64,000 nucleotides of DNA. It comes from Methylocystis parvus OBBP. Lineage in GTDB: Bacteria; Pseudomonadota; Alphaproteobacteria; Rhizobiales; Beijerinckiaceae. A model generated the notes under the pieces. That model was not told where the DNA came from and ran no database searches. It saw only the letters and a program-made list of their open reading frames with translations. The stretch lies in the NCBI RefSeq assembly GCF_027571405.1, contig NZ_CP092968.1:620001-684000 (forward strand), written 5' to 3'. Position 1 is the stretch's first letter. Each line of letters starts with the position of its first letter. Below are positions 1-64,000 of the stretch, one piece after another. Made by a program: the position numbers and the translations under genes.

Positions 1-78
1 TTTTTTTCATACAGCCGAAGTTTCGTAAATATCAGGTGAAACTTGGGCCGCGTCACGTTAACTTAGGAGGCTATATAT

Positions 79-129
79 TTGAAATTCGCGGAGCGTGACC
101 AGCCGGACGGCCATCGCCTGCTGTTATGA
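79..129 (+). other. possible 16-codon leader reading frame
   Basis: A perfect Shine-Dalgarno sequence AGGAGG (65-70) sits 8 bases before a TTG codon at 79 that opens a 16-codon frame ending in TGA at 127-129. That stop overlaps the ATGATG at 126-131, which is in frame with the downstream amidohydrolase gene. This could be a translated leader or simply the best SD of the region serving a start I have misplaced. Evidence is the SD and spacing only; the peptide resembles nothing I know. Confidence 0.2.
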
Positions 130-167
130 TGGGTGGCAGCCGGGCGAAGCCAAGGCGGAACGATCTA

Positions 168-1115
168 ATGAATGGGGTAGAATCAGCGCCGGGAGAAGGG
201 GGCGCGGCCTGCGAACCGCACGAGCCCGAGCTTACGCCGGCTTTCGATGTCGTCGAGCCCGAGGAGCTGCTGTCGCCGCTGGTTTTCTCCTCCCCGCATT
301 CCGGACGGATCTATCCGGCGCGTTTTCTCTCCGCGGCCCGGCTCGACGCGGCGTCGCTCCGCCGGTCTGAGGACGCCTATGTCGACGAGCTGTTCGCGGC
401 GTCCCGCGCCGTGGGCGCGCCGATGCTGCGCGCGCTTTTCCCAAGGGCCTATCTCGACCTCAATCGCGAGCCCTATGAGCTCGACCCCAAATTATTCGAC
501 GGCCCGCTGCCGTCCTTCGCCAACGCCCGCTCGCTGAGGGTGGCGGCGGGGCTCGGCACCATCCCCCGCGTCGTCGCGGATGCGCGCGAGATCTACGCCG
601 CCCGAATCCCGCTCGACGAAGCGTTGCGCCGGATCGAGGCGCTCTACAAGCCTTATCACGCGACGCTTCGCATGCTCATGGAGCGCGCGCAGCGGCGTTT
701 CGGCTTCGCGGTGCTCGTCGATTGCCATTCCATGCCCTCGACCAGCGTGCGCGAGGCCGCGCGCGCTGAAAAGAAGCGTATCGATTTTGTTATCGGCGAC
801 CGCTACGGAGCCAGCGCCGCGCCCGGCGTCATCGACGGAGTCGAGACGCGGCTGCGGGCGAGGGGCTATTTCGTGCAACGCAACCGGCCCTATGCAGGCG
901 GCTTCATCACCGAGCATTTCGGCCGGCCGGCGGCGGGCTGGCACGCGCTTCAGATAGAGATTTCCCGCGGACTCTATATGGATGAGGCGACGCTGGAGAA
1001 GAATGCGCGTTTCGCCTCTGTCGTCGCCGATCTTTCGGAGATCGTCGCCGGGCTCGCACAGGATGTCGAGCAGGATGAAACCCTCGGCGGCTCCCGCCGC
1101 ATGGCCGCCGAGTAG
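168..1115 (+). CDS. N-formylglutamate amidohydrolase family protein
   Basis: Predicted zinc-dependent hydrolase of the FGase family (PF05013), which releases formate or related groups from N-formyl-L-glutamate at the end of some histidine degradation routes. The N-terminal third carries the family pattern FSSPHSGRIYP, followed by a SEDAYVDELF block and, near the middle, VDCHSMPS, which hold the likely metal-binding and catalytic His and Asp residues. From ATG 168 the protein is 315 residues, normal for the family, and AAGGCGGA lies about 8 bases upstream. An in-frame ATGATG at 126-131 would add 14 residues. No hut genes lie beside it, so the substrate may be another N-acylated amino acid. It is followed after 27 bases by a HisN-type phosphatase, suggesting co-transcription. 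Confidence 0.88.
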   Translation: MNGVESAPGEGGAACEPHEPELTPAFDVVEPEELLSPLVFSSPHSGRIYPARFLSAARLDAASLRRSEDAYVDELFAASRAVGAPMLRALFPRAYLDLNREPYELDPKLFDGPLPSFANARSLRVAAGLGTIPRVVADAREIYAARIPLDEALRRIEALYKPYHATLRMLMERAQRRFGFAVLVDCHSMPSTSVREAARAEKKRIDFVIGDRYGASAAPGVIDGVETRLRARGYFVQRNRPYAGGFITEHFGRPAAGWHALQIEISRGLYMDEATLEKNARFASVVADLSEIVAGLAQDVEQDETLGGSRRMAAE

Positions 1116-1142
1116 AACTCCGTCCGCTTCGCTGGAGAGGCA

Positions 1143-1946
1143 ATGACCGTCGTCGATTTCGAACGTTTCGTGGAGGAGCTCGCCGACGTCTCGGGCGAGG
1201 CGATCATGCCGTTTTTCCGCACGGCCATCGCCGCGGACGACAAGGCGCATGGCGGCGTCTTCGATCCGGTGACGGAGGCCGACCGCGCCGCCGAACTTTC
1301 CATGCGTCGCCTGATCGAACGCGCCTTTCCGGGCCACGGAATCATCGGCGAGGAGTTCGGCGCGAAAAATGAGAATGCCGAATATGTCTGGGTCCTTGAT
1401 CCGATCGACGGCACCAAGAGCTTCATTTCGGGCTTTCCCACCTGGGGCACGCTGATCGGCCTGCAGCATCACGGCCGGCCTTGCTATGGGCTGATGCACC
1501 AGCCCTTCACCCGCGAGCGCTTCCATGGCGACGGCGAGGCGGCCTATTGGCGCGGGCCTTCTCGCCATGGCAAGGCGCAGGAGGAGCGGCGAAAGCTCGT
1601 CGTGCGCCCATGTGCGAAGCTCTCGCAGGCGACGCTGATGACGACCTCCCCCTTGCTGATCGAACCGGGATTGCGCGAGAGCTTTCACCGCGTCGAGGCG
1701 GAGGTGCGGCTCTCGCGCTATGGCGGCGATTGCTACGCCTATTGCGCGCTGGCCGCGGGCCATGTCGATCTCGTCATCGAGGCGGGACTCAACGCCTATG
1801 ACATCGTCGCGCTGATCCCGATCATCGAAGGCGCGGGGGGCGTGGTGACGACCTGGGACGGCGGCGATCCGTCAAAGGGCGGCGCGATCGTCGCGGCGAG
1901 CGACAGAGCGCTGCACGAGGCGGCGGTTCGGTTGTTGGGTGGGTAG
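1143..1946 (+). CDS. hisN: histidinol-phosphatase (HisN-type, inositol monophosphatase family)
   Basis: Mg-dependent phosphatase of the inositol monophosphatase superfamily, 267 residues. The metal-binding motifs are visible: GEE at residues 69-71, DPIDGTKSF at 86-94 and the C-terminal block around AYDIVAL. The combination of DPIDGTKSFISGFPTWGTLIGL and the overall length fits the HisN clade, which hydrolyses L-histidinol phosphate in the histidine pathway of many alphaproteobacteria, better than SuhB or CysQ. The start ATG 1143 follows GGAGAGG at 1133-1139. The gene sits directly after the amidohydrolase, perhaps one unit. The exact substrate (histidinol phosphate or inositol phosphate) cannot be fixed from sequence alone. 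Confidence 0.82.
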   Translation: MTVVDFERFVEELADVSGEAIMPFFRTAIAADDKAHGGVFDPVTEADRAAELSMRRLIERAFPGHGIIGEEFGAKNENAEYVWVLDPIDGTKSFISGFPTWGTLIGLQHHGRPCYGLMHQPFTRERFHGDGEAAYWRGPSRHGKAQEERRKLVVRPCAKLSQATLMTTSPLLIEPGLRESFHRVEAEVRLSRYGGDCYAYCALAAGHVDLVIEAGLNAYDIVALIPIIEGAGGVVTTWDGGDPSKGGAIVAASDRALHEAAVRLLGG

Positions 1947-2053
1947 AGGAAGCGCGTCCACCCTTAGGTTAGCCTGATTACGCCTGATTTATTGAGACAG
2001 CCAAAGCAAAAGTAGCGTCACGACGCCGAAGGCGCGCGGCGACCGTGACATTC

Positions 2054-2121
2054 TATAACGGGTCCAAGATTCCGGTCGATATTTTCCGGATCGGCTAACG
2101 CTGACGCGCTTACCCGTTATA
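2054..2121. repeat. 10-bp inverted repeat, 48-bp spacer
   Basis: TATAACGGGT at 2054-2063 is matched exactly by its reverse complement ACCCGTTATA at 2112-2121. It lies in the 335-base gene-free stretch 1947-2281, which also holds the 15-bp direct repeat at 2157. It may be a footprint of an old insertion or an operator-like dyad; nothing else in this stretch looks coding. Confidence 0.4.
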
Positions 2122-2156
2122 TCCGCCGCGAATGATGGCGGCCTCTCACATGCGCA

Positions 2157-2186
2157 ATGCCTAGCAATAAAATGCCTAGCAATAAA
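2157..2186. repeat. tandem 15-bp direct repeat
   Basis: Two exact head-to-tail copies of ATGCCTAGCAATAAA occupy 2157-2171 and 2172-2186. The segment is AT-rich compared with its surroundings and lies about 95 bases upstream of the membrane-protein start at 2282. It may be a slippage product in the untranslated leader; it has no recognised function. Confidence 0.7.
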
Positions 2187-2281
2187 AAGTGCTGTCGCGC
2201 CTGCGCTTTACTTAAATCCAACGCTGCGTCAACATCCCCTCGGCTGGGAAACTCCAATACGTCTTTTAAGGAGTTCGCCTC

Positions 2282-2845
2282 ATGCAAGACGCTTCGATCG
2301 ACTCTCGCCAAGTCGAAAAACCGAGCGAGAATGGTGGAAAGGCCGGCTGGTTGCGCGGCCGTCTGCCTTATCTCGTCGTCCTGGCGCTCGCAATATTGGG
2401 CGTCGCTTATACGAGCGCGACGGGCCGTCCGTTATACGGCTATTGGGAATTTCTGGCTCTGGCGATCGGCGCGGCCTGCGTCGCATTGGGATGGCGCCGG
2501 GCGAACGACGCCGAGGCGCGCAGGCGGCTTATGACGACGCAGGCGCTGCATTGGCTCGCCTTCTTGATCGCAATGAACATTCTCTTGTGGCCGGCGGTGA
2601 ATACTTTCCTCAACGGGCCGGCGACGGGGTTGGCGCTCTTGCTCCTGCTGGCCCTCGGGACTTTTGTCGCCGGCGTTTATGTGTCCTCTGACATCGCAAT
2701 CCTCGGCGTTGTTCTCGCCTTGAGCGTACCCGCGCTGGCGTGGCTGAAGCAGTCGGCGCTGGTCCTGGCGCTGCTGGGACTGGTGATCGGCGGTCTGGCT
2801 GTCTTCTTTCGTCCAGAGTCGAGTCAAGGCAAAGTGACAGGCTAG
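2282..2845 (+). CDS. hypothetical multi-pass membrane protein
   Basis: A 187-residue protein that I do not recognise. After a polar N-terminus of about 27 residues it shows five to six hydrophobic segments (roughly 28-46, 54-72, 87-105, 110-132, 136-150, 152-172), so it is an inner-membrane protein with little soluble mass. The start is well supported: AAGGAG at 2269-2274 lies 7 bases before ATG 2282. The AI-2E transporter gene starts 56 bases after its stop on the same strand, so the two are probably co-transcribed, perhaps for membrane transport or stress. There are no catalytic motifs. Confidence 0.7.
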   Translation: MQDASIDSRQVEKPSENGGKAGWLRGRLPYLVVLALAILGVAYTSATGRPLYGYWEFLALAIGAACVALGWRRANDAEARRRLMTTQALHWLAFLIAMNILLWPAVNTFLNGPATGLALLLLLALGTFVAGVYVSSDIAILGVVLALSVPALAWLKQSALVLALLGLVIGGLAVFFRPESSQGKVTG

Positions 2846-2862
2846 CCCTTACGGCGCAGGCA

Positions 2863-2894
2863 CAAGAGCGGTGCAGGCCCAAGAGCGGTGCAGG
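2863..2894. repeat. 15-bp direct repeat with 2-bp spacer
   Basis: CAAGAGCGGTGCAGG occurs at 2863-2877 and again at 2880-2894, in the short gap between the membrane protein and the AI-2E transporter. The second copy ends just before the SD-like GGGGCGA of the transporter gene. Confidence 0.7.
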
Positions 2895-2901
2895 GGGCGA
2901 A

Positions 2902-3945
2902 ATGAAGAGCGCCTTTCCGTCTTCGAGCGGCGACGTGCAGAGTAGCGACGCTCCGGCGTGGGCGCGACGGGCCTTTATCGTCGCCGGGATTTTGTTCGCC
3001 GCGTCATTCGGCATCGTGGCGCTGTGGCGGCTCAATGATTTGCTGCCGGTCGCCTTCGCAACGGTCTTGCTTTCCGTCGCCTGGCGCGGAGCCGCCGAAG
3101 GTCTCGCCAAGCGCTTCGGGCTGTCGCCGGGCGTCTGGCTTCTTTTGGTCGCGCTCGGCCTATGTGGCTTCGGCGCTCTCTCCATTATGCTTTTCGGCCG
3201 CCAGTTGATGCAGCAATACGATGAAATGGCCCTCGATATTCCGGCCGCCATCGCGCTCATCAGGAAAGCGGTCGAAGAGCACCCTTGGGGACGCTTTGTC
3301 GAAGCGGCGATAGGTTGGGATTCCGTCAAGTCGATAACGCCGGTCGCCCGGCAGCTCGGAGCGATTTTGGGCTCGCTGGGGAGCGCGCTCGCTTTTGCCG
3401 TTTCGGGGATTATCGGCGCGGCCTATCTGGTCTCCGATCCGCAGGGACATATTGCCGGCGTGCTCTCCCTGACGCCGCCGTCATACCGTGGCAGGATGTC
3501 CGCGTTCCTGGAACGATCGGGCTCCTCGCTACGTCAGTGGCTCGTCATCCAGCTTTACGTCGTCGCCATGAACGCTGCATTCGCAGGCGCGGCGCTCTGG
3601 GCTTTCAATGTTCCCGCGCCATTGGCGCTCGCTTCGATCAGCGGGCTTCTCGCCTTCATTCCCTATTTCGGATCGATCGTGGCGATCGTCGTCGCCGGAT
3701 TGGTCGCTCTTCCGCATGGGATTGGAACCGCCGCGCTCGCCGCACTGGCGGTGGGAGGCGCGAGCTTCATTGAAGGCTATTTGATCACGCCGATCTTGCA
3801 GAGCCGTTCGCTGATGGTCCGGCCGGTGGTGTTGCTCTTTTTCCTGCTCGTCTTCGGCAAGATCTACGGGGCGATTGGCGTCGCTTTAGCGGTGCCTGCG
3901 ACAGTCGTTCTTTATGTCGCCTGGGATGTGTTCCTCAATAAATGA
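2902..3945 (+). CDS. AI-2E family transporter (PerM-like)
   Basis: Integral membrane protein of the AI-2E/PerM transporter family (PF01594), 347 residues from ATG 2902. An open frame runs further upstream to 2740 but would overlap the preceding gene; GGGGCGA just before 2902 supports the shorter start. The pattern is typical of the family: two close N-terminal membrane segments, a third, a long soluble loop, then a C-terminal set with the block LLAFIPYFGSIVAIVVAGLVAL and the GxSFIEGYLITPIL motif. Members export small molecules or act in ion antiport; substrates are mostly unknown, so the AI-2 name should not be taken literally. It probably forms a pair with the membrane protein upstream. Confidence 0.9.
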   Translation: MKSAFPSSSGDVQSSDAPAWARRAFIVAGILFAASFGIVALWRLNDLLPVAFATVLLSVAWRGAAEGLAKRFGLSPGVWLLLVALGLCGFGALSIMLFGRQLMQQYDEMALDIPAAIALIRKAVEEHPWGRFVEAAIGWDSVKSITPVARQLGAILGSLGSALAFAVSGIIGAAYLVSDPQGHIAGVLSLTPPSYRGRMSAFLERSGSSLRQWLVIQLYVVAMNAAFAGAALWAFNVPAPLALASISGLLAFIPYFGSIVAIVVAGLVALPHGIGTAALAALAVGGASFIEGYLITPILQSRSLMVRPVVLLFFLLVFGKIYGAIGVALAVPATVVLYVAWDVFLNK

Positions 3946-3962
3946 TAACGGCGGAACGCCAG

Positions 3963-4907
3963 CTATGCCCTCCCCATTCCCGGCACAAAGGCGTCGAACG
4001 CTTTCCAGAACTGCTCCCGCAATTCGTCGCGCTCCATCAAAATTTCATGCTTGGCGCCGGGGATCGGCACGAGCGCGCCATTATTGAGATTCTGCGCGAA
4101 ACGTTCGATGGCGGGGTTGGACACGACATTTTCCAGGCCGGCCGAGTAGGCGAGGATGGGCGTGCGGATGCTGCGCGCATATTCGGGCGCGGCGAAGCGG
4201 TTCATCAGTCGGAAGGCTGCGTTGACCCAGCCGATCGTGGGGTCGCCGATGACGAGGGACGGAGCGGCGCGCACAATGCCGGCGTTGCGCGCGAAGCGAA
4301 CGGGATCGGTCGTCAGCTTGTTTCCCTCGAACGGCAGTTCGAGATAATTCCTCCCGCCGCCGAAAGGAATAAACTGGCCGCCGAGGCCCAGCATGTCGAG
4401 CGTATCCGCGAGCCAGCGCGCGCCGCGCGGAAAGACGAGATTGGCGAGATCGACCATTGGCGCTGTGACGACCATGCGCTCGAAGGGCGGACGGCTGGAA
4501 TGGGCCATGTCCAGCATGATCGCGCCGCCCATTGAATGGGCGAGGGCGAACCAGGGCTGCGGCCTCGGCGCGAGCACTTGCGCGACGAAAACTTCCAGAT
4601 CGCGCTGATATTGGGAAAAGTCGTCGACATGACCCTTGCGCGGATCGTCCAATTCGCGCTCCGAACCCGCCTGACCGCGCCAGTCGAGCGCAACGACGTC
4701 GAAGCCGCGCTGGCGCAGGTCTTCGATCGTCTCGAAATATTTCTCGATGAATTCATTGTGGCCCTGGAAGACCGCGACCGTCCCCCGCGCGGAGCCGGGG
4801 GCAGGGAAGGTCGCGGCGCGCAGGCGCGCGCCGTCATAGCTTTTCAATTGATGGACGAGGGCGCCGTCGGGGATGGGATTTTCCGGCGTCGCGACCAGTT
4901 CCAGCAT
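3963..4907 (-). CDS. alpha/beta hydrolase, lysophospholipase (PldB-like)
   Basis: Serine hydrolase of the Hydrolase_4/serine aminopeptidase S33 group, 314 residues. The sequence shows the oxyanion-region motif VFQGHNEFIEKY, then LDWRGQAGSER, the nucleophile elbow AHSMGG (serine near the middle), an acidic residue in the SAGLENVV region and the catalytic histidine in the GAKHEILME block. This arrangement matches the bacterial lysophospholipase L2/monoacylglycerol lipase type, which hydrolyses lysophospholipids or monoglycerides. It has no signal peptide, so a cytoplasmic or membrane-associated location is likely. It converges with the AI-2E gene (17-bp gap). The 219-base stretch 4908-5126 holds no convincing gene. 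Confidence 0.85.
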   Translation of the reverse strand: MLELVATPENPIPDGALVHQLKSYDGARLRAATFPAPGSARGTVAVFQGHNEFIEKYFETIEDLRQRGFDVVALDWRGQAGSERELDDPRKGHVDDFSQYQRDLEVFVAQVLAPRPQPWFALAHSMGGAIMLDMAHSSRPPFERMVVTAPMVDLANLVFPRGARWLADTLDMLGLGGQFIPFGGGRNYLELPFEGNKLTTDPVRFARNAGIVRAAPSLVIGDPTIGWVNAAFRLMNRFAAPEYARSIRTPILAYSAGLENVVSNPAIERFAQNLNNGALVPIPGAKHEILMERDELREQFWKAFDAFVPGMGRA

Positions 4908-5126
4908 GTCTTCTCCGTGGCGCCGAGCGCATTACGCAAAAAAGCGACAAGCGCGCGAGCGCAGCCGAATCTCAGGCCGGCATAGTGCATCTTCGGCGCA
5001 ATGTCGAAAAGCGCGGCGGGCGTGGCTCGGGTGGTCACATGGATTTTAGCCGGGATCGCCAGAAATGCGCGCGAAGCGAAGCGCTTAGCGACGCCTGCCG
5101 GGCGGCGCCGGCGCTCACGCGCAATT

Positions 5127-5693
5127 TCAGTTCCCGCAAAAGGCGGCGAGGCGTTCCGGCTCGGCGATATTCATCTTGCCGCTGATGATCGCCTTGACCG
5201 CGCCGGTCTCGTCTATGAGGTAATGGGTCGGCGTCACGACGCCGCCTTCCTTGGTCAGGCCATAGAATGCGACGGCCGCTTTCGCCTTGTCGGGTTCCGC
5301 GTTCACCGTGTCGGCGATGCGGTAGATCTTCCAGGGCAGGCCGTAGGTTCTGAACTTGGCGAGATCTTTCGGATAGTCTTTCCGCATGGACGAGACGAAG
5401 ACGACGTTCCAGCGATCGGGGCAGGCTTTCGCCAGAGCCTTATAGCCCGGCGCCTCGGCCAGGCAGTTGGGACACCAATGCGCCCAGATCGAGACGAAGG
5501 TCGGCCTGCCATTACCCATTGTCGCGCGCAGGTCGAAAGGCTGGCCCTTTTCGTCCACGAGATCGATCTGGCGCAGCGAGGATTTCATTTCCTCTTCGGT
5601 GGCCATCCGCTCGACCTTCATGCCCAATATCTCGGCCCTCGCGGGCGCGACGGCGAAGAGGAGCGCGAACAGGGTCTTCAGAAAGCGCGCCAT
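5127..5693 (-). CDS. TlpA-like periplasmic thioredoxin-fold protein
   Basis: A 188-residue exported protein with an N-terminal signal peptide (about residues 1-20, ending in APARA) and a thioredoxin-like domain of the TlpA/AhpC-TSA type. The redox motif WCPNC lies at residues 73-77, followed by PTHYLID with the cis-proline region. The chosen start ATG 5693 leaves a clean signal peptide; an in-frame start at 5714 adds seven residues. Proteins of this type deliver electrons or metals to periplasmic targets, including CuA assembly. Its place just downstream of an OprC/NosA-type copper receptor on the same strand suggests, by inference, a role in copper handling or metalloprotein maturation. CcdA at 41.4-42.2 kb could be its reductant. 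Confidence 0.8.
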   Translation of the reverse strand: MARFLKTLFALLFAVAPARAEILGMKVERMATEEEMKSSLRQIDLVDEKGQPFDLRATMGNGRPTFVSIWAHWCPNCLAEAPGYKALAKACPDRWNVVFVSSMRKDYPKDLAKFRTYGLPWKIYRIADTVNAEPDKAKAAVAFYGLTKEGGVVTPTHYLIDETGAVKAIISGKMNIAEPERLAAFCGN

Positions 5694-5743
5694 TTGAATT
5701 TCCTTGTCGACCATCTTGCGGCATGGCGACCTTCGGGAAGGGA

Positions 5744-5769
5744 AACCGGGCGGCGGCCGCCACCCGGTT
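5744..5769 (-). terminator. hairpin between receptor and thioredoxin genes
   Basis: AACCGGG at 5744-5750 pairs with CCCGGTT at 5763-5769 around the perfect palindrome GGCGGCCGCC, giving a very stable stem; on the minus-strand transcript it is followed by TTTCCCTT. It lies between the TonB receptor and the TlpA-like gene and could act as a terminator or as an attenuating or stabilising hairpin within one transcript. Confidence 0.4.
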
Positions 5770-5794
5770 GTTATGTCGATGAAGCCGGACGTTT

Positions 5795-8239
5795 TCAGAA
5801 CTTCACATTTGTCGCCACGTAAACGTTCCGGCCCATGCCAGGAACCGGAATGCCCCAGGCCGGCGCGCCGGCGCCGTTGCCCGACATGGTGGCGCCGTAG
5901 CCGACATAGGCGCCGCCCAGAGGCTGATAATAGAAGGCGTTGAAGATGTTTTCCACGCCGACGTCGAAGCGGACGTTACGCCATTCATAGCTGCTGCGCC
6001 AATTGAACAGCGTGTAGCCGTAGGTCTTCAGCTCGTTGCGAGCCTGCTCGATATTGGCCTTGGCGCCGACCACCTGCATTTCGACCAGATTGGTCAATCC
6101 GCCGAACTTCTGCTCGAGCGACAGCTTCGTGTTGACCGGCATGATCTGATAGAGATTGCCCCCCGTCGCGATATTCTGCCCGTTGACGTAGCTGAGGATT
6201 CCTCGGGCCGTGAAGTCGCCGAGCGGCGTGTTCCGCGCGAGAACCGCATGGCCGGAGAGATCCGCGCCGAAAAGGCGGGCGTCCTGATTGACGAACTGGA
6301 GAAAGACGAAGCCGTATGTCGTCACCAGATTGTTGCGCGTCGTCGGCGTGTTCCCGCAGACAGAGAGCGGGCAGCGCTGAACGTCGATGAAGTTGGAGAC
6401 GTAGGTGAAGTAGGGCGTGAAGCGAATTCCCCGCTGGTTGGCCTCGTCATGCCAGTCCGCCGTCGCGCTGACCGTATTCGCGACTTCCGGCTTCAGGTTG
6501 AGATTACCGACATAGAAATTTCCGTCGCCGAACCAGCCGATCATTTCCGCCGGCATGGTGGCCGGCGACCAGGAGTAGCGTTCGTAGAGATTGGGCGACC
6601 GGCTCTTGAGCGAATAGCCGAGCGAGAAGGTCAGCGCGGCGTTCGGCGTATAGGTCGCCTGCGCGGTCGCGTTCCAGTTCTGATCCGTGCGGGCGCGGTT
6701 GGAAATGTTGAACATCGTGGCCGGGAAAAGAGGCGCGGAGTCGTACATCATGACGTTGTAGCCATGCACGGGACCGGCGTTCATCCATACCGTGTCGCTG
6801 CGCAGGCCCACCAGCGTCAGCCATTGGGGGCTCCAGCGCGACTCGAGTTCGGCGAAAGCGTCGAAGCGGTCGCGCCGCCCGTCATTGATGGCGATGAAGG
6901 CGGCCGGCGCCATGCCGCCGGACGTTTTGCCGGCCGGCAGCACGAAGGGCGACGGCGGCCACCATTCATTATAGCGATATTGCTGATATTCCGCGCCCAG
7001 GCGCAGATTGTGAATATTGAACAGGGGAATGTCGGCCTTGGCCTTCACGCCGGTGTTCTGCGCCTTGGTCTCCATCGGCATGCCGGGAGCGAGGACGTTG
7101 TTGAGCGCGCCGTAGTAATATTGTTTGTCCGGGCCGAAATCCATGCCGTGACGGACGGTCTGATGGTAGAACTGCCCCTCAAGCAAGCCCCAGTCATACT
7201 GCCCGTTATAGCGGACGCTCCCCTGAACGCTGCGGTTCAGCGTCATGTCCATGCGCTGGTTCGGGAAGTTCTGATAGGGAATGTGCTGAAAGCCGACATT
7301 CACCTGAAGCTGATGGTTCTCGTGGCGGAAGGCGAGGCTGACGTCGTGATTTTGCGCCTGATAGGAGGTCGAGCCGACCTCGCTCCCTGAAAGCCATGGC
7401 GTGAACTGGTTCAGGCGCGTCAGCGGCAGCGGGACGAATGAGAAGGCGTAGCCGGCCGGCTTGAAGGCTGCGGCCGCGTGGTAATTCTCGGACCGCGAAT
7501 AGGAGCCGTTATAGGTGACGCTGAATCGGTCCGTCGCCGCCGTCGCGGAGAGATGGCCGCCATAGCCATTGCCGTTGCTGCGATAGAAGGCGCCGACTTC
7601 TCCTTTCAGCAGGACCGGCTTGCCGTCCACGTCGAAAGCGAGGGGAGACGGCTCGTTCGCCGTCTGGCCGGGAGCGGCTTTTCCGGAAGAGGCGAAGACG
7701 GGCGATGGCGGGTCGACAATGATGGCGCCGCCAATGCTGTCGCCGCCGACGCTCACGGGAACGACGCCCGAATAGACCTGAATTTTTCCGACCTGCGACG
7801 GAGAAACGTAAGAGAGCGGCGGATTCATGTGATTGGCGCAGGCCGACGCCGCCGGGATGCCGGACACGAGCACGTTCAGCCGATCGTCCGCCAGACCGTG
7901 AATGGCGGGCAGGCGCGAGACGCCGCCGGCTTCATACCAGCTCACGCCGGGCGTGTTCCGCAGGAGCTGCACGGTATCCACGGCCGCCGGCCGTTCGTCG
8001 GCGATTTGGCGCTGATCGATAATTGTCGCGCCGACCGGCTTTGCGGGCTGCGCGAAAGCCGGGATCGCCTGCGGCGGGGCGGCGGCGGGCGCTGAACGCG
8101 TGGCGGCGGTTCTGCGCGCCGCCGCGATGGTGATGTCGGGTAGGGGGGTCTGAGCCAGCACGGCATTTTCGGCGCCGGCAAGCAAGACAATAGCGATCGC
8201 GCCGGCGGATGCGCCGCGCGTCAGGGCATGACGTGACAT
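5795..8239 (-). CDS. TonB-dependent copper receptor (OprC/NosA-like)
   Basis: Outer-membrane TonB-dependent receptor of 814 residues with a signal peptide (about 1-29), a plug domain (about 60-180) and a C-terminal beta-barrel ending in aromatic Phe (YVATNVKF). The plug contains CANHM at residues 134-138, a CxxxM motif, and the barrel contains HGM at 364-366, an HxM motif. This CxxxM plus HxM pair is the copper-binding signature described for OprC of Pseudomonas aeruginosa and its NosA relatives, so copper import is the best functional call. A second cysteine pair (CPLSVCG) lies in a barrel loop. It is flanked on the same strand by a DUF2946 gene upstream and a TlpA-like thioredoxin downstream, a context seen with copper receptors. 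The substrate assignment is inferred from motifs and neighbours. Confidence 0.85.
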   Translation of the reverse strand: MSRHALTRGASAGAIAIVLLAGAENAVLAQTPLPDITIAAARRTAATRSAPAAAPPQAIPAFAQPAKPVGATIIDQRQIADERPAAVDTVQLLRNTPGVSWYEAGGVSRLPAIHGLADDRLNVLVSGIPAASACANHMNPPLSYVSPSQVGKIQVYSGVVPVSVGGDSIGGAIIVDPPSPVFASSGKAAPGQTANEPSPLAFDVDGKPVLLKGEVGAFYRSNGNGYGGHLSATAATDRFSVTYNGSYSRSENYHAAAAFKPAGYAFSFVPLPLTRLNQFTPWLSGSEVGSTSYQAQNHDVSLAFRHENHQLQVNVGFQHIPYQNFPNQRMDMTLNRSVQGSVRYNGQYDWGLLEGQFYHQTVRHGMDFGPDKQYYYGALNNVLAPGMPMETKAQNTGVKAKADIPLFNIHNLRLGAEYQQYRYNEWWPPSPFVLPAGKTSGGMAPAAFIAINDGRRDRFDAFAELESRWSPQWLTLVGLRSDTVWMNAGPVHGYNVMMYDSAPLFPATMFNISNRARTDQNWNATAQATYTPNAALTFSLGYSLKSRSPNLYERYSWSPATMPAEMIGWFGDGNFYVGNLNLKPEVANTVSATADWHDEANQRGIRFTPYFTYVSNFIDVQRCPLSVCGNTPTTRNNLVTTYGFVFLQFVNQDARLFGADLSGHAVLARNTPLGDFTARGILSYVNGQNIATGGNLYQIMPVNTKLSLEQKFGGLTNLVEMQVVGAKANIEQARNELKTYGYTLFNWRSSYEWRNVRFDVGVENIFNAFYYQPLGGAYVGYGATMSGNGAGAPAWGIPVPGMGRNVYVATNVKF

Positions 8240-8304
8240 AACAAGATTCTCCCGATCCGCCGGGGTGCGGCGGCTAAATAGCGATTGGTCGGTTCTTCAG
8301 GGGA

Positions 8305-8718
8305 TCAGGAGAAAAGCGGCGGCGCGCGCGCCGGATGCGCGGCGCGCCATCGTGCGGCGGGCGCCGTGAAGCGACGCGGGAAAACAATGGCGATCTCGCC
8401 TGCGCGAACCGGCGGCGCAAGGAAGCCGGGGCGCGCGTCGACGATCGATCCGAAGACGCAGGCGAGACAGGCCTCGCAATCATTCGTAACTCGAGTCGCG
8501 GGCGCGCGGGTTTCGCCGCCCGGCGCCGCGACGCCGGCTGCTTTGCATTTCTGGCCGAGGGCCGCGCCGCTATGCGAGCGCGCGCCCTGCGCATGAAGCG
8601 CCGGCCCCTGCGCGACAAAGAACAGCGCCATCGCCAGCGCAAGGGCGCTTCGCGCCCAACTGGCGAATCCGACGCCGCGCGTCTTCGCGCTGAAAATATG
8701 GCCCCCTCGATTCCGCAT
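8305..8718 (-). CDS. DUF2946-like small exported or membrane protein
   Basis: A 137-residue protein with an N-terminal hydrophobic segment (about 22-44), an isolated QKC, a cysteine cluster DCEACLAC in the middle and the ending ARAPPLFS. This layout (membrane anchor, Cys-rich centre, short RxPP-type tail) matches DUF2946 proteins, which often sit beside copper-responsive TonB receptors. The cysteines suggest metal binding. It lies 65 bases upstream of the receptor gene on the same strand, so it is probably the first gene of the copper cluster. Another overlapping minus-strand frame (8274-8726) exists but lacks the family features. The function of the family is not established. Confidence 0.65.
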   Translation of the reverse strand: MRNRGGHIFSAKTRGVGFASWARSALALAMALFFVAQGPALHAQGARSHSGAALGQKCKAAGVAAPGGETRAPATRVTNDCEACLACVFGSIVDARPGFLAPPVRAGEIAIVFPRRFTAPAARWRAAHPARAPPLFS

Positions 8719-8783
8719 GAAGCCAAGCTAGCAGCTACGCGCGCTGCTCAGCATGCGACAAAGTCACCGAGACGATTGATATG

Positions 8784-8813
8784 CTTGAAGTGTGCTCTTT
8801 GAGCAACTTGATT
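8784..8813 (+). promoter_or_regulatory. possible RpoH (sigma-32) promoter for hsp20
   Basis: CTTGAA at 8784-8789 is followed after 17 bases by CTTGATT at 8807-8813. The first box matches the alphaproteobacterial heat-shock -35 element well; the second is a weak match to the CYATNT-type -10. It would place the transcript start about 145 bases before the hsp20 ATG, leaving room for the ROSE-like leader. Inferred from pattern and context only. Confidence 0.35.
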
Positions 8814-8831
8814 TGATTTTAGGCAAGCGGC

Positions 8832-8963
8832 GTGCGCGGCGACCCTCTTGAAATCCGCAAAGGCGTTTCCCACCTCGTACTCAGCGCGGGCCATACAGGA
8901 CGCGCGGAAAGGCGCGGCGCGTTATGCAGCGCGCCGCATGTCGCTTCTCATGGAGGATATGTC
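8832..8963 (+). promoter_or_regulatory. ROSE-like RNA thermometer in the hsp20 leader
   Basis: The 5' leader of hsp20 has the features of a ROSE element. A stable 8-bp hairpin (GCGGCGCG 8914-8921 with CGCGCCGC 8930-8937) is followed by the conserved UYGCU box (UCGCU, 8941-8945) a few bases before the Shine-Dalgarno GGAGGA (8952-8957). UUCUC at 8945-8949 can pair with GAGGA, with a G-U pair, hiding the SD at low temperature. ROSE elements control small heat-shock genes in rhizobia and relatives by melting on heating. Structure judged by eye; no folding energy calculated. Confidence 0.6.
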
Positions 8964-9425
8964 ATGCGTCACTTCGATCTTTCGCCCCTCTATCGTCAGA
9001 CCGTGGGCTTCGATCGTCTCTTCAACCTTCTCGATCAGGCGGGCGGCGTCGATTCCGCCTCCACCTATCCGCCTTACAATATCGAGCGGACCGGCGAGAA
9101 CGCCTATCGCGTTACGCTCGCGGTCGCGGGGTTCGCCCGCGATGAGCTGACGATCGAGACGAAAGAGAACGCGCTGTCGATCAAGGGCTCGAAAGAGCAA
9201 TCGCAGCCGTCGGCGGGTCGCGAGATGCTTCATCAGGGCATCGCCGCACGCGCTTTCGAGCGTCGATTCCAACTCGCCGACCACGTCGTCGTGACGGGCG
9301 CGAGCCTTGTCAATGGTCTGCTGCATGTCGATCTCGTCCGCGAGATTCCCGAGGCGCAGAAACCGCGCCGCATCGAGATCGGCGGCTCAGCCGCTCCGCA
9401 GGTCGTGGAGTCGAAAGCCGCGTAA
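8964..9425 (+). CDS. small heat-shock protein Hsp20 (IbpA-like)
   Basis: ATP-independent holdase chaperone of the alpha-crystallin/Hsp20 family, 153 residues from ATG 8964. The SD GGAGGA lies 6 bases upstream and decides this start over longer in-frame options reaching back to 8832. The N-terminus (MRHFDLSPLYRQTVGFDRLF) is typical of bacterial IbpA/HspH, followed by YPPYNIERTGENAYRVTLAVAGF and the alpha-crystallin domain with the GIAARAFERRFQLADHV block near residue 92. It binds unfolding proteins under heat stress and hands them to DnaK/ClpB. Regulation is probably by RpoH and by the ROSE-like leader. It is a single-gene unit ending in a strong terminator at 9448. Confidence 0.93.
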   Translation: MRHFDLSPLYRQTVGFDRLFNLLDQAGGVDSASTYPPYNIERTGENAYRVTLAVAGFARDELTIETKENALSIKGSKEQSQPSAGREMLHQGIAARAFERRFQLADHVVVTGASLVNGLLHVDLVREIPEAQKPRRIEIGGSAAPQVVESKAA

Positions 9426-9447
9426 AAATTCAAACGCGCGAGATGCG

Positions 9448-9475
9448 AGAGGCGCCCGTTCGGGCGCCTCTTTTT
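9448..9475. terminator. Rho-independent terminator after hsp20
   Basis: An 11-bp perfect stem, AGAGGCGCCCG (9448-9458) with CGGGCGCCTCT (9461-9471), is followed by a run of T. The convergent gene on the other strand ends at 9481, so the element probably serves both directions, although the minus strand has a poorer U tract. Confidence 0.85.
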
Positions 9476-9480
9476 GTTTT

Positions 9481-10689
9481 TTATTCCTTCGGCATCGCCA
9501 CGCTTTGCGGCGTCTTCCCGCCTGCGGGGGCGTGGGCGGTCGAGGTTGCGGGCGTCGAAGGCGTCACGACGGTCACGCCCTCCGACGCTTTCGGCGGGAC
9601 GATTGCGCGATGCGATCCGCCGGTTGAGCGAGCGGCGGTCGTACGCGGAGCGGGCGCGGGCGCCGGCGCTTCCGGCGACTTCGCGGCGTGGGTCACGGGC
9701 GCCGGCTTGGCAGTCGGTTCGGTCTTGGCGGTCGGTTCGGCCTTGGCGGTCGGTTCGCGCTTGGCGTCTACTGGCTTTTTCGGCTCCGCCAGTCTGGCCG
9801 TCGCCGGCGTTTTCGCCGTTTCGACGGGCTTTGCGGCGTCGGCCTTCTCGGCGATCGGCCTCGGCTTCTCGGGGACCCTCGACGCTTCGGCGGGCTTTGA
9901 CGGTTCCGCCGCTTTGGGCGGCTCCACAGCCTTCGCGGCTTCGGCAGGTTTCGCAATTTCCGCGGGCTTCGCCCATTCGATCGGCTTCGGCGGCTCCGCC
10001 GGCTTGTTTTGCGGCTCCGCCGGCTTGGCGGTTTCTACCGGCTTCACGGGCGTCCTGGGCGCGGCCTTGGACGCGGGCGCAGCGATGGGCGTGGGGCTCG
10101 AAGGGCGCGCCGTCGGCTCGGTCAATTGAGGCGCGGGCCGGGCCGCCTCCCTGCGAAGAGGTCTGACCGGCTCGGCCGCCGGCTCTTCAGGCGCCGGACG
10201 GGCTGCGCGCCGCGTGCGGTCGGGCGCGCGCGTATCTTCCTGCGGCGAGGCGCGGTCGCGGCCGATCTCTTTCACCACCGGATGCGACCCGCCGAGCTGG
10301 GGGATGAAATCGTCGTCCCGGCGCGCCTGCCGCTCGACCGGCGGCGGACTTCCCAGGCTGACGGCGTGCAGAATCACGCCTTCAAAGGGATCGATGAAGA
10401 AGCGCGTCTCGCCCTCGCGGCGGCTGACGCCCGTCGCGACGATCTGATCGCCCCGACGGCCGAGCGGGCCGACGAGCTGAAATCCCTCGCGCGACAGAAT
10501 GCGCGCGACCGAGCGCCGCGATGCGTAGCGCGGGCCGTCGAAATCGTCGTCGTCGGGCGGCAGTTCGTAGCGATAGGAGTAGGCGAAGGGCCTGAAATAG
10601 AACTGCGCCATCGCGGCGTCGCCGGCCATGGACGCAAGCGCCAGTCCGAACGCCAGCTTGGTTCGCCAGTTCCGCCAAGCAGAAGACAT
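9481..10689 (-). CDS. hypothetical exported protein with Pro/Lys/Ala-rich tail
   Basis: A 402-residue protein with an N-terminal signal peptide (cleavage near MAGDAAMAQ), a compact N-terminal region of about 110 residues (YASRRSVARILSREGFQLVGPLGRRGDQIVATG, likely a small folded domain, with FFIDPFEGVILHAV) and a long low-complexity C-terminal half built from AKPAE, PPKP and EPTAK-like units. Such tails are usual in periplasmic proteins that span the cell wall. The family is common as a hypothetical in Hyphomicrobiales; I assign no activity. Internal 18-bp repeats encode three EPTAK-type units near the end. It is transcribed away from gltB; the divergent spacer is 10690-11159. Confidence 0.75.
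   Translation of the reverse strand: MSSAWRNWRTKLAFGLALASMAGDAAMAQFYFRPFAYSYRYELPPDDDDFDGPRYASRRSVARILSREGFQLVGPLGRRGDQIVATGVSRREGETRFFIDPFEGVILHAVSLGSPPPVERQARRDDDFIPQLGGSHPVVKEIGRDRASPQEDTRAPDRTRRAARPAPEEPAAEPVRPLRREAARPAPQLTEPTARPSSPTPIAAPASKAAPRTPVKPVETAKPAEPQNKPAEPPKPIEWAKPAEIAKPAEAAKAVEPPKAAEPSKPAEASRVPEKPRPIAEKADAAKPVETAKTPATARLAEPKKPVDAKREPTAKAEPTAKTEPTAKPAPVTHAAKSPEAPAPAPAPRTTAARSTGGSHRAIVPPKASEGVTVVTPSTPATSTAHAPAGGKTPQSVAMPKE
9706..9759. repeat. three tandem 18-bp units inside the Pro/Lys-rich gene
   Basis: Near-identical 18-bp units begin at 9706, 9724 and 9742, each starting CTTGGC and containing GTCGGTTCG. They are in frame and encode the six-residue EPTAKx repeats of the C-terminal tail, so repeat-number change would lengthen or shorten the tail without a frameshift. 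Confidence 0.75.
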
Positions 10690-10949
10690 GATCGCTATCC
10701 TTAAGATACGGCCCCAATCGTTTTACCATCTTCGCCCCGATTGCGGCGAGCTTTGGACAAGCGGATGGAACCGCCTTCTTCTTGGGCGGTTGCTTGTCAC
10801 CGGGGCATAAATCTGGCAACTATCGTTGGCGTCGATATGTCAGTCTTGCTGACCTTTCGCCGCCGCTCGCCTGTCGCCAGTCGCCTTTCCCCAAACGCGC
10901 CGCCCGTAAATCCGGCGGCTCGGGCCAAATGACTGACGAAGAATGAGGT

Positions 10950-10966
10950 CTGGCGCGCCTTTTGCC
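10950..10966 (+). promoter_or_regulatory. candidate sigma-54 promoter upstream of gltB
   Basis: TGGCGCGCCTTTTGCC (10951-10966) has GG and GC exactly 10 bases apart and matches the RpoN consensus TGGCACG-N4-TTGC except for an A-to-G change and small flanking differences. It lies about 195 bases before the gltB start on the same strand, within the 470-base gene-free stretch 10690-11159. An RpoN promoter would fit nitrogen control of glutamate synthase. I found no clear NtrC site. The rest of that stretch shows no convincing gene. Confidence 0.4.
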
Positions 10967-11159
10967 TGACGGCGCGGCGGCCCGACCGGGACGGGCGCAA
11001 TCGGGCGGCCGGTCAATCGGCCGATCGCAAGCAGGGGCGGGGACGCGCAAGCGCGCTTCTTTCCGCGTCTATCTTGCTCTATGCAGCTTTATTGAACGAG
11101 GAAGTGACGGGACGACGGCAACGAAAAGATGCGCCGCGCCACGTCGGGGAGACGCCGCC

Positions 11160-15863
<4,704 letters not shown>

Positions 15864-15899
15864 GATTGGCGGGGCAGGCGTCGGGTGAACGCTGTGCAC

Positions 15900-16040
15900 G
15901 AGCAAATCCCTCCCCTTTACGGGGAGGGTGGCCCCGCGAAGCGGGGTCGGGTGGGGTAAAACCCCATCAACGTTAGGGCGGCGCGAACCCCACCTGGCGG
16001 TCTTCGACCGCCGACCTCCCCGTAAAGGGGAGGTATGGGG
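15900..16040. repeat. palindromic intergenic repeat element between gltB and gltD
   Basis: The 19-bp near-palindrome at 15909-15927 (CCTCCCCTTTACGGGGAGG) recurs as its exact reverse complement at 16015-16033, giving a large inverted pair about 87 bases apart. Between them are smaller hairpins: CCCCGCGAAGCGGGG at 15932-15946, GGGGT/ACCCC near 15951-15966 and GGCGGTCTTCGACCGCC at 15996-16012. Bases 15900-15928 match the reverse complement of 61236-61264 with two differences, so this is a dispersed family. It occupies much of the 347-base gap 15864-16210 in the gltB-gltD unit and could affect mRNA stability or the ratio of the two subunits. Confidence 0.8.
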
Positions 16041-16210
16041 CGGGCTCGCCGCCCGAGCTGGTTGTTCGCCCGATCGCCCTGCGCCGGGCGGGACGCGCTT
16101 GACGGGGCTGGGGCGAAAGCGTTTAGAACTTTTGCAAAGTCGCGCAGTGGCGGCGATTGTCGGCGGGCTCGCTCCCGGCTGGCGCCCGATGCGAAAGGTT
16201 GGGAAGCAAT

Positions 16211-17629
16211 ATGGGCAAGGTCACGGGCTTTCTCGAAATCGACCGTCAGGACCGCAAATACAAGCCGGCGGCGGATCGCATTCGCCATTACGACGAATTC
16301 GTCATTCCGCTCACGGAAGAGGCGACCAAGAGCCAGGCGTCGCGCTGTATGGATTGCGGCATTCCGTTCTGCCACAATGGCTGCCCGGTCAATAACCAGA
16401 TCCCGGACTGGAATGACCTCGTCTATCACGGCGAATGGCGGCGCGCGCTCGCCAATCTGCACTCGACCAACAATTTCCCGGAATTCACCGGGCGCGTCTG
16501 CCCGGCGCCCTGCGAGGCCTCCTGCACGCTCAACCTTCAAGACCAGCCCGTCACCATCAAGACGATCGAATGCTCGATCGTCGACCGCGGCTTTTCGGAA
16601 GGGTGGGTGGTCCCCGAGCCGCCCAAGCGCAAGACCGGCCGCCGCGTCGCGATCGTCGGTTCGGGCCCCGGCGGCCTCGCCGCCGCGCAACAGCTCGCGC
16701 GCGCCGGCCACGACGTCCATGTCTATGAGAAGCACGCCAAGGCGGGCGGCCTGCTGCGCTACGGCATCCCGGACTTCAAGATGGAGAAGCATCTGATCGA
16801 CCGCCGCGTCGCGCAGATGGAGGCCGAGGGCGCCGTTTTCCATTACAATGTGAATGTCGGCGTCGACATGAACGTCCGCGACCTCGTCGCGAGCCATGAC
16901 GCCGTGATCCTGGCCGGCGGCGCGGAGCAGCCGCGCGATCTGCCGATCCCGGGCCGCGAGCTGCGCGGGGTCTATTTCGCGATGGACTTCCTGCCGCAGC
17001 AGAACCGCCGCGTTTCGGGCGAACCGCTCAACACGAACGAGCCGATCTTTGCGACCGGCAAGCATGTGGTCGTGATCGGCGGCGGCGACACGGGCTCCGA
17101 CTGCATCGGCACGTCGGTGCGCCATGGCGCATTGTCGGTCACGCAGCTCGAAATCATGCCGCAGCCGCCTGAGTTGGAAAACAAGCTGCTCACCTGGCCG
17201 GACTGGCCGCTGAAGCTGCGCACCTCCTCGTCTCATCAGGAGGGGTCGGACCGGAAATTCTCCGTCCTGACAAAGGAGTTCGTCGGCGAGGGCGGGATCG
17301 TGAAAGGCCTTCGCTGCGTCAAGGTCGACGGCAAGATGCAGGAAGTCCCGGACAGCAGCTTCATTCTAAAGGCTGACCTCGTCCTGCTCGCCATGGGCTT
17401 TGTCTCGCCGATCAAGGAAGGCCTGCTCGAACAGATTGGCGTCGAGCTGGACAATCGCGGCAATGTCGTGGCGGACATGCGGGCCTATAAGACGTCGCGC
17501 GAGAAAGTATTCGCGTGCGGAGACATGCGGCGCGGACAATCGCTCGTCGTGTGGGCCATTCGCGAGGGACGCCAATGCGCCCATGCGGTCGACCTGCACC
17601 TATTGGGCGAAACAAATCTGCCAAGGTGA
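16211..17629 (+). CDS. gltD: glutamate synthase [NADPH] small subunit
   Basis: FAD- and Fe-S-containing small subunit that passes NADPH electrons to GltB. From ATG 16211 it is 472 residues, the expected length; the open frame extends upstream to 16157 but GAAAGGTTGGGAAG supports this start. The N-terminus has the cysteine groups [14 protein letters not shown] and CPAPCEASC that bind two 4Fe-4S clusters, followed by the FAD motif [10 protein letters not shown] and the NADPH motif GGGDTGSD. It probably shares a transcript with gltB and the 69-residue membrane protein, whose ATG follows the stop by 7 bases. Confidence 0.97.
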
Positions 17630-17636
17630 GGAAACT

Positions 17637-17846
17637 ATGGTCGACGAGAAATTGAACCTTTGGTACTGCGACACCTTCGTCAGTCAGCCCTGGCAATTCT
17701 TCTTTCTGCTGCTGCCGCTCGCCGGCGCCTTCCTCTATGGTCGCGAGAAGAAGAAACTTGGCTGGATCCTGATTGGGACCTGGGTCGTCATCCAGGTGAC
17801 CTTCTCGGCGCTCACCAATTTCGTCTTCAACTGCAACCTCGAATAG
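17637..17846 (+). CDS. small two-helix membrane protein, gltD-linked
   Basis: A 69-residue protein starting MVDEKLNLWYCD, with two membrane segments (about 19-35 and 42-61) joined by the basic loop GREKKK and ending in NCNLE. It starts 7 bases after the gltD stop, with GTGAGGAAA as a ribosome site, and ends just before a strong terminator, so it is the last gene of the gltBD unit. I do not recognise the family. The tight linkage suggests a role with the GOGAT complex or in nitrogen physiology, but that is only inference. Two cysteines (11 and 66) would lie near opposite ends. Confidence 0.75.
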   Translation: MVDEKLNLWYCDTFVSQPWQFFFLLLPLAGAFLYGREKKKLGWILIGTWVVIQVTFSALTNFVFNCNLE

Positions 17847-17864
17847 GCGCAGTCTCTCAACAAG

Positions 17865-17893
17865 AAAAAGCCCCGGTTCGCCCGGGGCTTTTT
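17865..17893 (+). terminator. Rho-independent terminator of the gltBD unit
   Basis: A 10-bp stem, AAAGCCCCGG (17867-17876) with CCGGGGCTTT (17882-17891), carries a loop TTCGC and is followed by further T residues. It closes the gltB-gltD-membrane protein unit and stands 27 bases from the convergent L,D-transpeptidase stop. Confidence 0.88.
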
Positions 17894-17919
17894 TAGTTTG
17901 GGGAGGAAGAGGACGTTCC

Positions 17920-18585
17920 TTAAAGAACGACCACCGCCGTGCCGACCTTCACGCGGCTGAAGAGATCGGTGACGTCGTCATTCGTCATGCGGATGCAGCC
18001 AGAGGAGACGGCCTGTCCGATCGTCCAGGGCTCGTTCGAGCCGTGAATGCGGAACATCGTGTCCTTGCCGCCGGAATAGAGATACATGGCGCGCGCGCCG
18101 AGCGGGTTCTCCTCGCCGCCGGCCATGTGGCGCGGCAGGTCGGGACGGCGCTTCAGCATATCCTTCGGCGGCGTCCAATCCGGCCAGGCTTCCTTGCGGC
18201 CGATATGGACGCGGCCCTTCCAGGTGAAGCCGTCGCGGCCGACGCCGATGCCGTAACGCATCGCCCTGCCATTCGCCATGGAGAGGTAGAGATAACGCCC
18301 TTCCGTATCGACGGTGATGGTGCCGGGCGCTTCGCGGGTCGGATCGGAGACCATCTCGCGGGTCGTCGCCGGGTAATCGCGCTGCAGGCGGGTCTCGTCC
18401 TGCTGGCCGTAGGAAACCTGCTGCCCGCCGCCGTAAGTCGCGCTGTAATCCTGCGCGTCGGCTGGCGTCGCTTCCTCGAACAGGGCCATGAAGCCGCTCT
18501 CTTCCGCCGACGCTCCCGTCGCATAGGCTCCGGCCGTCAGGGCGAAAGCGGCGGCCATGAAAAGGCGAATTTTGAAATGAGACAT
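17920..18585 (-). CDS. L,D-transpeptidase (YkuD/ErfK family)
   Basis: Periplasmic cell-wall enzyme of 221 residues with a signal peptide (cleavage near ATGASA, about residue 27) and a C-terminal YkuD domain. The catalytic motif is complete: HGSNEPWTIG with His181 and SSGCIRM with Cys197. Such enzymes make 3-3 cross-links in peptidoglycan or attach outer-membrane proteins to it, which is frequent in Hyphomicrobiales. The block GVGRDGFTWKGRVHIGRKEAWPDWTPP is also typical. It appears to be a single gene; the 140 bases before it hold only non-coding sequence. Confidence 0.92.
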   Translation of the reverse strand: MSHFKIRLFMAAAFALTAGAYATGASAEESGFMALFEEATPADAQDYSATYGGGQQVSYGQQDETRLQRDYPATTREMVSDPTREAPGTITVDTEGRYLYLSMANGRAMRYGIGVGRDGFTWKGRVHIGRKEAWPDWTPPKDMLKRRPDLPRHMAGGEENPLGARAMYLYSGGKDTMFRIHGSNEPWTIGQAVSSGCIRMTNDDVTDLFSRVKVGTAVVVL

Positions 18586-18725
18586 TTTTGCGGCTCCCAG
18601 AACGCTGCTGGGAGGAACAATGCGGAAGTCGGGCGATTGGTTCCGTGCGCCATCGCACGTTGGTCAACGGCCGGCAAAAATCTTCGCCGTAAAATCGTCG
18701 TGGGCCTTAAGGGTTATGAACGGCG

Positions 18726-20075
18726 TCAGTGAACCGCCGGCCGCCAGCTGTCATCGTCGGCGCGGTTGGGCCGCGGCGGCGGCTCGCCGCCCTCGATGAA
18801 GACATGATGCGCGAGCGCCTGAGCGTCCCCGCTCGCGGGCGGAGAGGAGGGCGCGCGCCGCGCGAGTTCCGAGGCGCCGGATGCGACTGGAGAGGCCGTC
18901 AAACTCTGGACGGGACCGATGGCCGGCCGGTCAGGGAGGGTGGGGGCCGCCGTCGTCGACGGCTTTACCGGCGATCGGAAGACGAGCGGCGCGGCGGGAT
19001 TGGCCGGCGCCGTCGACGTCTGCCCCGGCAGTTGCGGACCCGATGGCGGCGCGGCGGCCGTAGGCTGCGTCTGCTGGGGCGGCGCGGGCTTCCGGCTCTC
19101 GTAGAGTTTCTTGATTTCGTTTGCGACGAAATGCGCGACGCTCAGCGCGCCGGCGTCGGTGAGATGAACGCCGTCGGCCGTGCGCAATTTCACGATCTGG
19201 CCGTTGACGTCGGGACCGAAGGCGCTGAACTGCCCTTTCTCGTCGGCGAGCGCGTCCCAGAGATCGACATAGACGCCGCCGCTCTTCTCGACCCGTTCGC
19301 GAAAAATCTCGTCGAGCTTCCCCATGTCGGCCGAGAAGTTTTCATTCTTCATGACAGGGAGGCCGACCCAGATCACCGGGATCTTCTTTTCGTGGAACGT
19401 CGCGAGGAAGGCGTCGATGCGCGCGACGTAAATTTCTCGCCAGCGCGGAGAGAAGGGCTCCGAGCTTTCGCCGCCCTGCCGCAGGGCCTGGCGGTCGTTC
19501 GAGCCGATCATGACGACCGCGACGTCGACCTTCTGCTGCCCGTTTGCGATCTCCCTGGCGGCCTTCTGCCAATCGTAGAAATCGTCGCGGACCAGGCCGG
19601 AGCTTTCCTTGCTTTTGCGAAGGACGCCGATCTCGGGCTTGTCCGCGAAAGTCTCCTCGAGCCCGTTCGCAAGCAAAATCCCGAGCGTGTCCCCCATCAC
19701 GGCGACGAAATAATTCGCGGCGACCTCCGTCTCTTTGCGTTCCTGGGTAGGTTCCGCGCCGCCGCCGGGGCTGGGCTCGACGCTACGCCTGACGGCGCGC
19801 TTCGGCGCTGCGCTGCGCGCGGCCTCGCCGCCACGCCAGTAGGTCGGCGGACGGTTTTCCTGATGCGGCATGATGCGGCGGACGCGCGAGGGCTCCTCCG
19901 GCCGCGTGACGGGCGCGCGTTTGCCGCCGCCGCCGAAGAGCCCGCCGAAGAAATCCGCGAAAGGGTCCTGCGCGAAGGATGGCGGCGCGAAGGCGAGCAG
20001 GCCGCACAGCGCAAGCAGAAGCAAAGCGAGCGCGCGGCTCAATGGAAAAGCCTTAGCTTTGCGGTCGTTTGACAT
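18726..20075 (-). CDS. SGNH-fold hydrolase family protein (DUF459)
   Basis: Exported protein of 449 residues from ATG 20075; a longer open frame runs upstream but would overlap the divergent gene at 20175. It has a signal peptide (about 10-37, ending SFAQ), a linker rich in basic residues and proline, then an SGNH/GDSL-like domain: MGDTLG (block I variant), MIGSNDRQ (block III, Asn), and TADGVHLTDAG (block V, Asp and His). The usual block I serine appears replaced by Thr in GDTLG, which is worth noting. DUF459 proteins are widespread in rhizobia and relatives, with a likely role in cell-envelope polysaccharide or peptidoglycan acyl groups. A Pro/Ala-rich tail of about 130 residues follows. 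Confidence 0.82.
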   Translation of the reverse strand: MSNDRKAKAFPLSRALALLLLALCGLLAFAPPSFAQDPFADFFGGLFGGGGKRAPVTRPEEPSRVRRIMPHQENRPPTYWRGGEAARSAAPKRAVRRSVEPSPGGGAEPTQERKETEVAANYFVAVMGDTLGILLANGLEETFADKPEIGVLRKSKESSGLVRDDFYDWQKAAREIANGQQKVDVAVVMIGSNDRQALRQGGESSEPFSPRWREIYVARIDAFLATFHEKKIPVIWVGLPVMKNENFSADMGKLDEIFRERVEKSGGVYVDLWDALADEKGQFSAFGPDVNGQIVKLRTADGVHLTDAGALSVAHFVANEIKKLYESRKPAPPQQTQPTAAAPPSGPQLPGQTSTAPANPAAPLVFRSPVKPSTTAAPTLPDRPAIGPVQSLTASPVASGASELARRAPSSPPASGDAQALAHHVFIEGGEPPPRPNRADDDSWRPAVH

Positions 20076-20174
20076 GATCCCAATATGGCGCTTGGCCGCT
20101 CTCTGCGCAAATCGCAGCTTGACGCGCGTGCGCCTTTTGCGCCCAATCTGCTCCGACTCGGAGAGGGGGAACGC

Positions 20175-20636
20175 ATGCGCATATCGGCTGGGGCCAGCAT
20201 TGTTACGGCCGTCGTTCTTTTGGCGAACGGGGCCGCATCGGACGTTTCGGCTGCGCAGCGGGAATATGATCCGCCCGCCGAATATCGGTATCTGCCTTAT
20301 TCCGGCGCGATTCCGTCTTGCGCCGATCCGGGCGTCCTCAGGGAAATCACCGACACCTTCGCCTGGCGCGAGGTGCAATACTGGAATTCCGGCCTCGCCA
20401 TCGTAAATTATGAAAGCGTGGCGGAAACCGGCTACCGCACCAATGGAGCGACCTACATACCGCGCCGTTTTTGTCAGGCTGAAGCGATGTTTGACGACGG
20501 GCGTCGGCGCCGTGTCGTTTACAATGTCGGCGAAGCGCTCGGCTTCATCGGCCTTGGCTCGGGCGTCACATGGTGCGTCGTAGGGCTTGACCGCAACCAT
20601 GCCTTCAGTCCGAATTGCCGCGCCGCCGGACCTTGA
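20175..20636 (+). CDS. hypothetical exported protein
   Basis: A 153-residue protein from ATG 20175, with GAGAGGGGGA just upstream (the frame is open back to 20085). It has a signal peptide (about 1-27, ending DVSA) and a mature part with the pattern SCADPGVLREITDTFAWRE, a NYESV region and three conserved-looking cysteines (SCAD, FCQA, TWCVVGLDR...NC). I recognise it as a type of small periplasmic protein common in Hyphomicrobiales but cannot name a function. It lies 30 bases before the RNase T2 gene on the same strand, so the two are probably co-expressed. Confidence 0.72.
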   Translation: MRISAGASIVTAVVLLANGAASDVSAAQREYDPPAEYRYLPYSGAIPSCADPGVLREITDTFAWREVQYWNSGLAIVNYESVAETGYRTNGATYIPRRFCQAEAMFDDGRRRRVVYNVGEALGFIGLGSGVTWCVVGLDRNHAFSPNCRAAGP

Positions 20637-20666
20637 GCCCGGCCGCCCGAGGCAAAAGGACCTTTC

Positions 20667-21461
20667 ATGTTTGGCAATCCATTGAGCGCCGCCATCCGCG
20701 CGACCGCCATTTTCTCTATCATTTTTTGTTGCGCGCCGACGCAGGCCAGGGACGACGACTGCATTCTCGATCATTGCGCCGACCGCCTGCCGCCCAAAAA
20801 TCCCTCGCCGCAGCCGCCGCCCGCGCCGGACGCCGGGCGCGAAAGCAAGAGCGAGGGGCGCGCGCCTTCCGGCGGCGGCTTCAGCGCTAATGCGCCGTCC
20901 AGGGATTTCGATTTCTATGTGCTCGCCTTGAGCTGGTCGCCGGGATTTTGCGACAGCGTCGGCGGCGCGCGCGACCAATGCGAGCCGGGAAGGGGCCTCG
21001 GCTTCGTGGTGCACGGCCTCTGGCCGCAATATGATCACGGGTTTCCCAGCGATTGCGATGGGCCGCGCAGCCCGTCGCGCATCGCGCTCGAACGCGTGAA
21101 CGGCCTGTTCCCGGACGAAAGGCTCGCGCGTTACGAATGGCGCAAGCACGGCACATGTTCGGGCAAAAGCCCGAGCGATTATTTCGCCGACATCTTTCGC
21201 GCGCGGGAAGCGGTCGCGATTCCGGCGCTTTTCGTGAGGCCGACGCGCGATCAGACCTTCACGCCGATCGACGTGGAGCGCGCCTTTTACGACGCCAATC
21301 CGCGCCTGCGTCCAGGCATGATGGCGGTGGCCTGCCGCCGCAATATGCTGGAGGAAGTGCGCATCTGCCTGTCGAAGGATTTGCGCGAGTTCCGCGCCTG
21401 TCCCGAGATCGTCCAGCGCGGCTGCCGCCAGCGCGAGATTTCCGTGCCGGCGCCGCTATAA
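20667..21461 (+). CDS. ribonuclease T2 family protein
   Basis: Secreted endoribonuclease of the RNase T2/RNase I family, 264 residues. A signal peptide (about 1-27) is followed by a Pro-rich linker and the T2 fold with both catalytic segments: CAS I HGLWPQ (His116) and CAS II EWRKHGTC (Glu157, His161). Enzymes of this type cut RNA without base specificity through a 2',3'-cyclic intermediate and may scavenge phosphate or nucleotides in the periplasm. Several cysteines (DC, CDSVGG, QC, DC, TC) fit disulfides typical of the family. AAAAGGA lies before ATG 20667. Confidence 0.92.
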   Translation: MFGNPLSAAIRATAIFSIIFCCAPTQARDDDCILDHCADRLPPKNPSPQPPPAPDAGRESKSEGRAPSGGGFSANAPSRDFDFYVLALSWSPGFCDSVGGARDQCEPGRGLGFVVHGLWPQYDHGFPSDCDGPRSPSRIALERVNGLFPDERLARYEWRKHGTCSGKSPSDYFADIFRAREAVAIPALFVRPTRDQTFTPIDVERAFYDANPRLRPGMMAVACRRNMLEEVRICLSKDLREFRACPEIVQRGCRQREISVPAPL

Positions 21462-21520
21462 GGCCGCGCTCTCTCCAGTTCCCGCTTTCGCCGAAATGAC
21501 GGGGCGTGCGATAGGGCGTC

Positions 21521-22366
21521 ATGAATTATCGCCACGCCTTCCACGCCGGCAATTTCGCCGACGTCTTCAAGCATGCGCTGCTCGCGCGCCTGCTGGTTTA
21601 TCTGTCTCGTAAGGACGCGCCTTTTCGCGTGATCGACACTCATGCGGGGGAGGGCGCCTATGATCTCGCCTCCGAAGAGGCGGGACGGACGATGGAATGG
21701 AAAGGCGGAATCGGCCGCCTCGCCGACCTTTCGGACGCCGATGCGGAGATGCGCGCGCTGCTCGCGCCTTATCTCGATTGCGTCGGCGATTTTGGCGCCG
21801 ATGCGCGTCCGGCGCTCTATCCGGGCTCGCCCTTGATCGCGGCGCGGTTGATGCGCGAACAGGACCGCGCGATTTTCTGCGAGTTGCGTCCCGACGCCTT
21901 CGTGGCGCTGCGCTACCGCTTCGGCCGCGACGCGCGCGTCAAGACAATCCACATAGACGGATATACAGGGCTCGGCGCCTATGCGCCGCCCAAGGAGCGG
22001 CGGGGGCTCGTTCTCATCGATCCGCCTTTCGAGCGCACGGACGAATTCAACGCGATGTTCGCCGCCTTTCTCGCCGCTTACCGGAAATGGCCGACCGGCG
22101 TCTACGCCTTGTGGCATCCATCAAAAGACGCCGCCGCGGAGAGCAAGTTCCTCATCCGTTTTGAAGCCGAGGGCGTGAAGCGCGTCTTGCGGCTGTCGCT
22201 TGCGGTCGCTCGCGGCGGCGAAGGTCTGAGGCGGACGGGCCTCGTCGTCGTCAATCCCCCCTTCGTTTTCGAAGAGGAGGCGCGCAAGATACTGAGCTTT
22301 CTGGCGCCTCGCCTCGCACAAAGCGAGGGAGCCGGATTCGAGACCTACTGGTTGACCGGGGAATAG
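21521..22366 (+). CDS. rlmJ: 23S rRNA (adenine(2030)-N6)-methyltransferase RlmJ
   Basis: S-adenosylmethionine-dependent methyltransferase that modifies A2030 of 23S rRNA. The N-terminus MNYRHAFHAGNFADVFKH is diagnostic for the RlmJ (formerly ComJ/YhiR) family; IDTHAGEGAYDL at 38-49 is the SAM-binding region and DPPF at 167-170 is the N6-adenine catalytic motif. Length 281 is typical. It stands alone between the RNase T2 gene and a short terminator-like hairpin. Confidence 0.96.
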   Translation: MNYRHAFHAGNFADVFKHALLARLLVYLSRKDAPFRVIDTHAGEGAYDLASEEAGRTMEWKGGIGRLADLSDADAEMRALLAPYLDCVGDFGADARPALYPGSPLIAARLMREQDRAIFCELRPDAFVALRYRFGRDARVKTIHIDGYTGLGAYAPPKERRGLVLIDPPFERTDEFNAMFAAFLAAYRKWPTGVYALWHPSKDAAAESKFLIRFEAEGVKRVLRLSLAVARGGEGLRRTGLVVVNPPFVFEEEARKILSFLAPRLAQSEGAGFETYWLTGE

Positions 22367-22403
22367 GGCGACGTCTGGATCGCCCAGGCGCCAGTTGGAT
22401 TGT

Positions 22404-22427
22404 GCGCCAGCGCTCGGCGCGTTTTTT
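22404..22427 (+). terminator. weak terminator after rlmJ
   Basis: GCGCC (22404-22408) pairs with GGCGC (22416-22420) and is followed by G and six T. The stem is short (5 bp) but the T tract is good, 38 bases after the rlmJ stop. Confidence 0.4.
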
Positions 22428-22570
22428 CCCGCTGACCTATCTAGACAAATGCAAACAAATGCTGTGAAGCGGAGCGACCGGGACTTAACCGCTCATGGCT
22501 TTGGATTGCATTTGCGACTCGTCTTTACTGTATCAGCGGCGGATACAGGCGGTATTGGGGAGGCAAGGAA

Positions 22571-23185
22571 ATGAAAGCGAAAAAATTATTCTGTCAGTAT
22601 AAGAGCTTGAGCGTCATCACCTTGTTTTCGGCGATCGCGCTGTCGGTGACGGCGACGACGGCCGAGGCCGATTTTCTCGATGATCTCTTCGGCGGCGGCG
22701 CGAGCGAATCTCCGGCGCCGGCGCGCGCCGCTCCGAGCGGTCGCGCCATGCGCTCCACGGGCGGCGTCTCCTTCTCAATTCGCAGCAATCAGTCGGAGCG
22801 CCGGCGCGCGGCTTTTCGCAAGGGCGGGACGCAGGAAGCCGCCGGCAAAGAGGGCTCCGGCGGAACAAAGGCTCAGAAGACCGTCTTCTGCGCGACCGGC
22901 CTTCCCGCGCGCGAGGATCCGGCCAATGCCGAGGTGCGGCTGCATGACGGCACGCTGCGCGCGGGCGACAGCGTGGTGACGACGGACGGCATTCTCGTCT
23001 TCAAGGGCCGCGCCGCCTGTCCGCACAACGCTTCCGATTTCGTCGGAATCGGCCATGCGAAACTACCGACTCAGACGCGCAACGCCCTGCAATCGCTCGA
23101 ACATACGATGCAGGCGGGCCGCACGCCGCTCGTTCTCGAAGACAAAGAGGCTGAGCCGCAGGTCGTGAGCCAGGCGAGCCACTAG
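22571..23185 (+). CDS. hypothetical exported protein
   Basis: A 204-residue protein with a signal peptide (about 1-33, ending TAEA) followed by FLDDLFGGG, a Gly/Ala/Ser-rich region and a C-terminal part of about 100 residues containing VFCATGLPA, VRLHDGTLRAGDSVVTTDGILVFKG and an ACPHNASDFV segment; two cysteines could form a disulfide. A FLDDLFGG-type start is common among small exported proteins of Hyphomicrobiales. GGGGAGG at 22557-22563 precedes ATG 22571. I assign no function. The 204 bases upstream hold a terminator-like hairpin and an AT-rich segment that probably contains its promoter. Confidence 0.72.
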   Translation: MKAKKLFCQYKSLSVITLFSAIALSVTATTAEADFLDDLFGGGASESPAPARAAPSGRAMRSTGGVSFSIRSNQSERRRAAFRKGGTQEAAGKEGSGGTKAQKTVFCATGLPAREDPANAEVRLHDGTLRAGDSVVTTDGILVFKGRAACPHNASDFVGIGHAKLPTQTRNALQSLEHTMQAGRTPLVLEDKEAEPQVVSQASH

Positions 23186-23268
23186 CTTATTTCGACGGAC
23201 CTTGATGTCGCGCGTGCGGCGCAATATGCGTTGCCTCGCAGAAAGCCCGCGACGAAGGAAGGCCGCCG

Positions 23269-23859
23269 ATGATGATTCTCCGTTATTCAGCCGCCTCTCC
23301 CTATGCGCGCAAGATTCGCATTGCGGCGGAGCTTCTGGGGCTCTCGGACCGCATCGAGGTCGTTGCGGCGAGCACGACCGATCCAAACGACTCCCTGCGC
23401 GGCCAGAACCCGCTCGGCAAGATCCCGACGCTGATTTTGGACGACGGCTCGGCGCTCTATGACAGCCGGGTCATCGCCGACTATCTCGACCATCTCGGCG
23501 GCGGCAAGCTGATCCCGGCGGCGCCGCACCGCTTCGACGCGCTGCGCATGCAGGCGCTGGGCGACGGGATCAACGACGCCGCGCTGCTCATTCGATACGA
23601 AACGGCGATGCGGCCGCCGGAACGACGCGACCAGGATACGATCGACCTGCAGCAGGGCAAGATCGACCGCGCGCTCGCCTCGCTTGACGCGGAGCCGCCC
23701 GCCGGGCCGGTCGATATCGGCCACATCGCCGTCGCTTGCGCGCTCGGCTATCTCGATCTGCGATTTGACGGCGTCTGGCGGGCGGGCCATCCCAAGCTGA
23801 AAGCGTGGCTTGCCGACTTCGAGGCGAAGATTCCGGCTTTCGAGGCGACGAAGGCGTAG
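23269..23859 (+). CDS. glutathione S-transferase family protein
   Basis: A 196-residue GST-fold protein. The N-terminal thioredoxin-like domain shows SAASPYARKIRIAAELLGL (a GST motif with Ser near the glutathione thiol), NPLGKIPTLILDDGSALYDSRVIADYLD with the cis-Pro and the glutathione-binding D-S pair, followed by the all-helical C-terminal domain with DIGHIAVACALGYLDLRF. It may detoxify electrophiles, but many bacterial GSTs have no known substrate. The adjacent codon at 23272 (second Met) is an equal start choice. No operon partner is evident. Confidence 0.9.
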   Translation: MMILRYSAASPYARKIRIAAELLGLSDRIEVVAASTTDPNDSLRGQNPLGKIPTLILDDGSALYDSRVIADYLDHLGGGKLIPAAPHRFDALRMQALGDGINDAALLIRYETAMRPPERRDQDTIDLQQGKIDRALASLDAEPPAGPVDIGHIAVACALGYLDLRFDGVWRAGHPKLKAWLADFEAKIPAFEATKA

Positions 23860-23963
23860 AAACGGCGCTCCGCCATTGTGAAAATAAAGCGGCTCCACCC
23901 CGAGGGCGAGCGAAGCTCGCGTCCCGGAGGGAGAGGCCGATATTGAATCAAACTATTTGAGCG

Positions 23964-24479
23964 TCACGCCTTCTTGGCGATCTCCGCCGGCGGCGCCCAT
24001 ATGGCCGCGTCGGCGACAGCCGGGCCGGTCCCGCCCGGGATGCGCAGGCGTTGGCCGGGATAGATCTTGTCGGGATGCTTCAGCATCGGCTTGTTGGCTT
24101 CGAAGATTTCCTCGTAGCGCTTGCCGTCGCCATAGCTCGCCTCCGCGATCTTCCACAGCGTATCGCCTTCCTTCACGATATAGACGCCGGAAGGCGCCTC
24201 CGGGTCGGCGTCGGGCGCAATGAGATTGTTTTCGACTTGCGCCACGCCTTTGGTGTTGCCGACCGCGAGCACGATCTTTTCCATCTCGGCGCGCGAGTTC
24301 ACCGCCCCGTTTAGCGTGACCTTGCCGCCGTCGACCTCGATGTCCACGGTGGACACGTCGAAGCCATGGGCCTGCAATTCCTTTATCAGCGCATCGGCCG
24401 GGGCGGCCGAGGTATCTGTCGCGCCGGCGGGCGCCGGGGCGGCTTTGCTCTTGCCTTTGAAGAAGTCGAAAATGCCCAT
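23964..24479 (-). CDS. kbp: BON-LysM protein, Kbp/YgaU-like
   Basis: A 171-residue protein with a BON domain (about 35-95: IKELQAHGFDVSTVDIEVDGGKVTLNGAV) and a C-terminal LysM domain (about 108-160: YIVKEGDTLWKIAEASYGDGKRYEEIFEANKPML...IYPGQRLRIP). This matches the potassium-binding protein Kbp (YgaU) of E. coli, which senses cytoplasmic K+. There is no signal peptide after MGIFDFFKGKSK, in agreement with a cytoplasmic location. The start ATG 24479 has AGGAGG about 7 bases upstream; six extra residues upstream (24497) are less likely. Confidence 0.88.
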   Translation of the reverse strand: MGIFDFFKGKSKAAPAPAGATDTSAAPADALIKELQAHGFDVSTVDIEVDGGKVTLNGAVNSRAEMEKIVLAVGNTKGVAQVENNLIAPDADPEAPSGVYIVKEGDTLWKIAEASYGDGKRYEEIFEANKPMLKHPDKIYPGQRLRIPGGTGPAVADAAIWAPPAEIAKKA

Positions 24480-24582
24480 GAAAAGCCTCCTGACCAAGAC
24501 GCTGCTCGGCGGATATCCGCGTTCAGCCGCTCCTTATATTAGGCGCCCGCAGGCGTTCTAACAGGGCCTTTCGTCATTGGCG

Positions 24583-25260
24583 TCAGAAATGGAAATTCAC
24601 GCCGCCCCTGACGGCCGACATATTCACCCCCGCATCCAAAGCGTAAGGCGAGAGGTCGAAATAGCGGCCCGAGCCCGTCGAGGTGAACATATATTCGCCC
24701 TTCGCCGAAATGCTCTGCGTGATCATATATTCGACGCCCGCGCCGAGCGCCCATCCGGGCTGAAAGCTGGCTTGAATGCCGTAGAACGGCCCCTGCGCGA
24801 TCTGCAGCGTGTTCTTGCTCGCCGCGAAGCCGCCGGTCACGAAGATCAGAGCGCGGTCGGTCACGGCGTAGCCCGCGCGCGCCCGCACGGTGAGAAGATC
24901 GTCCATCTCTCCCTTGGCGACGGCGTTCCAGAAGGGCGTGGTGGTCGCGCTTATGCCCGTGAAGGAGAAATCCGCCTCCGCGCCGATCAGAAACTGCGGC
25001 GCGACCATATAGTTGAAACCGCCCGTCACGCCGACCAGCCCGCCGGTCGGATCGCCGATGAGCCGGCTTCCATCATTCGTGAAAGAAGCGAATCCGACGC
25101 CGCCCTGCACGCCCGCATAGAAACCGCCCCAGGAGAAGGCGGGCGGCGGCGCAATGTAATCGACGGGCGGCGGACCTGAACCGTGCGGGAGATCGGCGGC
25201 GGGCGCGGCGGTCGTCGCGAAGAGGAGGGGAGCGCAGAGAAGGGCGCGGCTGAGTTTCAT
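24583..25260 (-). CDS. outer-membrane beta-barrel protein (Omp25/Omp31-like porin family)
   Basis: A 225-residue outer-membrane protein from ATG 25260; the frame extends to 25407 without a signal. It has a signal peptide (about 1-22, ending APAAD), then the motif WGGFYAGVQGGVGF typical of the OMP_b-brl/Omp25 family, alternating beta strands and a C-terminal Phe (GGVNFHF). Members are abundant surface proteins in Brucella and related Hyphomicrobiales, with roles in envelope integrity and attachment. No partner genes nearby. Confidence 0.9.
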   Translation of the reverse strand: MKLSRALLCAPLLFATTAAPAADLPHGSGPPPVDYIAPPPAFSWGGFYAGVQGGVGFASFTNDGSRLIGDPTGGLVGVTGGFNYMVAPQFLIGAEADFSFTGISATTTPFWNAVAKGEMDDLLTVRARAGYAVTDRALIFVTGGFAASKNTLQIAQGPFYGIQASFQPGWALGAGVEYMITQSISAKGEYMFTSTGSGRYFDLSPYALDAGVNMSAVRGGVNFHF

Positions 25261-25596
25261 GTCGTTACTCCCATGGCCGCCAAAGAAGCGCGGCATGTCT
25301 CGACGCGGGATTTTTTCCGCTTGTCGATGCGATGAAATGAAATCGTTCAGCTTAATGCTTCCTTGCCGCGCGATGCGGCGAAGCGTGGCCGAAAACAGGC
25401 GCGGCAATATTGTTTTTGGCGAAACCGCGGCCCTTCGCGACCGAGCGCGTCTCTCCTCGCCTCAGGGGTTAAGGGTTCGCGTAAAATTCGCGTAGAAAGC
25501 AGAACATGTTGGCTAATGTTTCGTTGAGGCGGCGTCTTGATGGCGTTGACCCGGCGGACGCGCCGTGTGAATCCCCCGCGACGGAGCGAAGCGGCG

Positions 25597-26370
25597 ATGA
25601 CGGATGCGAGCGATAATCTGGTCGGCCCGGTTTTGGTGACGGGCGCGGCGCGGCGCATCGGGCTCGCCGTCGCCGGCCGGCTGGCGCGCGAGGGCCGCCC
25701 CGTAGTGCTGCACGCCTCGCAGCGCTCGGCGGAGGAGGCTGAACTCGCGGCGCAGGCCATTCGCCAGCACGGGGGCCGGGCCGGCGTCGCCGTCGCCGAC
25801 CTCGCCAATGGCGACGAAGTCGAAAGACTTGTCGATTTCGCGGCGCGCGCTTTTGGTCCTCTTACGCTTCTCGTCAACAACGCGTCGATCTTCGAAGTCG
25901 ACGCGGCGCGGGATTTCACGGTCGAGAGCTATGAACGGCACATGGCGGTCAATCTGCGCGCGCCGCTGATCCTCGCGCGGGACTTCGCCGCCGCTTTGCC
26001 GGACGGCATGCAAGGGGCCGTCGTCAACATTATCGACCAGCGCGTTTGGCGGCTCACGCCGCGCTATTTCAGCTACACCCTATCCAAATCCGCGCTCTGG
26101 ACGGCGACCCGCACAATGGCGCAGGCTTACGCCCCGCATATTCGCGTCAACGCCGTCGGCCCCGGTCCGGTTTTTCCCAATGAAGCCTTGGGCGAGAAGG
26201 ATTTCGAAATCGAGACGCGCGGCGTCCCGCTCGGCCACGCGGCGGAAATCTCAGGCGTCGTGGATGCGGTGATCTATCTGAGCAAGGCGAAGAGCGTCAC
26301 CGGGCAGATGATCGCCGTCGATGCGGGACAGCATCTCGCATGGCGGACGCCGGATGTGGGCGTCGAATAG
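25597..26370 (+). CDS. SDR family oxidoreductase, pteridine reductase-like
   Basis: Short-chain dehydrogenase/reductase of 257 residues from ATG 25597; an in-frame ATG at 25540 would add 19 residues of poor composition. Visible motifs are TGAARRIGLAVA (cofactor site), NNAS, and the catalytic YxxxK in YFSYTLSKSALW. TGAARRIG followed by RVNAVGPGPVFP resembles the FolM/PTR1 pteridine reductase branch, which makes tetrahydrobiopterin or tetrahydrofolate, and the Arg after TGAA favours NADPH. This is a family-level guess. Nearby genes do not belong to folate synthesis. Confidence 0.85.
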   Translation: MTDASDNLVGPVLVTGAARRIGLAVAGRLAREGRPVVLHASQRSAEEAELAAQAIRQHGGRAGVAVADLANGDEVERLVDFAARAFGPLTLLVNNASIFEVDAARDFTVESYERHMAVNLRAPLILARDFAAALPDGMQGAVVNIIDQRVWRLTPRYFSYTLSKSALWTATRTMAQAYAPHIRVNAVGPGPVFPNEALGEKDFEIETRGVPLGHAAEISGVVDAVIYLSKAKSVTGQMIAVDAGQHLAWRTPDVGVE

Positions 26371-26562
26371 GCGCCCGTCACGAATTCGAGGCCGGTATGG
26401 CGCGCGCAGGAGCGAAAGCCCTGGCGTCCGCCTTCGCGTCGGGCGACTTAAGCGATAATTAAGGTTATCGATTAAAAGATCGAAGAGTTGCGGTCAGTTA
26501 GCCGGGGGCGCCGTATTGCTTCCGGGCGTCAAAAGGCGCGTTTCGCGCCTCAAGGAGCGTAA

Positions 26563-27624
26563 ATGCGCGTACTGGGCATCGAAACCACCTGCGACGAGAC
26601 GGCGGCCGCCGTCGTGTCGGACCGCCTCGGCATGGATGGCGGCGACATTCTCTCCAACGAGGTCCTGAGCCAGATCGCGCAACACGCGGCCTATGGCGGC
26701 GTCGTGCCGGAGATCGCCGCGCGCGCGCATATCGACGTGCTGGACCGGCTGATCGCCCGCGCCCTCGCCAACGCCAGGGTGGATCTCGCCGACATCGACG
26801 CCATCGCCGCAGCCGCCGGGCCGGGCCTCATCGGCGGCGTGCTGGTCGGCCTCACCGCCGCCAAGGGGCTGGCGCTGGCCTCCGGCAAGCCCTTCATCGC
26901 CGTCAATCACCTCGAGGCGCATGCGCTGACGGCGCGGCTCACCGATCATCTCGATTTTCCCTATCTCGCGCTCCTCGTCTCGGGGGGGCATACGCAGCTC
27001 GTGGCCGTGCGGGGCGTCGGCGATTACCGCCGGCTCGGCTCCACTGTGGACGACGCGGCCGGCGAAGCTTTCGACAAGGTCGCCAAGATGCTGGGCCTGC
27101 CTTATCCGGGCGGCCCGCAGATCGAGAAGCTCGCGCAGGAAGGCGATCCCCATCGCTTCGATCTGCCTCGGCCCATGGTCGGACGCGGCGGGGCGGATTT
27201 CTCGCTCTCCGGCCTGAAGACGGCGGTGCGTCTCGAAGTCCTCAAGCTCGGCGCGCCGAGCGAAAAGGACGTGAAGGACCTCGCCGCGTCCTTCCAGGCG
27301 GCGATCGTCGACATCATGATCGATCGCGTGCGCGGCGGCATCAAGCTTTTCACGGAAGGCGAGGGGCGCCCGAGCGGACTCGTGATCGGCGGCGGCGTCG
27401 GCGCCAATGGACCGATCCGGCGCGCGCTCACGCGGCTTTGCGCCGAGAGCGGCCTGCGCTTCGTCTCGCCGCCCGGCAATCTCTGCTCCGACAATGGCGC
27501 CATCATCGCCTGGGCGGGGCTGGAGCGCCTCAAGCGCGGCTTCACCGACGATCTCGACTTTGCGCCGCGGCCGCGCTGGCCGCTAGACGCGACCGCCAGC
27601 GGAACCCATCACGGCAAGGCGTAG
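26563..27624 (+). CDS. tsaD: tRNA N6-threonylcarbamoyladenosine transferase TsaD
   Basis: Catalytic ATPase of the t6A modification complex (with TsaB, TsaC and TsaE), acting on position 37 of ANN-decoding tRNAs. The start [18 protein letters not shown] is diagnostic, the metal ligands are His116 and His120 in NHLEAHA, and the SGGHTQL and [11 protein letters not shown] blocks are present. Length 353 is normal. AAGGAG precedes ATG 26563, with a hairpin (AGGCGCG/CGCGCCT, 26534-26550) just before the ribosome site. An AT-rich stretch near 26455-26485 may hold the promoter. It heads an apparent operon with the PLD-like gene and gpsA. Confidence 0.97.
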
Positions 27625-27628
27625 GCGT

Positions 27629-28177
27629 TTGCGCCGAACCTTTCTCGCGGCGCTGGCGGCGATGCTGCTGGCGCCGGAGCCGCGGGCGGCGGGGCCCCTG
27701 TCTCAGGAGCCGCTCTATACGGGCGTGCAAATCTTCTACGGTCCGGGCGACGGTTTCGAGACCGTGGATGCGCGGCTCATAAACGGGGCGCGTCACGCAA
27801 TCGACATGGCGGCTTATGTTCTCACCGACCGCGCCCTTGTCGCGGCGCTCGGCCGGGCCGCCATGCGCGGCGTGAAGGTCCGGGTCTATCTCGACGGCGA
27901 GGAGACGGGACGGGGCTCGCCCATCGTCGACATCGCGGACGCGCCCAATCTCGACGTGCGCCGCAAGGCGCGCGCGAGAGACCTGATGCATCTGAAATCC
28001 TATCAGGTCGACGGCCGCACGCTGCGCACGGGCTCGGCGAATTTTTCGGTGTCGGGAGAAGTCTATCAGGACAACGATCTGATCGTTATAGAAAGTCCGC
28101 AGGCGGCGGCGCGCTTCCGTGAGACGTTCGAGCGTCTCTGGGCGCGCTCCGACAATCAGCGGATCGGGACGAGATGA
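27629..28177 (+). CDS. phospholipase D-like exported protein (single HKD motif)
   Basis: A 182-residue protein with one HKD motif (HLKSYQVDGRTLRTGSANFS, His121, Lys123, Asp128), like the Nuc endonucleases and the minimal PLD domain proteins that act as dimers. A signal-like N-terminus is present (about 1-21). It probably starts at TTG 27629, 4 bases after the tsaD stop, because the first downstream ATG (27662) would cut the signal segment. It overlaps gpsA by 4 bases (ATGA), so translation is likely coupled. Function could be nuclease or phospholipid hydrolysis in the periplasm; undetermined. Confidence 0.78.
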   Translation: MRRTFLAALAAMLLAPEPRAAGPLSQEPLYTGVQIFYGPGDGFETVDARLINGARHAIDMAAYVLTDRALVAALGRAAMRGVKVRVYLDGEETGRGSPIVDIADAPNLDVRRKARARDLMHLKSYQVDGRTLRTGSANFSVSGEVYQDNDLIVIESPQAAARFRETFERLWARSDNQRIGTR

Positions 28178-29163
28178 CGCGCGAAACTCTTGCAGTTCTC
28201 GGCGCCGGCGCCTGGGGCGTCGCGCTCGCCAATGTCGCGGCGCAGGGCCGCGCGCGCGTGCCGCTCTGGGCGCATGAGCCGGCCCATGCGGCGGCTTTGG
28301 CGAAGGATCGCGAGAACCGGAAGCATCTGCCGGGCTTGCCGATCGCCGCAGCGGTCGCGCCGACGGGCGATCTTTCCTGCATCAGGCGCGCGCGCATCGT
28401 GCTGGCGGTCGTGCCGGCGCAGGCTTTGCGCTCCGTCGCGCGAGCGGCGCGCGCGCATCTTGAGGAGGGCGCGGCCTTCGTGATCTGCGCCAAGGGCATC
28501 GAGCGCGACCGGCGGCACTTCCTGAGCGAGATCGTCGCCGAAGAGTTGCCGCAGGCGCGGCCCGCCGCGCTTTCGGGGCCGAGCTTCGCGGCCGATGTCT
28601 GCAAGGGGCTGCCCACGGCGGTGACGGTGGCGGCGGAAGAAGAAGCCTTGGCGTTGACGCTCAGCGAGGAAATCTCGACCAGGACCTTCCGTCTCTATCG
28701 CTCGACCGATCTGCGCGGCGTCGAAATCGGCGGGGCCGCGAAGAACGTCTTCGCCATCGCCGCGGGCATGGCTTCTGGCCGGGGTCTCGGCGCGAGCGCC
28801 CAGGCGGCGCTGATCGCCCGCAGCTTCGCGGAACTCACCCGGCTCGGCCGCGCGCTCGGCGCACGCAATGAGACGCTGATGGGCCTCTCGGGCCTCGGCG
28901 ACCTCGTGCTCTCCTGCGGCTCGGCCCAATCCCGCAATTTCGCCTTTGGACAGGCGCTTGGACAGGGCGCGGCTGTCAAGGACGCTTCCGGCGGCAAGCT
29001 CACCGAGGGCGCCTTCACGGCGCGCGTGCTTGTCGAAATGGCGCAGGCGGCGGGGGTGGAGATGCCGATCGCCGAAGCGGTGGACGCAATTCTGTCCGCT
29101 CGCCTCAGCGTCGACGCCGCGATCGACGCGCTGCTCATGCGGCCGTTGAAGGCGGAGAGTTAG
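28174..29163 (+). CDS. gpsA: glycerol-3-phosphate dehydrogenase [NAD(P)+]
   Basis: NAD(P)-dependent enzyme that makes sn-glycerol 3-phosphate from dihydroxyacetone phosphate for phospholipid synthesis. Residues 6-14 give the nucleotide-binding motif LGAGAWGVA, then AKGIERD, SGPSFAADV, the catalytic lysine in GAAKNVFAIAAGM and GLSGLGDLVLSC. Length 329 is typical of GpsA. It overlaps the PLD-like gene by 4 bases; the tsaD-gpsA linkage is common in alphaproteobacteria. Confidence 0.97.
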   Translation: MTRETLAVLGAGAWGVALANVAAQGRARVPLWAHEPAHAAALAKDRENRKHLPGLPIAAAVAPTGDLSCIRRARIVLAVVPAQALRSVARAARAHLEEGAAFVICAKGIERDRRHFLSEIVAEELPQARPAALSGPSFAADVCKGLPTAVTVAAEEEALALTLSEEISTRTFRLYRSTDLRGVEIGGAAKNVFAIAAGMASGRGLGASAQAALIARSFAELTRLGRALGARNETLMGLSGLGDLVLSCGSAQSRNFAFGQALGQGAAVKDASGGKLTEGAFTARVLVEMAQAAGVEMPIAEAVDAILSARLSVDAAIDALLMRPLKAES

Positions 29164-29201
29164 CTAACGGCGGAGGCAAACCCGTTTAGAAGCCCGCCGC
29201 G

Positions 29202-29960
29202 CTACCAGCTCTTGATGAACTCCCAGAAGGTCCGCGTTTCCGTCGCTTCGCGCAGCCTTGCGATCGCTTTCTTCCCTGCGATGCGAACTTCCTCGCCATG
29301 AGTTTTCAGATCGTCGATGTCGCGATCGAGCGCTTCGTATTTCTTGCGAATCTCGGGGTTTTCCGCGGGCGGCGGCGCAGCCTTGTCCGAGACCTTGACC
29401 AGTGGCGCCGCCGGCGGAGGCTTTTGCCGCAAGGCCAGCGCGCGCGGCTTCACCCTTGTGGCGATAAAGCAAAAGTGCATGGCGGCGAGACGCCAGGTCG
29501 GGCTCGTCCAGTCGGCTTCTTTCGGGCCGTTGGAGCTGTCGAGGGCGCGCCGGCAGTCGAGCTTTTCCTCGAAGCTGTTGGTGTTGATGTCGTGGAATTC
29601 CCTGACGCGGCCGTTCTCGTCGATCTCCAGCGCGAATTGAAAGTCCTGCAGGAGATCCGGATAGGCGATGTTCCAGTCCTCCACGACCTTGTCATATTTC
29701 TCGAGCTTCGGCCCAAAGGCCGCGTCGTCGTCGCCATCCGCGCCATTGGCGAGCCGGTAGGAATGGAAGACGCGCGCCGACATGAGCTGAGAAGCGCGGT
29801 CGAAGCTCTTGGCGGCCTCATCGAGCCGGCGCTTGGCGAGGTCGAGGCGGGTCTGCTCGCGCCAGCTCTTATAGGTGAAGCTCGTGGTGACGATGCCGGC
29901 GAGAACGCTGGTGAAAATGAAGGTGACGACCTTGTCCTTGTAGAAATCGCCTTCAGCCAT
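29202..29960 (-). CDS. hypothetical single-pass membrane protein
   Basis: A 252-residue protein from ATG 29960. It has one N-terminal membrane segment (about 11-29, VVTFIFTSVLAGIVTTSFTY), then a soluble part with a predicted helical, charged region (REQTRLDLAKRRLDEAAKSFDRASQLMSARVFHSY), an acidic section and a Pro-rich linker before a helical C-terminus (EIRKKYEALDRDIDDLKTHG). It resembles no family I know. It lies 81 bases downstream of the hybrid kinase on the same strand, so they may share a transcript. Confidence 0.65.
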   Translation of the reverse strand: MAEGDFYKDKVVTFIFTSVLAGIVTTSFTYKSWREQTRLDLAKRRLDEAAKSFDRASQLMSARVFHSYRLANGADGDDDAAFGPKLEKYDKVVEDWNIAYPDLLQDFQFALEIDENGRVREFHDINTNSFEEKLDCRRALDSSNGPKEADWTSPTWRLAAMHFCFIATRVKPRALALRQKPPPAAPLVKVSDKAAPPPAENPEIRKKYEALDRDIDDLKTHGEEVRIAGKKAIARLREATETRTFWEFIKSW

Positions 29961-30041
29961 GAACGCCACCTGGAACCGGCAAATGCGTAATCGAAGGGAG
30001 AGCGTCGCTCCCGTCCGACGGAAAAGCAAGCGTCGGGAAAG

Positions 30042-31940
30042 CTAATGCACGCCGCTCGGCAAAGTGGCCTTGCCGTCCAATGTGTCTCGGATCTTCCGCG
30101 CCAGTTGCGCAAGGGTGAAAGGCTTCGTCAGCAGATTGACGTTCGGATCGAGGATGCCGTCCCGCATGATCGCGTGGCTGGTATAGCCGCTGATGAACAT
30201 GACATGCAGCGAATGGCGGCGGAACACGGCTTCGCGCGCCAATCGGGCGCCGTCCATCTCCGGCATGGCGACGTCGGTTATCAGCAGAGAAATATCCGCG
30301 CGGGCGCGAATGATCTGCAAGGCGTCCTTGCCGCTCCCGGCCTCCAGCACCGTATAGCCGAGTTCGCGAACGCCCTGTGACGCGACGCGCCGCGCATCGT
30401 CGTCGTCATCGACGAGGAGAACGATTTCCTCCGGCCGCCCGCGCGGAAAATCCTCCTGGGCCGGAGCGGGCGGCGCTGGTTCGGCCGCTTCGTTTTCTTC
30501 GGCGTATCGCGGGAGATACAGCTTGATGCAGGTTCCGTGTCTGGGTTCCGAGTAAATCTTGATATGGCCGCCGGACTGGCGCACGAAGCCATGCGCCTGA
30601 GAAAGCCCGAGCCCCGTGCCTTTGCCGATCGGCTTGGTCGTGAAGAAAGGATCGAAGGCTTTTGCGACGACCTCCGGTGGCATGCCGCCTCCCGTGTCGG
30701 AGACGGAAATCAGAACATATTGTCCGGGGCGCGCCTCCGGATTATCGCAGGCGTAATCCTCGTCGAACTCCACATTCTCCGTCTCGATCGTCAACTGGCC
30801 GCCTTTCGGCATGGCGTCGCGGGCGTTGACCGCAAGATTGAGAATGGCGCTTTCGAGTTCGTTGGAGTCGACCTTTATCGGCCAGAGATCCTTTCCCAGC
30901 GCCGTGGCCAAGTGGATATGCGCGCCCAGGGTCCGATGGAGGATCGCGAACATGCCGGTCACGAGACGGTTCGCGTCGAGGGGCGTCGGATTGAGCGGCT
31001 GGATGCGCGAGAAGGCGAGCAGTCGGCGCACGAGATTGGCGGCGCGATCGGCCCCGTCCAGGGCCGAATCGATCATTTGATCGACGCCGCCTTCTTTTTT
31101 CTGGAGCTTTCGCCGCAAGATGTTCAGACTCGCGACGATGACGCCGAGCATATTGTTGAAGTCGTGGGCGATGCCGCCGGCCAGTTGCCCGAGCGCCTCG
31201 AGCTTTTGCGATTGGCGCAACTGCGCTTCCAGAGCCCCGCGTTTGGTCGACTCGGCGATGAGTTCGTTATAGGCGAGCCGAAGCGACTCGCTCGACTTGC
31301 GAAGGGCGTTGATCTGTCTTTGGGCGAGGAAGACCGCAAAAACCGCGACGCCAGTCAGGAGCACGATCATCGAGCCGATTGCGGTCTGAAGAGAATCGGT
31401 GGCCTCGGATAGACGCGCGTCTCGACTGCGATAAATGGCTTCCTCGGACGCGACCATGTCGTTTATCAGCGCGTCGATCTGATCCATGAGCATCTTGCCG
31501 CGACCGCCGCGCACCAGTTCGGCGGCGTCGTCAAAACGGCCGACTTTCATCAAATCAAGTTTTTTGTCGAGCAGCTCGACCCGCTCCTTCAAAAGGGGCT
31601 GGAGCGCGGCGATTCGCTCCGCCTGCTGGGGATTGTCGGAAACGAGAGCTTCGATTTCAGGCAGCTGCGATTCTATGCGCTTTGAAAGATCAATCCAGGG
31701 GGTGGAGAGATTTACGTCGCGGGTGATGACGTAGCCGCGTTCCTCGCTCTCGGCGCGGCGAACTTCGCTGTTGAGCCGATGCAGAGCGGTTTCGATTTCC
31801 AGAGTATGGCGTATGAGCGCGCCGCTTTCGCGGCGATGCTCTTCCGTGCGGATGGTGACGAGCCCTGCTGCCGCGAGAATCGCGAAGGCGACGATCAAGC
31901 TGACCGTCTCGAAGGACAGAAACTTTCGCGTCGCGGCCAT
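30042..31940 (-). CDS. hybrid sensor histidine kinase with CHASE3 and receiver domains
   Basis: A 632-residue membrane sensor kinase. It has two membrane helices (about 11-29 and 186-206) around a periplasmic CHASE3-type domain rich in charged helices ([11 protein letters not shown]), a HisKA domain with phospho-accepting His259 (GGIAHDFNN), an HATPase domain (N box [11 protein letters not shown]1 SDTGGGM, GTGLGL) and a C-terminal receiver with acceptor Asp556 ([13 protein letters not shown]) and Lys606. The HDFNN-type H box fits orphan hybrid kinases. No response regulator or Hpt gene lies nearby, so the signal and target are unknown. Confidence 0.92.
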
Positions 31941-32068
31941 GCGCCGTCCGTAGCAAACCGATCAGGCGAATTTATGCATTTGCTTGACGCATGCCAGCGT
32001 CGCAGGCCCCTCAAAGCAGTCATCGTCGGGCTGCGGCGCCGGCGTCGTCCTTCGCCGGGATTTGAGGG

Positions 32069-33907
32069 TCACCCTTTGGGGATCTCACGCACGGCGCCGC
32101 GCGCCGCGCTTGTCGTCATGGCCGCGTAAGCGCGTAACGCCGTCGAAACCTTCCGGTGGCGCGGGCCTGCCGGCTCGAATCCCTTGGAGGCTTGAACCGC
32201 GCGGCGCGCGGAAAGTTCCGTCTCAGCAACGGAAAGCATAATTTTTCTATTGGGGATGTCGATTTCGATGCGGTCGCCGTCCTGGACGAGCGCAATGACT
32301 CCGCCCTCGGCCGCCTCCGGCGAGACATGGCCAATGGAAAGACCCGACGTGCCGCCCGAGAAGCGCCCGTCGGTGATCAGCGCGCAAGCCTTTCCGAGGC
32401 CCTTCGACTTCAGATAGCTCGTCGGATACAGCATCTCCTGCATGCCGGGGCCGCCCCGCGGACCCTCGTAGCGGATGACGACGACGTCGCCCGCCTGAAC
32501 CGCGCCCGCGAGGATGCCCGAGACCGCCGCGTCCTGGCTCTCGAAGACGCGGGCGGGGCCGGAAAATTTCAGGATCGATTCATCAACGCCGGCCGTCTTC
32601 ACGATGCAGCCGTCCTCCGCGAGATTGCCGAAGAGCACGGCGAGGCCGCCATCCTTGGAGAAGGCGTGGGCGGCGTCGCGGATGGCCCCCTTTGCGCGGT
32701 CGGCGTCGAGCGACTCGTAACGGCGGTCCTGGCTGAAAGCCTCCTGCGTCGGCACGCCGCCGGGCGCGGCCATGAAGAAGGCCTTGGCGGTCTCGCTCGT
32801 CGTCACGCCGACATCCCAGCGCGAGATGGCGTCGGCCAGCGTCGCGCTGTGGACCGTCGGGCGGTCGCCATGCAGCAGGCCGGCGCGGTGCAGCTCGCCG
32901 AGAATGGCGATGACGCCGCCCGCCCGATGCACATCCTCCATGTGGACGTCCGGCACGGAAGGAGCGACCTTGCAGAGCACGGGCACGCGGCGCGACATCC
33001 GGTCGATGTCGGCCATGGTGAAGCTCACCTCGGCCTCATAGGCGGCGGCGAGAAGATGTAGGACGGTATTGGTCGAGCCGCCCATGGCGATATCGAGCGC
33101 GATGGCGTTCTCGAACGCCTCGAAGGTCGCGATGGCGCGCGGCAGGACGCTCTCGTCGTCCTGCTCGTAATAGCGGCGGGCGAGATCGACGATGAGATGG
33201 CCCGCCTCGACGAAGAGGCGCCTGCGGTCGGCATGGGTCGCGACGATCGTGCCGTTGCCGGGCAGGGACAGACCAAGCGCCTCGGTGAGGCAGTTCATGC
33301 TGTTCGCGGTGAACATGCCGGAGCAGGAGCCGCAGGTCGGGCAGGCGGAGCGCTCGATGGCTTTCACGTCGCTCTCGGCGACCTTTTCGTCGGCCCCGGC
33401 GATGATGGCGTCAACGAGGTCGAGCGCATGCTCCTTGCCGGCGAGCACGACCTTGCCGGCCTCCATGGGGCCGCCGGAGACGAAGACCGCGGGGATGTTG
33501 AGGCGCAGCGCGGCCATCAGCATGCCGGGCGTGATCTTGTCGCAATTGGAGATGCAGACCATCGCGTCGGCGCAATGGGCGTTGACCATATATTCCACGC
33601 TGTCCGCGATGATCTCGCGCGAGGGCAGGGAGTAGAGCATCCCGTCATGGCCCATGGCGATACCGTCATCGACCGCGATGGTGTTGAATTCCTTGGCGAC
33701 GCCGCCCGCCTTTTCGATCTCGCGGGCGACGAGCTGGCCGAGGTCCTTCAGATGCACATGGCCGGGGACGAATTGCGTGAAGCTGTTGACGACCGCGATG
33801 ATCGGCTTGCCGAAATCCTCGTCCTTCATGCCCGTCGCGCGCCAGAGGCCGCGCGCGCCCGCCATATTGCGGCCGTGGGTGGTTGTCCGGGAACGATAAG
33901 CAGGCAT
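32069..33907 (-). CDS. ilvD: dihydroxy-acid dehydratase
   Basis: Fe-S enzyme of valine, leucine and isoleucine synthesis that dehydrates 2,3-dihydroxy-isovalerate and -methylvalerate. Length is 612. Cluster ligand regions [12 protein letters not shown] (Cys122) and [16 protein letters not shown] (Cys195) are intact, with the metal-binding Asp pair near 80 and the C-terminal [23 protein letters not shown] block. It starts [26 protein letters not shown], as in alphaproteobacterial orthologues. Single gene. The 266 bases upstream (33908-34173) contain no gene I can support. Confidence 0.97.
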
Positions 33908-34173
33908 GGCGACGGCTTTCTACGCAGCGAGGAAGTTGATCAGGCGATAGCCCAGGCGGCGCGCCCCCGCAACAGCCCGGGCGCCTCTGTCTGATTGTAT
34001 CATAAATCGGGAACCCCGAGGCGTTTCGCACATGGGCGCCAGCTTCCATGTGGCCTCCTTCTTAAAATCCGCCACCCTCGAAACCGTGTCCGCGCGCGCC
34101 AAAGAGAGCGCCGAAGCGCGACCCGCCGGGGATCGAACCGCCGCTATCTTCGCTTTATCCGGAAGGCTGAGCC

Positions 34174-35112
34174 TTACTGATAAAAGCGGAATTGCCGTCG
34201 GCCGAAATGACCCGCATCGCGGAACGCGGGCGGCGGCGCGAGCGCGATCTCGTCGCTGCTTTCGAGAGTCAGATAGACGACGCCCGCCGGATCGGCTTCG
34301 GTCGGCTCTTCATGGCGCACGCGGATGACTTCGTTTTCCTCCACGCCGAAGACGTCGCCATCGGGGAGAAGCCCGCCTTTGCGGGCGCGCGTCAGATCGA
34401 CGAAGGCGCAGATCCGCTCATAGATCCAGCGGTACGACGCAGGCGTTTCGTTGAAGATCACCGAGCTGTTGATGAGGTGCTCGGCGCCGACGCCGCGCGC
34501 GCCGATGGCGCGCTTCTCGCCGACGATTTTGTTGCTGGAAAAGAAGTGCGGATGGACGAAGAGCGGCGTCGGCAGCGGAGCCAGTTCAGCGAGGGCCTTG
34601 AAATGCCCCGGCCGCAGGATTTGGTCCGACTGGCGCCAGTGGATCGCGGAGGGCTCCGCCCGCTCGCAAAGCAAATGCGCCAGCAATTTGCAGATTTCGA
34701 GCTTCCGATCGAAAATTTCGCGCGACTGCGCCGACTCTCTTAGCCCCGCTGCGGGGCGTCGGCCTGTTTCATCCGAGAGCGGGTCGTTTGAGACGGTGAT
34801 CGAGACGTTTGACCTGTGCCGCGCGACAGTCGCCTCGGCGGCCTCGAAGGTCATGCGCGTATAGGGCGACGCAAGGCTGGCGGCGAAACCCGCCGGGCTC
34901 AGCGGCCGCGCATTCTTCGAAATGAGGACAAGGAGGTCCGAGCCGACGAAAGTGGTCGAGTCCTCGGTCGAGAAGGCCGCGTAGCGGAACGGCTCCAGGC
35001 CGCCGCGAAAGGCCGCGTTGAGACGGTCGAGAAGGTCAGGGAAAGGGACGTCGGGGCAGGGGCCGGGGTAAAGGAGGGCGGCTTCGACTTCGTTCGGCGC
35101 AAATTTCAGCAT
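34174..35112 (-). CDS. hypothetical protein, possibly DUF4261-like
   Basis: A 312-residue cytoplasmic-type protein with no signal or membrane segment. It shows LLYPGPCPDVPFPDLLDRLNAAF near the start, IHWRQSDQILRPGHFKAL in the middle and a C-terminal LTLESSDEIALAPPP. The AIHW plus S-DQ-L pattern recalls DUF4261 proteins, but I am not sure. It lies 171 bases downstream of the acyl-carrier-like gene on the same strand, separated by a terminator, so a shared role is not implied. Confidence 0.6.
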   Translation of the reverse strand: MLKFAPNEVEAALLYPGPCPDVPFPDLLDRLNAAFRGGLEPFRYAAFSTEDSTTFVGSDLLVLISKNARPLSPAGFAASLASPYTRMTFEAAEATVARHRSNVSITVSNDPLSDETGRRPAAGLRESAQSREIFDRKLEICKLLAHLLCERAEPSAIHWRQSDQILRPGHFKALAELAPLPTPLFVHPHFFSSNKIVGEKRAIGARGVGAEHLINSSVIFNETPASYRWIYERICAFVDLTRARKGGLLPDGDVFGVEENEVIRVRHEEPTEADPAGVVYLTLESSDEIALAPPPAFRDAGHFGRRQFRFYQ

Positions 35113-35199
35113 CGAATCCTCCCATCAGGGCTCAGGAAAAGATGCCGCGCGGAAGCTAACGCTTCGCGGAGAAACGTGCTTAACGAATGTAAACGCTGA

Positions 35200-35255
35200 A
35201 AAACTCAAGCCCGAAAGCGCGTTGCGGCAGGAACCGGGCCGCATGCTTTCGGGCT
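35200..35255 (-). terminator. strong terminator after the acyl-carrier-like gene
   Basis: A 12-bp perfect outer stem (AAGCCCGAAAGC 35206-35217 with GCTTTCGGGCTT 35244-35255) encloses a second stem (TGCGGC 35222-35227 with GCCGCA 35237-35242). On the minus-strand transcript it is followed by GAGTTTTTC. It terminates the gene ending at 35284. Confidence 0.65.
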
Positions 35256-35283
35256 TTGGGAAAAGCGGCGATGCGCTAGAAAA

Positions 35284-35544
35284 TCACGCGGCCTGGCGAG
35301 CGTCGGCGACGGACTTGAGTTCGGTCAGACAGCCGACGATGGCGTCGATCGAGGAGAAGCTCTGCCGGCGGAGCATGTTAACGGGGAATTCGACGTCGAA
35401 GGCTTCTTCGAGGGCGAGCATGGTGCGGATCGCCGCGAACGGGGTGAGGCCTGCCTGATAAAGGTCCGCATTATTGGGCAGATTCTCGATGGGCGTATGC
35501 AAGCGGCCGTTTTCTTGTAGAAGACGGCGAATGGTCTCGATCAT
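35284..35544 (-). CDS. acyl carrier protein-like protein lacking the modified serine
   Basis: An 86-residue protein with the PP-binding fold: MIETIRRLLQENGRL, DLYQAGLTPFAAIRTMLALEEAFDVEFP, then a helix ending SSIDAIVGCL. The acidic helix II (MLALEEAFDVEFP) is typical of carrier proteins and of a rhizobial ACP branch. At the position of the E. coli ACP serine that receives 4'-phosphopantetheine (S36) this protein has Pro35, so it probably cannot carry acyl groups the usual way. ATG 35544 is preceded by GGAG; the frame continues upstream to 35628 without support. No synthase or acyltransferase gene is close by. Confidence 0.75.
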   Translation of the reverse strand: MIETIRRLLQENGRLHTPIENLPNNADLYQAGLTPFAAIRTMLALEEAFDVEFPVNMLRRQSFSSIDAIVGCLTELKSVADARQAA

Positions 35545-35786
35545 GGCTTCAACTCCAAAGGCGCGCGCTTGGCTTTGGCGCGGGCCGCAGGCTTCGTTTG
35601 AAGTGATGTTCGCGATTGTGGCGGGCAATCGTGAACATCATGGAAAGAACTTGGGGCGCCCTCCCTGAACCGAAAATGAATTGGAGGAAAATTCGACAGA
35701 AATTCCCATATGGTTAGGTTAATCTACGGTTAACTTTGGACGAGGCGAGCTTGGCGGCCCGACGCCCCTTGCTCTAGGATGGCCGG

Positions 35787-36557
35787 ATGAGAAAATTCGC
35801 CCTTCTCGTATCTTCGTTCGTCCTCTCCTTCGGGCTCTCTGCGGCGAGGGCGCAAGACGATTCGTCCCCGTCGCCCGGCCCGCCGACGCTGGGGGACGAT
35901 CAGGGCGGGAATTTCCTGTTCATCCCCGGCATCGGCAAGATTCCGCTGCCGCCCGGGGCCCGAGGCTACGGCCCGGGCAATCCCGCCGATCCGCAGGAGA
36001 GCCTCGCGCCCAAACCGCTCGGTCCAAAGGCGGCCGCGCCGCGCCCCGAACCGCCGAAATCGCCCGAGGAGCGCCAGGCCATGGAGCTGGAGCGGCTTCT
36101 CGGCCGCATGGCCAATGCGGAGGACGAGCGAGAGTCGCAGGCGGCGGGAGCCGCCATTCTTCGCCGCTGGTCTCAATCCGGCTCGGATACGATCGATCTG
36201 TTGGCGGCCCGGGCGCTGGCCGCCGAGGTCGCGGGCGCGCCTTCGCTTGCGAAAGCGTTGCTGGACTACATTGTCGCCCTATCTCCCCAGTGGCCGGAGG
36301 GCTTTGTGCGACGCGCGCGCGTGATGGCGTCGGAAGGCGACGTCGCCGGCGCGCTGGCGGATCTCGAGACGGCCGCGCGGCTGGAGCCGAAGCGCTTCGA
36401 CGCTTTGGAGGCGATTGGCGCGCTCGCCGAAAAGGCCGGGGAAAAGAAACGGGCGCTCGCCGCTTATCGCAAGGCGCTCGAAATCGAGCCTCGCAACGAG
36501 TCGGTTCATAAAAACGAGGAGCGGCTTCACATAGAAGTCGAAGGGCGCGACATCTAG
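35787..36557 (+). CDS. exported tetratricopeptide-repeat protein
   Basis: A 256-residue protein with a signal peptide (about 1-22), a Pro/Gly-rich linker (about 23-95) and a C-terminal TPR region (about 105-250) with at least two clear repeats ([22 protein letters not shown], then [34 protein letters not shown] and [28 protein letters not shown]). TPRs mediate protein contacts; the location is probably periplasmic. It belongs to a type common in Hyphomicrobiales. It is followed by a nitroreductase gene after 28 bases, likely co-transcribed. Confidence 0.82.
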
Positions 36558-36585
36558 CTTTCCGCAACAGCCGAAGGAGAAGATT

Positions 36586-37182
36586 GTGACCGACGCGAAA
36601 CACCTCACGCCGGACGTTATGGAGCAACTCTTCACCGCCGCTCGGACCCATAATGGTTGGCTGGACAAAGAGGTGCCGGACTCGCTTCTCGAGCTCGCGC
36701 TCGATTACGCGAAATGGGGGCCGACAAGCGCCAATTGCTCGCCGTTGCGCGTCGTCTTTGTGCGCTCGAACGAAGCGAAGGCGCGCCTCGGCCCCGCTAT
36801 GTCCCCGGGCAATCACGATAAGACCATGGCGGCTCCCGCGACCGCCATTATCGGCTACGATCTCGACTTTCACGAGCATTTGCCGGTTCTCTATCCGGCT
36901 GCCGACGCGAAGTCCTGGTTCGCCGGCAATGACGCGCTGATCGAGGAGACGGCGTTCCGCAACGGCACGCTGCAGGCGGGCTATTTCATCCTGTCCCTGC
37001 GCGCGGTAGGCCTCGACGTCGGGCCGATGAGCGGGTTCGACAAGGCGAAGGTCGACGCGGAATTTTTCGTGGGGACCAAAATACGGTCGAATTTCCTGAT
37101 CAATATCGGCTATGGCGACTCCTCGAAGCTTTATCCGCGCGGGCCGCGCTTCGCCTTCGAAGACATGGCCAGGATCATTTGA
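36586..37182 (+). CDS. nitroreductase family protein, RutE/HadB-like
   Basis: FMN-dependent reductase of 198 residues, close to the malonic semialdehyde reductase RutE/HadB group. It shows [23 protein letters not shown] and, near the end, [17 protein letters not shown]. It probably starts at GTG 36586, since GAAGGAGAAG lies 5 bases upstream. RutE acts in pyrimidine use, but no rut genes are present here, so a general aldehyde or quinone reductase role is possible. It is followed by a DoxX gene. Confidence 0.9.
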
Positions 37183-37190
37183 GGGCGAAG

Positions 37191-37574
37191 ATGACGCTTC
37201 GAATCATCCCCGAACGTTATTCGCCGCATGTGCAGGGATTGCTGCGCATCGCGACGGCGCTGCTGTTTTTGCAGCACGGAACGGCGAAGCTTTTTGGTTT
37301 TCCGCATGTGTTCGACAATGTGAGGCTCATGTCGCTGATGGGCGCGGCCGGCGTGCTGGAGTTGGTCGGCGGCGCGCTGTTGCTCGTGGGTCTTTTCACG
37401 AGGCCGGTCGCGTTTCTGCTGTCGGGCGAGATGGCGGTCGCATATTTCTTTTTCCACGCGCAGGAGGCTCTCTGGCCGATCCTCAACAAGGGCGAACTCG
37501 CGGCGCTTTATTGTTTCGTCTTTTTGTTCTTCTCGGCCGCGGGACCCGGGAAATTCGCGTTGGATCGGCAATAG
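37191..37574 (+). CDS. DoxX family membrane protein
   Basis: A 127-residue integral membrane protein with four membrane segments. It has LLRIATALLFLQHGTAKLFGFP and the MGAAGVLELVGGALLLVGLFTRPVAFLL block diagnostic of DoxX/DUF1622-related families. The start ATG 37191 has GAGGGCGAAG before it; a TTG at 37179 is the alternative. DoxX proteins have been linked to thiol or quinone redox. It follows the nitroreductase by 8 bases, suggesting a redox pair. Confidence 0.88.
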   Translation: MTLRIIPERYSPHVQGLLRIATALLFLQHGTAKLFGFPHVFDNVRLMSLMGAAGVLELVGGALLLVGLFTRPVAFLLSGEMAVAYFFFHAQEALWPILNKGELAALYCFVFLFFSAAGPGKFALDRQ

Positions 37575-37671
37575 CGCGCCTTTGTGCGCCGCACGCTGGA
37601 ACGGGAGGCGCAAACGCAAGCGCGGCCAAATCTATTGACAAGAGGGGCGAGCGACCTATTCCCTTGCTGAC

Positions 37672-38280
37672 ATGACCGAGACGGCAGTCACGACCAAGCG
37701 CCGATCACATGTATGGGCGCTACCCAATGTCCTCACCTACGGACGCTGCGTCGCGGTGCCCGTCGTGGCGGGGCTGCTGCTCGCGCCGAACGAAGACTGG
37801 GCGCGCTGGACAGCGCTCGGCGTCTATACGGCGGCGGCCGTGACGGACTTTTTCGACGGCTATCTCGCGCGCGCATGGCATCAGCAATCGCCGATCGGCC
37901 GCATGCTGGACCCGATCGCGGACAAGCTGCTCGTCGCGGCGACGCTTCTCGTCGTCGTCGCCAACCAGACGCTCGCCGGTTGGACGATCTGGGCCGCGAT
38001 CATCATTCTCTGCCGCGAAATTCTCGTCTCGGGGCTGCGGGAATATCTCGCCGAGCTGAAAGTGCGCCTGCCGGTCTCCGCCATCGCGAAATGGAAAACG
38101 GCGTTCCAGCTTGTGGCGCTCGGCTTCTTCATCGCCGGGCCCGCGGGGGAGGCGGTTCTGCCGGGTTCGGTCACTATCGGCTCCGCCATGCTTTGGATCG
38201 CGGCAGTGCTCACTCTCTATACGGGTTTTGATTATATGCAGGCGGCGTTCGCGCATTTTGCGGAAGACGAGCGGTCATGA
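37672..38280 (+). CDS. pgsA: CDP-diacylglycerol-glycerol-3-phosphate 3-phosphatidyltransferase
   Basis: Membrane enzyme making phosphatidylglycerophosphate from CDP-diacylglycerol and glycerol 3-phosphate, the committed step to phosphatidylglycerol and cardiolipin. The CDP-alcohol phosphotransferase motif is complete: D59xxD62G, A66R67, G76, D80 and D84 (TDFFDGYLARAW...GRMLDPIAD). Length is 202 residues with about five membrane helices. It overlaps moaD by 4 bases (ATGA). Confidence 0.96.
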   Translation: MTETAVTTKRRSHVWALPNVLTYGRCVAVPVVAGLLLAPNEDWARWTALGVYTAAAVTDFFDGYLARAWHQQSPIGRMLDPIADKLLVAATLLVVVANQTLAGWTIWAAIIILCREILVSGLREYLAELKVRLPVSAIAKWKTAFQLVALGFFIAGPAGEAVLPGSVTIGSAMLWIAAVLTLYTGFDYMQAAFAHFAEDERS

Positions 38281-38528
38281 AGGCGATCTATTTCGCTTGG
38301 GTCCGCGAGCGGATCGGGCTCTCCGAGGAGGAAGTCGCGCCGCCGCGAGAGATCGAGACGGTGCGTCAACTGGTGGATTGGCTCGCGGCGCGCGGCGACG
38401 GCTACGCAGCCGCCTTCGCCAACCCGAAGACGATTCGAGCCGCGATCGACAAGGCGCATGTGGCGCCGGACGCGTCGATCGCCGGCGCGCGGGAGATCGC
38501 TTTCTTCCCGCCCATGACCGGCGGGTGA
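38277..38528 (+). CDS. moaD: molybdopterin synthase sulfur-carrier subunit
   Basis: Ubiquitin-like MoaD, 83 residues, with the double-Gly end (FFPPMTGG) that is thiocarboxylated to donate sulfur to precursor Z in molybdenum cofactor synthesis. It begins MKAIYFAWVRERIG, the usual start. It overlaps pgsA by 4 bases and moaE by 1 base (TGATG), so pgsA-moaD-moaE is one unit, an arrangement common in Hyphomicrobiales. Confidence 0.96.
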   Translation: MKAIYFAWVRERIGLSEEEVAPPREIETVRQLVDWLAARGDGYAAAFANPKTIRAAIDKAHVAPDASIAGAREIAFFPPMTGG

Positions 38529-39004
38529 TGCCGGCCGCGTCCGCAATTCCGACCGTCCGGGTCCAGGCGGAGGATTTCGATCCCGCTCGGGAAGAAGCCC
38601 TGCTGACCGCCGGCCGGCGCGATATCGGCGCCGTGGTGAGCTTTACGGGCCTCTGCCGCGACGAGGACGGGACGCTCGCCGCGCTGGAGCTCGAGCACTA
38701 TCCCGGCATGGCGGAGGAGGAGATCGGCCGCGTCGCGCATGAGGCGTTGTCGCGCTGGCCGCTCGTCGGCTTGACGGTCATTCATCGTCACGGCGCGATA
38801 CGCCCCGGCGAACGGATCGTCCTCGTCGTCGCGGCGGCCCGGCATCGTGGCGAAGCCTTCGCCGCCGCAGAATTCCTGATGGACTATCTCAAGACGCGCG
38901 CGCCCTTCTGGAAAAAAGAGCGCCGCACGGACGGAACCGATGGCGGCTGGGTCGCGGCCAAAGGAGCGGATGATGACGCGGCGGCGCGGTGGGACCGCGA
39001 TTAG
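38528..39004 (+). CDS. moaE: molybdopterin synthase catalytic subunit
   Basis: Large subunit of molybdopterin synthase, 158 residues, forming an alpha2-beta2 tetramer with MoaD. Visible are VSFTGLCRDEDG, LELEHYPGMAEEEI, IHRHGAIRPGERIV and the catalytic lysine region KTRAPFWKKE. ATG 38528 overlaps the moaD stop by one base. It closes the pgsA-moaD-moaE unit. Confidence 0.95.
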   Translation: MPAASAIPTVRVQAEDFDPAREEALLTAGRRDIGAVVSFTGLCRDEDGTLAALELEHYPGMAEEEIGRVAHEALSRWPLVGLTVIHRHGAIRPGERIVLVVAAARHRGEAFAAAEFLMDYLKTRAPFWKKERRTDGTDGGWVAAKGADDDAAARWDRD

Positions 39005-39026
39005 CGCATTCTATCGGGCGCGCCGG

Positions 39027-39593
39027 CTACATTAATTGCGACGGGGCGATCAGCGAGACGATCCAGGCGTGCAGCGCGCCCATCGCGATGGTGACAAAGA
39101 GCGCCACAAGCGTGAACACGTCGAGATTGTCCTTGGGAATCCGCATCATTCGCGTAAGGCCCAGGGAAAAGACATAGATCCCGTAGAAACCCAGCACGTC
39201 CAGAAAGCGCAGGCCGGGAACAAGACCGAAAATGGCGGCGAGCCAGGCCGGCGTATAGGAATAAGCCGCGAGCGTCAGCGCGCGCCGGTCGTCGGTCTTG
39301 CCGTCAAAATGCGGGGCCGCCATGGAAATCACGAAGGCGACGGCGAACAGGGCTGGAAAGCTCAACAGATATTCGACGATTGCGCGAAAGAGCCCCGCGA
39401 GGAAGGTCGGATGCAGGCCGCGGGAGCCAAAGAGCCACGCCCCGAGAAAACTCGCAAAAGGCGGGATCGCCGCAAGAACTGCAATATAGCTGCGATAAAG
39501 TTCGGCTATGGTCGTATCTTCGGCTTCGATGCGCTCCCATTCCTTTTGCGGCGTGAGGATGAGTCCTTTGACTCGAGAAACGAGATCGTTCAT
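39027..39593 (-). CDS. Yip1 family membrane protein
   Basis: A 188-residue membrane protein of the Yip1 (PF04893) type, common as a single copy in Hyphomicrobiales. It has a polar N-terminus (MNDLVSRVKGLILTPQKEWERI) then about five membrane segments with AAYSYTPAWLAAIFGLVPGL. Function is unknown in bacteria. It converges with moaE (22 bases) and is divergent from the next gene. Confidence 0.88.
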   Translation of the reverse strand: MNDLVSRVKGLILTPQKEWERIEAEDTTIAELYRSYIAVLAAIPPFASFLGAWLFGSRGLHPTFLAGLFRAIVEYLLSFPALFAVAFVISMAAPHFDGKTDDRRALTLAAYSYTPAWLAAIFGLVPGLRFLDVLGFYGIYVFSLGLTRMMRIPKDNLDVFTLVALFVTIAMGALHAWIVSLIAPSQLM

Positions 39594-39757
39594 GGCGTTC
39601 TCCCTCCTGGAGCGTCAGTTCCGACGTGAACTGGAGCCGGCGGCTGGCGCCTGGCACTTGGCGCTTGCCCGGCGCTTCCTTACATGCGAGGGAATGCGCA
39701 GGCCAGTTGCGGCCCCGCTTTCGAAGCCCGACGCTAACCTCTAACGCGATAGGCTGC

Positions 39758-40750
39758 ATGAGAAAACTGGCTGAATTTTTCTGGCCCGTCATAGGGCTGG
39801 CCGCGGTGATAGCGTCCTTTTACCTGCTCTATCACGAGTTTCAGGGAGAATCGGTCGGCACGGAGGTTTGGGCCAATCTCAAGGCCATCCCGACCAGCGA
39901 CTATTTCTTCGCGGCGCTTTCGACTCTTCTCGCCTATGCCGCGCTGGCCTGGTACGACCGCATCGCGCTGCTGCATCTCGGGGTGAAGCACATATCGTGG
40001 ATCTTCATCTCGATGTGTTCCTTCACGACCTATGCGCTGTCCCACAATATCGGAGCGAGCGTCTTTTCCGGCGCCATGGTGCGCTATCGCGCCTATTCGT
40101 CCAAGGGTCTGACGGCGTCGCAGGTGGCGGCGCTGGTGGTGCTCTGCTCCTATACTTTCGCCTTCGGCAACATCCTTCTCGGCGGATTGCTGCTGACGTA
40201 CGACCCGTCCATGATGCAGCGCCTCTCCGGCTTTCTGCCCGACATGCTGACGCATCCGCACACGGCGCGCACGGTCGGCCTTCTGTGCCTCGGCTTTGTC
40301 GCGCTCTACGTCGCCGGCTCGCTGATGCATTTCAAGCCGATCCGGTTCGGCAAGTTCGAGATCCTCTATCCGCGGCCCGAGATCATGTTCCGCCAGCTAT
40401 TTGCGGCGCCCGCGGAGCTCATCGGCGCGGCCGGCATTATCTATTTCGCGCTGCCGGAGCAGGGGAACCCGGGCTATATCGTCGTGCTCGGCGCTTTCCT
40501 TTTGTCCTTTTCCGCCGCACTCGTATCCCATGCGCCGGGCGGACTCGGCGTCTTCGAGCTCCTCTTCATCAATCTAATGCCGGATGTGCCGCGCCTGCAG
40601 GTGCTTGCGGCGCTACTCGTCTGGCGCCTCTTCTATCTCATCATCCCGCTGCTGGCGGCGCTTGTCGTCGTCGCGCTGTTCGAACGCAAGCAGCTGGTGG
40701 AGAAGCTGCGCGGCGAGGCCGGAGCGACGGAGGGGCCGCCGCCGGGATAA
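39758..40750 (+). CDS. lysylphosphatidylglycerol synthase TM-region/UPF0104 family protein
   Basis: A 330-residue polytopic membrane protein (about eight segments) of the YbhN/UPF0104 family, related to the flippase domain of MprF. It has LSHNIGASVFSGAMVRYRAYSSKGL and the block SFSAALVSHAPGGLGVFELLF that is typical of the family. ATG 39758 is the supported start; the frame extends to 39626 with poor composition. No lysyl-transfer domain is present, so it is only the membrane part. A terminator follows at 40790. Confidence 0.85.
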   Translation: MRKLAEFFWPVIGLAAVIASFYLLYHEFQGESVGTEVWANLKAIPTSDYFFAALSTLLAYAALAWYDRIALLHLGVKHISWIFISMCSFTTYALSHNIGASVFSGAMVRYRAYSSKGLTASQVAALVVLCSYTFAFGNILLGGLLLTYDPSMMQRLSGFLPDMLTHPHTARTVGLLCLGFVALYVAGSLMHFKPIRFGKFEILYPRPEIMFRQLFAAPAELIGAAGIIYFALPEQGNPGYIVVLGAFLLSFSAALVSHAPGGLGVFELLFINLMPDVPRLQVLAALLVWRLFYLIIPLLAALVVVALFERKQLVEKLRGEAGATEGPPPG

Positions 40751-40789
40751 GGTTTCCCCCTGGCCGGTCCAGGGAAAAGAGCCGACAAG

Positions 40790-40820
40790 AAAAAGCCGAC
40801 CTGCGAAGGCCGGCTTTTTC
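40790..40820 (+). terminator. Rho-independent terminator
   Basis: AAAAAGCCGACC (from 40790) pairs with GGCCGGCTTTTT, one mismatch, loop TGCGAA, followed by C and TTT. It lies between the UPF0104 gene and the convergent sciP gene; its A-rich left arm would also give a U tract on the other strand. Confidence 0.75.
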
Positions 40821-40845
40821 TTTCGTGGACGTAGATGAACGCGAT

Positions 40846-41121
40846 TTACATCCGATATTGCTGAAGGCGCGTCGTGCGCAGTCCGGCGAGGCCGTGCTGG
40901 TCGATCGACATCTGCCAGCTCAGGAACTCGTCGACGGTCAGCGTATAGCGGCTGCACGCTTCGTCGAGGGAGAGGAGACCGCCGCGAACCGCGGCGACGA
41001 CTTCGGCCTTGCGGCGGATGACCCAGCGCTTCGTCGTCGGCGGCGGGAGGTCCGCAATTGTGAGCGGGCTGCCGTCGGGGCCGATGACATATTTGACACG
41101 CGGACGATGCGTCTCGGTCAT
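40846..41121 (-). CDS. sciP: CtrA inhibitor SciP (DUF1153)
   Basis: A 91-residue DNA-binding helix-turn-helix protein, almost certainly SciP, which binds CtrA and DNA to block CtrA-activated genes after division in Caulobacter and relatives. It begins MTETHRPRVKYVIGPDGSPL, followed by LPPPTTKRWVIRRKAEVVAAVRGGLLSLDEACSRY, the conserved HTH core. A start nine codons upstream is open but ATG 41121 gives the standard length. It is a single-gene unit with a possible CtrA box upstream. The 314-base stretch 41122-41435 holds this regulatory region only. Confidence 0.95.
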   Translation of the reverse strand: MTETHRPRVKYVIGPDGSPLTIADLPPPTTKRWVIRRKAEVVAAVRGGLLSLDEACSRYTLTVDEFLSWQMSIDQHGLAGLRTTRLQQYRM

Positions 41122-41177
41122 ATCACTACTCGCATACTCTACGACCACACAGTGACAACCTTGTAGCGCAACCGCCT

Positions 41178-41192
41178 TTAAGAATTACCTAA
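41178..41192 (-). promoter_or_regulatory. possible CtrA binding site upstream of sciP
   Basis: TTAAGAATTACCTAA fits TTAA-N7-TTAA with one mismatch. It lies 57-71 bases upstream of the sciP start. In Caulobacter sciP itself is CtrA-controlled, so the position makes sense. Pattern only. Confidence 0.35.
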
Positions 41193-41435
41193 ACGCGCAT
41201 GCCGTTTAAGCAATCGAATTTAAACCCAATTTTAGCAAATAAAGCCTGCGGCTCCCGGGCCGCCCGAATTCCGCTGGATTTTCGGAACGCCGAGGAGCGC
41301 GCGCGATTATTTGGCGATACTGGAAAGGACAAAAGTATCGTTAACGCCTATTAAAGACGGACGCGGGAATTTACTGTAAAGCGAATTGCCGTAGCGAAGG
41401 CGTCGGCGCGGTCATGCGCGGAACGTCGCGCGCCG

Positions 41436-42158
41436 CTAGAAGCGCGTCGTCAGCTCTGTCAGCCATTGTGGCGAGGCCGTGACGAGCGCGGCTTCCAGCG
41501 ACTTGTCGACGCCGCTGAGGATCAGGACGCCAAGCGCGACGAAGAGGGCGCCGAGCCCTTGCTTGAGGCGCTTGCCCGCGGCGAGCAGCGGCTCGCGCCA
41601 ACGCACGAACGCCTGCCGCGACAAAAGCCCGAGACCCAGAAGCGGGACGGCGGCCCCAAGTCCGAACGCCCCCATCGTGGCCGCGACAGCGAGAAGATCC
41701 TCCCCGCGCGACGCCAGAACCGAAGCGGCTCCGAGCGTCGGGCCGACGCAGGGGCTCCACACCGCGCCCAGCAGAAGGCCGACGCCGAATTGGCCGAAAA
41801 GACCTGACGACCGCGCGCCGCCAAAGGCGGCGTTCAGCCGGTCGCTCAACGGCCCGCCGGCCGCCGCGACTCTCGCCTGGAACGGCGGGACCAGCAGAAC
41901 GACGCCGAGCGCGATCATGACGCCGGCGGCGACGGCTCGGAAAACATCGCCGTCGAGTCCTATGGCGAAACCGATTGTCGCGACGAAGAGCCCGATGACG
42001 ACGAAGGAGAGGGCGACGCCAAGCGCCAGGAGCGCGGGCGCCCATTTATGCTCTGCGGCGGCGGCGCCGAGGACGAGCGGAAGCAAAGGCAGGACGCAGG
42101 GCGACAGCGACGATAAAAGACCGGCGAGGAAGGCGAGTCCGAACGTTCCGGGCTCCAC
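41436..42158 (-). CDS. ccdA: cytochrome c biogenesis protein CcdA
   Basis: A 240-residue membrane thiol transporter of the DsbD/CcdA family with six membrane segments. The two redox cysteines in paired motifs are seen: LSPCVLPLLP (Cys21) and GAVWSPCVGPTLG (Cys137). It moves reducing power from cytoplasmic thioredoxin to periplasmic thioredoxin-fold proteins used in cytochrome c assembly. It directly follows, on the same strand with a 1-base gap, a thioredoxin gene that is its likely partner. Confidence 0.94.
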   Translation of the reverse strand: MEPGTFGLAFLAGLLSSLSPCVLPLLPLVLGAAAAEHKWAPALLALGVALSFVVIGLFVATIGFAIGLDGDVFRAVAAGVMIALGVVLLVPPFQARVAAAGGPLSDRLNAAFGGARSSGLFGQFGVGLLLGAVWSPCVGPTLGAASVLASRGEDLLAVAATMGAFGLGAAVPLLGLGLLSRQAFVRWREPLLAAGKRLKQGLGALFVALGVLILSGVDKSLEAALVTASPQWLTELTTRF

Positions 42159-42159
42159 T

Positions 42160-42543
42160 TTAGAGCGCCTTGTCCAACAGAGCGGAAATCGTCTTCTCGT
42201 CGGTCTCGCCGACGGAGCGCCCGACTTCCTTCTCGCCCTTGAAGACGATGATCGTGCTCTGATTGCGGGCCTTGAGGGCTTTCACCGCGTCTTTCTGACC
42301 GTCGAAATCGACGCGGAACGACGCAGCGCCGGAGAATTTCGGGTCAGATTCGAGCTTCTGGAGAATAGGCTCCTGCGCGCGGCAAGTGGGGCACCAGGGC
42401 GCGTAGACATGGATGATGATAGGCTTGCCGGTCTGCTGGGCCGCGCTGAAAGCAGCCTGGGTGAAAGGCATCTCGGCGGCGGCCGCTCCGGTCAGGGCGG
42501 CGAGAAGGGCGAAAGCGGCAATAAAGCTGCGGCGAGAGAACAT
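42160..42543 (-). CDS. periplasmic thioredoxin-family protein
   Basis: A 127-residue thioredoxin-fold protein with a signal peptide (about 1-23, Tat-like FSRRSFI start) and the active site WCPTC (Cys51, Cys54). It begins MFSRRSFIAAFALL. Encoded just upstream of ccdA, so CcdA probably reduces it. Likely role is reduction of apocytochrome or other periplasmic thiols. The RRSF near the N-terminus resembles a twin-arginine signal but lacks the full consensus. Confidence 0.88.
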   Translation of the reverse strand: MFSRRSFIAAFALLAALTGAAAAEMPFTQAAFSAAQQTGKPIIIHVYAPWCPTCRAQEPILQKLESDPKFSGAASFRVDFDGQKDAVKALKARNQSTIIVFKGEKEVGRSVGETDEKTISALLDKAL

Positions 42544-42622
42544 GAACCGCTCCTTTGTCGTTCTTATCTGTCTTCGTTAAATCGCTACCTTTGTTACAGC
42601 TTGCAAGGTCGGAGCGGCGATC

Positions 42623-43231
42623 ATGGGCGCGTCTTTTGGAATCCTCCTCGCCGGCGGTCTCGCGCGGCGCATGGGCGGCGGCGACAAGCCGCTGCTGGAA
42701 ATCGGCGGCCGCCCGATTATCGCCCACGCCATTGAGCGCCTTGGCCCCCAATGCGCGGGCCTCGTCGTCAACGCCAATGGCGATCCGGCGCGCTTCGCCG
42801 CCTTCGGCCTGCCGGTCGCCGCCGACCGCGTCGAGGGTTTTGCCGGGCCGCTCGCGGGCGTGCTGGCGGGAATGGACCATGTTTACGCCGGGCATCCCGA
42901 GGCGACGGACATCGTCACTGCGCCCGCCGACACGCCTTTCCTGCCGACGGATCTCGTCAAAAGACTTTACGAAGCGCGGAAAAGCGCCGATGCGCGCATC
43001 GCGGTGGCGGCGTCCGGCGGTCGCGTGCATCACGCCGTGGCGCTGTGGCCGGTCTCGCTGCGGGAAGAGCTGCGCCGGGCGCTCATGGAGGAGGAGGTGC
43101 GAAAGGTCGCGGCCTTCATCGCCCGCTATCCGAATGTGACTGTCGAATGGCCGGTCGAGCCTTACGACCCGTTCTTCAATGTGAACCGGCCGGAGGATGT
43201 GGGGCTGGCGAGCGCGATCGTCGCAGGCTGA
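42623..43231 (+). CDS. mobA: molybdenum cofactor guanylyltransferase
   Basis: A 202-residue nucleotidyltransferase that joins GMP to molybdopterin to form the bis-MGD cofactor. The N-terminal LAGGLARRMGGGDKPLLEIGG is diagnostic. ATG 42623 begins MGASFGILLAGG. It complements the pgsA-moaD-moaE genes at 37.7-39.0 kb. It converges with cysK directly (adjacent stop codons). Confidence 0.94.
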   Translation: MGASFGILLAGGLARRMGGGDKPLLEIGGRPIIAHAIERLGPQCAGLVVNANGDPARFAAFGLPVAADRVEGFAGPLAGVLAGMDHVYAGHPEATDIVTAPADTPFLPTDLVKRLYEARKSADARIAVAASGGRVHHAVALWPVSLREELRRALMEEEVRKVAAFIARYPNVTVEWPVEPYDPFFNVNRPEDVGLASAIVAG

Positions 43232-44263
43232 TCACACAAACCCCGGATCGATCGCCACATCCTTCTCCAGCCATTTCGGCGTCGGCAGGTTCAGCCCGCG
43301 CAAGAATTCCACATTGAACAGCTTAGAGGCGTAGCGCGCCCCGCCGTCGCAGAGGATCGTCACGATGGTGTGGCCGGGGCCGAGATCACGGGCGAGGCGA
43401 ATGGCGCCCGCCACGTTGATTCCAGACGAGCCGCCGAGCAGCAGGCCTTCTTCCTCCGCGAGCTGGAAGACGATGTCGAGCGCCTCGCTGTCGGGGATCT
43501 GATAGGCGACGTCGACCGGCGCGCCTTCGAGATTGGCGGTGATGCGGCCCTGGCCGATCCCTTCGGTGATGGAGGAGCCCTCGGCCTTCAGCACGCCGGT
43601 CGTATAATAAGAGTAGAGCGCGGCGCCGAAGGGGTCGGCGAGGCCGATCTTGACCTCCGGGTTCTTCGCCTTCAGCGCCAGGCCGACGCCGGCGAGGGTG
43701 CCGCCCGTGCCGCAGGCGCAGATGAAGCCGTCGACCTTGCCGCCGAGCTCCTCGTATATCTCCGGTCCCGTCGTCGCGATATGCGCGTCGCGATTGGCGA
43801 CATTGTCGAACTGGTTGGCCCAGATCGCGCCAGCGGGATCTTCCTTGCCCAGACGCTCGGCGAGGCGGCCGGAGAGCTTCACATAATTATTGGGATTGGC
43901 GTAGGGGACGGCCGGGACCTGAACCAGCTGCGCGCCCTGCAGGCGCAGCATGTCCTTCTTCTCCTGACTCTGGGTCTCCGGAATCACGATGACCGTGCGG
44001 AAGCCCATGGCGTTCGCGACCAACGCCAGCCCGATGCCGGTATTTCCCGCCGTGCCCTCCACGATCACGCCGCCGGGCTTCAGCGCGCCCTTGGCCACCG
44101 CGTCCTGAACGATGGAGAGAGCGGCGCGGTCCTTCACCGAGCCGCCGGGGTTCATGAACTCCGCCTTGCCAAGAATGCGGCAGCCCGTGGCTTTCGAGGC
44201 GGCGCGCAATTCGATGAGCGGCGTGCGGCCGATGGCCTCGATAACGCTGGGGGCGATAGTCAT
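43232..44263 (-). CDS. cysK: cysteine synthase A
   Basis: PLP enzyme making L-cysteine from O-acetylserine and sulfide, 343 residues, about 20-30 longer than E. coli CysK, mainly at the C-terminus (FLRGLNLPTPKWLEKDVAIDPGFV). The PLP-binding lysine lies in NPGGSVKDRAA, with the substrate loop EGTAGNTGIG and the GTGGTLAG phosphate cup. The EGTAGNTGIG loop rather than EPTSGNTGI is a branch difference. It ends at the same point as mobA. Confidence 0.9.
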   Translation of the reverse strand: MTIAPSVIEAIGRTPLIELRAASKATGCRILGKAEFMNPGGSVKDRAALSIVQDAVAKGALKPGGVIVEGTAGNTGIGLALVANAMGFRTVIVIPETQSQEKKDMLRLQGAQLVQVPAVPYANPNNYVKLSGRLAERLGKEDPAGAIWANQFDNVANRDAHIATTGPEIYEELGGKVDGFICACGTGGTLAGVGLALKAKNPEVKIGLADPFGAALYSYYTTGVLKAEGSSITEGIGQGRITANLEGAPVDVAYQIPDSEALDIVFQLAEEEGLLLGGSSGINVAGAIRLARDLGPGHTIVTILCDGGARYASKLFNVEFLRGLNLPTPKWLEKDVAIDPGFV

Positions 44264-44300
44264 GAAGGCTGATTCCTGTCAGGGCGGGAGCGCTCCCTTC

Positions 44301-45182
44301 CTAAACGGAAGCGGGGCTCGTCTCAAAGGCAAAACTGGCGCCGTGGCGTGCGCTTTCCCCTGGCTGGAGAATGCGCATGGAGGGCTTCTCATAGAGGTCG
44401 CCGTGGAAATCGACCGGGTCGCCATGTCCGGTCCAGGGCTCGATGCAGAGATAGGGGGCGGGCGGCAGCGTCCAGAATCCGACATGAGGGAACTCGTCCA
44501 GCGTCACCTTGAGCCGCGCTCCGGCGCCATTGTCGAAAGCGAGGCTGCGGCTCGAAATATTGAGGAAGCAGAGCGCGTCGCGGGCGAAAATGGACGGCTC
44601 GAGCGGCATCCGCGCGCCCGTGAGCGGCGTATGCCTGGTCTCCTTCATGAAGAGCCCGCCGGGGCCGATCACCGGCACATCCGGGTTTTCCGCCATCTCG
44701 AAGAGGATCGCATGCTCGGCGCTGGAGCCCGCGAGCGGCCAGCGGAAGGCCGGATGCAGGCCGCAGGCATAGGGCAGGGGCCGCGCATCCGTATTGGCGA
44801 CGATCAGATTATTGTCGAGGGCGCCCTTGCGCAGCCGGAACTCGACCTCGAAGCGGAAGGCGAAAGGGTAGAGCGCGTGGGTTTCGGCGTCGTCGAGCAG
44901 GACGAGGCGCAGATAATCCTTCCGCCGCTCGGCGATTTCGAATTGCTTCTTCCACGCGAAACCGTGCAAGGCCAGCGGATAGGCGCGCCCGTCGACCGTC
45001 ACCTTGGCGTTGCGGGTCCAGCCGACGACCGGAAAGAGAATGGGCGCGGTCTGGTCCCATATTACGGGGTCTTTCGCCCAGATCATATCGACGCCGCCCG
45101 TCCGCCAGGCCGAAAGTTCGGCTCCGAAGGGAAGGATTTCGGCGGCGTCGCCGTCCGCTTCGAGGAGAATCGCGTCGCTCAT
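44301..45182 (-). CDS. aldose 1-epimerase family protein
   Basis: A 293-residue protein of the galactose mutarotase-like fold. It has the start MSDAILLEADGDAAEILPFGAELSAW, VGWTRNAKVTVDGRAYPLALHGFAW and the C-terminal CIEPWTGHGDPVDF block with catalytic Glu/His region. ATG 45182 is chosen; the open frame extends to 45464 across a promoter-like spacer. It belongs to the YeaD-like or LacX group; the sugar is unknown. Confidence 0.88.
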   Translation of the reverse strand: MSDAILLEADGDAAEILPFGAELSAWRTGGVDMIWAKDPVIWDQTAPILFPVVGWTRNAKVTVDGRAYPLALHGFAWKKQFEIAERRKDYLRLVLLDDAETHALYPFAFRFEVEFRLRKGALDNNLIVANTDARPLPYACGLHPAFRWPLAGSSAEHAILFEMAENPDVPVIGPGGLFMKETRHTPLTGARMPLEPSIFARDALCFLNISSRSLAFDNGAGARLKVTLDEFPHVGFWTLPPAPYLCIEPWTGHGDPVDFHGDLYEKPSMRILQPGESARHGASFAFETSPASV

Positions 45183-45309
45183 GGGGAGACCTTTACACAG
45201 TTTTGCGCCCCTGGCCGCGCGGGGCGCTCTTGAGGCCGGACCTTGCGGGGCAATAAACTTCCAACCCTCCGTCCCGGCGGCGGTTTCAATTTCATTGGAG
45301 AGTTGCGGC

Positions 45310-45987
45310 GTGGCTTCCAGTTTCAGCGCGGTGGAGCTCAACCCCATTCTGCCGCTGTTCCTCAGCACCTTCACGACAATGCTCGCGGTCATCAACCCGC
45401 TGGAGGCGTTGCCGGTCTTCCTCTCCCTCACCCACGACAAGGATGACAGGGCGCGCACGCGCATCGCCTTTCTGGCTTCGCTCTATGCGCTGCTGCTCAT
45501 CCTTTTCTTCCTGTTCTTCGGCGCCTTCGTGCTGAAAATTTTCGGAGTGTCGCTCAATATGGTGCGCATCGCCGGCGGCATCGTCCTTACGCGGATCGGT
45601 TTCGAACTTTTCGCGCCGTCCGGGAGTGGACAGGGGGCCTTTCTGAGCCCCGGGCCGGCCGACAATGTCGCCTTCATGCCGCTCGCCATGCCGTTGATGG
45701 TGGGGCCGGGCGTGATCGCCACCGTGCTCAGCATGATGACGAATATCGAGCGGGCGCCGAGCGAGGCGACGGCCTATGCCGCAATCCTCGCGGCGGCGTT
45801 CCTCGCCATCCTGGTCACCTATGTCTGCCTCGCTTACGCGGGGCGGCTCATCGCCTTCATCGGCCGCATGGGGATAGACGCGATCACTCGGATCGTCGGA
45901 TTCTTCGTCTCGGCCATGGGCGTCTCCCTCGTCTTCGACGGCATTGTCGGGGCGCTCTCGACGCACGGCGTCAGAGTCGTGCTTTAA
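45310..45987 (+). CDS. MarC family membrane protein
   Basis: A 225-residue membrane protein of the MarC/UPF0056 family with six segments. It has TTMLAVINPLEALPVFLSLT and MPLAMPLMVGPGVIATVL, the family core. Likely starts at GTG 45310, since GGAGAG lies just upstream; in-frame starts farther upstream overlap the epimerase promoter. Function is unknown; it is not an antibiotic efflux pump despite the name. Confidence 0.9.
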   Translation: MASSFSAVELNPILPLFLSTFTTMLAVINPLEALPVFLSLTHDKDDRARTRIAFLASLYALLLILFFLFFGAFVLKIFGVSLNMVRIAGGIVLTRIGFELFAPSGSGQGAFLSPGPADNVAFMPLAMPLMVGPGVIATVLSMMTNIERAPSEATAYAAILAAAFLAILVTYVCLAYAGRLIAFIGRMGIDAITRIVGFFVSAMGVSLVFDGIVGALSTHGVRVVL

Positions 45988-46013
45988 CCTCTTTCTTAAC
46001 GTCAAGTGGCTGG

Positions 46014-47816
46014 ATGAACGCACTTTTTGGCGGGGCCCGCGCCTTTCTCGGCGTGGAGCGCTCCATATCCGGACGGCCCTGGCGGGCGCGGCTCGACGCT
46101 TCGGGCGAAGCGACCGCGCTCGCCTTGGCCCAGGCGCATGGGCTCGACGACCTTCTCGCCAGAGTCCTCGCCGGGAGAGGGATCGGCGTGGCGGAGGCGA
46201 AGCGCTATCTCGATCCCACGATCCGCGATCTGATGCCGAACCCTTCGACCCTCACCGAGATGGATGCGGCCGTCGAGCGGCTGGCCCGCGCGGTCGAGAC
46301 GGGCGAGCAGATCGCGATCTTCGGCGATTACGACGTGGATGGCGCCTGCTCCTCGGCGCTGCTGATCGATTATTGGCGGGCGGCCGGGGCGCCGGAGCCC
46401 TTTCTCCATATTCCTGATCGGATTTTCGAGGGCTACGGACCGAATAGCGACGCCATCCGCGCATTGGCCGGGCGGGGCGCCACGCTGCTCGTCACGGTCG
46501 ATTGCGGCACGGTCAGTCACGAGCCTTTCGCGGCGGCCCACGAGCTTGGTCTCGACGTCATCGTCCTTGATCATCATCAGGCGCCCGAGGCGCTTCCGGC
46601 GGCGACGATCGTGAACCCGAACCGGCAGGACGACCTCTCGGGCCAGGGAGCGCTCTGCGCGGCGGGGGTGGTCTTTCTCGCTTTGGCGGGTCTGACGCGC
46701 CTTTTGAAGACGCGCGGCTGGTTCGGCGACGCGCGTCCGGCGCCGGATCTTCTCGCCGCTCTCGACCTCGTCGCTTTGGCGACCGTCGCCGACGTCGCGC
46801 CGCTGACGGGGCTCAATCGCGCCTTTGTCGTGAAGGGCCTTCAGGTCATGCGCAACCGCGCGCGCATCGGACTCGCCGCCTTGATGGACGCCGCCCGAAT
46901 GGATGGGCCACCACGCGTTTATCACCTCGGCTTCGCGCTGGGGCCGCGCATCAATGCCGGCGGCAGGATCGGCGACGCCGGTCTCGGCGCGCGTCTTCTG
47001 ACGCTTTCCGATCCGACCGAGGCGCGCCGCATCTCGCAGGAGCTCGACCGTCTCAACGCCGAAAGGCAGGGGATCGAAAAGCGCGCTTTGGAGGAGGCGA
47101 TCGCCCAGGCGGATATGCAGTTTCTTAAGTCGAACCGGTTAAGCTGTCTCGTGGTGGAGGGATCGGACTGGCACCCCGGCGTTGTGGGCCTGATTGCCGC
47201 GAGGCTCAAAGAACGCTTTAGTATACCATCATTTGCCTTTGCTTTTAATGGAGAAACAGGATCAGGTTCAGGTAGAAGTTTAAGTGGCGTCGACCTTGGT
47301 AAGGCCGTTCGGCGCTGCGTTGATCTCGGCCTCGCGCTCAAGGGCGGCGGCCACGCCATGGCGGCCGGCGTCACGCTCGCCCGCGGCCGGCTGGACGAAT
47401 TCCGGTCGTATCTGAACGACGCGCTGGCCGACGCCGTCGACGCGGCCCGGGATGCGGACGCCCTTGTCATCGACGCCGCCGTTTCGGGGCGAGGGGTTAA
47501 TATCGATCTCCTGCGCCGGGTGGAGCGGGCGGGACCGTACGGGCAGGGAAACCCGGAGCCGTTATTCGCCCTGCCGGAGCAGCGTCTCGCCGACGCCATG
47601 GTCGTCGGCGAGAACCATGTGCGGGCGCGTCTGCGCTCCGGCGACGGCGCCACGGTGGAGGCCATCGCTTTCCGGGCGATCGGGTCGCCCATCGGCGACG
47701 CTCTATTGCGTGGACGGGGCGAGGTCTTCCACGTCGCCGCTCGCGTCTCCGCCAATCACTTCCGCGGCGTCGAGCGGGTAGAAACCCGCATCGCCGATCT
47801 CGCGCGGGTCCAATAG
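46014..47816 (+). CDS. recJ: single-stranded-DNA-specific exonuclease RecJ
   Basis: 5'-3' single-strand exonuclease of recombination and mismatch repair, 600 residues. DHH-family motifs are in place: GDYDVDG (Asp105, 107, 109), TVDCGT, LDHHQAP (Asp186, His187, His188), and the DHHA1 domain with GSGRSLSGVDL and GGGHAMAAG near residues 420-450. It starts MNALFGG, 26 bases after the marC stop. Residues 403-424 (47220-47285) are encoded almost entirely by codons ending in A or T (21 of 22) in a strongly GC3-biased gene; see the finding. Confidence 0.97.
   Translation: MNALFGGARAFLGVERSISGRPWRARLDASGEATALALAQAHGLDDLLARVLAGRGIGVAEAKRYLDPTIRDLMPNPSTLTEMDAAVERLARAVETGEQIAIFGDYDVDGACSSALLIDYWRAAGAPEPFLHIPDRIFEGYGPNSDAIRALAGRGATLLVTVDCGTVSHEPFAAAHELGLDVIVLDHHQAPEALPAATIVNPNRQDDLSGQGALCAAGVVFLALAGLTRLLKTRGWFGDARPAPDLLAALDLVALATVADVAPLTGLNRAFVVKGLQVMRNRARIGLAALMDAARMDGPPRVYHLGFALGPRINAGGRIGDAGLGARLLTLSDPTEARRISQELDRLNAERQGIEKRALEEAIAQADMQFLKSNRLSCLVVEGSDWHPGVVGLIAARLKERFSIPSFAFAFNGETGSGSGRSLSGVDLGKAVRRCVDLGLALKGGGHAMAAGVTLARGRLDEFRSYLNDALADAVDAARDADALVIDAAVSGRGVNIDLLRRVERAGPYGQGNPEPLFALPEQRLADAMVVGENHVRARLRSGDGATVEAIAFRAIGSPIGDALLRGRGEVFHVAARVSANHFRGVERVETRIADLARVQ
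47220..47285 (+). other. 22-codon rare-codon, low-GC segment inside recJ
   Basis: Codons 403-424 of recJ have about 36 percent GC and only one codon (GCC) ending in G or C, while the gene around them is near 65-70 percent GC. The segment includes AGT four times, ATA, TTA, AGA, TCA and GGT, all rare in such genomes. It spans the sequence SIPSFAFAF and the start of the conserved GSGRSLSG motif. The reading frame is intact, so this is not a pseudogene. Confidence 0.85.
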
Positions 47817-48141
47817 CGGCCCTTTCGACTGTGGCAGGCGCGCCACAGCCTGTCGCAAAACCGACACGACCGCGCGCGGCCATATGGAAAGCCCGATTTC
47901 CGCCCGGTTTCAGCCTGCTTCTCGCCTTGGCTGCAACGTGACGTTAACGGCAAGTTCAGACTTAAGGGAGAAACTCCCGGCCAACGCAACGCGCGCCGAA
48001 TCAAGGGTGTGCGTCTTTCTGGGGCGTCAGGATGGCGCGAACGGAGATGCGGGCGGACCGGGATCGGCGGCTGAGCCGTCGGCGTCGACAGGGGCCGTTC
48101 ACATGCGATTTGCCGGTTTGCGGGAGCAAAAGCGCTTGCTG

Positions 48142-49164
48142 ATGAAATTCGATCCGACGCTCTCCGCACTCCGAAGCTCGGTCCTTCTTCTTTCTCTCGC
48201 ATCTCTCGCCGGATGCGCCTCGACGTCCCAATCGCCGCGTTATGGCGGTCTCGCTTATTCCCCTTACGGTTCGAACGTCGATCCGAAATATGGCGTGCGC
48301 GCCAGTCCCCGCATCGTGGCCGATGGCGAGGAGGTTCCGAAGGGCGGCGGCAATTATATGGTTGGAAAGCCGTATAAAATCGCCGGCCAAACCTATTATC
48401 CGAGCGAGAGGCCCTTCTCCGGGGCTGGCACCGCTTCCTGGTACGGCTCGGATTTCCATGGCCGCCGCACGGCCAATGGCGAGATCTTCGATCGGGATTC
48501 GATATCCGCCGCGCATCCGACCATGCCGCTGCCGAGCTACGCCCGCGTCACCAACATGAAAAACATGCGCTCGATCGTCGTGCGCGTAAACGATCGCGGT
48601 CCCTATCATGGCGGTCGCGTGATGGACGTCTCCCAGCGCGTCGCCGAGGCGCTCGACTTCCGCTCGGCGGGCACCGCCAAAGTCAAGGTCGAATGGATCG
48701 GCAAGGCCGACCTCGCCGGCGACGACGACGCGAAACTTCTCGCGACGCTGCGCGACGACGGCCAGCCCGCCAATATCGAAGGCGTCGCGCCGGTCATGGT
48801 CGCCGCGAAGCAGGAGCCGGTTCGCGCCGCCGCTCTCGTCGAGCGCGCGCCGGAGCCGGCGGCCCGCCCGGTCGTCAATGACGCGCCGCCCATCCGTCCG
48901 GCGGTCGGCGAGACGACCGAGATGATGGCCTACGCCCCTGACGCTCGCCCCGAGCCGCTTCCCGAGACGACGGCTACCTCCCGCGACGACAATAATGTGG
49001 ATTCCGAGCCGGTGGCCTCCACCCGCGGCGCGCGGTCCGCGGCTCCCGCCGAGGCGCAGGTGAAATCCTTCCAGGCCGCGCCTTTGCCCCCGGTTCGCCC
49101 GTCCTCCATCGATCATGACGAGGCTGCGATCCCGACGCCCCCCATGCGTCACGCGCTCAACTGA
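48142..49164 (+). CDS. rlpA: septal ring lytic transglycosylase RlpA family lipoprotein
   Basis: A 340-residue lipoprotein from ATG 48142 with a lipobox LAGC (LSLASLAGCASTSQ), then a double-psi beta-barrel domain: GTASWYGSDFHGRRTANGEIFD, the conserved DxxxAAHPTMPLPSYARV and NDRGPYHGGRVMDVSQRVAEAL block. RlpA cleaves denuded peptidoglycan strands at the septum. The C-terminal third is Pro/Ala-rich without a clear SPOR domain. An alternative start is ATG 48103. The stretch 47817-48141 after recJ holds no other convincing gene. Confidence 0.9.
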   Translation: MKFDPTLSALRSSVLLLSLASLAGCASTSQSPRYGGLAYSPYGSNVDPKYGVRASPRIVADGEEVPKGGGNYMVGKPYKIAGQTYYPSERPFSGAGTASWYGSDFHGRRTANGEIFDRDSISAAHPTMPLPSYARVTNMKNMRSIVVRVNDRGPYHGGRVMDVSQRVAEALDFRSAGTAKVKVEWIGKADLAGDDDAKLLATLRDDGQPANIEGVAPVMVAAKQEPVRAAALVERAPEPAARPVVNDAPPIRPAVGETTEMMAYAPDARPEPLPETTATSRDDNNVDSEPVASTRGARSAAPAEAQVKSFQAAPLPPVRPSSIDHDEAAIPTPPMRHALN

Positions 49165-49271
49165 ACGGCGTCTTCCAAGCGCTCGCCGTTGCGTTGCTTT
49201 TTAACTTCTTGGGGGTCATGCTTCGTGGCGCGACGCCATCGGGCGCCGCCGTTTTCTAGCGGAGCATTGTC

Positions 49272-50459
49272 TTGCGCATACGCCACGCCGGAGCGGCCGT
49301 CGCCGCGTTTCTCATTTGTGTGACGACGTTTTTCGGCGGCGCGGCGATCGCGCAGCCTTTTCAGACGAGCGCGCCGCAGGCGATCCTGATCGACGCCGGC
49401 ACCAACACGGTTCTCTTCGAAAAGGGCGCCGACGATTTTGTGACGCCGGCATCGACCGTCAAAATTCTCACCGCCGAGATGATCTTCCGTGAGTTGACCG
49501 AAGGCCGCCTGAGGCTCGGCGACGAGATGCAGGTCTCCGAATATGCGTGGCGCAACGGCGGCGCGCCAGCGGGCGGCTCGGCCATGTTCCTCAAGGTCAA
49601 CAGCCGCGCCAGCGTCGAAAACCTGCTGCGCGGGCTCATCGTCGATTCGGGCAATGACGCCGCGCTCGTTCTCGCCGAGGGCGTCGCCGGCAATGAGGAA
49701 GCTTTTGTCATGCGCATGAACAAGCGCGCGGCGGAGCTGGGCCTCGTCAAATCCCGTTTCGGGAATCCGTGGGGCAAAGCGAGCGACGATCAGAAGGTGA
49801 CGCCCCGGGAAATGGCGAAGCTCGCGCTCTATGTGATCAAGACCTATCCGGACTTCTATAAAATTTTTGGCGAGAAGGAATTCACCTGGAACAATATCCG
49901 GCAGCAGAACCGCAATCCGTTGCTGACGATGAGCATCGGCGCGGACGGATTGAAAACCGGCAATATTGAAAAGGGGGAGTTCGGACTCGTGGGGTCGGCC
50001 GTGGAAGAGGGGCGCCGGCTGATCGTCGCCGTCTACGGCGCCAAGACCGCGAAGGAGCGGGCCGAAGAAGCGCGCAAGCTCCTGCAATGGGGTTTTCGGA
50101 ACTTCGAGGAGAAAGACCTCTTCAAGGCGGGCGAACCGATCGGCCCGGCGCAGGTTTATGGCGGGACCAGGGGCTCCGTCGACCTCGTCTCGAAAACGGA
50201 TGTGAAGGTGTTGTTGCAGCGCGGCTCCAACGAGAAGCTCTCGGGAAAGATCGTCTATGAAGGGCCGGTCGTCGCGCCGGTCGAGGCCGCGCAGCAGATC
50301 GGCAAGCTCGAGATCAAGCGCGGCGCGGCCGTGGTTCTCGAGCAGCCGCTCGAAGCCTCCGAGGCGATCGCGGAAGGGTCGCTGTCGAGTCGCGCTTTCG
50401 ACGCGGTTTACGAGTATGCTGCGGCCAAGATCCACGACAAGCTGTCGGCCAGGAAATGA
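49272..50459 (+). CDS. D-alanyl-D-alanine carboxypeptidase (PBP5/6-like)
   Basis: Penicillin-binding protein of 395 residues trimming terminal D-Ala from peptidoglycan pentapeptides. It has a signal peptide (1-27), the SxxK motif STVK (Ser61, Lys64), SGN (126-128) and KTG (228-230), then the C-terminal PBP5_C domain with a possible amphipathic tail. Start is TTG 49272 with GGAG upstream. It overlaps tmk by 4 bases (ATGA), so dac-tmk-holB and the glycosyltransferase form one unit. Confidence 0.93.
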   Translation: MRIRHAGAAVAAFLICVTTFFGGAAIAQPFQTSAPQAILIDAGTNTVLFEKGADDFVTPASTVKILTAEMIFRELTEGRLRLGDEMQVSEYAWRNGGAPAGGSAMFLKVNSRASVENLLRGLIVDSGNDAALVLAEGVAGNEEAFVMRMNKRAAELGLVKSRFGNPWGKASDDQKVTPREMAKLALYVIKTYPDFYKIFGEKEFTWNNIRQQNRNPLLTMSIGADGLKTGNIEKGEFGLVGSAVEEGRRLIVAVYGAKTAKERAEEARKLLQWGFRNFEEKDLFKAGEPIGPAQVYGGTRGSVDLVSKTDVKVLLQRGSNEKLSGKIVYEGPVVAPVEAAQQIGKLEIKRGAAVVLEQPLEASEAIAEGSLSSRAFDAVYEYAAAKIHDKLSARK

Positions 50460-51133
50460 CAGGCGCCGAAAGAGGCCGTTTCATCACATTCGAAGGCGGG
50501 GAGGGCGTTGGGAAGTCGACGCAGCTCAGGCGCCTCGCCGAACATCTGCGCGCCTGCGGAATCGAGGCGGTGACGACGCGCGAGCCGGGCGGCACGCCGA
50601 AGGCGGAAAGATTGCGGCGGATATTGCTCTCCGGCCGCATCGCGCCGCTCGGCGCGCTGGCCGAGGCGACGCTTTTCGCGGCTGCGCGCATCGATCATGT
50701 CGAGAACCTGATCGCGCCTTCGCTGGCGCGGGGCGCCTGGGTGCTTTGCGACCGGTTCACGGATTCGACGCGCGCCTATCAGGGCGCGCGGGGCGGCGTG
50801 GAGCCGCAGGCGCTTGCGCTGCTGGAGAAGGCGGCCGTGGGCGACCTCGAGCCGGACCTCACCATCGTCATCGACCTGCCGCCCAAGGATGGCCTCGCCC
50901 GAGCCGCGGTCCGTCGTGAAGTCGCCGGGGAGCGCGCCGACCGGTTCGAGGCGGAGGATGGCGGCTTTCACGAAGGCTTGCGTCGCGCTTTTCTCGACAT
51001 CGCCGAGCGGGAGCCGGAGCGCTGCTGCGTCGTGAACGGCGCGCTGCCCCCCGACGAAGTCGCGCGCGCGATCCGCCAGCTCGTCGACGCCCGCTTTCTC
51101 GACGCACAACCCGCCGCGACCGCCGCGCAATGA
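50456..51133 (+). CDS. tmk: thymidylate kinase
   Basis: Makes dTDP from dTMP with ATP. The 225-residue protein has the P-loop FEGGEGVGKST near residues 12-22, the DR motif (CDRFTDSTRAYQG) and the LID region with Arg-rich RAAVRREVAGERADRFE. It overlaps the carboxypeptidase and holB genes by 4 bases on each side. Confidence 0.96.
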   Translation: MTGAERGRFITFEGGEGVGKSTQLRRLAEHLRACGIEAVTTREPGGTPKAERLRRILLSGRIAPLGALAEATLFAAARIDHVENLIAPSLARGAWVLCDRFTDSTRAYQGARGGVEPQALALLEKAAVGDLEPDLTIVIDLPPKDGLARAAVRREVAGERADRFEAEDGGFHEGLRRAFLDIAEREPERCCVVNGALPPDEVARAIRQLVDARFLDAQPAATAAQ

Positions 51134-52206
51134 GCAAAGAGGCCGCCGGCCCGCCCGAGAGCGACCGTTTCGACGATGCGCCGCATCCGCGCGAGACGCT
51201 CGCCTTTTTCGGCCATGCCGGCGCCGAGCATGAATTGCTGGACGCTTATAAGCGCAACCGTCTCGCGCAGGCCTGGATCGTCGGCGGGCCCGAGGGAGTC
51301 GGCAAGGCGACGTTCGCCTGGCGGTTTGCGCGATTTCTCCTCGCGCATCCCGACCCAAAAGCGTCGGAGGCGCAGAGGGCCGAGACGCTCGCCGTGCCGC
51401 CGGAGCATGTCGCCGCGCGCCGCGTCGCGACCATGGCGCTCGCGGACATCTCCCTGCTGCGCCGCGAATGGAACGAGAAGACCAAGAAGCACTTCACCGA
51501 AATCCGCGTCGACGACGTGCGCGAAATCACGCGGTCCTTTCATCAGGGCTCGGGCACGGGCGGCTGGCGCGTCGCCATCATCGACTGCGCCGACGATCTC
51601 AATCGCAGCGCCGCGAACGCCCTGCTGAAGCTCATCGAGGAGCCGCCCGAACGCTCGCTCTTCCTGCTGGTGGCGCATCAGCCTGGGCGCGTGCTGCCGA
51701 CGATCAGATCGCGCTGCCGCAAGCTCATGCTCGGGCCGTTGACGCAGGATGAAACCGTCGCGGCCGTCGGCGCCGTGGGGGCGCCCTGGAGCGATCGCCC
51801 GGCGGCGGACATTGCGGCGGCGGCGGCGCGGGCCGAGGGCTCTGTCCGCGAGACGCTGCGCCTGCTCGGCGGCGACGCCATGGCTTTCGACACGAGCGTC
51901 GCGCGCCTCTTTCAAAGCCTGCCGCGCGTCGACTGGGGCGGCGTGCATTTCCTCGCCGACAAACTTACCGGCCGCGACAATGAGGCGGCTTACGAGACCT
52001 TCATGCGCGCGCTGGAGCGCCACCTCGATTCCCGCGTGCGCACGCTCTCGCAAGGCGGCGCCGCTCCCGCGCGCATGATCGGCTACGCCCGGGCCTGGGA
52101 CGAGATACGCGACCTCGCGCGCGAGACCGATGTCTTCAATTTCGACAAGCGCGCCATGGTGCTCGGCGTCTTCGAGCGACTGGCCAGGGCCGAGGGCGCG
52201 GGCTGA
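51130..52206 (+). CDS. holB: DNA polymerase III subunit delta'
   Basis: Clamp-loader subunit of 358 residues. AAA-type features: HAYKR-like start, WIVGGPEGVGKATFAW (P-loop), DCADDLNRSAANALLKLIEEPP (Walker B region) and the sensor SRCRKLML. It starts 4 bases before the tmk stop. tmk-holB linkage is conserved in alphaproteobacteria. It is followed after 2 bases by the glycosyltransferase gene. Confidence 0.95.
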   Translation: MSKEAAGPPESDRFDDAPHPRETLAFFGHAGAEHELLDAYKRNRLAQAWIVGGPEGVGKATFAWRFARFLLAHPDPKASEAQRAETLAVPPEHVAARRVATMALADISLLRREWNEKTKKHFTEIRVDDVREITRSFHQGSGTGGWRVAIIDCADDLNRSAANALLKLIEEPPERSLFLLVAHQPGRVLPTIRSRCRKLMLGPLTQDETVAAVGAVGAPWSDRPAADIAAAAARAEGSVRETLRLLGGDAMAFDTSVARLFQSLPRVDWGGVHFLADKLTGRDNEAAYETFMRALERHLDSRVRTLSQGGAAPARMIGYARAWDEIRDLARETDVFNFDKRAMVLGVFERLARAEGAG

Positions 52207-52208
52207 CC

Positions 52209-54488
52209 TTGTCGGGCGAGCGCGAGAAAATCGAAAAAGCGATCGGCCTTTTTCGGAGCGGCGACGCGGCGGGCGCCGAGCGGTTGCTCAAGAAAGTCGT
52301 CGCCAAAAGTCCCGCGCATTTCGACGCGCTTTATATGCTCGGCGTCCTGCTGCATCGAACCGGACGACAGGAGGAGGCCGCGCGTTATCTCTCGCGCGCC
52401 GCGCGGGCGCAGCCGCAAAACCCGGACGTCCATAATACGCTCGGCGCCGCCCTTTATGCGGCGGGCCGTCCCGACGACGCGCTCGCTGCGCTGACCGAGG
52501 CGATCCGTCTCGCTCCGGAGCGTCTGGAGACGTTGATCAACCGCGCCGATCTTTACGCCGCGCTGGAGCGCTTCGACGAAGCGGCGGCGGATTATGAGGC
52601 GGTGCTTGCGCTCGATCGCGCGGCGCTTCCCGCCTATTTGCGTCTCGCCGAAATCCGCCTCCATGCCGGCGCGCCGGAACAGGCGCTTTCCGTCGCCGAG
52701 GCGGCTCTCGCCATGCATCCAATGTCGGCGGACGTCCGATGCGTGCGCGGCAACGCGCTTTGTGAGCTTGGGAGGTTTCAGGAGGCGCTCGCCGATTACG
52801 ACCAGGCGCTCGCTTTTGCTCCCGATGTCGCGGGCTTCCACCTCAACCGCGCAGAGGCGCTCGCGGCGCTCGACCGCGCCGACGAGGCGCTGGAAAGTTA
52901 CGACAGGGCGCTTGCGCTGGCGCCGGGCGACGCCGAGATTTTCGCCGAAAAGGGAAATCTTCTTCGTCGCCTCGACCGGCTCGATGACTCCGTCATCGCT
53001 TTCAACAAAGCGATCGCCTTGGATCCGAAATGTGCGGCGGCCTATGCGGGCCGCGCGGCGAATCTGCTGGAAGCCGGCTATCGGGTTGAAGCGCTGCGTG
53101 ATTACGAGACGCTCGCGGAACTGCGCGGCGACGCAAACCACCTGATCGAACTGAGGGGCTTCATCCGCCGTCAGATGTGCGACTGGTCGCTTGCGCCGAC
53201 AGAGTTGAGCCGCATCGAGGCCAATCTCCGCGAGGGCAGGGAGATCGTCAGCGCCTTTGCGATTCTCTCCATTTCGGGCTCGGAGGCGATCAACGCGCAG
53301 GCCGCGCGGCTGATGGCCCCGCGCGCTCTGACACACGCGCCGGCGCCGAAGCGGCGTTTTGGCGAAAAGATCCGGATCGGCTATTTCTCCGCCGACTTTC
53401 ATGAGCATGCGACTTCGCATCTTCTGGCGGCCGTGTTGGAGAATGCGGATCGCGCGGCTTTCGAACTGATCGGTTTTTCTTTCGGTCCGCAAAGCGACGA
53501 CGCCTATAGACGGCGCATATCCGCCGCCTTCGATGCGTTCCACGACGTTCGGCGTCTTTCGGACGAGGCCGTCGCCGCGCTCGCGCGTGAGGCGGGCGTG
53601 GACGTCGCCGTCGATCTCAAAGGTCTGACAAAGGGACACAGAGCCGGAATCTTCGCGCGCCGCGCCGCGCCGATACAGGTGAATTATCTGGGCTATCCCG
53701 CGTCCATGGGCGCCGGTTACATTGACTATATCGTCGCCGACAGGATCGTGATCCCGCCGGGCGCCGAAGCGGATTTCGCCGAGAAGGTCATCTATCTCCC
53801 GGACTGCTACCAGCCGAACGATCCCAGCAAGGCGATTTCCGGCCGCGCGTTCAGCCGGGCCGATTTCGGCCTGCCGGAAGACGCATTCGTTTTTTGCTGC
53901 TTCAACAATTCATACAAGATTCTGCCGCAGATCTTCGACGTCTGGATGCGCGCGCTGACAAAGACGCCCAACGCCGTTCTCTGGCTGATCGAAGACAATA
54001 AGGCGGCCGTAGAAAATCTTGGTCATGCGGCGGCGGCGCGCGGCGTCGACGCATCCCGACTCGTCTTCTCGTCTCGCATCCGGCTGGACGAGCATCTGGC
54101 GCGACACAAGCTGGCCGATCTCTTTCTCGATACGTCCCCCTACAACGCCCACACCACGGCGAGCGACGCGATTTTCGCGGGCGTTCCGGTGCTGACCTGC
54201 GCCGGATCGACTTTCGCCGGGCGCGTCGCGGCCAGCCTGCTGAACGCCGCCGGGTTGCCGAACATGATTGCGGAGAATCTCGCCGCGTATGAAGCGCTCG
54301 CCATCGAGCTGGCGTCGCAGCCGGAACGGCTCTCGGCGATGCGCGCGCATCTTGAAAGCCAAGGCGAAGCGTCTCCGCTCTTCGATGCGCGCCGCTATGC
54401 GCGAAGTCTCGAAACGGCCTATGCGGAAATCTATCGGCGGAGCCGGGAGGGTTTGGAGCCGGATCACATTCAGGTCGCTGGCGATTGA
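52209..54488 (+). CDS. TPR and glycosyltransferase family 41 (SPINDLY/OGT-like) protein
   Basis: A 759-residue protein with about eight tetratricopeptide repeats (about 1-320) and a C-terminal GT41 domain (about 385-745). Diagnostic pieces are KIRIGYFSADFHEHATSHLL, VDLKGLTKGHRAGIFARRAAPIQVNYLGYPASMG and LFLDTSPYNAHTTASDAIFAGVPVLT. Such enzymes transfer GlcNAc or related sugars to proteins or other acceptors; in bacteria the substrates are mostly unknown. It probably starts at TTG 52209, 2 bases after the holB stop, so it is the last gene of the dac-tmk-holB unit. Confidence 0.9.
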   Translation: MSGEREKIEKAIGLFRSGDAAGAERLLKKVVAKSPAHFDALYMLGVLLHRTGRQEEAARYLSRAARAQPQNPDVHNTLGAALYAAGRPDDALAALTEAIRLAPERLETLINRADLYAALERFDEAAADYEAVLALDRAALPAYLRLAEIRLHAGAPEQALSVAEAALAMHPMSADVRCVRGNALCELGRFQEALADYDQALAFAPDVAGFHLNRAEALAALDRADEALESYDRALALAPGDAEIFAEKGNLLRRLDRLDDSVIAFNKAIALDPKCAAAYAGRAANLLEAGYRVEALRDYETLAELRGDANHLIELRGFIRRQMCDWSLAPTELSRIEANLREGREIVSAFAILSISGSEAINAQAARLMAPRALTHAPAPKRRFGEKIRIGYFSADFHEHATSHLLAAVLENADRAAFELIGFSFGPQSDDAYRRRISAAFDAFHDVRRLSDEAVAALAREAGVDVAVDLKGLTKGHRAGIFARRAAPIQVNYLGYPASMGAGYIDYIVADRIVIPPGAEADFAEKVIYLPDCYQPNDPSKAISGRAFSRADFGLPEDAFVFCCFNNSYKILPQIFDVWMRALTKTPNAVLWLIEDNKAAVENLGHAAAARGVDASRLVFSSRIRLDEHLARHKLADLFLDTSPYNAHTTASDAIFAGVPVLTCAGSTFAGRVAASLLNAAGLPNMIAENLAAYEALAIELASQPERLSAMRAHLESQGEASPLFDARRYARSLETAYAEIYRRSREGLEPDHIQVAGD

Positions 54489-54502
54489 CGGGCAGAACGA
54501 CC

Positions 54503-54646
54503 CTATTCTGCAACGAAGCCGAGATATTCCGGCGGGGACCTGACGACGACCCGCATGATCGGTTCGAAGATCCCGGCGCCGTCCGAATTCACTTTGATCT
54601 CACAGATCACGACATGAATCGCCGGCGCCATGCCGGTCTCCCGCAT
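54503..54646 (-). CDS. possible 47-residue small protein downstream of cca
   Basis: An open frame from ATG 54646 to the stop at 54503, beginning one base after the cca stop. The sequence starts MRETGMAPAIHVVICEIKVN, then a Gly/Phe segment, and ends PPEYLGFVAE. Codon use is like that of neighbours (GC-rich third positions). No homologue known to me; it could be real or chance. Confidence 0.35.
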   Translation of the reverse strand: MRETGMAPAIHVVICEIKVNSDGAGIFEPIMRVVVRSPPEYLGFVAE

Positions 54647-54647
54647 G

Positions 54648-55886
54648 TCAGCCGTCGCCGCCCCGGATGGCCTCTTCCAGTAATTGCCGCACGACCGCGG
54701 GATCGCGCGGAAAACCCGCGCGTATCCATTTCGCCTGAAGCGTCTTCAACGTCGCGCCCAATGCGCGGCCTGGCGCAACGCCGCGCGCGATGAGGTCCGC
54801 CCCCTTGATCGGAAAAGCGGGGGCGGGGGTTCGATCGAGATAGCCGGCGGCCTCCAGCCATTGCGCGTCGTCCGGCGCGGCCGCGCTTTCGGCATGCGCG
54901 AGGGCGAGGGCGTCGCTGGCGGGGCGCGCGCCGCATAGGAAGAGCATCTCGCGCAGATGAGAGATCGGGGGCGCCCGGTCGATTCCGTGCAGCGCCGCAA
55001 GCGTCCGGGCCGCCGCGGCGAGGCGGGCGTGTTCGTCATTCGACAGGCGCATACGGTCGCGCAACCGGTCGGCGTCCTCCGCCGTCAGCGCCGAGAAGGC
55101 GGCGAGGCGCAGAACGGCGTCGCCTTTCTTCCCCCGCGCCGCCTCGATCGCCGCGAGACGCTCCAGCCGGGCCGGATAGCCCATGCCGAGCAGCACCTCG
55201 ATAATCCCGGCATGGGACATGGCGCGCATGATCTCGGGCGCGCGGCGTGCGGGCAGCAGCTTCAATATCTCCGCGCGAACGCGCTCGCGCGAGAGCCGGG
55301 CGAGGCTCCCGCGCGCAAGGATCGACTCGTGCAATCCCTCGCGATCGAAATCGCCTTCGCCATGCGAGGCGTTGAACCGGAAGAAGCGCAGGACGCGCAG
55401 ATAATCCTCGCGGATTCGCGTCGCGGCGTCGCCGATAAAGCGGATGCGCCTGGCGGCGATGTCCTTCAGGCCGCCGGTATAGTCGTGAAGCTTTCCGTCC
55501 GGCGTGAGCGAGATGGCGTTGACGGTGAAGTCGCGGCGCTTGGCGTCCTGCTCGAAATCTCCGCCGAATCGCACGACAGCGTAGCGGCCGTCCGTTTCCA
55601 CGTCCTCGCGCAGGGTCGTCACCTCGAACGGCGCGCCGGCGACGACGATCGTCACAGTCCCGTGCTCGATGCCGGTCGGAACGCCTTTCAGTCCCGCCGC
55701 CCGCGCCGCGTCGAGCACAGCCTCGGGGAGCGCCGTCGTGGCGAGGTCGATCTCATGCGGCGGCAGGCCGAACAAGGCGTCGCGCACGGCGCCGCCCACA
55801 ATACGCGTTTCGGCCCCGGTCCTGGCGAGCGCCGCAAACAAAGTCGCAAGCCGCGGATCGTCGAGAAGATGCCGGGCGCCGTTCAT
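54648..55886 (-). CDS. cca: CCA tRNA nucleotidyltransferase / poly(A) polymerase family
   Basis: A class II nucleotidyltransferase, 412 residues, that adds or repairs the 3' CCA of tRNAs. The nucleotidyltransferase motif is GGAVRDALFGLPPHEIDLATTALP; RRDFTVNAIS and RFIGDAATRIREDYLRVLRFFRF are also intact. The pair EID replaces the usual DID. It overlaps the DUF6111 gene by 4 bases, an arrangement typical of Hyphomicrobiales. Confidence 0.95.
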   Translation of the reverse strand: MNGARHLLDDPRLATLFAALARTGAETRIVGGAVRDALFGLPPHEIDLATTALPEAVLDAARAAGLKGVPTGIEHGTVTIVVAGAPFEVTTLREDVETDGRYAVVRFGGDFEQDAKRRDFTVNAISLTPDGKLHDYTGGLKDIAARRIRFIGDAATRIREDYLRVLRFFRFNASHGEGDFDREGLHESILARGSLARLSRERVRAEILKLLPARRAPEIMRAMSHAGIIEVLLGMGYPARLERLAAIEAARGKKGDAVLRLAAFSALTAEDADRLRDRMRLSNDEHARLAAAARTLAALHGIDRAPPISHLREMLFLCGARPASDALALAHAESAAAPDDAQWLEAAGYLDRTPAPAFPIKGADLIARGVAPGRALGATLKTLQAKWIRAGFPRDPAVVRQLLEEAIRGGDG

Positions 55887-56140
55887 CGGAATTGGCCGGG
55901 GACGAGTTTGCCGTTTTCGACATGGGCAGGAACATAGGCGCCCTGCTGGCGCTCGGTCAGGCCAAGCGTCAACATGCCCGCGATTGCGGTGAGGAGACCG
56001 GCGATCGCAAGCGCCGAAACGATGCGCTTATGCCAAAGCTCGGCGACGAAGGGCCATCGCCGTTGCGCGATATGGAACAGCGTATAGGCCAGAAAAGGCG
56101 TCAGAAAGAGCAGGGCGGTTTCAAAAATTGCGCGCCACAT
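55883..56140 (-). CDS. DUF6111 family membrane protein
   Basis: An 85-residue membrane protein of the DUF6111 type, starting MWRAIFETALLFLTPFLAYTL, with membrane segments at about 5-22 and 41-62. It is usually found beside cca in Hyphomicrobiales; its function is unknown. Its ATG lies at 56140 and its stop overlaps the cca start. Confidence 0.85.
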   Translation of the reverse strand: MWRAIFETALLFLTPFLAYTLFHIAQRRWPFVAELWHKRIVSALAIAGLLTAIAGMLTLGLTERQQGAYVPAHVENGKLVPGQFR

Positions 56141-56347
56141 GGGCGAAAGAGCCTTTCCGGCGTTGCGAGGTCCACCCCGCCAACATGCCCTGTCGCCGGC
56201 GCGGGGTCGAGGGCGGCGCGCACGCCCTGGCCGAAAGATTCACAATCCAAGGTGAACGAAAAAGCGCTTTCCGACAAAGTCGAAAAGCGCCGATCTTTTG
56301 AAAATGAATATTTCGACGCCCCTCAAAACGCCCCCTTGAAAGCAAGA

Positions 56348-56380
56348 CAGCCAGCAATCGCATTTCGCAATTGCTGGCTG
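56348..56380 (-). terminator. hairpin downstream of the glycine-zipper genes
   Basis: CAGCCAGCAAT (56348-56358) pairs with ATTGCTGGCTG (56370-56380), an 11-bp perfect stem with loop of 11 bases. On the minus strand it follows the second glycine-zipper gene by about 50 bases and precedes TCTTGCTTTC, so it may be its terminator. Confidence 0.5.
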
Positions 56381-56431
56381 GTGTCGACTGGCTTACGCCG
56401 GGGACCAGACCAGCGTCCGCCGAAATGCCGC

Positions 56432-56599
56432 TTAGAAGAACAGACCCAGGCAGCCGCCCGCGAGCGCGCCGACGACGCCGGCCGCGATCGTGTTCTGCAG
56501 GCCGCCGAGCGCGGCCGCGGCGAGACCGCCGAGGATGACCGCGCCGACGCCGGCGAAGATGTAGGTGTTCGTGGTGATTTCGAGTTCTTTCTCAGCCAT
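56432..56599 (-). CDS. 55-residue glycine-zipper membrane microprotein, copy 1
   Basis: A 55-residue protein starting MAEKELEITTNTYIFAGVGA, with a short polar N-terminus and two glycine-rich hydrophobic stretches (about 13-33 and 37-55) with spaced Gly residues (GxxxG, LGGLAAAALGG) and one Cys near the end (GGCLGLFF). GGAGGAG lies a few bases before the ATG. It differs from the upstream copy (56657-56824) by two residues only (E3D, I22L). I recognise no family; glycine-zipper peptides may insert in membranes, and some are bacteriocins or pore or scaffold proteins, which would be speculation here. Confidence 0.75.
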   Translation of the reverse strand: MAEKELEITTNTYIFAGVGAVILGGLAAAALGGLQNTIAAGVVGALAGGCLGLFF

Positions 56600-56628
56600 C
56601 GTCTTCACTCCTCCAAATGAATGCCGGA

Positions 56629-56648
56629 GCCGGGCCGCGAGGCCCGGC
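56629..56648. other. intercistronic hairpin between the two microprotein genes
   Basis: GCCGGGCC (56629-56636) pairs with GGCCCGGC (56641-56648), loop GCGA. The 57-base spacer between the two duplicate genes has no U tract after it on the minus strand, so it may stabilise or process a joint transcript. Confidence 0.5.
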
Positions 56649-56656
56649 GCTGTGAA

Positions 56657-56824
56657 TTAGAAGAAGAGGCCGAGGCAGCCGCCCGCGAGCGCGCCGACGA
56701 CGCCAGCCGCGATCGTGTTCTGCAGGCCGCCGAGCGCGGCCGCGGCGAGACCGCCGAGAAGCACGGCGCCGACGCCGGCGAAGATGTAGGTGTTCGTGGT
56801 GATTTCGAGCTCTTTATCAGCCAT
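56657..56824 (-). CDS. 55-residue glycine-zipper membrane microprotein, copy 2
   Basis: Near-identical sister of the preceding gene, starting MADKELEITTNTYIFAGVGA. GAGGAG lies before ATG 56824. Most nucleotide differences between the copies are synonymous, so both proteins appear to be under selection. It is the upstream copy on the minus strand; the two are probably transcribed together. The stretch 56825-57162 upstream contains an AT-rich region that may hold their promoter and that of the ABC gene. Confidence 0.78.
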   Translation of the reverse strand: MADKELEITTNTYIFAGVGAVLLGGLAAAALGGLQNTIAAGVVGALAGGCLGLFF

Positions 56825-57162
56825 GATCGTCACTCCTCTTTGTTCCCAGAGCCGCGCCTTATGCTTTTGATTTTTCTTGGCGCTTCGCCCCACTTTTGTG
56901 GTGGCGCGTCATTTCGACGCAGCGAAAAGGTAACACAAGTTGCGGCGCTGTCCAGACGTCCGGCCAATTTTCCGCGACAACATGTCGCAGCCGCTAAATC
57001 GCTGAAAAATGCTGGTTTTGCCGGGAGTTTTCGCATGGCTTCCGCCTATCGCCCAACTAAAAATTTTTATGACGCGCCGCACAAATCCAGTGTGCGGCGC
57101 AAAATCCGAGGCTTTGCATGAAGGGTCGTTTTCGAAGCTACGGGGCGCTATAGGGACGCGCT

Positions 57163-58983
57163 ATGACTGAGATCAACAAAGACGCGTCGCTCGCCGCTCC
57201 CCCTCGTGAAAATCGGCGCGGTTTCGGCGCCACGCTCGCGCCGCTTCGGCCCTTGCTGCCTTACGCGCTGCGCTACAAACGCACCATCGCATTCGCATTC
57301 GCCGCTCTTCTGGTCGCGTCGGGCGCGACCCTGACCCTGCCTGCGGCGGTTCGCGGCATGATCGACCATGGCTTTTCCACCGATAGCGCCGGGGCGGTGA
57401 ACGCCTATTTCGGCGCGATGGTCGGCGTCGCCGCGGCGCTCGCTCTGGCCTCGGGAACCCGATATTATTTCGTGATGACGCTCGGCGAGCGCGTGGTGGC
57501 GGATCTTCGGGCGGACCTCTTCAGGCATCTCGCCTCGCTCGACGCCGCCTTCTACGACACGGCGAAGACCGGCGAACTGCTGTCGCGCCTCACCGCCGAT
57601 ACGACCTTGCTGAAATCCGCCTTCGGCTCTTCGGCCTCGGTCGCCTTGCGCAACATGTTCATGTTTGTCGGCGCCGTGATCATGATGTTCGCGACGAGCC
57701 CGAAGCTGGCGGGCCTCGCCCTGGCGGCGATCCCGGTCATCGTCCTGCCGCTCATCGCGTCCGGTCGAAGCGTGCGCAAGCGTTCGAAGCTCGCCCAGGA
57801 TACGCTCGCGCAGGCCTCCGCCTATGCGGGAGAGAATCTTTCCGCGGTGCGCGCCATGCAGGCCAATGGCGCGCAGGCGCCGACCGTCGCCCGTTTCAAG
57901 CGCGCGGTCGAGGCCGCCTATGACGCCGCGCAGGCGGCGACATTGGCGCGGGCCTTCGTCACCTCCGGTGCGATCCTCGTCGTCTTCACCAGCATCGTCG
58001 CCGTTTTATGGCTGGGGGCGCAGGACGTTCTCGCCGGCCGGATGAGCTCCGGCCTGCTGTCGCAATTCGTGCTCTACGCCGTCCTCGGCGCAAGCTCGCT
58101 CGGCGAATTGTCGTCGGTGTGGAGTGAGGTCACTGCTGCCGCAGGCGCCGCTTCGCGCATCGCTGAAATTCTCGAAGTGAGGCCGAAGATCGTCGCGCCG
58201 CCGCATCCGACGCCCGCGCCGGCGCGCTGGCGGGGCCGCATTTCCTTCGAGCATGTCGGTTTCGCCTATCCGACGGCGCCGGATCGTTCGGCGCTTCGAG
58301 ACCTGTCTCTCGCCGTCGAGCCGGGCGAACGCGTCGCGCTGGTCGGTCCTTCGGGCGCCGGCAAATCGACGCTCTTTGCGCTGCTCCTGAGATTTTACGA
58401 CGTCGGCAGCGGCGCCGTCACGCTCGACGGCGTCGATCTGCGCGCGCTCGATCCGCTCGATCTGCGCAAGGCGATCGCGCTCGCGCCGCAGGACCCGGTG
58501 ATCTTCGGCCTGTCGGTTGCCGAGAACATCGCCTATGGCCGCGAAAGCGCGTCAATCGACGTCATCGTCTCGGCGGCGAAACGCGCCCAGGCGCACGACT
58601 TCATTTCCGCGCTACCGAAAGGTTACGACACGCAGCTCGGCGAGCGGGGCGTCACTCTTTCCGGCGGACAGCGCCAGCGCCTCGCCATCGCACGCGCGAT
58701 TTTGGCGGACGCGCCGGTGCTGCTGCTGGATGAGGCGACCTCGGCGCTCGACGCCGAGAACGAAGCGGCCGTGCAGGCCGCCTTGCACGACGTGATGAAG
58801 GGCCGCACCTCCATCGTCATCGCGCATCGCTTGGCGACGGTGCTCGAAGCCGACCGCATCGTGGTGCTCGATGAGGGCCGGATCGTGGAGGAGGGGACCC
58901 ATGCGACGCTGATCGCCGCCGGCGGCCTCTATGCGCGGCTGGCGAAATTGCAGTTCGACACGGAACGGGCCGGAGCGGCCTGA
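57163..58983 (+). CDS. ABC transporter with fused permease and ATPase domains (ABCB type)
   Basis: A 606-residue half-transporter: six membrane helices (about 35-320), then an ATPase domain with Walker A GPSGAGKST (about 393), Q loop PQDPVIFG, signature LSGGQRQR (about 498), Walker B VLLLDEATSALD and the H loop IVIAHRLAT. This is the exporter type like MsbA/LmrA/TAP; cargo unknown. Start at ATG 57163. Nearby microproteins are on the other strand, so a link is only speculative. Confidence 0.92.
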   Translation: MTEINKDASLAAPPRENRRGFGATLAPLRPLLPYALRYKRTIAFAFAALLVASGATLTLPAAVRGMIDHGFSTDSAGAVNAYFGAMVGVAAALALASGTRYYFVMTLGERVVADLRADLFRHLASLDAAFYDTAKTGELLSRLTADTTLLKSAFGSSASVALRNMFMFVGAVIMMFATSPKLAGLALAAIPVIVLPLIASGRSVRKRSKLAQDTLAQASAYAGENLSAVRAMQANGAQAPTVARFKRAVEAAYDAAQAATLARAFVTSGAILVVFTSIVAVLWLGAQDVLAGRMSSGLLSQFVLYAVLGASSLGELSSVWSEVTAAAGAASRIAEILEVRPKIVAPPHPTPAPARWRGRISFEHVGFAYPTAPDRSALRDLSLAVEPGERVALVGPSGAGKSTLFALLLRFYDVGSGAVTLDGVDLRALDPLDLRKAIALAPQDPVIFGLSVAENIAYGRESASIDVIVSAAKRAQAHDFISALPKGYDTQLGERGVTLSGGQRQRLAIARAILADAPVLLLDEATSALDAENEAAVQAALHDVMKGRTSIVIAHRLATVLEADRIVVLDEGRIVEEGTHATLIAAGGLYARLAKLQFDTERAGAA

Positions 58984-58994
58984 GGGCTTCTACC

Positions 58995-59025
58995 GGGCGG
59001 CGCGTTGACGCGCGCCGCCCCCTTG
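58995..59025 (+). terminator. terminator after the ABC transporter
   Basis: GGGCGGCGCG (58995-59004) pairs with CGCGCCGCCC (59011-59020), loop TTGACG, followed by CCTTGCTTTTTCC. It lies 12 bases after the ABC stop and before the convergent vWA gene. Confidence 0.7.
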
Positions 59026-59033
59026 CTTTTTCC

Positions 59034-61073
59034 TTACTTCGTCAGCCGCAGCGGCGTCGCCGTCGCCGCAACCGAAATATTCGCGAAGGCGTCGCTGAGC
59101 GCGTTCGAGTCCGTCGCCACATAGGCGTTGTCGGGCTTGGAGGCGCAATAGGCCAGAAGCGCCGAGGAATGCGCCTGCTGCGTCTGGCTCAAAAAGCCGT
59201 TGTGGTTAAACATCACCGTGTAGATGGAAATGCCCTTCGCCTTGGCGTTGTCGCATGCTTTCTTCAGGCGATTATCCAGGAAGGTTTGAAGCTGGTCGTA
59301 GGTCTGGACATTGTCCGCCCAGGAGAGCCGGCTTCCGCCCATATAGCCGTAGGCGGAGTAATCCGAGATCCCGGCGCCCGCGCTATTGCCGTTTTCGGCG
59401 AGACCATTCACGCCATCGGTCATCAGCACGATGACTTTCTTGGTCTTCGCGTCCGTGTAGGCGGCGCCGTCGGCGAAAGGCTTTTCCGGCGAGATCGTGC
59501 GCCAGGCCCAGGTCAGTCCCTCGGAGATAACCGTGCCGCCATTGTACCAGAAATTCATGGCCTCGATCGCCGAGATCACCGTGCCCTGATTGTTGGTTAG
59601 GCGCGTGATCGGCTGCGGGCAGGCCGCGTTGGGGCCGTATGTGTCCGGCGCGGTTTCCTTGACGATGGCCGAGTTCGTCGCGCCGTCATATTTCAGAATG
59701 TCCTGTCCCGCGTTCCAATTGTTCGCGACCCAGTTCCATGAGCTCGGGACCGGATAGTCGGCCTTGAAGTTGTTGTGGAAGGTCGTGGAGCCGGATATCC
59801 ATTTTCCTGGGGCCGCGGAAACCCAAGTGTTGAAATCGTAGTCCGGTTCGTCTGGCCAGAAATAGGGCGTGAAGAGGGATGCGGCGTTGCCCGAGGCGGG
59901 CGGGGCGTCCGTCACATCGTAATCCGCAGAGGCGTAACTCGCGCTCCAAGACGAATTCACAGCGGCGATTTCGGCCGCGTTGGCGCGCGCCTCGACGCAA
60001 CCTTTCCAGGCGACAGGGGTTCCCTTGTCGTCCTTCAGGCGCTTGAAGAGTTCGTAAGGGCTTACCTGGCCCGGATTTACGATCCAGTCGCAACCGCCCG
60101 TATAGCTGTCCTTCGGCTGGATGTTGAAGCCGACCGGCGCCTTGAAGGTTCGGCCCGTCGCGGACGATCTCAAATTTTGAAGGGTCAGCGTCGGAATCGT
60201 GTTCGGCGTCACGTCGCTCGCATGCGCCGCGCCGACGCCGAAGAGTTCCTGCGCGATGCGCCTGAAAGGGTTCAGCAGATTGATAAGATCGCTGGCGTCG
60301 CCCGAGTCTCCGCTGGACCCGCCGCCCGGACCGCTGCCGCCGCCGCCCGATCCCCAATTCGGCGTGCAACGCTTGTCATAGCCGAGCCAGGCCCAATTGA
60401 ACCAGTTGCCTGTCCATGGCGCGCTCACGCCCGTATCGATCATGCTCGTGTCGGTGAGGCCGGGATTCACGGCCGCGACATAGGGCACGACGCTGACGCG
60501 CACCTTGCCGTTCGAGCCGTCGCCCATGATGTTCTGGACGAGCGTCTTGGCCGCGCTTTTGAGCGCGGGGATGTCGTCGCGCATCGACCCCGTATTATCG
60601 AGCGCCAGCGCGATCTCGACGGGCGCTTCGCTGCCCATCGTCACGCTCGCCTCCGATTTGGCGGCGACGGTGATGGACTGGAAGTTGGCGAATTTCAGGA
60701 GCGACGTGTTCATGGTCGCCTGCGCCGTGACTTCATAGACTCCGGCCTTGGGCTCGGATTCCAAAACGGTGACGTTCAGGCTGCCCGCCGCGCCGCCGAG
60801 ATTGTTCAGGACCTTGTTCAGCGCGATGCTCTGCCGGTCGGACTGCTTGAGCTTTGATTGCGCCCCGGCGGCAAGGACGGCCTCGTCGGTCGCGCCTTGC
60901 AGCTTCGACTTGATCATCGCTGCCCGGCCGTAATCGATTGCGGCGCCGATGCCGAGCATGACCGGGATGAAGGCGAGTCCGAAGATGATCGCCGTCGATC
61001 CTGAACGGGCGCGGGCGAGGCGCTTCAAGCTGCTCGCGGCGGCGCGAACCATGAGATAAAAAGACGTACGCAT
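59034..61073 (-). CDS. TadG-like pilus assembly protein with vWA domain
   Basis: A 679-residue protein with a TadE/TadG-type N-terminal membrane helix (about 26-47, GSTAIIFGLAFIPVMLGIGAAIDYGRAAM) and a von Willebrand factor A domain whose metal site begins at Asp159 (ALDNTGSM). A Gly/Ser-rich linker lies within the protein. ATG 61073 is preceded by GGAG. Such proteins act with the Tad/Flp pilus, but no other tad genes are in the window. The C-terminal part has another vWA-like end (VLMTDGVNG). Confidence 0.88.
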   Translation of the reverse strand: MRTSFYLMVRAAASSLKRLARARSGSTAIIFGLAFIPVMLGIGAAIDYGRAAMIKSKLQGATDEAVLAAGAQSKLKQSDRQSIALNKVLNNLGGAAGSLNVTVLESEPKAGVYEVTAQATMNTSLLKFANFQSITVAAKSEASVTMGSEAPVEIALALDNTGSMRDDIPALKSAAKTLVQNIMGDGSNGKVRVSVVPYVAAVNPGLTDTSMIDTGVSAPWTGNWFNWAWLGYDKRCTPNWGSGGGGSGPGGGSSGDSGDASDLINLLNPFRRIAQELFGVGAAHASDVTPNTIPTLTLQNLRSSATGRTFKAPVGFNIQPKDSYTGGCDWIVNPGQVSPYELFKRLKDDKGTPVAWKGCVEARANAAEIAAVNSSWSASYASADYDVTDAPPASGNAASLFTPYFWPDEPDYDFNTWVSAAPGKWISGSTTFHNNFKADYPVPSSWNWVANNWNAGQDILKYDGATNSAIVKETAPDTYGPNAACPQPITRLTNNQGTVISAIEAMNFWYNGGTVISEGLTWAWRTISPEKPFADGAAYTDAKTKKVIVLMTDGVNGLAENGNSAGAGISDYSAYGYMGGSRLSWADNVQTYDQLQTFLDNRLKKACDNAKAKGISIYTVMFNHNGFLSQTQQAHSSALLAYCASKPDNAYVATDSNALSDAFANISVAATATPLRLTK

Positions 61074-61178
61074 CTGATTTTTCTCCAATTCACGCGATAT
61101 TGTCCACTTCAATAGTCAAGCCTGCGTTAATCGGACTCTGATCCCGTGACGAATCCGGTTCGGACGGGTTTCGCTTCG

Positions 61179-61264
61179 CAGGCGTCGGGTGGGAGGATCG
61201 GTTAGGCGACAAGCTCAGGGGGTTGGGCGCCTGATGCCTCCCCGTAAAGGGAAGGGATTTGCTC
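61179..61264. repeat. second copy of the dispersed palindromic repeat
   Basis: CCTCCCCGTAAAGGGAAGG (61237-61255) and the adjoining bases to 61264 match the reverse complement of 15900-15928 with two differences. A shorter piece, CAGGCGTCGGGTG (61179-61191), also recurs at 15875-15887. It lies in the 335-base gap between tadG and guaB. I see no gene in that gap. Confidence 0.7.
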
Positions 61265-61408
61265 ACGCCCGGCCCTCAACCGATCGTCCCCGCCGCGTCG
61301 CGACGGCGCCATTTGCCTTTGCAATGATTAATGCTATGAGCACGCGCCAACCCTGAACGGCTGCGCATGAGCGACCGCCGTTGTTCCGCTTCATAGAGGA
61401 GTTGGCCC

Positions 61409-62896
61409 ATGGCCCGATTGACCGCCACGTTGATTGAAGCGCTGACATTCGACGACGTGCTGCTGCGTCCCGGCCATTCCCGCGTCATGCCGTCCGGCGT
61501 CGACATCACCACCCGCCTGACGCGCGAGATCACGCTCAATCTGCCGATCGTCTCGGCCGCCATGGATACGGTGACCGAGGCGCGGCTCGCCATCGCCATG
61601 GCGCAGGCCGGCGGCATCGGCGTGATCCACCAGAATCTCTCGCCCTCCGATCAGGCCGCCGAAGTCCGCAAGGTGAAGCGTTACGAGAGCGGCATGGTGA
61701 TCGATCCGATCACCATCTTCCCCGACGCGACGCTCGCCGACGCGCTCTATCTGATGTCGTCGAACGGCATTTCCGGCATTCCGGTCGTCGAGCGCGGCGC
61801 CGTCGGCGGCAAGGGCAGGCTCGTCGGCATTCTGACGAATCGCGACGTGCGCTTCGCCCAGGACAAGCGCCAGCCCATCGCCGAGCTGATGACCAAGAAG
61901 CTCGTCACCATCCGCGAGGGCGTGGGGCAGGAGGAGGCGCGCCGCCTGCTGCACGAGCATCGCATCGAGAAGCTGCTCGTCGTCGACGAAGACTATCGTT
62001 GCGTCGGCCTCGTGACCGTCAAGGACATTGAGAAGGCCACGCAGCATCCCCATGCCTGCAAAGACGCGGAAGGGCGCCTGCGCGTCGCCGCCGCCTCCAC
62101 TGTCGGCGATTACGGCTATGAGCGCGCGCTGCAGCTCATCGACGCCGGAGCCGACGCCATCGTCATCGATACGGCGCATGGCCATTCGCAGGCGGTGATC
62201 GATCAGGTGGCGCGCGTGAAGCGCGACAACAACAAAGTGCAGATCATCGCCGGCAACATCGCCACGGCCGAGGCCGCCAAGGCGCTGATCGACGCGGGCG
62301 CGGACGCCATCAAGGTCGGAATCGGTCCGGGCTCCATCTGCACGACCCGCATCGTCGCGGGCGTCGGCGTTCCGCAGCTCACGGCGATCATGGAGGCCGC
62401 CGAGGAGGCGCGCAAAGCAGACGTGCCGGTGATCGGCGACGGGGGCGTGAAATATTCGGGCGATCTCGCCAAGGCCGTCGCCGCGGGCGCCGAAGTCGTC
62501 ATGATGGGCTCGCTCTTCGCGGGCACGGAGGAGTCGCCCGGCGAGGTGTTTCTCTATCAGGGCCGCTCCTTCAAGGCCTATCGCGGCATGGGCTCGGTCG
62601 GCGCCATGACGGCGGGATCGGCCACGCGCTATTTTCAGGGCGATGTGAAGGACCAGCTCAAGCTCGTGCCGGAGGGCATTGAGGGGCAGGTGCCGTATCG
62701 CGGTCCGATCGGTCCGATCCTCTACCAGCTCGCCGGCGGCCTGCGCGCGGCGATGGGCTATGTCGGCGCGCCGACGATCCGCGAGTTCCAGGAGCGCGCG
62801 CAATTCGTGCGCATCACCAATGCGGGCCTGCGCGAAAGCCATGTGCACGACGTCTCGATCACGCGCGAGAGCCCGAACTATCCGACGGGCGTTTGA
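61409..62896 (+). CDS. guaB: inosine-5'-monophosphate dehydrogenase
   Basis: NAD-dependent enzyme that turns IMP into XMP, the first committed step of GMP synthesis. Length is 495. Catalytic Cys311 lies in [17 protein letters not shown]; two CBS domains are inserted at about residues 95-205 ([16 protein letters not shown]...[16 protein letters not shown]) and the [14 protein letters not shown] site is present. GAGTTGG upstream supports ATG 61409. A terminator follows at 62915. Confidence 0.97.
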
Positions 62897-62914
62897 CCGG
62901 ACGGCCAAAAGAAA

Positions 62915-62945
62915 TGGGGGCCTCGCGAAGGCCCCCAATATTTCT
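62915..62945 (+). terminator. Rho-independent terminator of guaB
   Basis: TGGGGGCCT (62915-62923) pairs with AGGCCCCCA (62929-62937), loop CGCGA, followed by ATATTTCTTG. The hairpin is good, the T run moderate. Confidence 0.75.
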
Positions 62946-63107
62946 TGAAAAAAGCTAGATCCCGGATCGGCAAAGAAGCTTGGAAAAGCTGCCCCTCAAT
63001 AACGCGACATAATGTCGAACCCCGAGATATTCGACGTTCGCGGCAATTGCGGACGCCCCCCGTTGTTCGATTAAGAAGTTATTACCAAGGCGGCGGACGC
63101 ACATCGT

Positions 63108-64000
63108 TCAAATGGATGATGTGCCGAATTTTTCCTGTGATGCGGCGCCGAGCGGCGCGAGCCCTCCGAGCAGCGCCACAACTTCCGCCTGTCTGCCGCA
63201 GCCGGTCTTTTCCATCACCCCGCGCAGATGGGTGCGCACGGTGTTGCGCGACACGGCTCCTTCGGTCGCGATGTCCTCGATCGATTTGCCGACGACGAGA
63301 CGGCGCGCGACCCGCGCCTCCGCCGGCGTGAGGTCGAAAAGCGATTGGACGAGCTCCGCCGAAGGCGCCTGCGGCGCGCCGACGGGCGTCATGGCGAGAA
63401 CGCCGGCGCATCCGATGAAGATGTCCCGCGCGGCGCCACGGATGGGGATGATGTGGGCGATCATCGGCGCCTCGCCCTCCGGATCGCGCGCGGGGAAGGA
63501 GCGCGGCGCCGCGCTGCGGTCGTCGTGGAGAGTCGCGATCGCGTCCCCGAGCAGCCGGTCGGCGGTCTCGTCCCGTAAGGAAAAGCGGTTATGCGCCCGC
63601 CAACGCACATGAGTCGTCATCGACTGGATGAGATTATTGGCGGCCAGGATTTTCCCTCCGGCTCCCAATACGAGCGCCGGCAGGCCGATGAGCGCCAGCG
63701 TCTCGCTCGCGACCCTCGCGCGCTCGAGCTGCATTCGCGCCGCCATGAAGGCGCCGCGCGCGAGGTGCGGCCGCAAGGCGTCGAGCCGTTCGACGAATGT
63801 GCGCTCCACCGGACCGCGATCGAATGCTCGATTGATGCAAATGAAGAGATCGTCGCCCGTCGGCAGCGGCATTGCGGTGGAGACGGTCCAGCCGAGGCCG
63901 CGCGGCCGCAGGAACTCGCTGAATGTCGGATCGTGTTCGAGCTCCTCCGTGGTGAAGATGTCGGACTCGACGACAAACCCGGCATGATGAAGCGCCAGTT
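63108..64000 (-). CDS. LuxR-type helix-turn-helix regulator, 5' end outside the window
   Basis: A transcription regulator whose 5' end lies beyond base 64000; the frame is open to the edge without a convincing start (an ATG at 63872 exists, but upstream codons continue a well-formed protein with FVVESDIFTTEELEHDP). The C-terminal GerE/LuxR HTH reads LTPAEARVARRLVVGKSIEDIATEGAVSRNTVRTHLRGVMEKTGCGRQAEVV. An N-terminal region may be a sensory PAS-like domain (residues near LALIGLPALVLGAGG). Target and signal unknown. The 211 bases 62897-63107 between guaB and this gene hold the terminator. Confidence 0.88.
   Translation of the reverse strand, partial: LALHHAGFVVESDIFTTEELEHDPTFSEFLRPRGLGWTVSTAMPLPTGDDLFICINRAFDRGPVERTFVERLDALRPHLARGAFMAARMQLERARVASETLALIGLPALVLGAGGKILAANNLIQSMTTHVRWRAHNRFSLRDETADRLLGDAIATLHDDRSAAPRSFPARDPEGEAPMIAHIIPIRGAARDIFIGCAGVLAMTPVGAPQAPSAELVQSLFDLTPAEARVARRLVVGKSIEDIATEGAVSRNTVRTHLRGVMEKTGCGRQAEVVALLGGLAPLGAASQEKFGTSSI

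Follow-up and report, generated by a model that had tools for sequence, protein, structure and literature searches.

A three-gene cluster of Methylocystis parvus OBBP, located in the 64,000-nucleotide stretch of DNA analysed here (the window), is probably a methanotroph copper-acquisition operon under the control of a co-translational copper switch. The switch is predicted to combine a sensor of the CruR type with an RNA switch of the SecM/CutF type. The genes, their motifs, the geometry of the leader-receptor junction and the conservation of its helix are observed in the sequence. We hold, at slightly less than even confidence, a wider proposal: that in methanotrophs and other proteobacteria the last codons of nascent-chain sensors are the anti-Shine-Dalgarno of an importer gene, in short-spacer CruR operons, and that the receptor belongs to a new OprC sister family with an extended methionine path, within a regulon of nine leaders.

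Methanotrophs have a high copper demand imposed by the particulate methane monooxygenase, and the host, a methanotroph of the Methylocystis type, carries three genes of the pmoA family. To our knowledge, few outer-membrane copper receptors have been published. The original prediction of three minus-strand genes agrees with the open reading frames (ORFs) found, which, with the intervening elements, are:

8305-8718, minus strand: leader ORF, CruR-like and DUF2946-like, 137 amino acids (ORF list, motifs)
8240-8304, minus strand: leader-receptor spacer, 65 nt, with C exceeding G on the mRNA strand
5795-8239, minus strand: TonB-dependent receptor, 814 amino acids (ORF list, Pfam Plug and TonB barrel)
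5735-5770 (approximate), minus strand: strong GC hairpin of 11 pairs between the receptor and thioredoxin genes (fold prediction)
5127-5714, minus strand: exported TlpA-like thioredoxin, 195 amino acids (ORF list, Pfam AhpC-TSA/Redoxin)

The leader is the first gene and the TonB receptor follows it, an order also found in the sister loci. The suggestion that this cluster is a main route of copper entry has to be set against a receptor paralogue at 68% and several further leader-TonB-receptor pairs in the same genome.

Judging from its sequence, the leader ORF is best read as a CruR-type regulatory arrest leader. Its N-terminal segment is hydrophobic; CEACLAC occupies residues 81-87 and RAPP residues 131-134, after which come L-F-S and the stop codon. 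A CxxC motif (CEAC or CLAC) and a C-terminal RAPP are the marks of CruR, and the distance between the two, 46 residues from CEAC or 43 from CLAC, falls within one or two residues of the CruR spacing of about 45, with RAPP ending three residues before the stop. In Bordetella pertussis CruR the gap is 45 and RAPP lies three residues from the end (PMC9426467); toeprints reported in the B. pertussis CruR papers map the stall to the two prolines of RAPP. Alignment of 19 leaders showed C84, R131, P133 and P134 to be invariant and C87 and A132 to be conserved in at least 90%. The score against the DUF2946 profile PF11162 (E 6.9e-4, 20.8 bits) is below the curated cut-off of 23.7, and for this reason the leader is named CruR-like and kept out of that family; its DUF2946 assignment is based on motifs and orthologous loci. 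To look for leaders beyond Methylocystaceae, a motif rule was applied, which flagged one in 20 of the 74 loci having sufficient upstream sequence, including L065 and L095, which were unconvincing by eye, and upstream of OprC in 15 of 20 loci, 13 of them convincing by eye.

The DUF2946 product had originally been taken, by implication, for a working copper protein, a view that is not supported here; the features of the leader point to a regulatory arrest leader. A mature periplasmic protein acting in a copper relay with the receptor and the thioredoxin would fit the conserved cysteines and hydrophobic N-terminal segment of the leader, as well as its co-occurrence with both genes. However, its conservation is concentrated at the cysteines and the C-terminal RAPP, and the CruR (PMC9426467) and CutF (PMC9973294) products are reported as undetected in cells, those leaders acting only in cis. 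We consider such a relay very improbable.

The Shine-Dalgarno sequence of the receptor gene is predicted to pair with the leader codons past RAPP and with the stop codon. The elements of the junction are:

8302-8313, minus strand: 5′ arm of the switch, UUCUCCUGAUCC, comprising the leader's last two codons, the stop codon and 3 nt (fold prediction)
8259-8271, minus strand: small GC hairpin immediately 5′ of the Shine-Dalgarno arm (fold prediction)
8247-8258, minus strand: 3′ arm of the switch, GGAUCGGGAGAA, containing the Shine-Dalgarno sequence (fold prediction)
8249-8253, minus strand: receptor Shine-Dalgarno GGGAG, 9 nt ahead of the ATG

Folding 81 nt of the junction gave a z of −3.27, with equal stability in 2 of 200 shuffles; the 101-nt fold was unremarkable (z −1.26, 22 of 200 shuffles). 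A ribosome stalled on RAPP would be expected to cover part of the 5′ arm, and masking the 17 nt of the stalled ribosome raised the predicted accessibility of the Shine-Dalgarno from 0.09 to 0.44, as opposed to 0.11 with the mask placed elsewhere. At low copper, the RAPP end would stall the ribosome on the leader, as shown for B. pertussis CruR and presumed by analogy for Methylocystis. The stalled ribosome would cover the last codons and stop codon of the leader, freeing the Shine-Dalgarno for translation of the receptor. Copper binding to the CxxC of the nascent chain would presumably relieve the stall and let the ribosome depart; the helix would then form and hide the Shine-Dalgarno, shutting the receptor off, and Rho may additionally terminate transcription in the presence of copper.

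Each part of this scheme resembles a known system. In SecM-secA and RAPP arrest peptides, a stall near the end of the leader opens a hairpin over the next Shine-Dalgarno, but SecM-type leaders monitor protein export, not copper (PMC10987492, PMC12992588). The CutF-cutO pair of Rhodobacter capsulatus has a copper-binding nascent leader and a stem-loop that hides the next Shine-Dalgarno (PMC9973294), an element present at the Methylocystis junction by prediction only. There, the target is a multicopper oxidase and the reported sign is the opposite, copper prolonging the stall and turning CutO on. The CutF paper also states an analysis of intergenic RNA motifs, with which the helix finding may overlap. 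If the sign were as in CutF, copper would provoke the stall and switch the downstream genes on for detoxification or a copper-replete function. The hairpin on the next gene's Shine-Dalgarno matches the CutF-CutO layout; yet the CruR-type RAPP end and the TonB receptor are as in copper-repressed CruR operons, and a copper-induced importer would be odd; we judge this possibility very unlikely. As to the copper-repressed switch, the literature surveyed, lying mostly outside subscription papers and supplements, reports no Shine-Dalgarno helix in any CruR leader, and the predicted helix in a CruR-type leader appears to be new here.

Conservation of the helix was assessed in a set of junctions from which L023 and L161 were removed for doubtful starts. 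Of 37 distinct Methylocystaceae junctions, 31 form a duplex of −12 kcal/mol or below, as do 3 of 20 ordinary gene junctions; among the 34 Methylocystaceae junctions with spacers of 90 nt or less, the number is 30. The tail TCC-TGA was found in 30 of the 37. All 30 leaders ending in serine use the codon TCC, which makes up 898 of 3882 background serine codons, whereas the adjoining codons are variable. If the switch is real, a C-terminal serine with a fixed TCC codon, odd as protein features, is explained as RNA. In 22 aligned junctions, 92.1% of the pair cells were standard in register, against 42.3-54.7% when slid by 1-3 (L004, L014, L142 and L169, 4 of the 26 dereplicated junctions, lack the layout and were excluded). 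Covariation in these 22 was 0.147 versus 0.109 for shuffled alignments (1/500); no two-sided pair changes occurred in their helix, such changes being present only in the small hairpin. An arm-swap test gave no separation (matched −15.8, mismatched −15.5) because both arms are nearly identical in all junctions. Of 28 distinct tails, only 6 gave p < 0.05 on synonymous recoding (median 0.09), and the window's own tail alone gave p 0.102; the Fisher combined value was 4e-7 for these related tails, uncorrected for kinship. Phylum-wide, pairing between leader end and Shine-Dalgarno was enriched in a set of 72 junctions out of 110 loci, in which relatives are not independent, at spacers below 60 nt (KS p 0.001) and of 60-90 nt (KS p 0.0007). 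It was weaker at 90-130 nt (KS p 0.064) and not enriched above 130 nt (KS p 0.12), and many of the 72 junctions are without it.

One of the closest known counterparts of the operon is the CruR-bfrG(crtA)-bp2921 operon of B. pertussis, with its DUF2946-type leader, CxxC and RAPP spacing and adjoining TonB receptor (PMC9426467, PMC12914433); other cruR operons are reported there with AhpC_TSA and OprC-type genes. A plain operon of this kind would work by Rho-dependent termination alone, the complementarity of the leader end being incidental or minor. On the mRNA strand, C outnumbers G in every one of 26 windows with centres between 8475 and 8150, covering the leader end, the spacer and the beginning of the receptor gene, which could allow Rho to load, and a similar excess is reported for the B. 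pertussis terminator (PMC9426467). Several further leaders in this genome are without the helix. Some of its CruR-like leaders, namely L124 and L126, have long spacers (136 and 158 nt) and weak pairing (−6.8 and −5.3 kcal/mol). Against this stand the spacer of 65 nt in place of 162 in B. pertussis, the anti-Shine-Dalgarno carried by the last leader codons, the invariant TCC amid variable codons and the register of the helix pairs. On balance, Rho alone seems an unlikely, though not negligible, explanation. Should a CruR-type sensor combined with the helix prove correct, then at short spacers such sensors can work by hiding the ribosome site, beyond Rho alone. Under the wider proposal, the nine CruR-like leaders of the genome would form a co-translational copper regulon that extends to receptors, to an ExbB-ExbD set and to a pair of ECF sigma and FecR genes.

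The motifs predicted in the receptor, CxxxM and HxM, are present as C134-A-N-H-M138 and H364-G-M366. In an alignment of 121 sequences, the window's protein and 120 homologues listed out of 4776, H364 and M366 are present throughout; C134 and M138 are conserved in 120 of them, the last sequence having a gap there. Methionines 330, 332, 387, 389, 443, 486, 562, 566, 700 and 785 are conserved as well. Every OprC row in the comparison, 14 of the 20 retrieved, matches at all four ligands, and the plug part of the set is also aligned in the PDB alignment. OprC/NosA (PMC8610252) shares the CxxxM-HxM ligands and several track methionines, and provides the closest solved fold, OprC occupying ranks 1-28 among the 50 Foldseek matches listed; residues 135-138 of the receptor model have pLDDT below 50. 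The tree places the receptor as sister to OprC/NosA (SH-aLRT 99.9), in its own clade on a long branch, with heme or B12 receptors still compatible as neighbours by the AU test. The proposed link to copper through an OprC-like receptor is supported, whereas identity with OprC/NosA itself is not: TIGR01778 gives 77.5 bits where its cut-off is 472.45, identity in structure alignments is about 17-20%, and the receptor has H137 and additional invariant methionines. It also differs from CrtA, whose family has no conserved Cys or Met (PMC12914433), in that C134 and at least 10 methionines are near-invariant. Residue conservation suggests that ionic copper would be taken at the OprC-like site, fed by the methionines, and imported.

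The operon would fall outside copper metabolism if the receptor took up a different ligand, for example heme or a chelate. The best NCBIfam scores, all below cut-offs, are those of hemoglobin/heme families, above the copper profile. In the tree, the receptor falls outside the siderophore and cobalamin groups as anticipated, but the AU test leaves heme (p 0.22) and B12 (p 0.153) compatible as neighbours; comparison rows were picked by profile score, 6 of 20 OprC and 7 of 28 window-type rows were removed as near copies or for brevity, and all six groups were single. The four conserved OprC ligands and many methionines, the CruR-like leader upstream and the neighbouring copper chaperones of the PCuAC family, which sequence clustering places next to the receptor in 9 of 80 loci (one member Pfam-checked), argue against such a ligand, which we think very unlikely. 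If the copper reading is right, a named receptor family is gained, together with a testable on/off rule for it. In the same literature, mostly outside subscription papers and supplements, the family is undescribed in Methylocystis; the main text of a Methylosinus copper transcriptome study (PMC12811070) holds nothing on these genes.

Where the B. pertussis operon has PepSY_TM, a gene reported after CrtA in more than 75% of loci (PMC12914433), the Methylocystis receptor is followed by the thioredoxin. The latter has the active site WCPNC and conserved Cys 98, Cys 193 and H164, and scores 31.3 bits with the TlpA profile NF047696, below the cut-off of 230. Speculatively, it might act in the periplasm on thiols or on the cysteines of copper proteins. 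A thioredoxin gene follows the receptor in 8 of 11 sister-type Methylocystis loci. It is absent beside five window-type paralogues (L126, L128, L130, L132 and L133), and its role as a general receptor partner was rejected; none was noted among the partly annotated neighbour families found in at least 4 of 80 named loci. Translation of the thioredoxin probably begins at the ATG of residue 8 (base 5693), which AAGGA precedes; in 46 of 49 alignment rows, residue 1 stands opposite a gap. The hairpin predicted at 5735-5770 is a possible attenuator or RNA stabiliser.

The original prediction of three consecutive genes on the minus strand held, and every motif named in it was found:

8305-8718, minus strand: DUF2946-like leader ORF, first of the three
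5795-8239, minus strand: TonB receptor gene, second
5127-5714, minus strand: thioredoxin gene, third

The relatives with names are Methylocystis for all three proteins. The genome (4,529,117 bases, 3 contigs) gave three profile-search matches above the cut-off for the AMO/PmoA family. Together these point to a methanotroph of the Methylocystis type. The proposed link to copper looks mostly right, the receptor being, as judged from sequence, a probable member of an OprC-sister family and a putative copper transporter; the role given to the DUF2946 gene needs reversal.

The leader carries CEACLAC, then RAPP 46 or 43 residues on, and ends three residues after RAPP. CruR of B. pertussis is described with CxxC at 90-93 and RAPP at 139-142 (PMC9426467); RAPP lies three residues from the end in both, and the spacing is 45 there and 46 or 43 here. 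Residues C58, C84, R131, P133 and P134 were invariant in all 19 aligned leaders, and a profile built from these had matches in 25 of the family's 298 genomes (21 in this genus, 4 in one other). In the account of PMC9426467, a stall at RAPP keeps the receptor expressed when copper is absent, and copper shuts it off via Rho; published toeprints mapped the stall to the two Pro of RAPP. Operons of cruR elsewhere are reported to carry genes for TonB receptors, for OprC types and for AhpC_TSA proteins (PMC9426467), and the gene content of this cluster is therefore expected. The system here is a predicted variant of CruR control, sharing the control principle with CruR and the type of output with SecM/CutF.

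In the predicted fold of the junction, UUCUCCUGAUCC, comprising the leader's last two codons, the stop and 3 nt, pairs with GGAUCGGGAGAA, which contains the receptor's Shine-Dalgarno. The 81-nt element was unusually stable (z -3.27, 2/200 shuffles); the fold of a longer 101-nt piece was not unusual (z -1.26, 22/200). Sixty leader-receptor junctions were found across the loci compared; once two with doubtful starts were dropped, 38 were alphaproteobacterial, 37 of them distinct. Thirty of these end in TCC-TGA, and the duplex reaches -12 kcal/mol in 31/37 (30/34 for spacers up to 90 nt), versus 3/20 ordinary gene junctions. Among the 30 Ser-ending leaders the Ser codon is always TCC (background, 898/3882) and the stop TGA in 29, the preceding codons being variable. 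RNAalifold recovered the helix unprompted. In 22 junctions (four of 26 omitted), 92.1% of positions paired in register versus 42.3-54.7% when slid, and covariation exceeded that of 499/500 shuffles, with both-sided pair changes confined to a small hairpin. The Shine-Dalgarno is constrained in its own right, so strong covariation cannot arise. With 17 nt masked, starting at the first Pro codon, predicted Shine-Dalgarno openness rose from 0.09 to 0.44; the same mask placed elsewhere gave 0.11 (fixed footprint, related rows).

Arms swapped between junctions paired as well as the true ones. Random synonymous recoding gave p < 0.05 in 6/28 distinct tails (median 0.09), and a combined p of 4e-7 if relatedness of the tails is ignored. 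Across the phylum, pairing was enriched only where spacers are short, and it is by no means universal.

Nine CruR-like ORFs were identified in the genome by Pfam (five) and motif, with TonB receptors among the genes 3' of them:

window, minus strand: one ORF
near C1:12,900-17,230: three ORFs
C1:2,472,562-2,472,954 (L125 4563-4955): degenerate ORF, DUF2946 above the Pfam cut-off, CxxC lost, RAPP kept
C1:3,779,156: one ORF
near C1:3,020,000: two divergent ORFs
C3: one ORF

Locus L127 of this genome has the same junction layout in different letters, CCUUCCCG with CGGGAAGG. The helix was absent at the leaders of loci L124 and L126 (spacers 136 and 158 nt), which may use Rho. A 68% paralogue of the receptor studied here, carrying an STN domain, lies in L126 (6632-11576; C1:3,774,631-3,779,575) behind a CruR-like leader and an ECF sigma-FecR pair. 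The paralogue would be under two control layers, the leader and ECF sigma/FecR.

The thioredoxin is TlpA-like by Pfam and NCBIfam matches, below the TlpA cut-off. W80, C81, C84, C98 and H164 were kept in 49/49 aligned rows and C193 in 48/49. Folding placed a strong 11-pair GC hairpin between the receptor and thioredoxin genes:

about 5735-5770: 11-pair GC hairpin

Because of this hairpin, joint transcription of the two genes is uncertain. That the thioredoxin keeps thiols of copper proteins reduced is only a guess. Its gene lies 3' of the receptor in 8/11 sister-type loci of the genus. Sister loci of the genus (L129, L131, L134-L140, L142, L143) combine a similar leader and thioredoxin with a receptor of a different branch, about 36-42% identical to that of the window, which would fit a replacement of the receptor in the lineage of the window.

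Across loci, neighbours of the receptor family include PCuAC (a family in 9/80 loci), TonB, ExbB and ExbD; DUF2946 leaders near it were Pfam-confirmed in both loci checked (L046, L073). In several lineages (L048, L088, L106, L117, L127), BNR-type proteins of about 400 aa are encoded close to this receptor family or to CruR leaders. In L127 (3588-7988; C1 near 3,016,000-3,020,000) a minus-strand CruR-like leader is followed by ExbB, ExbD, two Pfam-unmatched proteins and a BNR_2 repeat protein, the leader-ExbB-ExbD set being divergent from a second leader-receptor pair.
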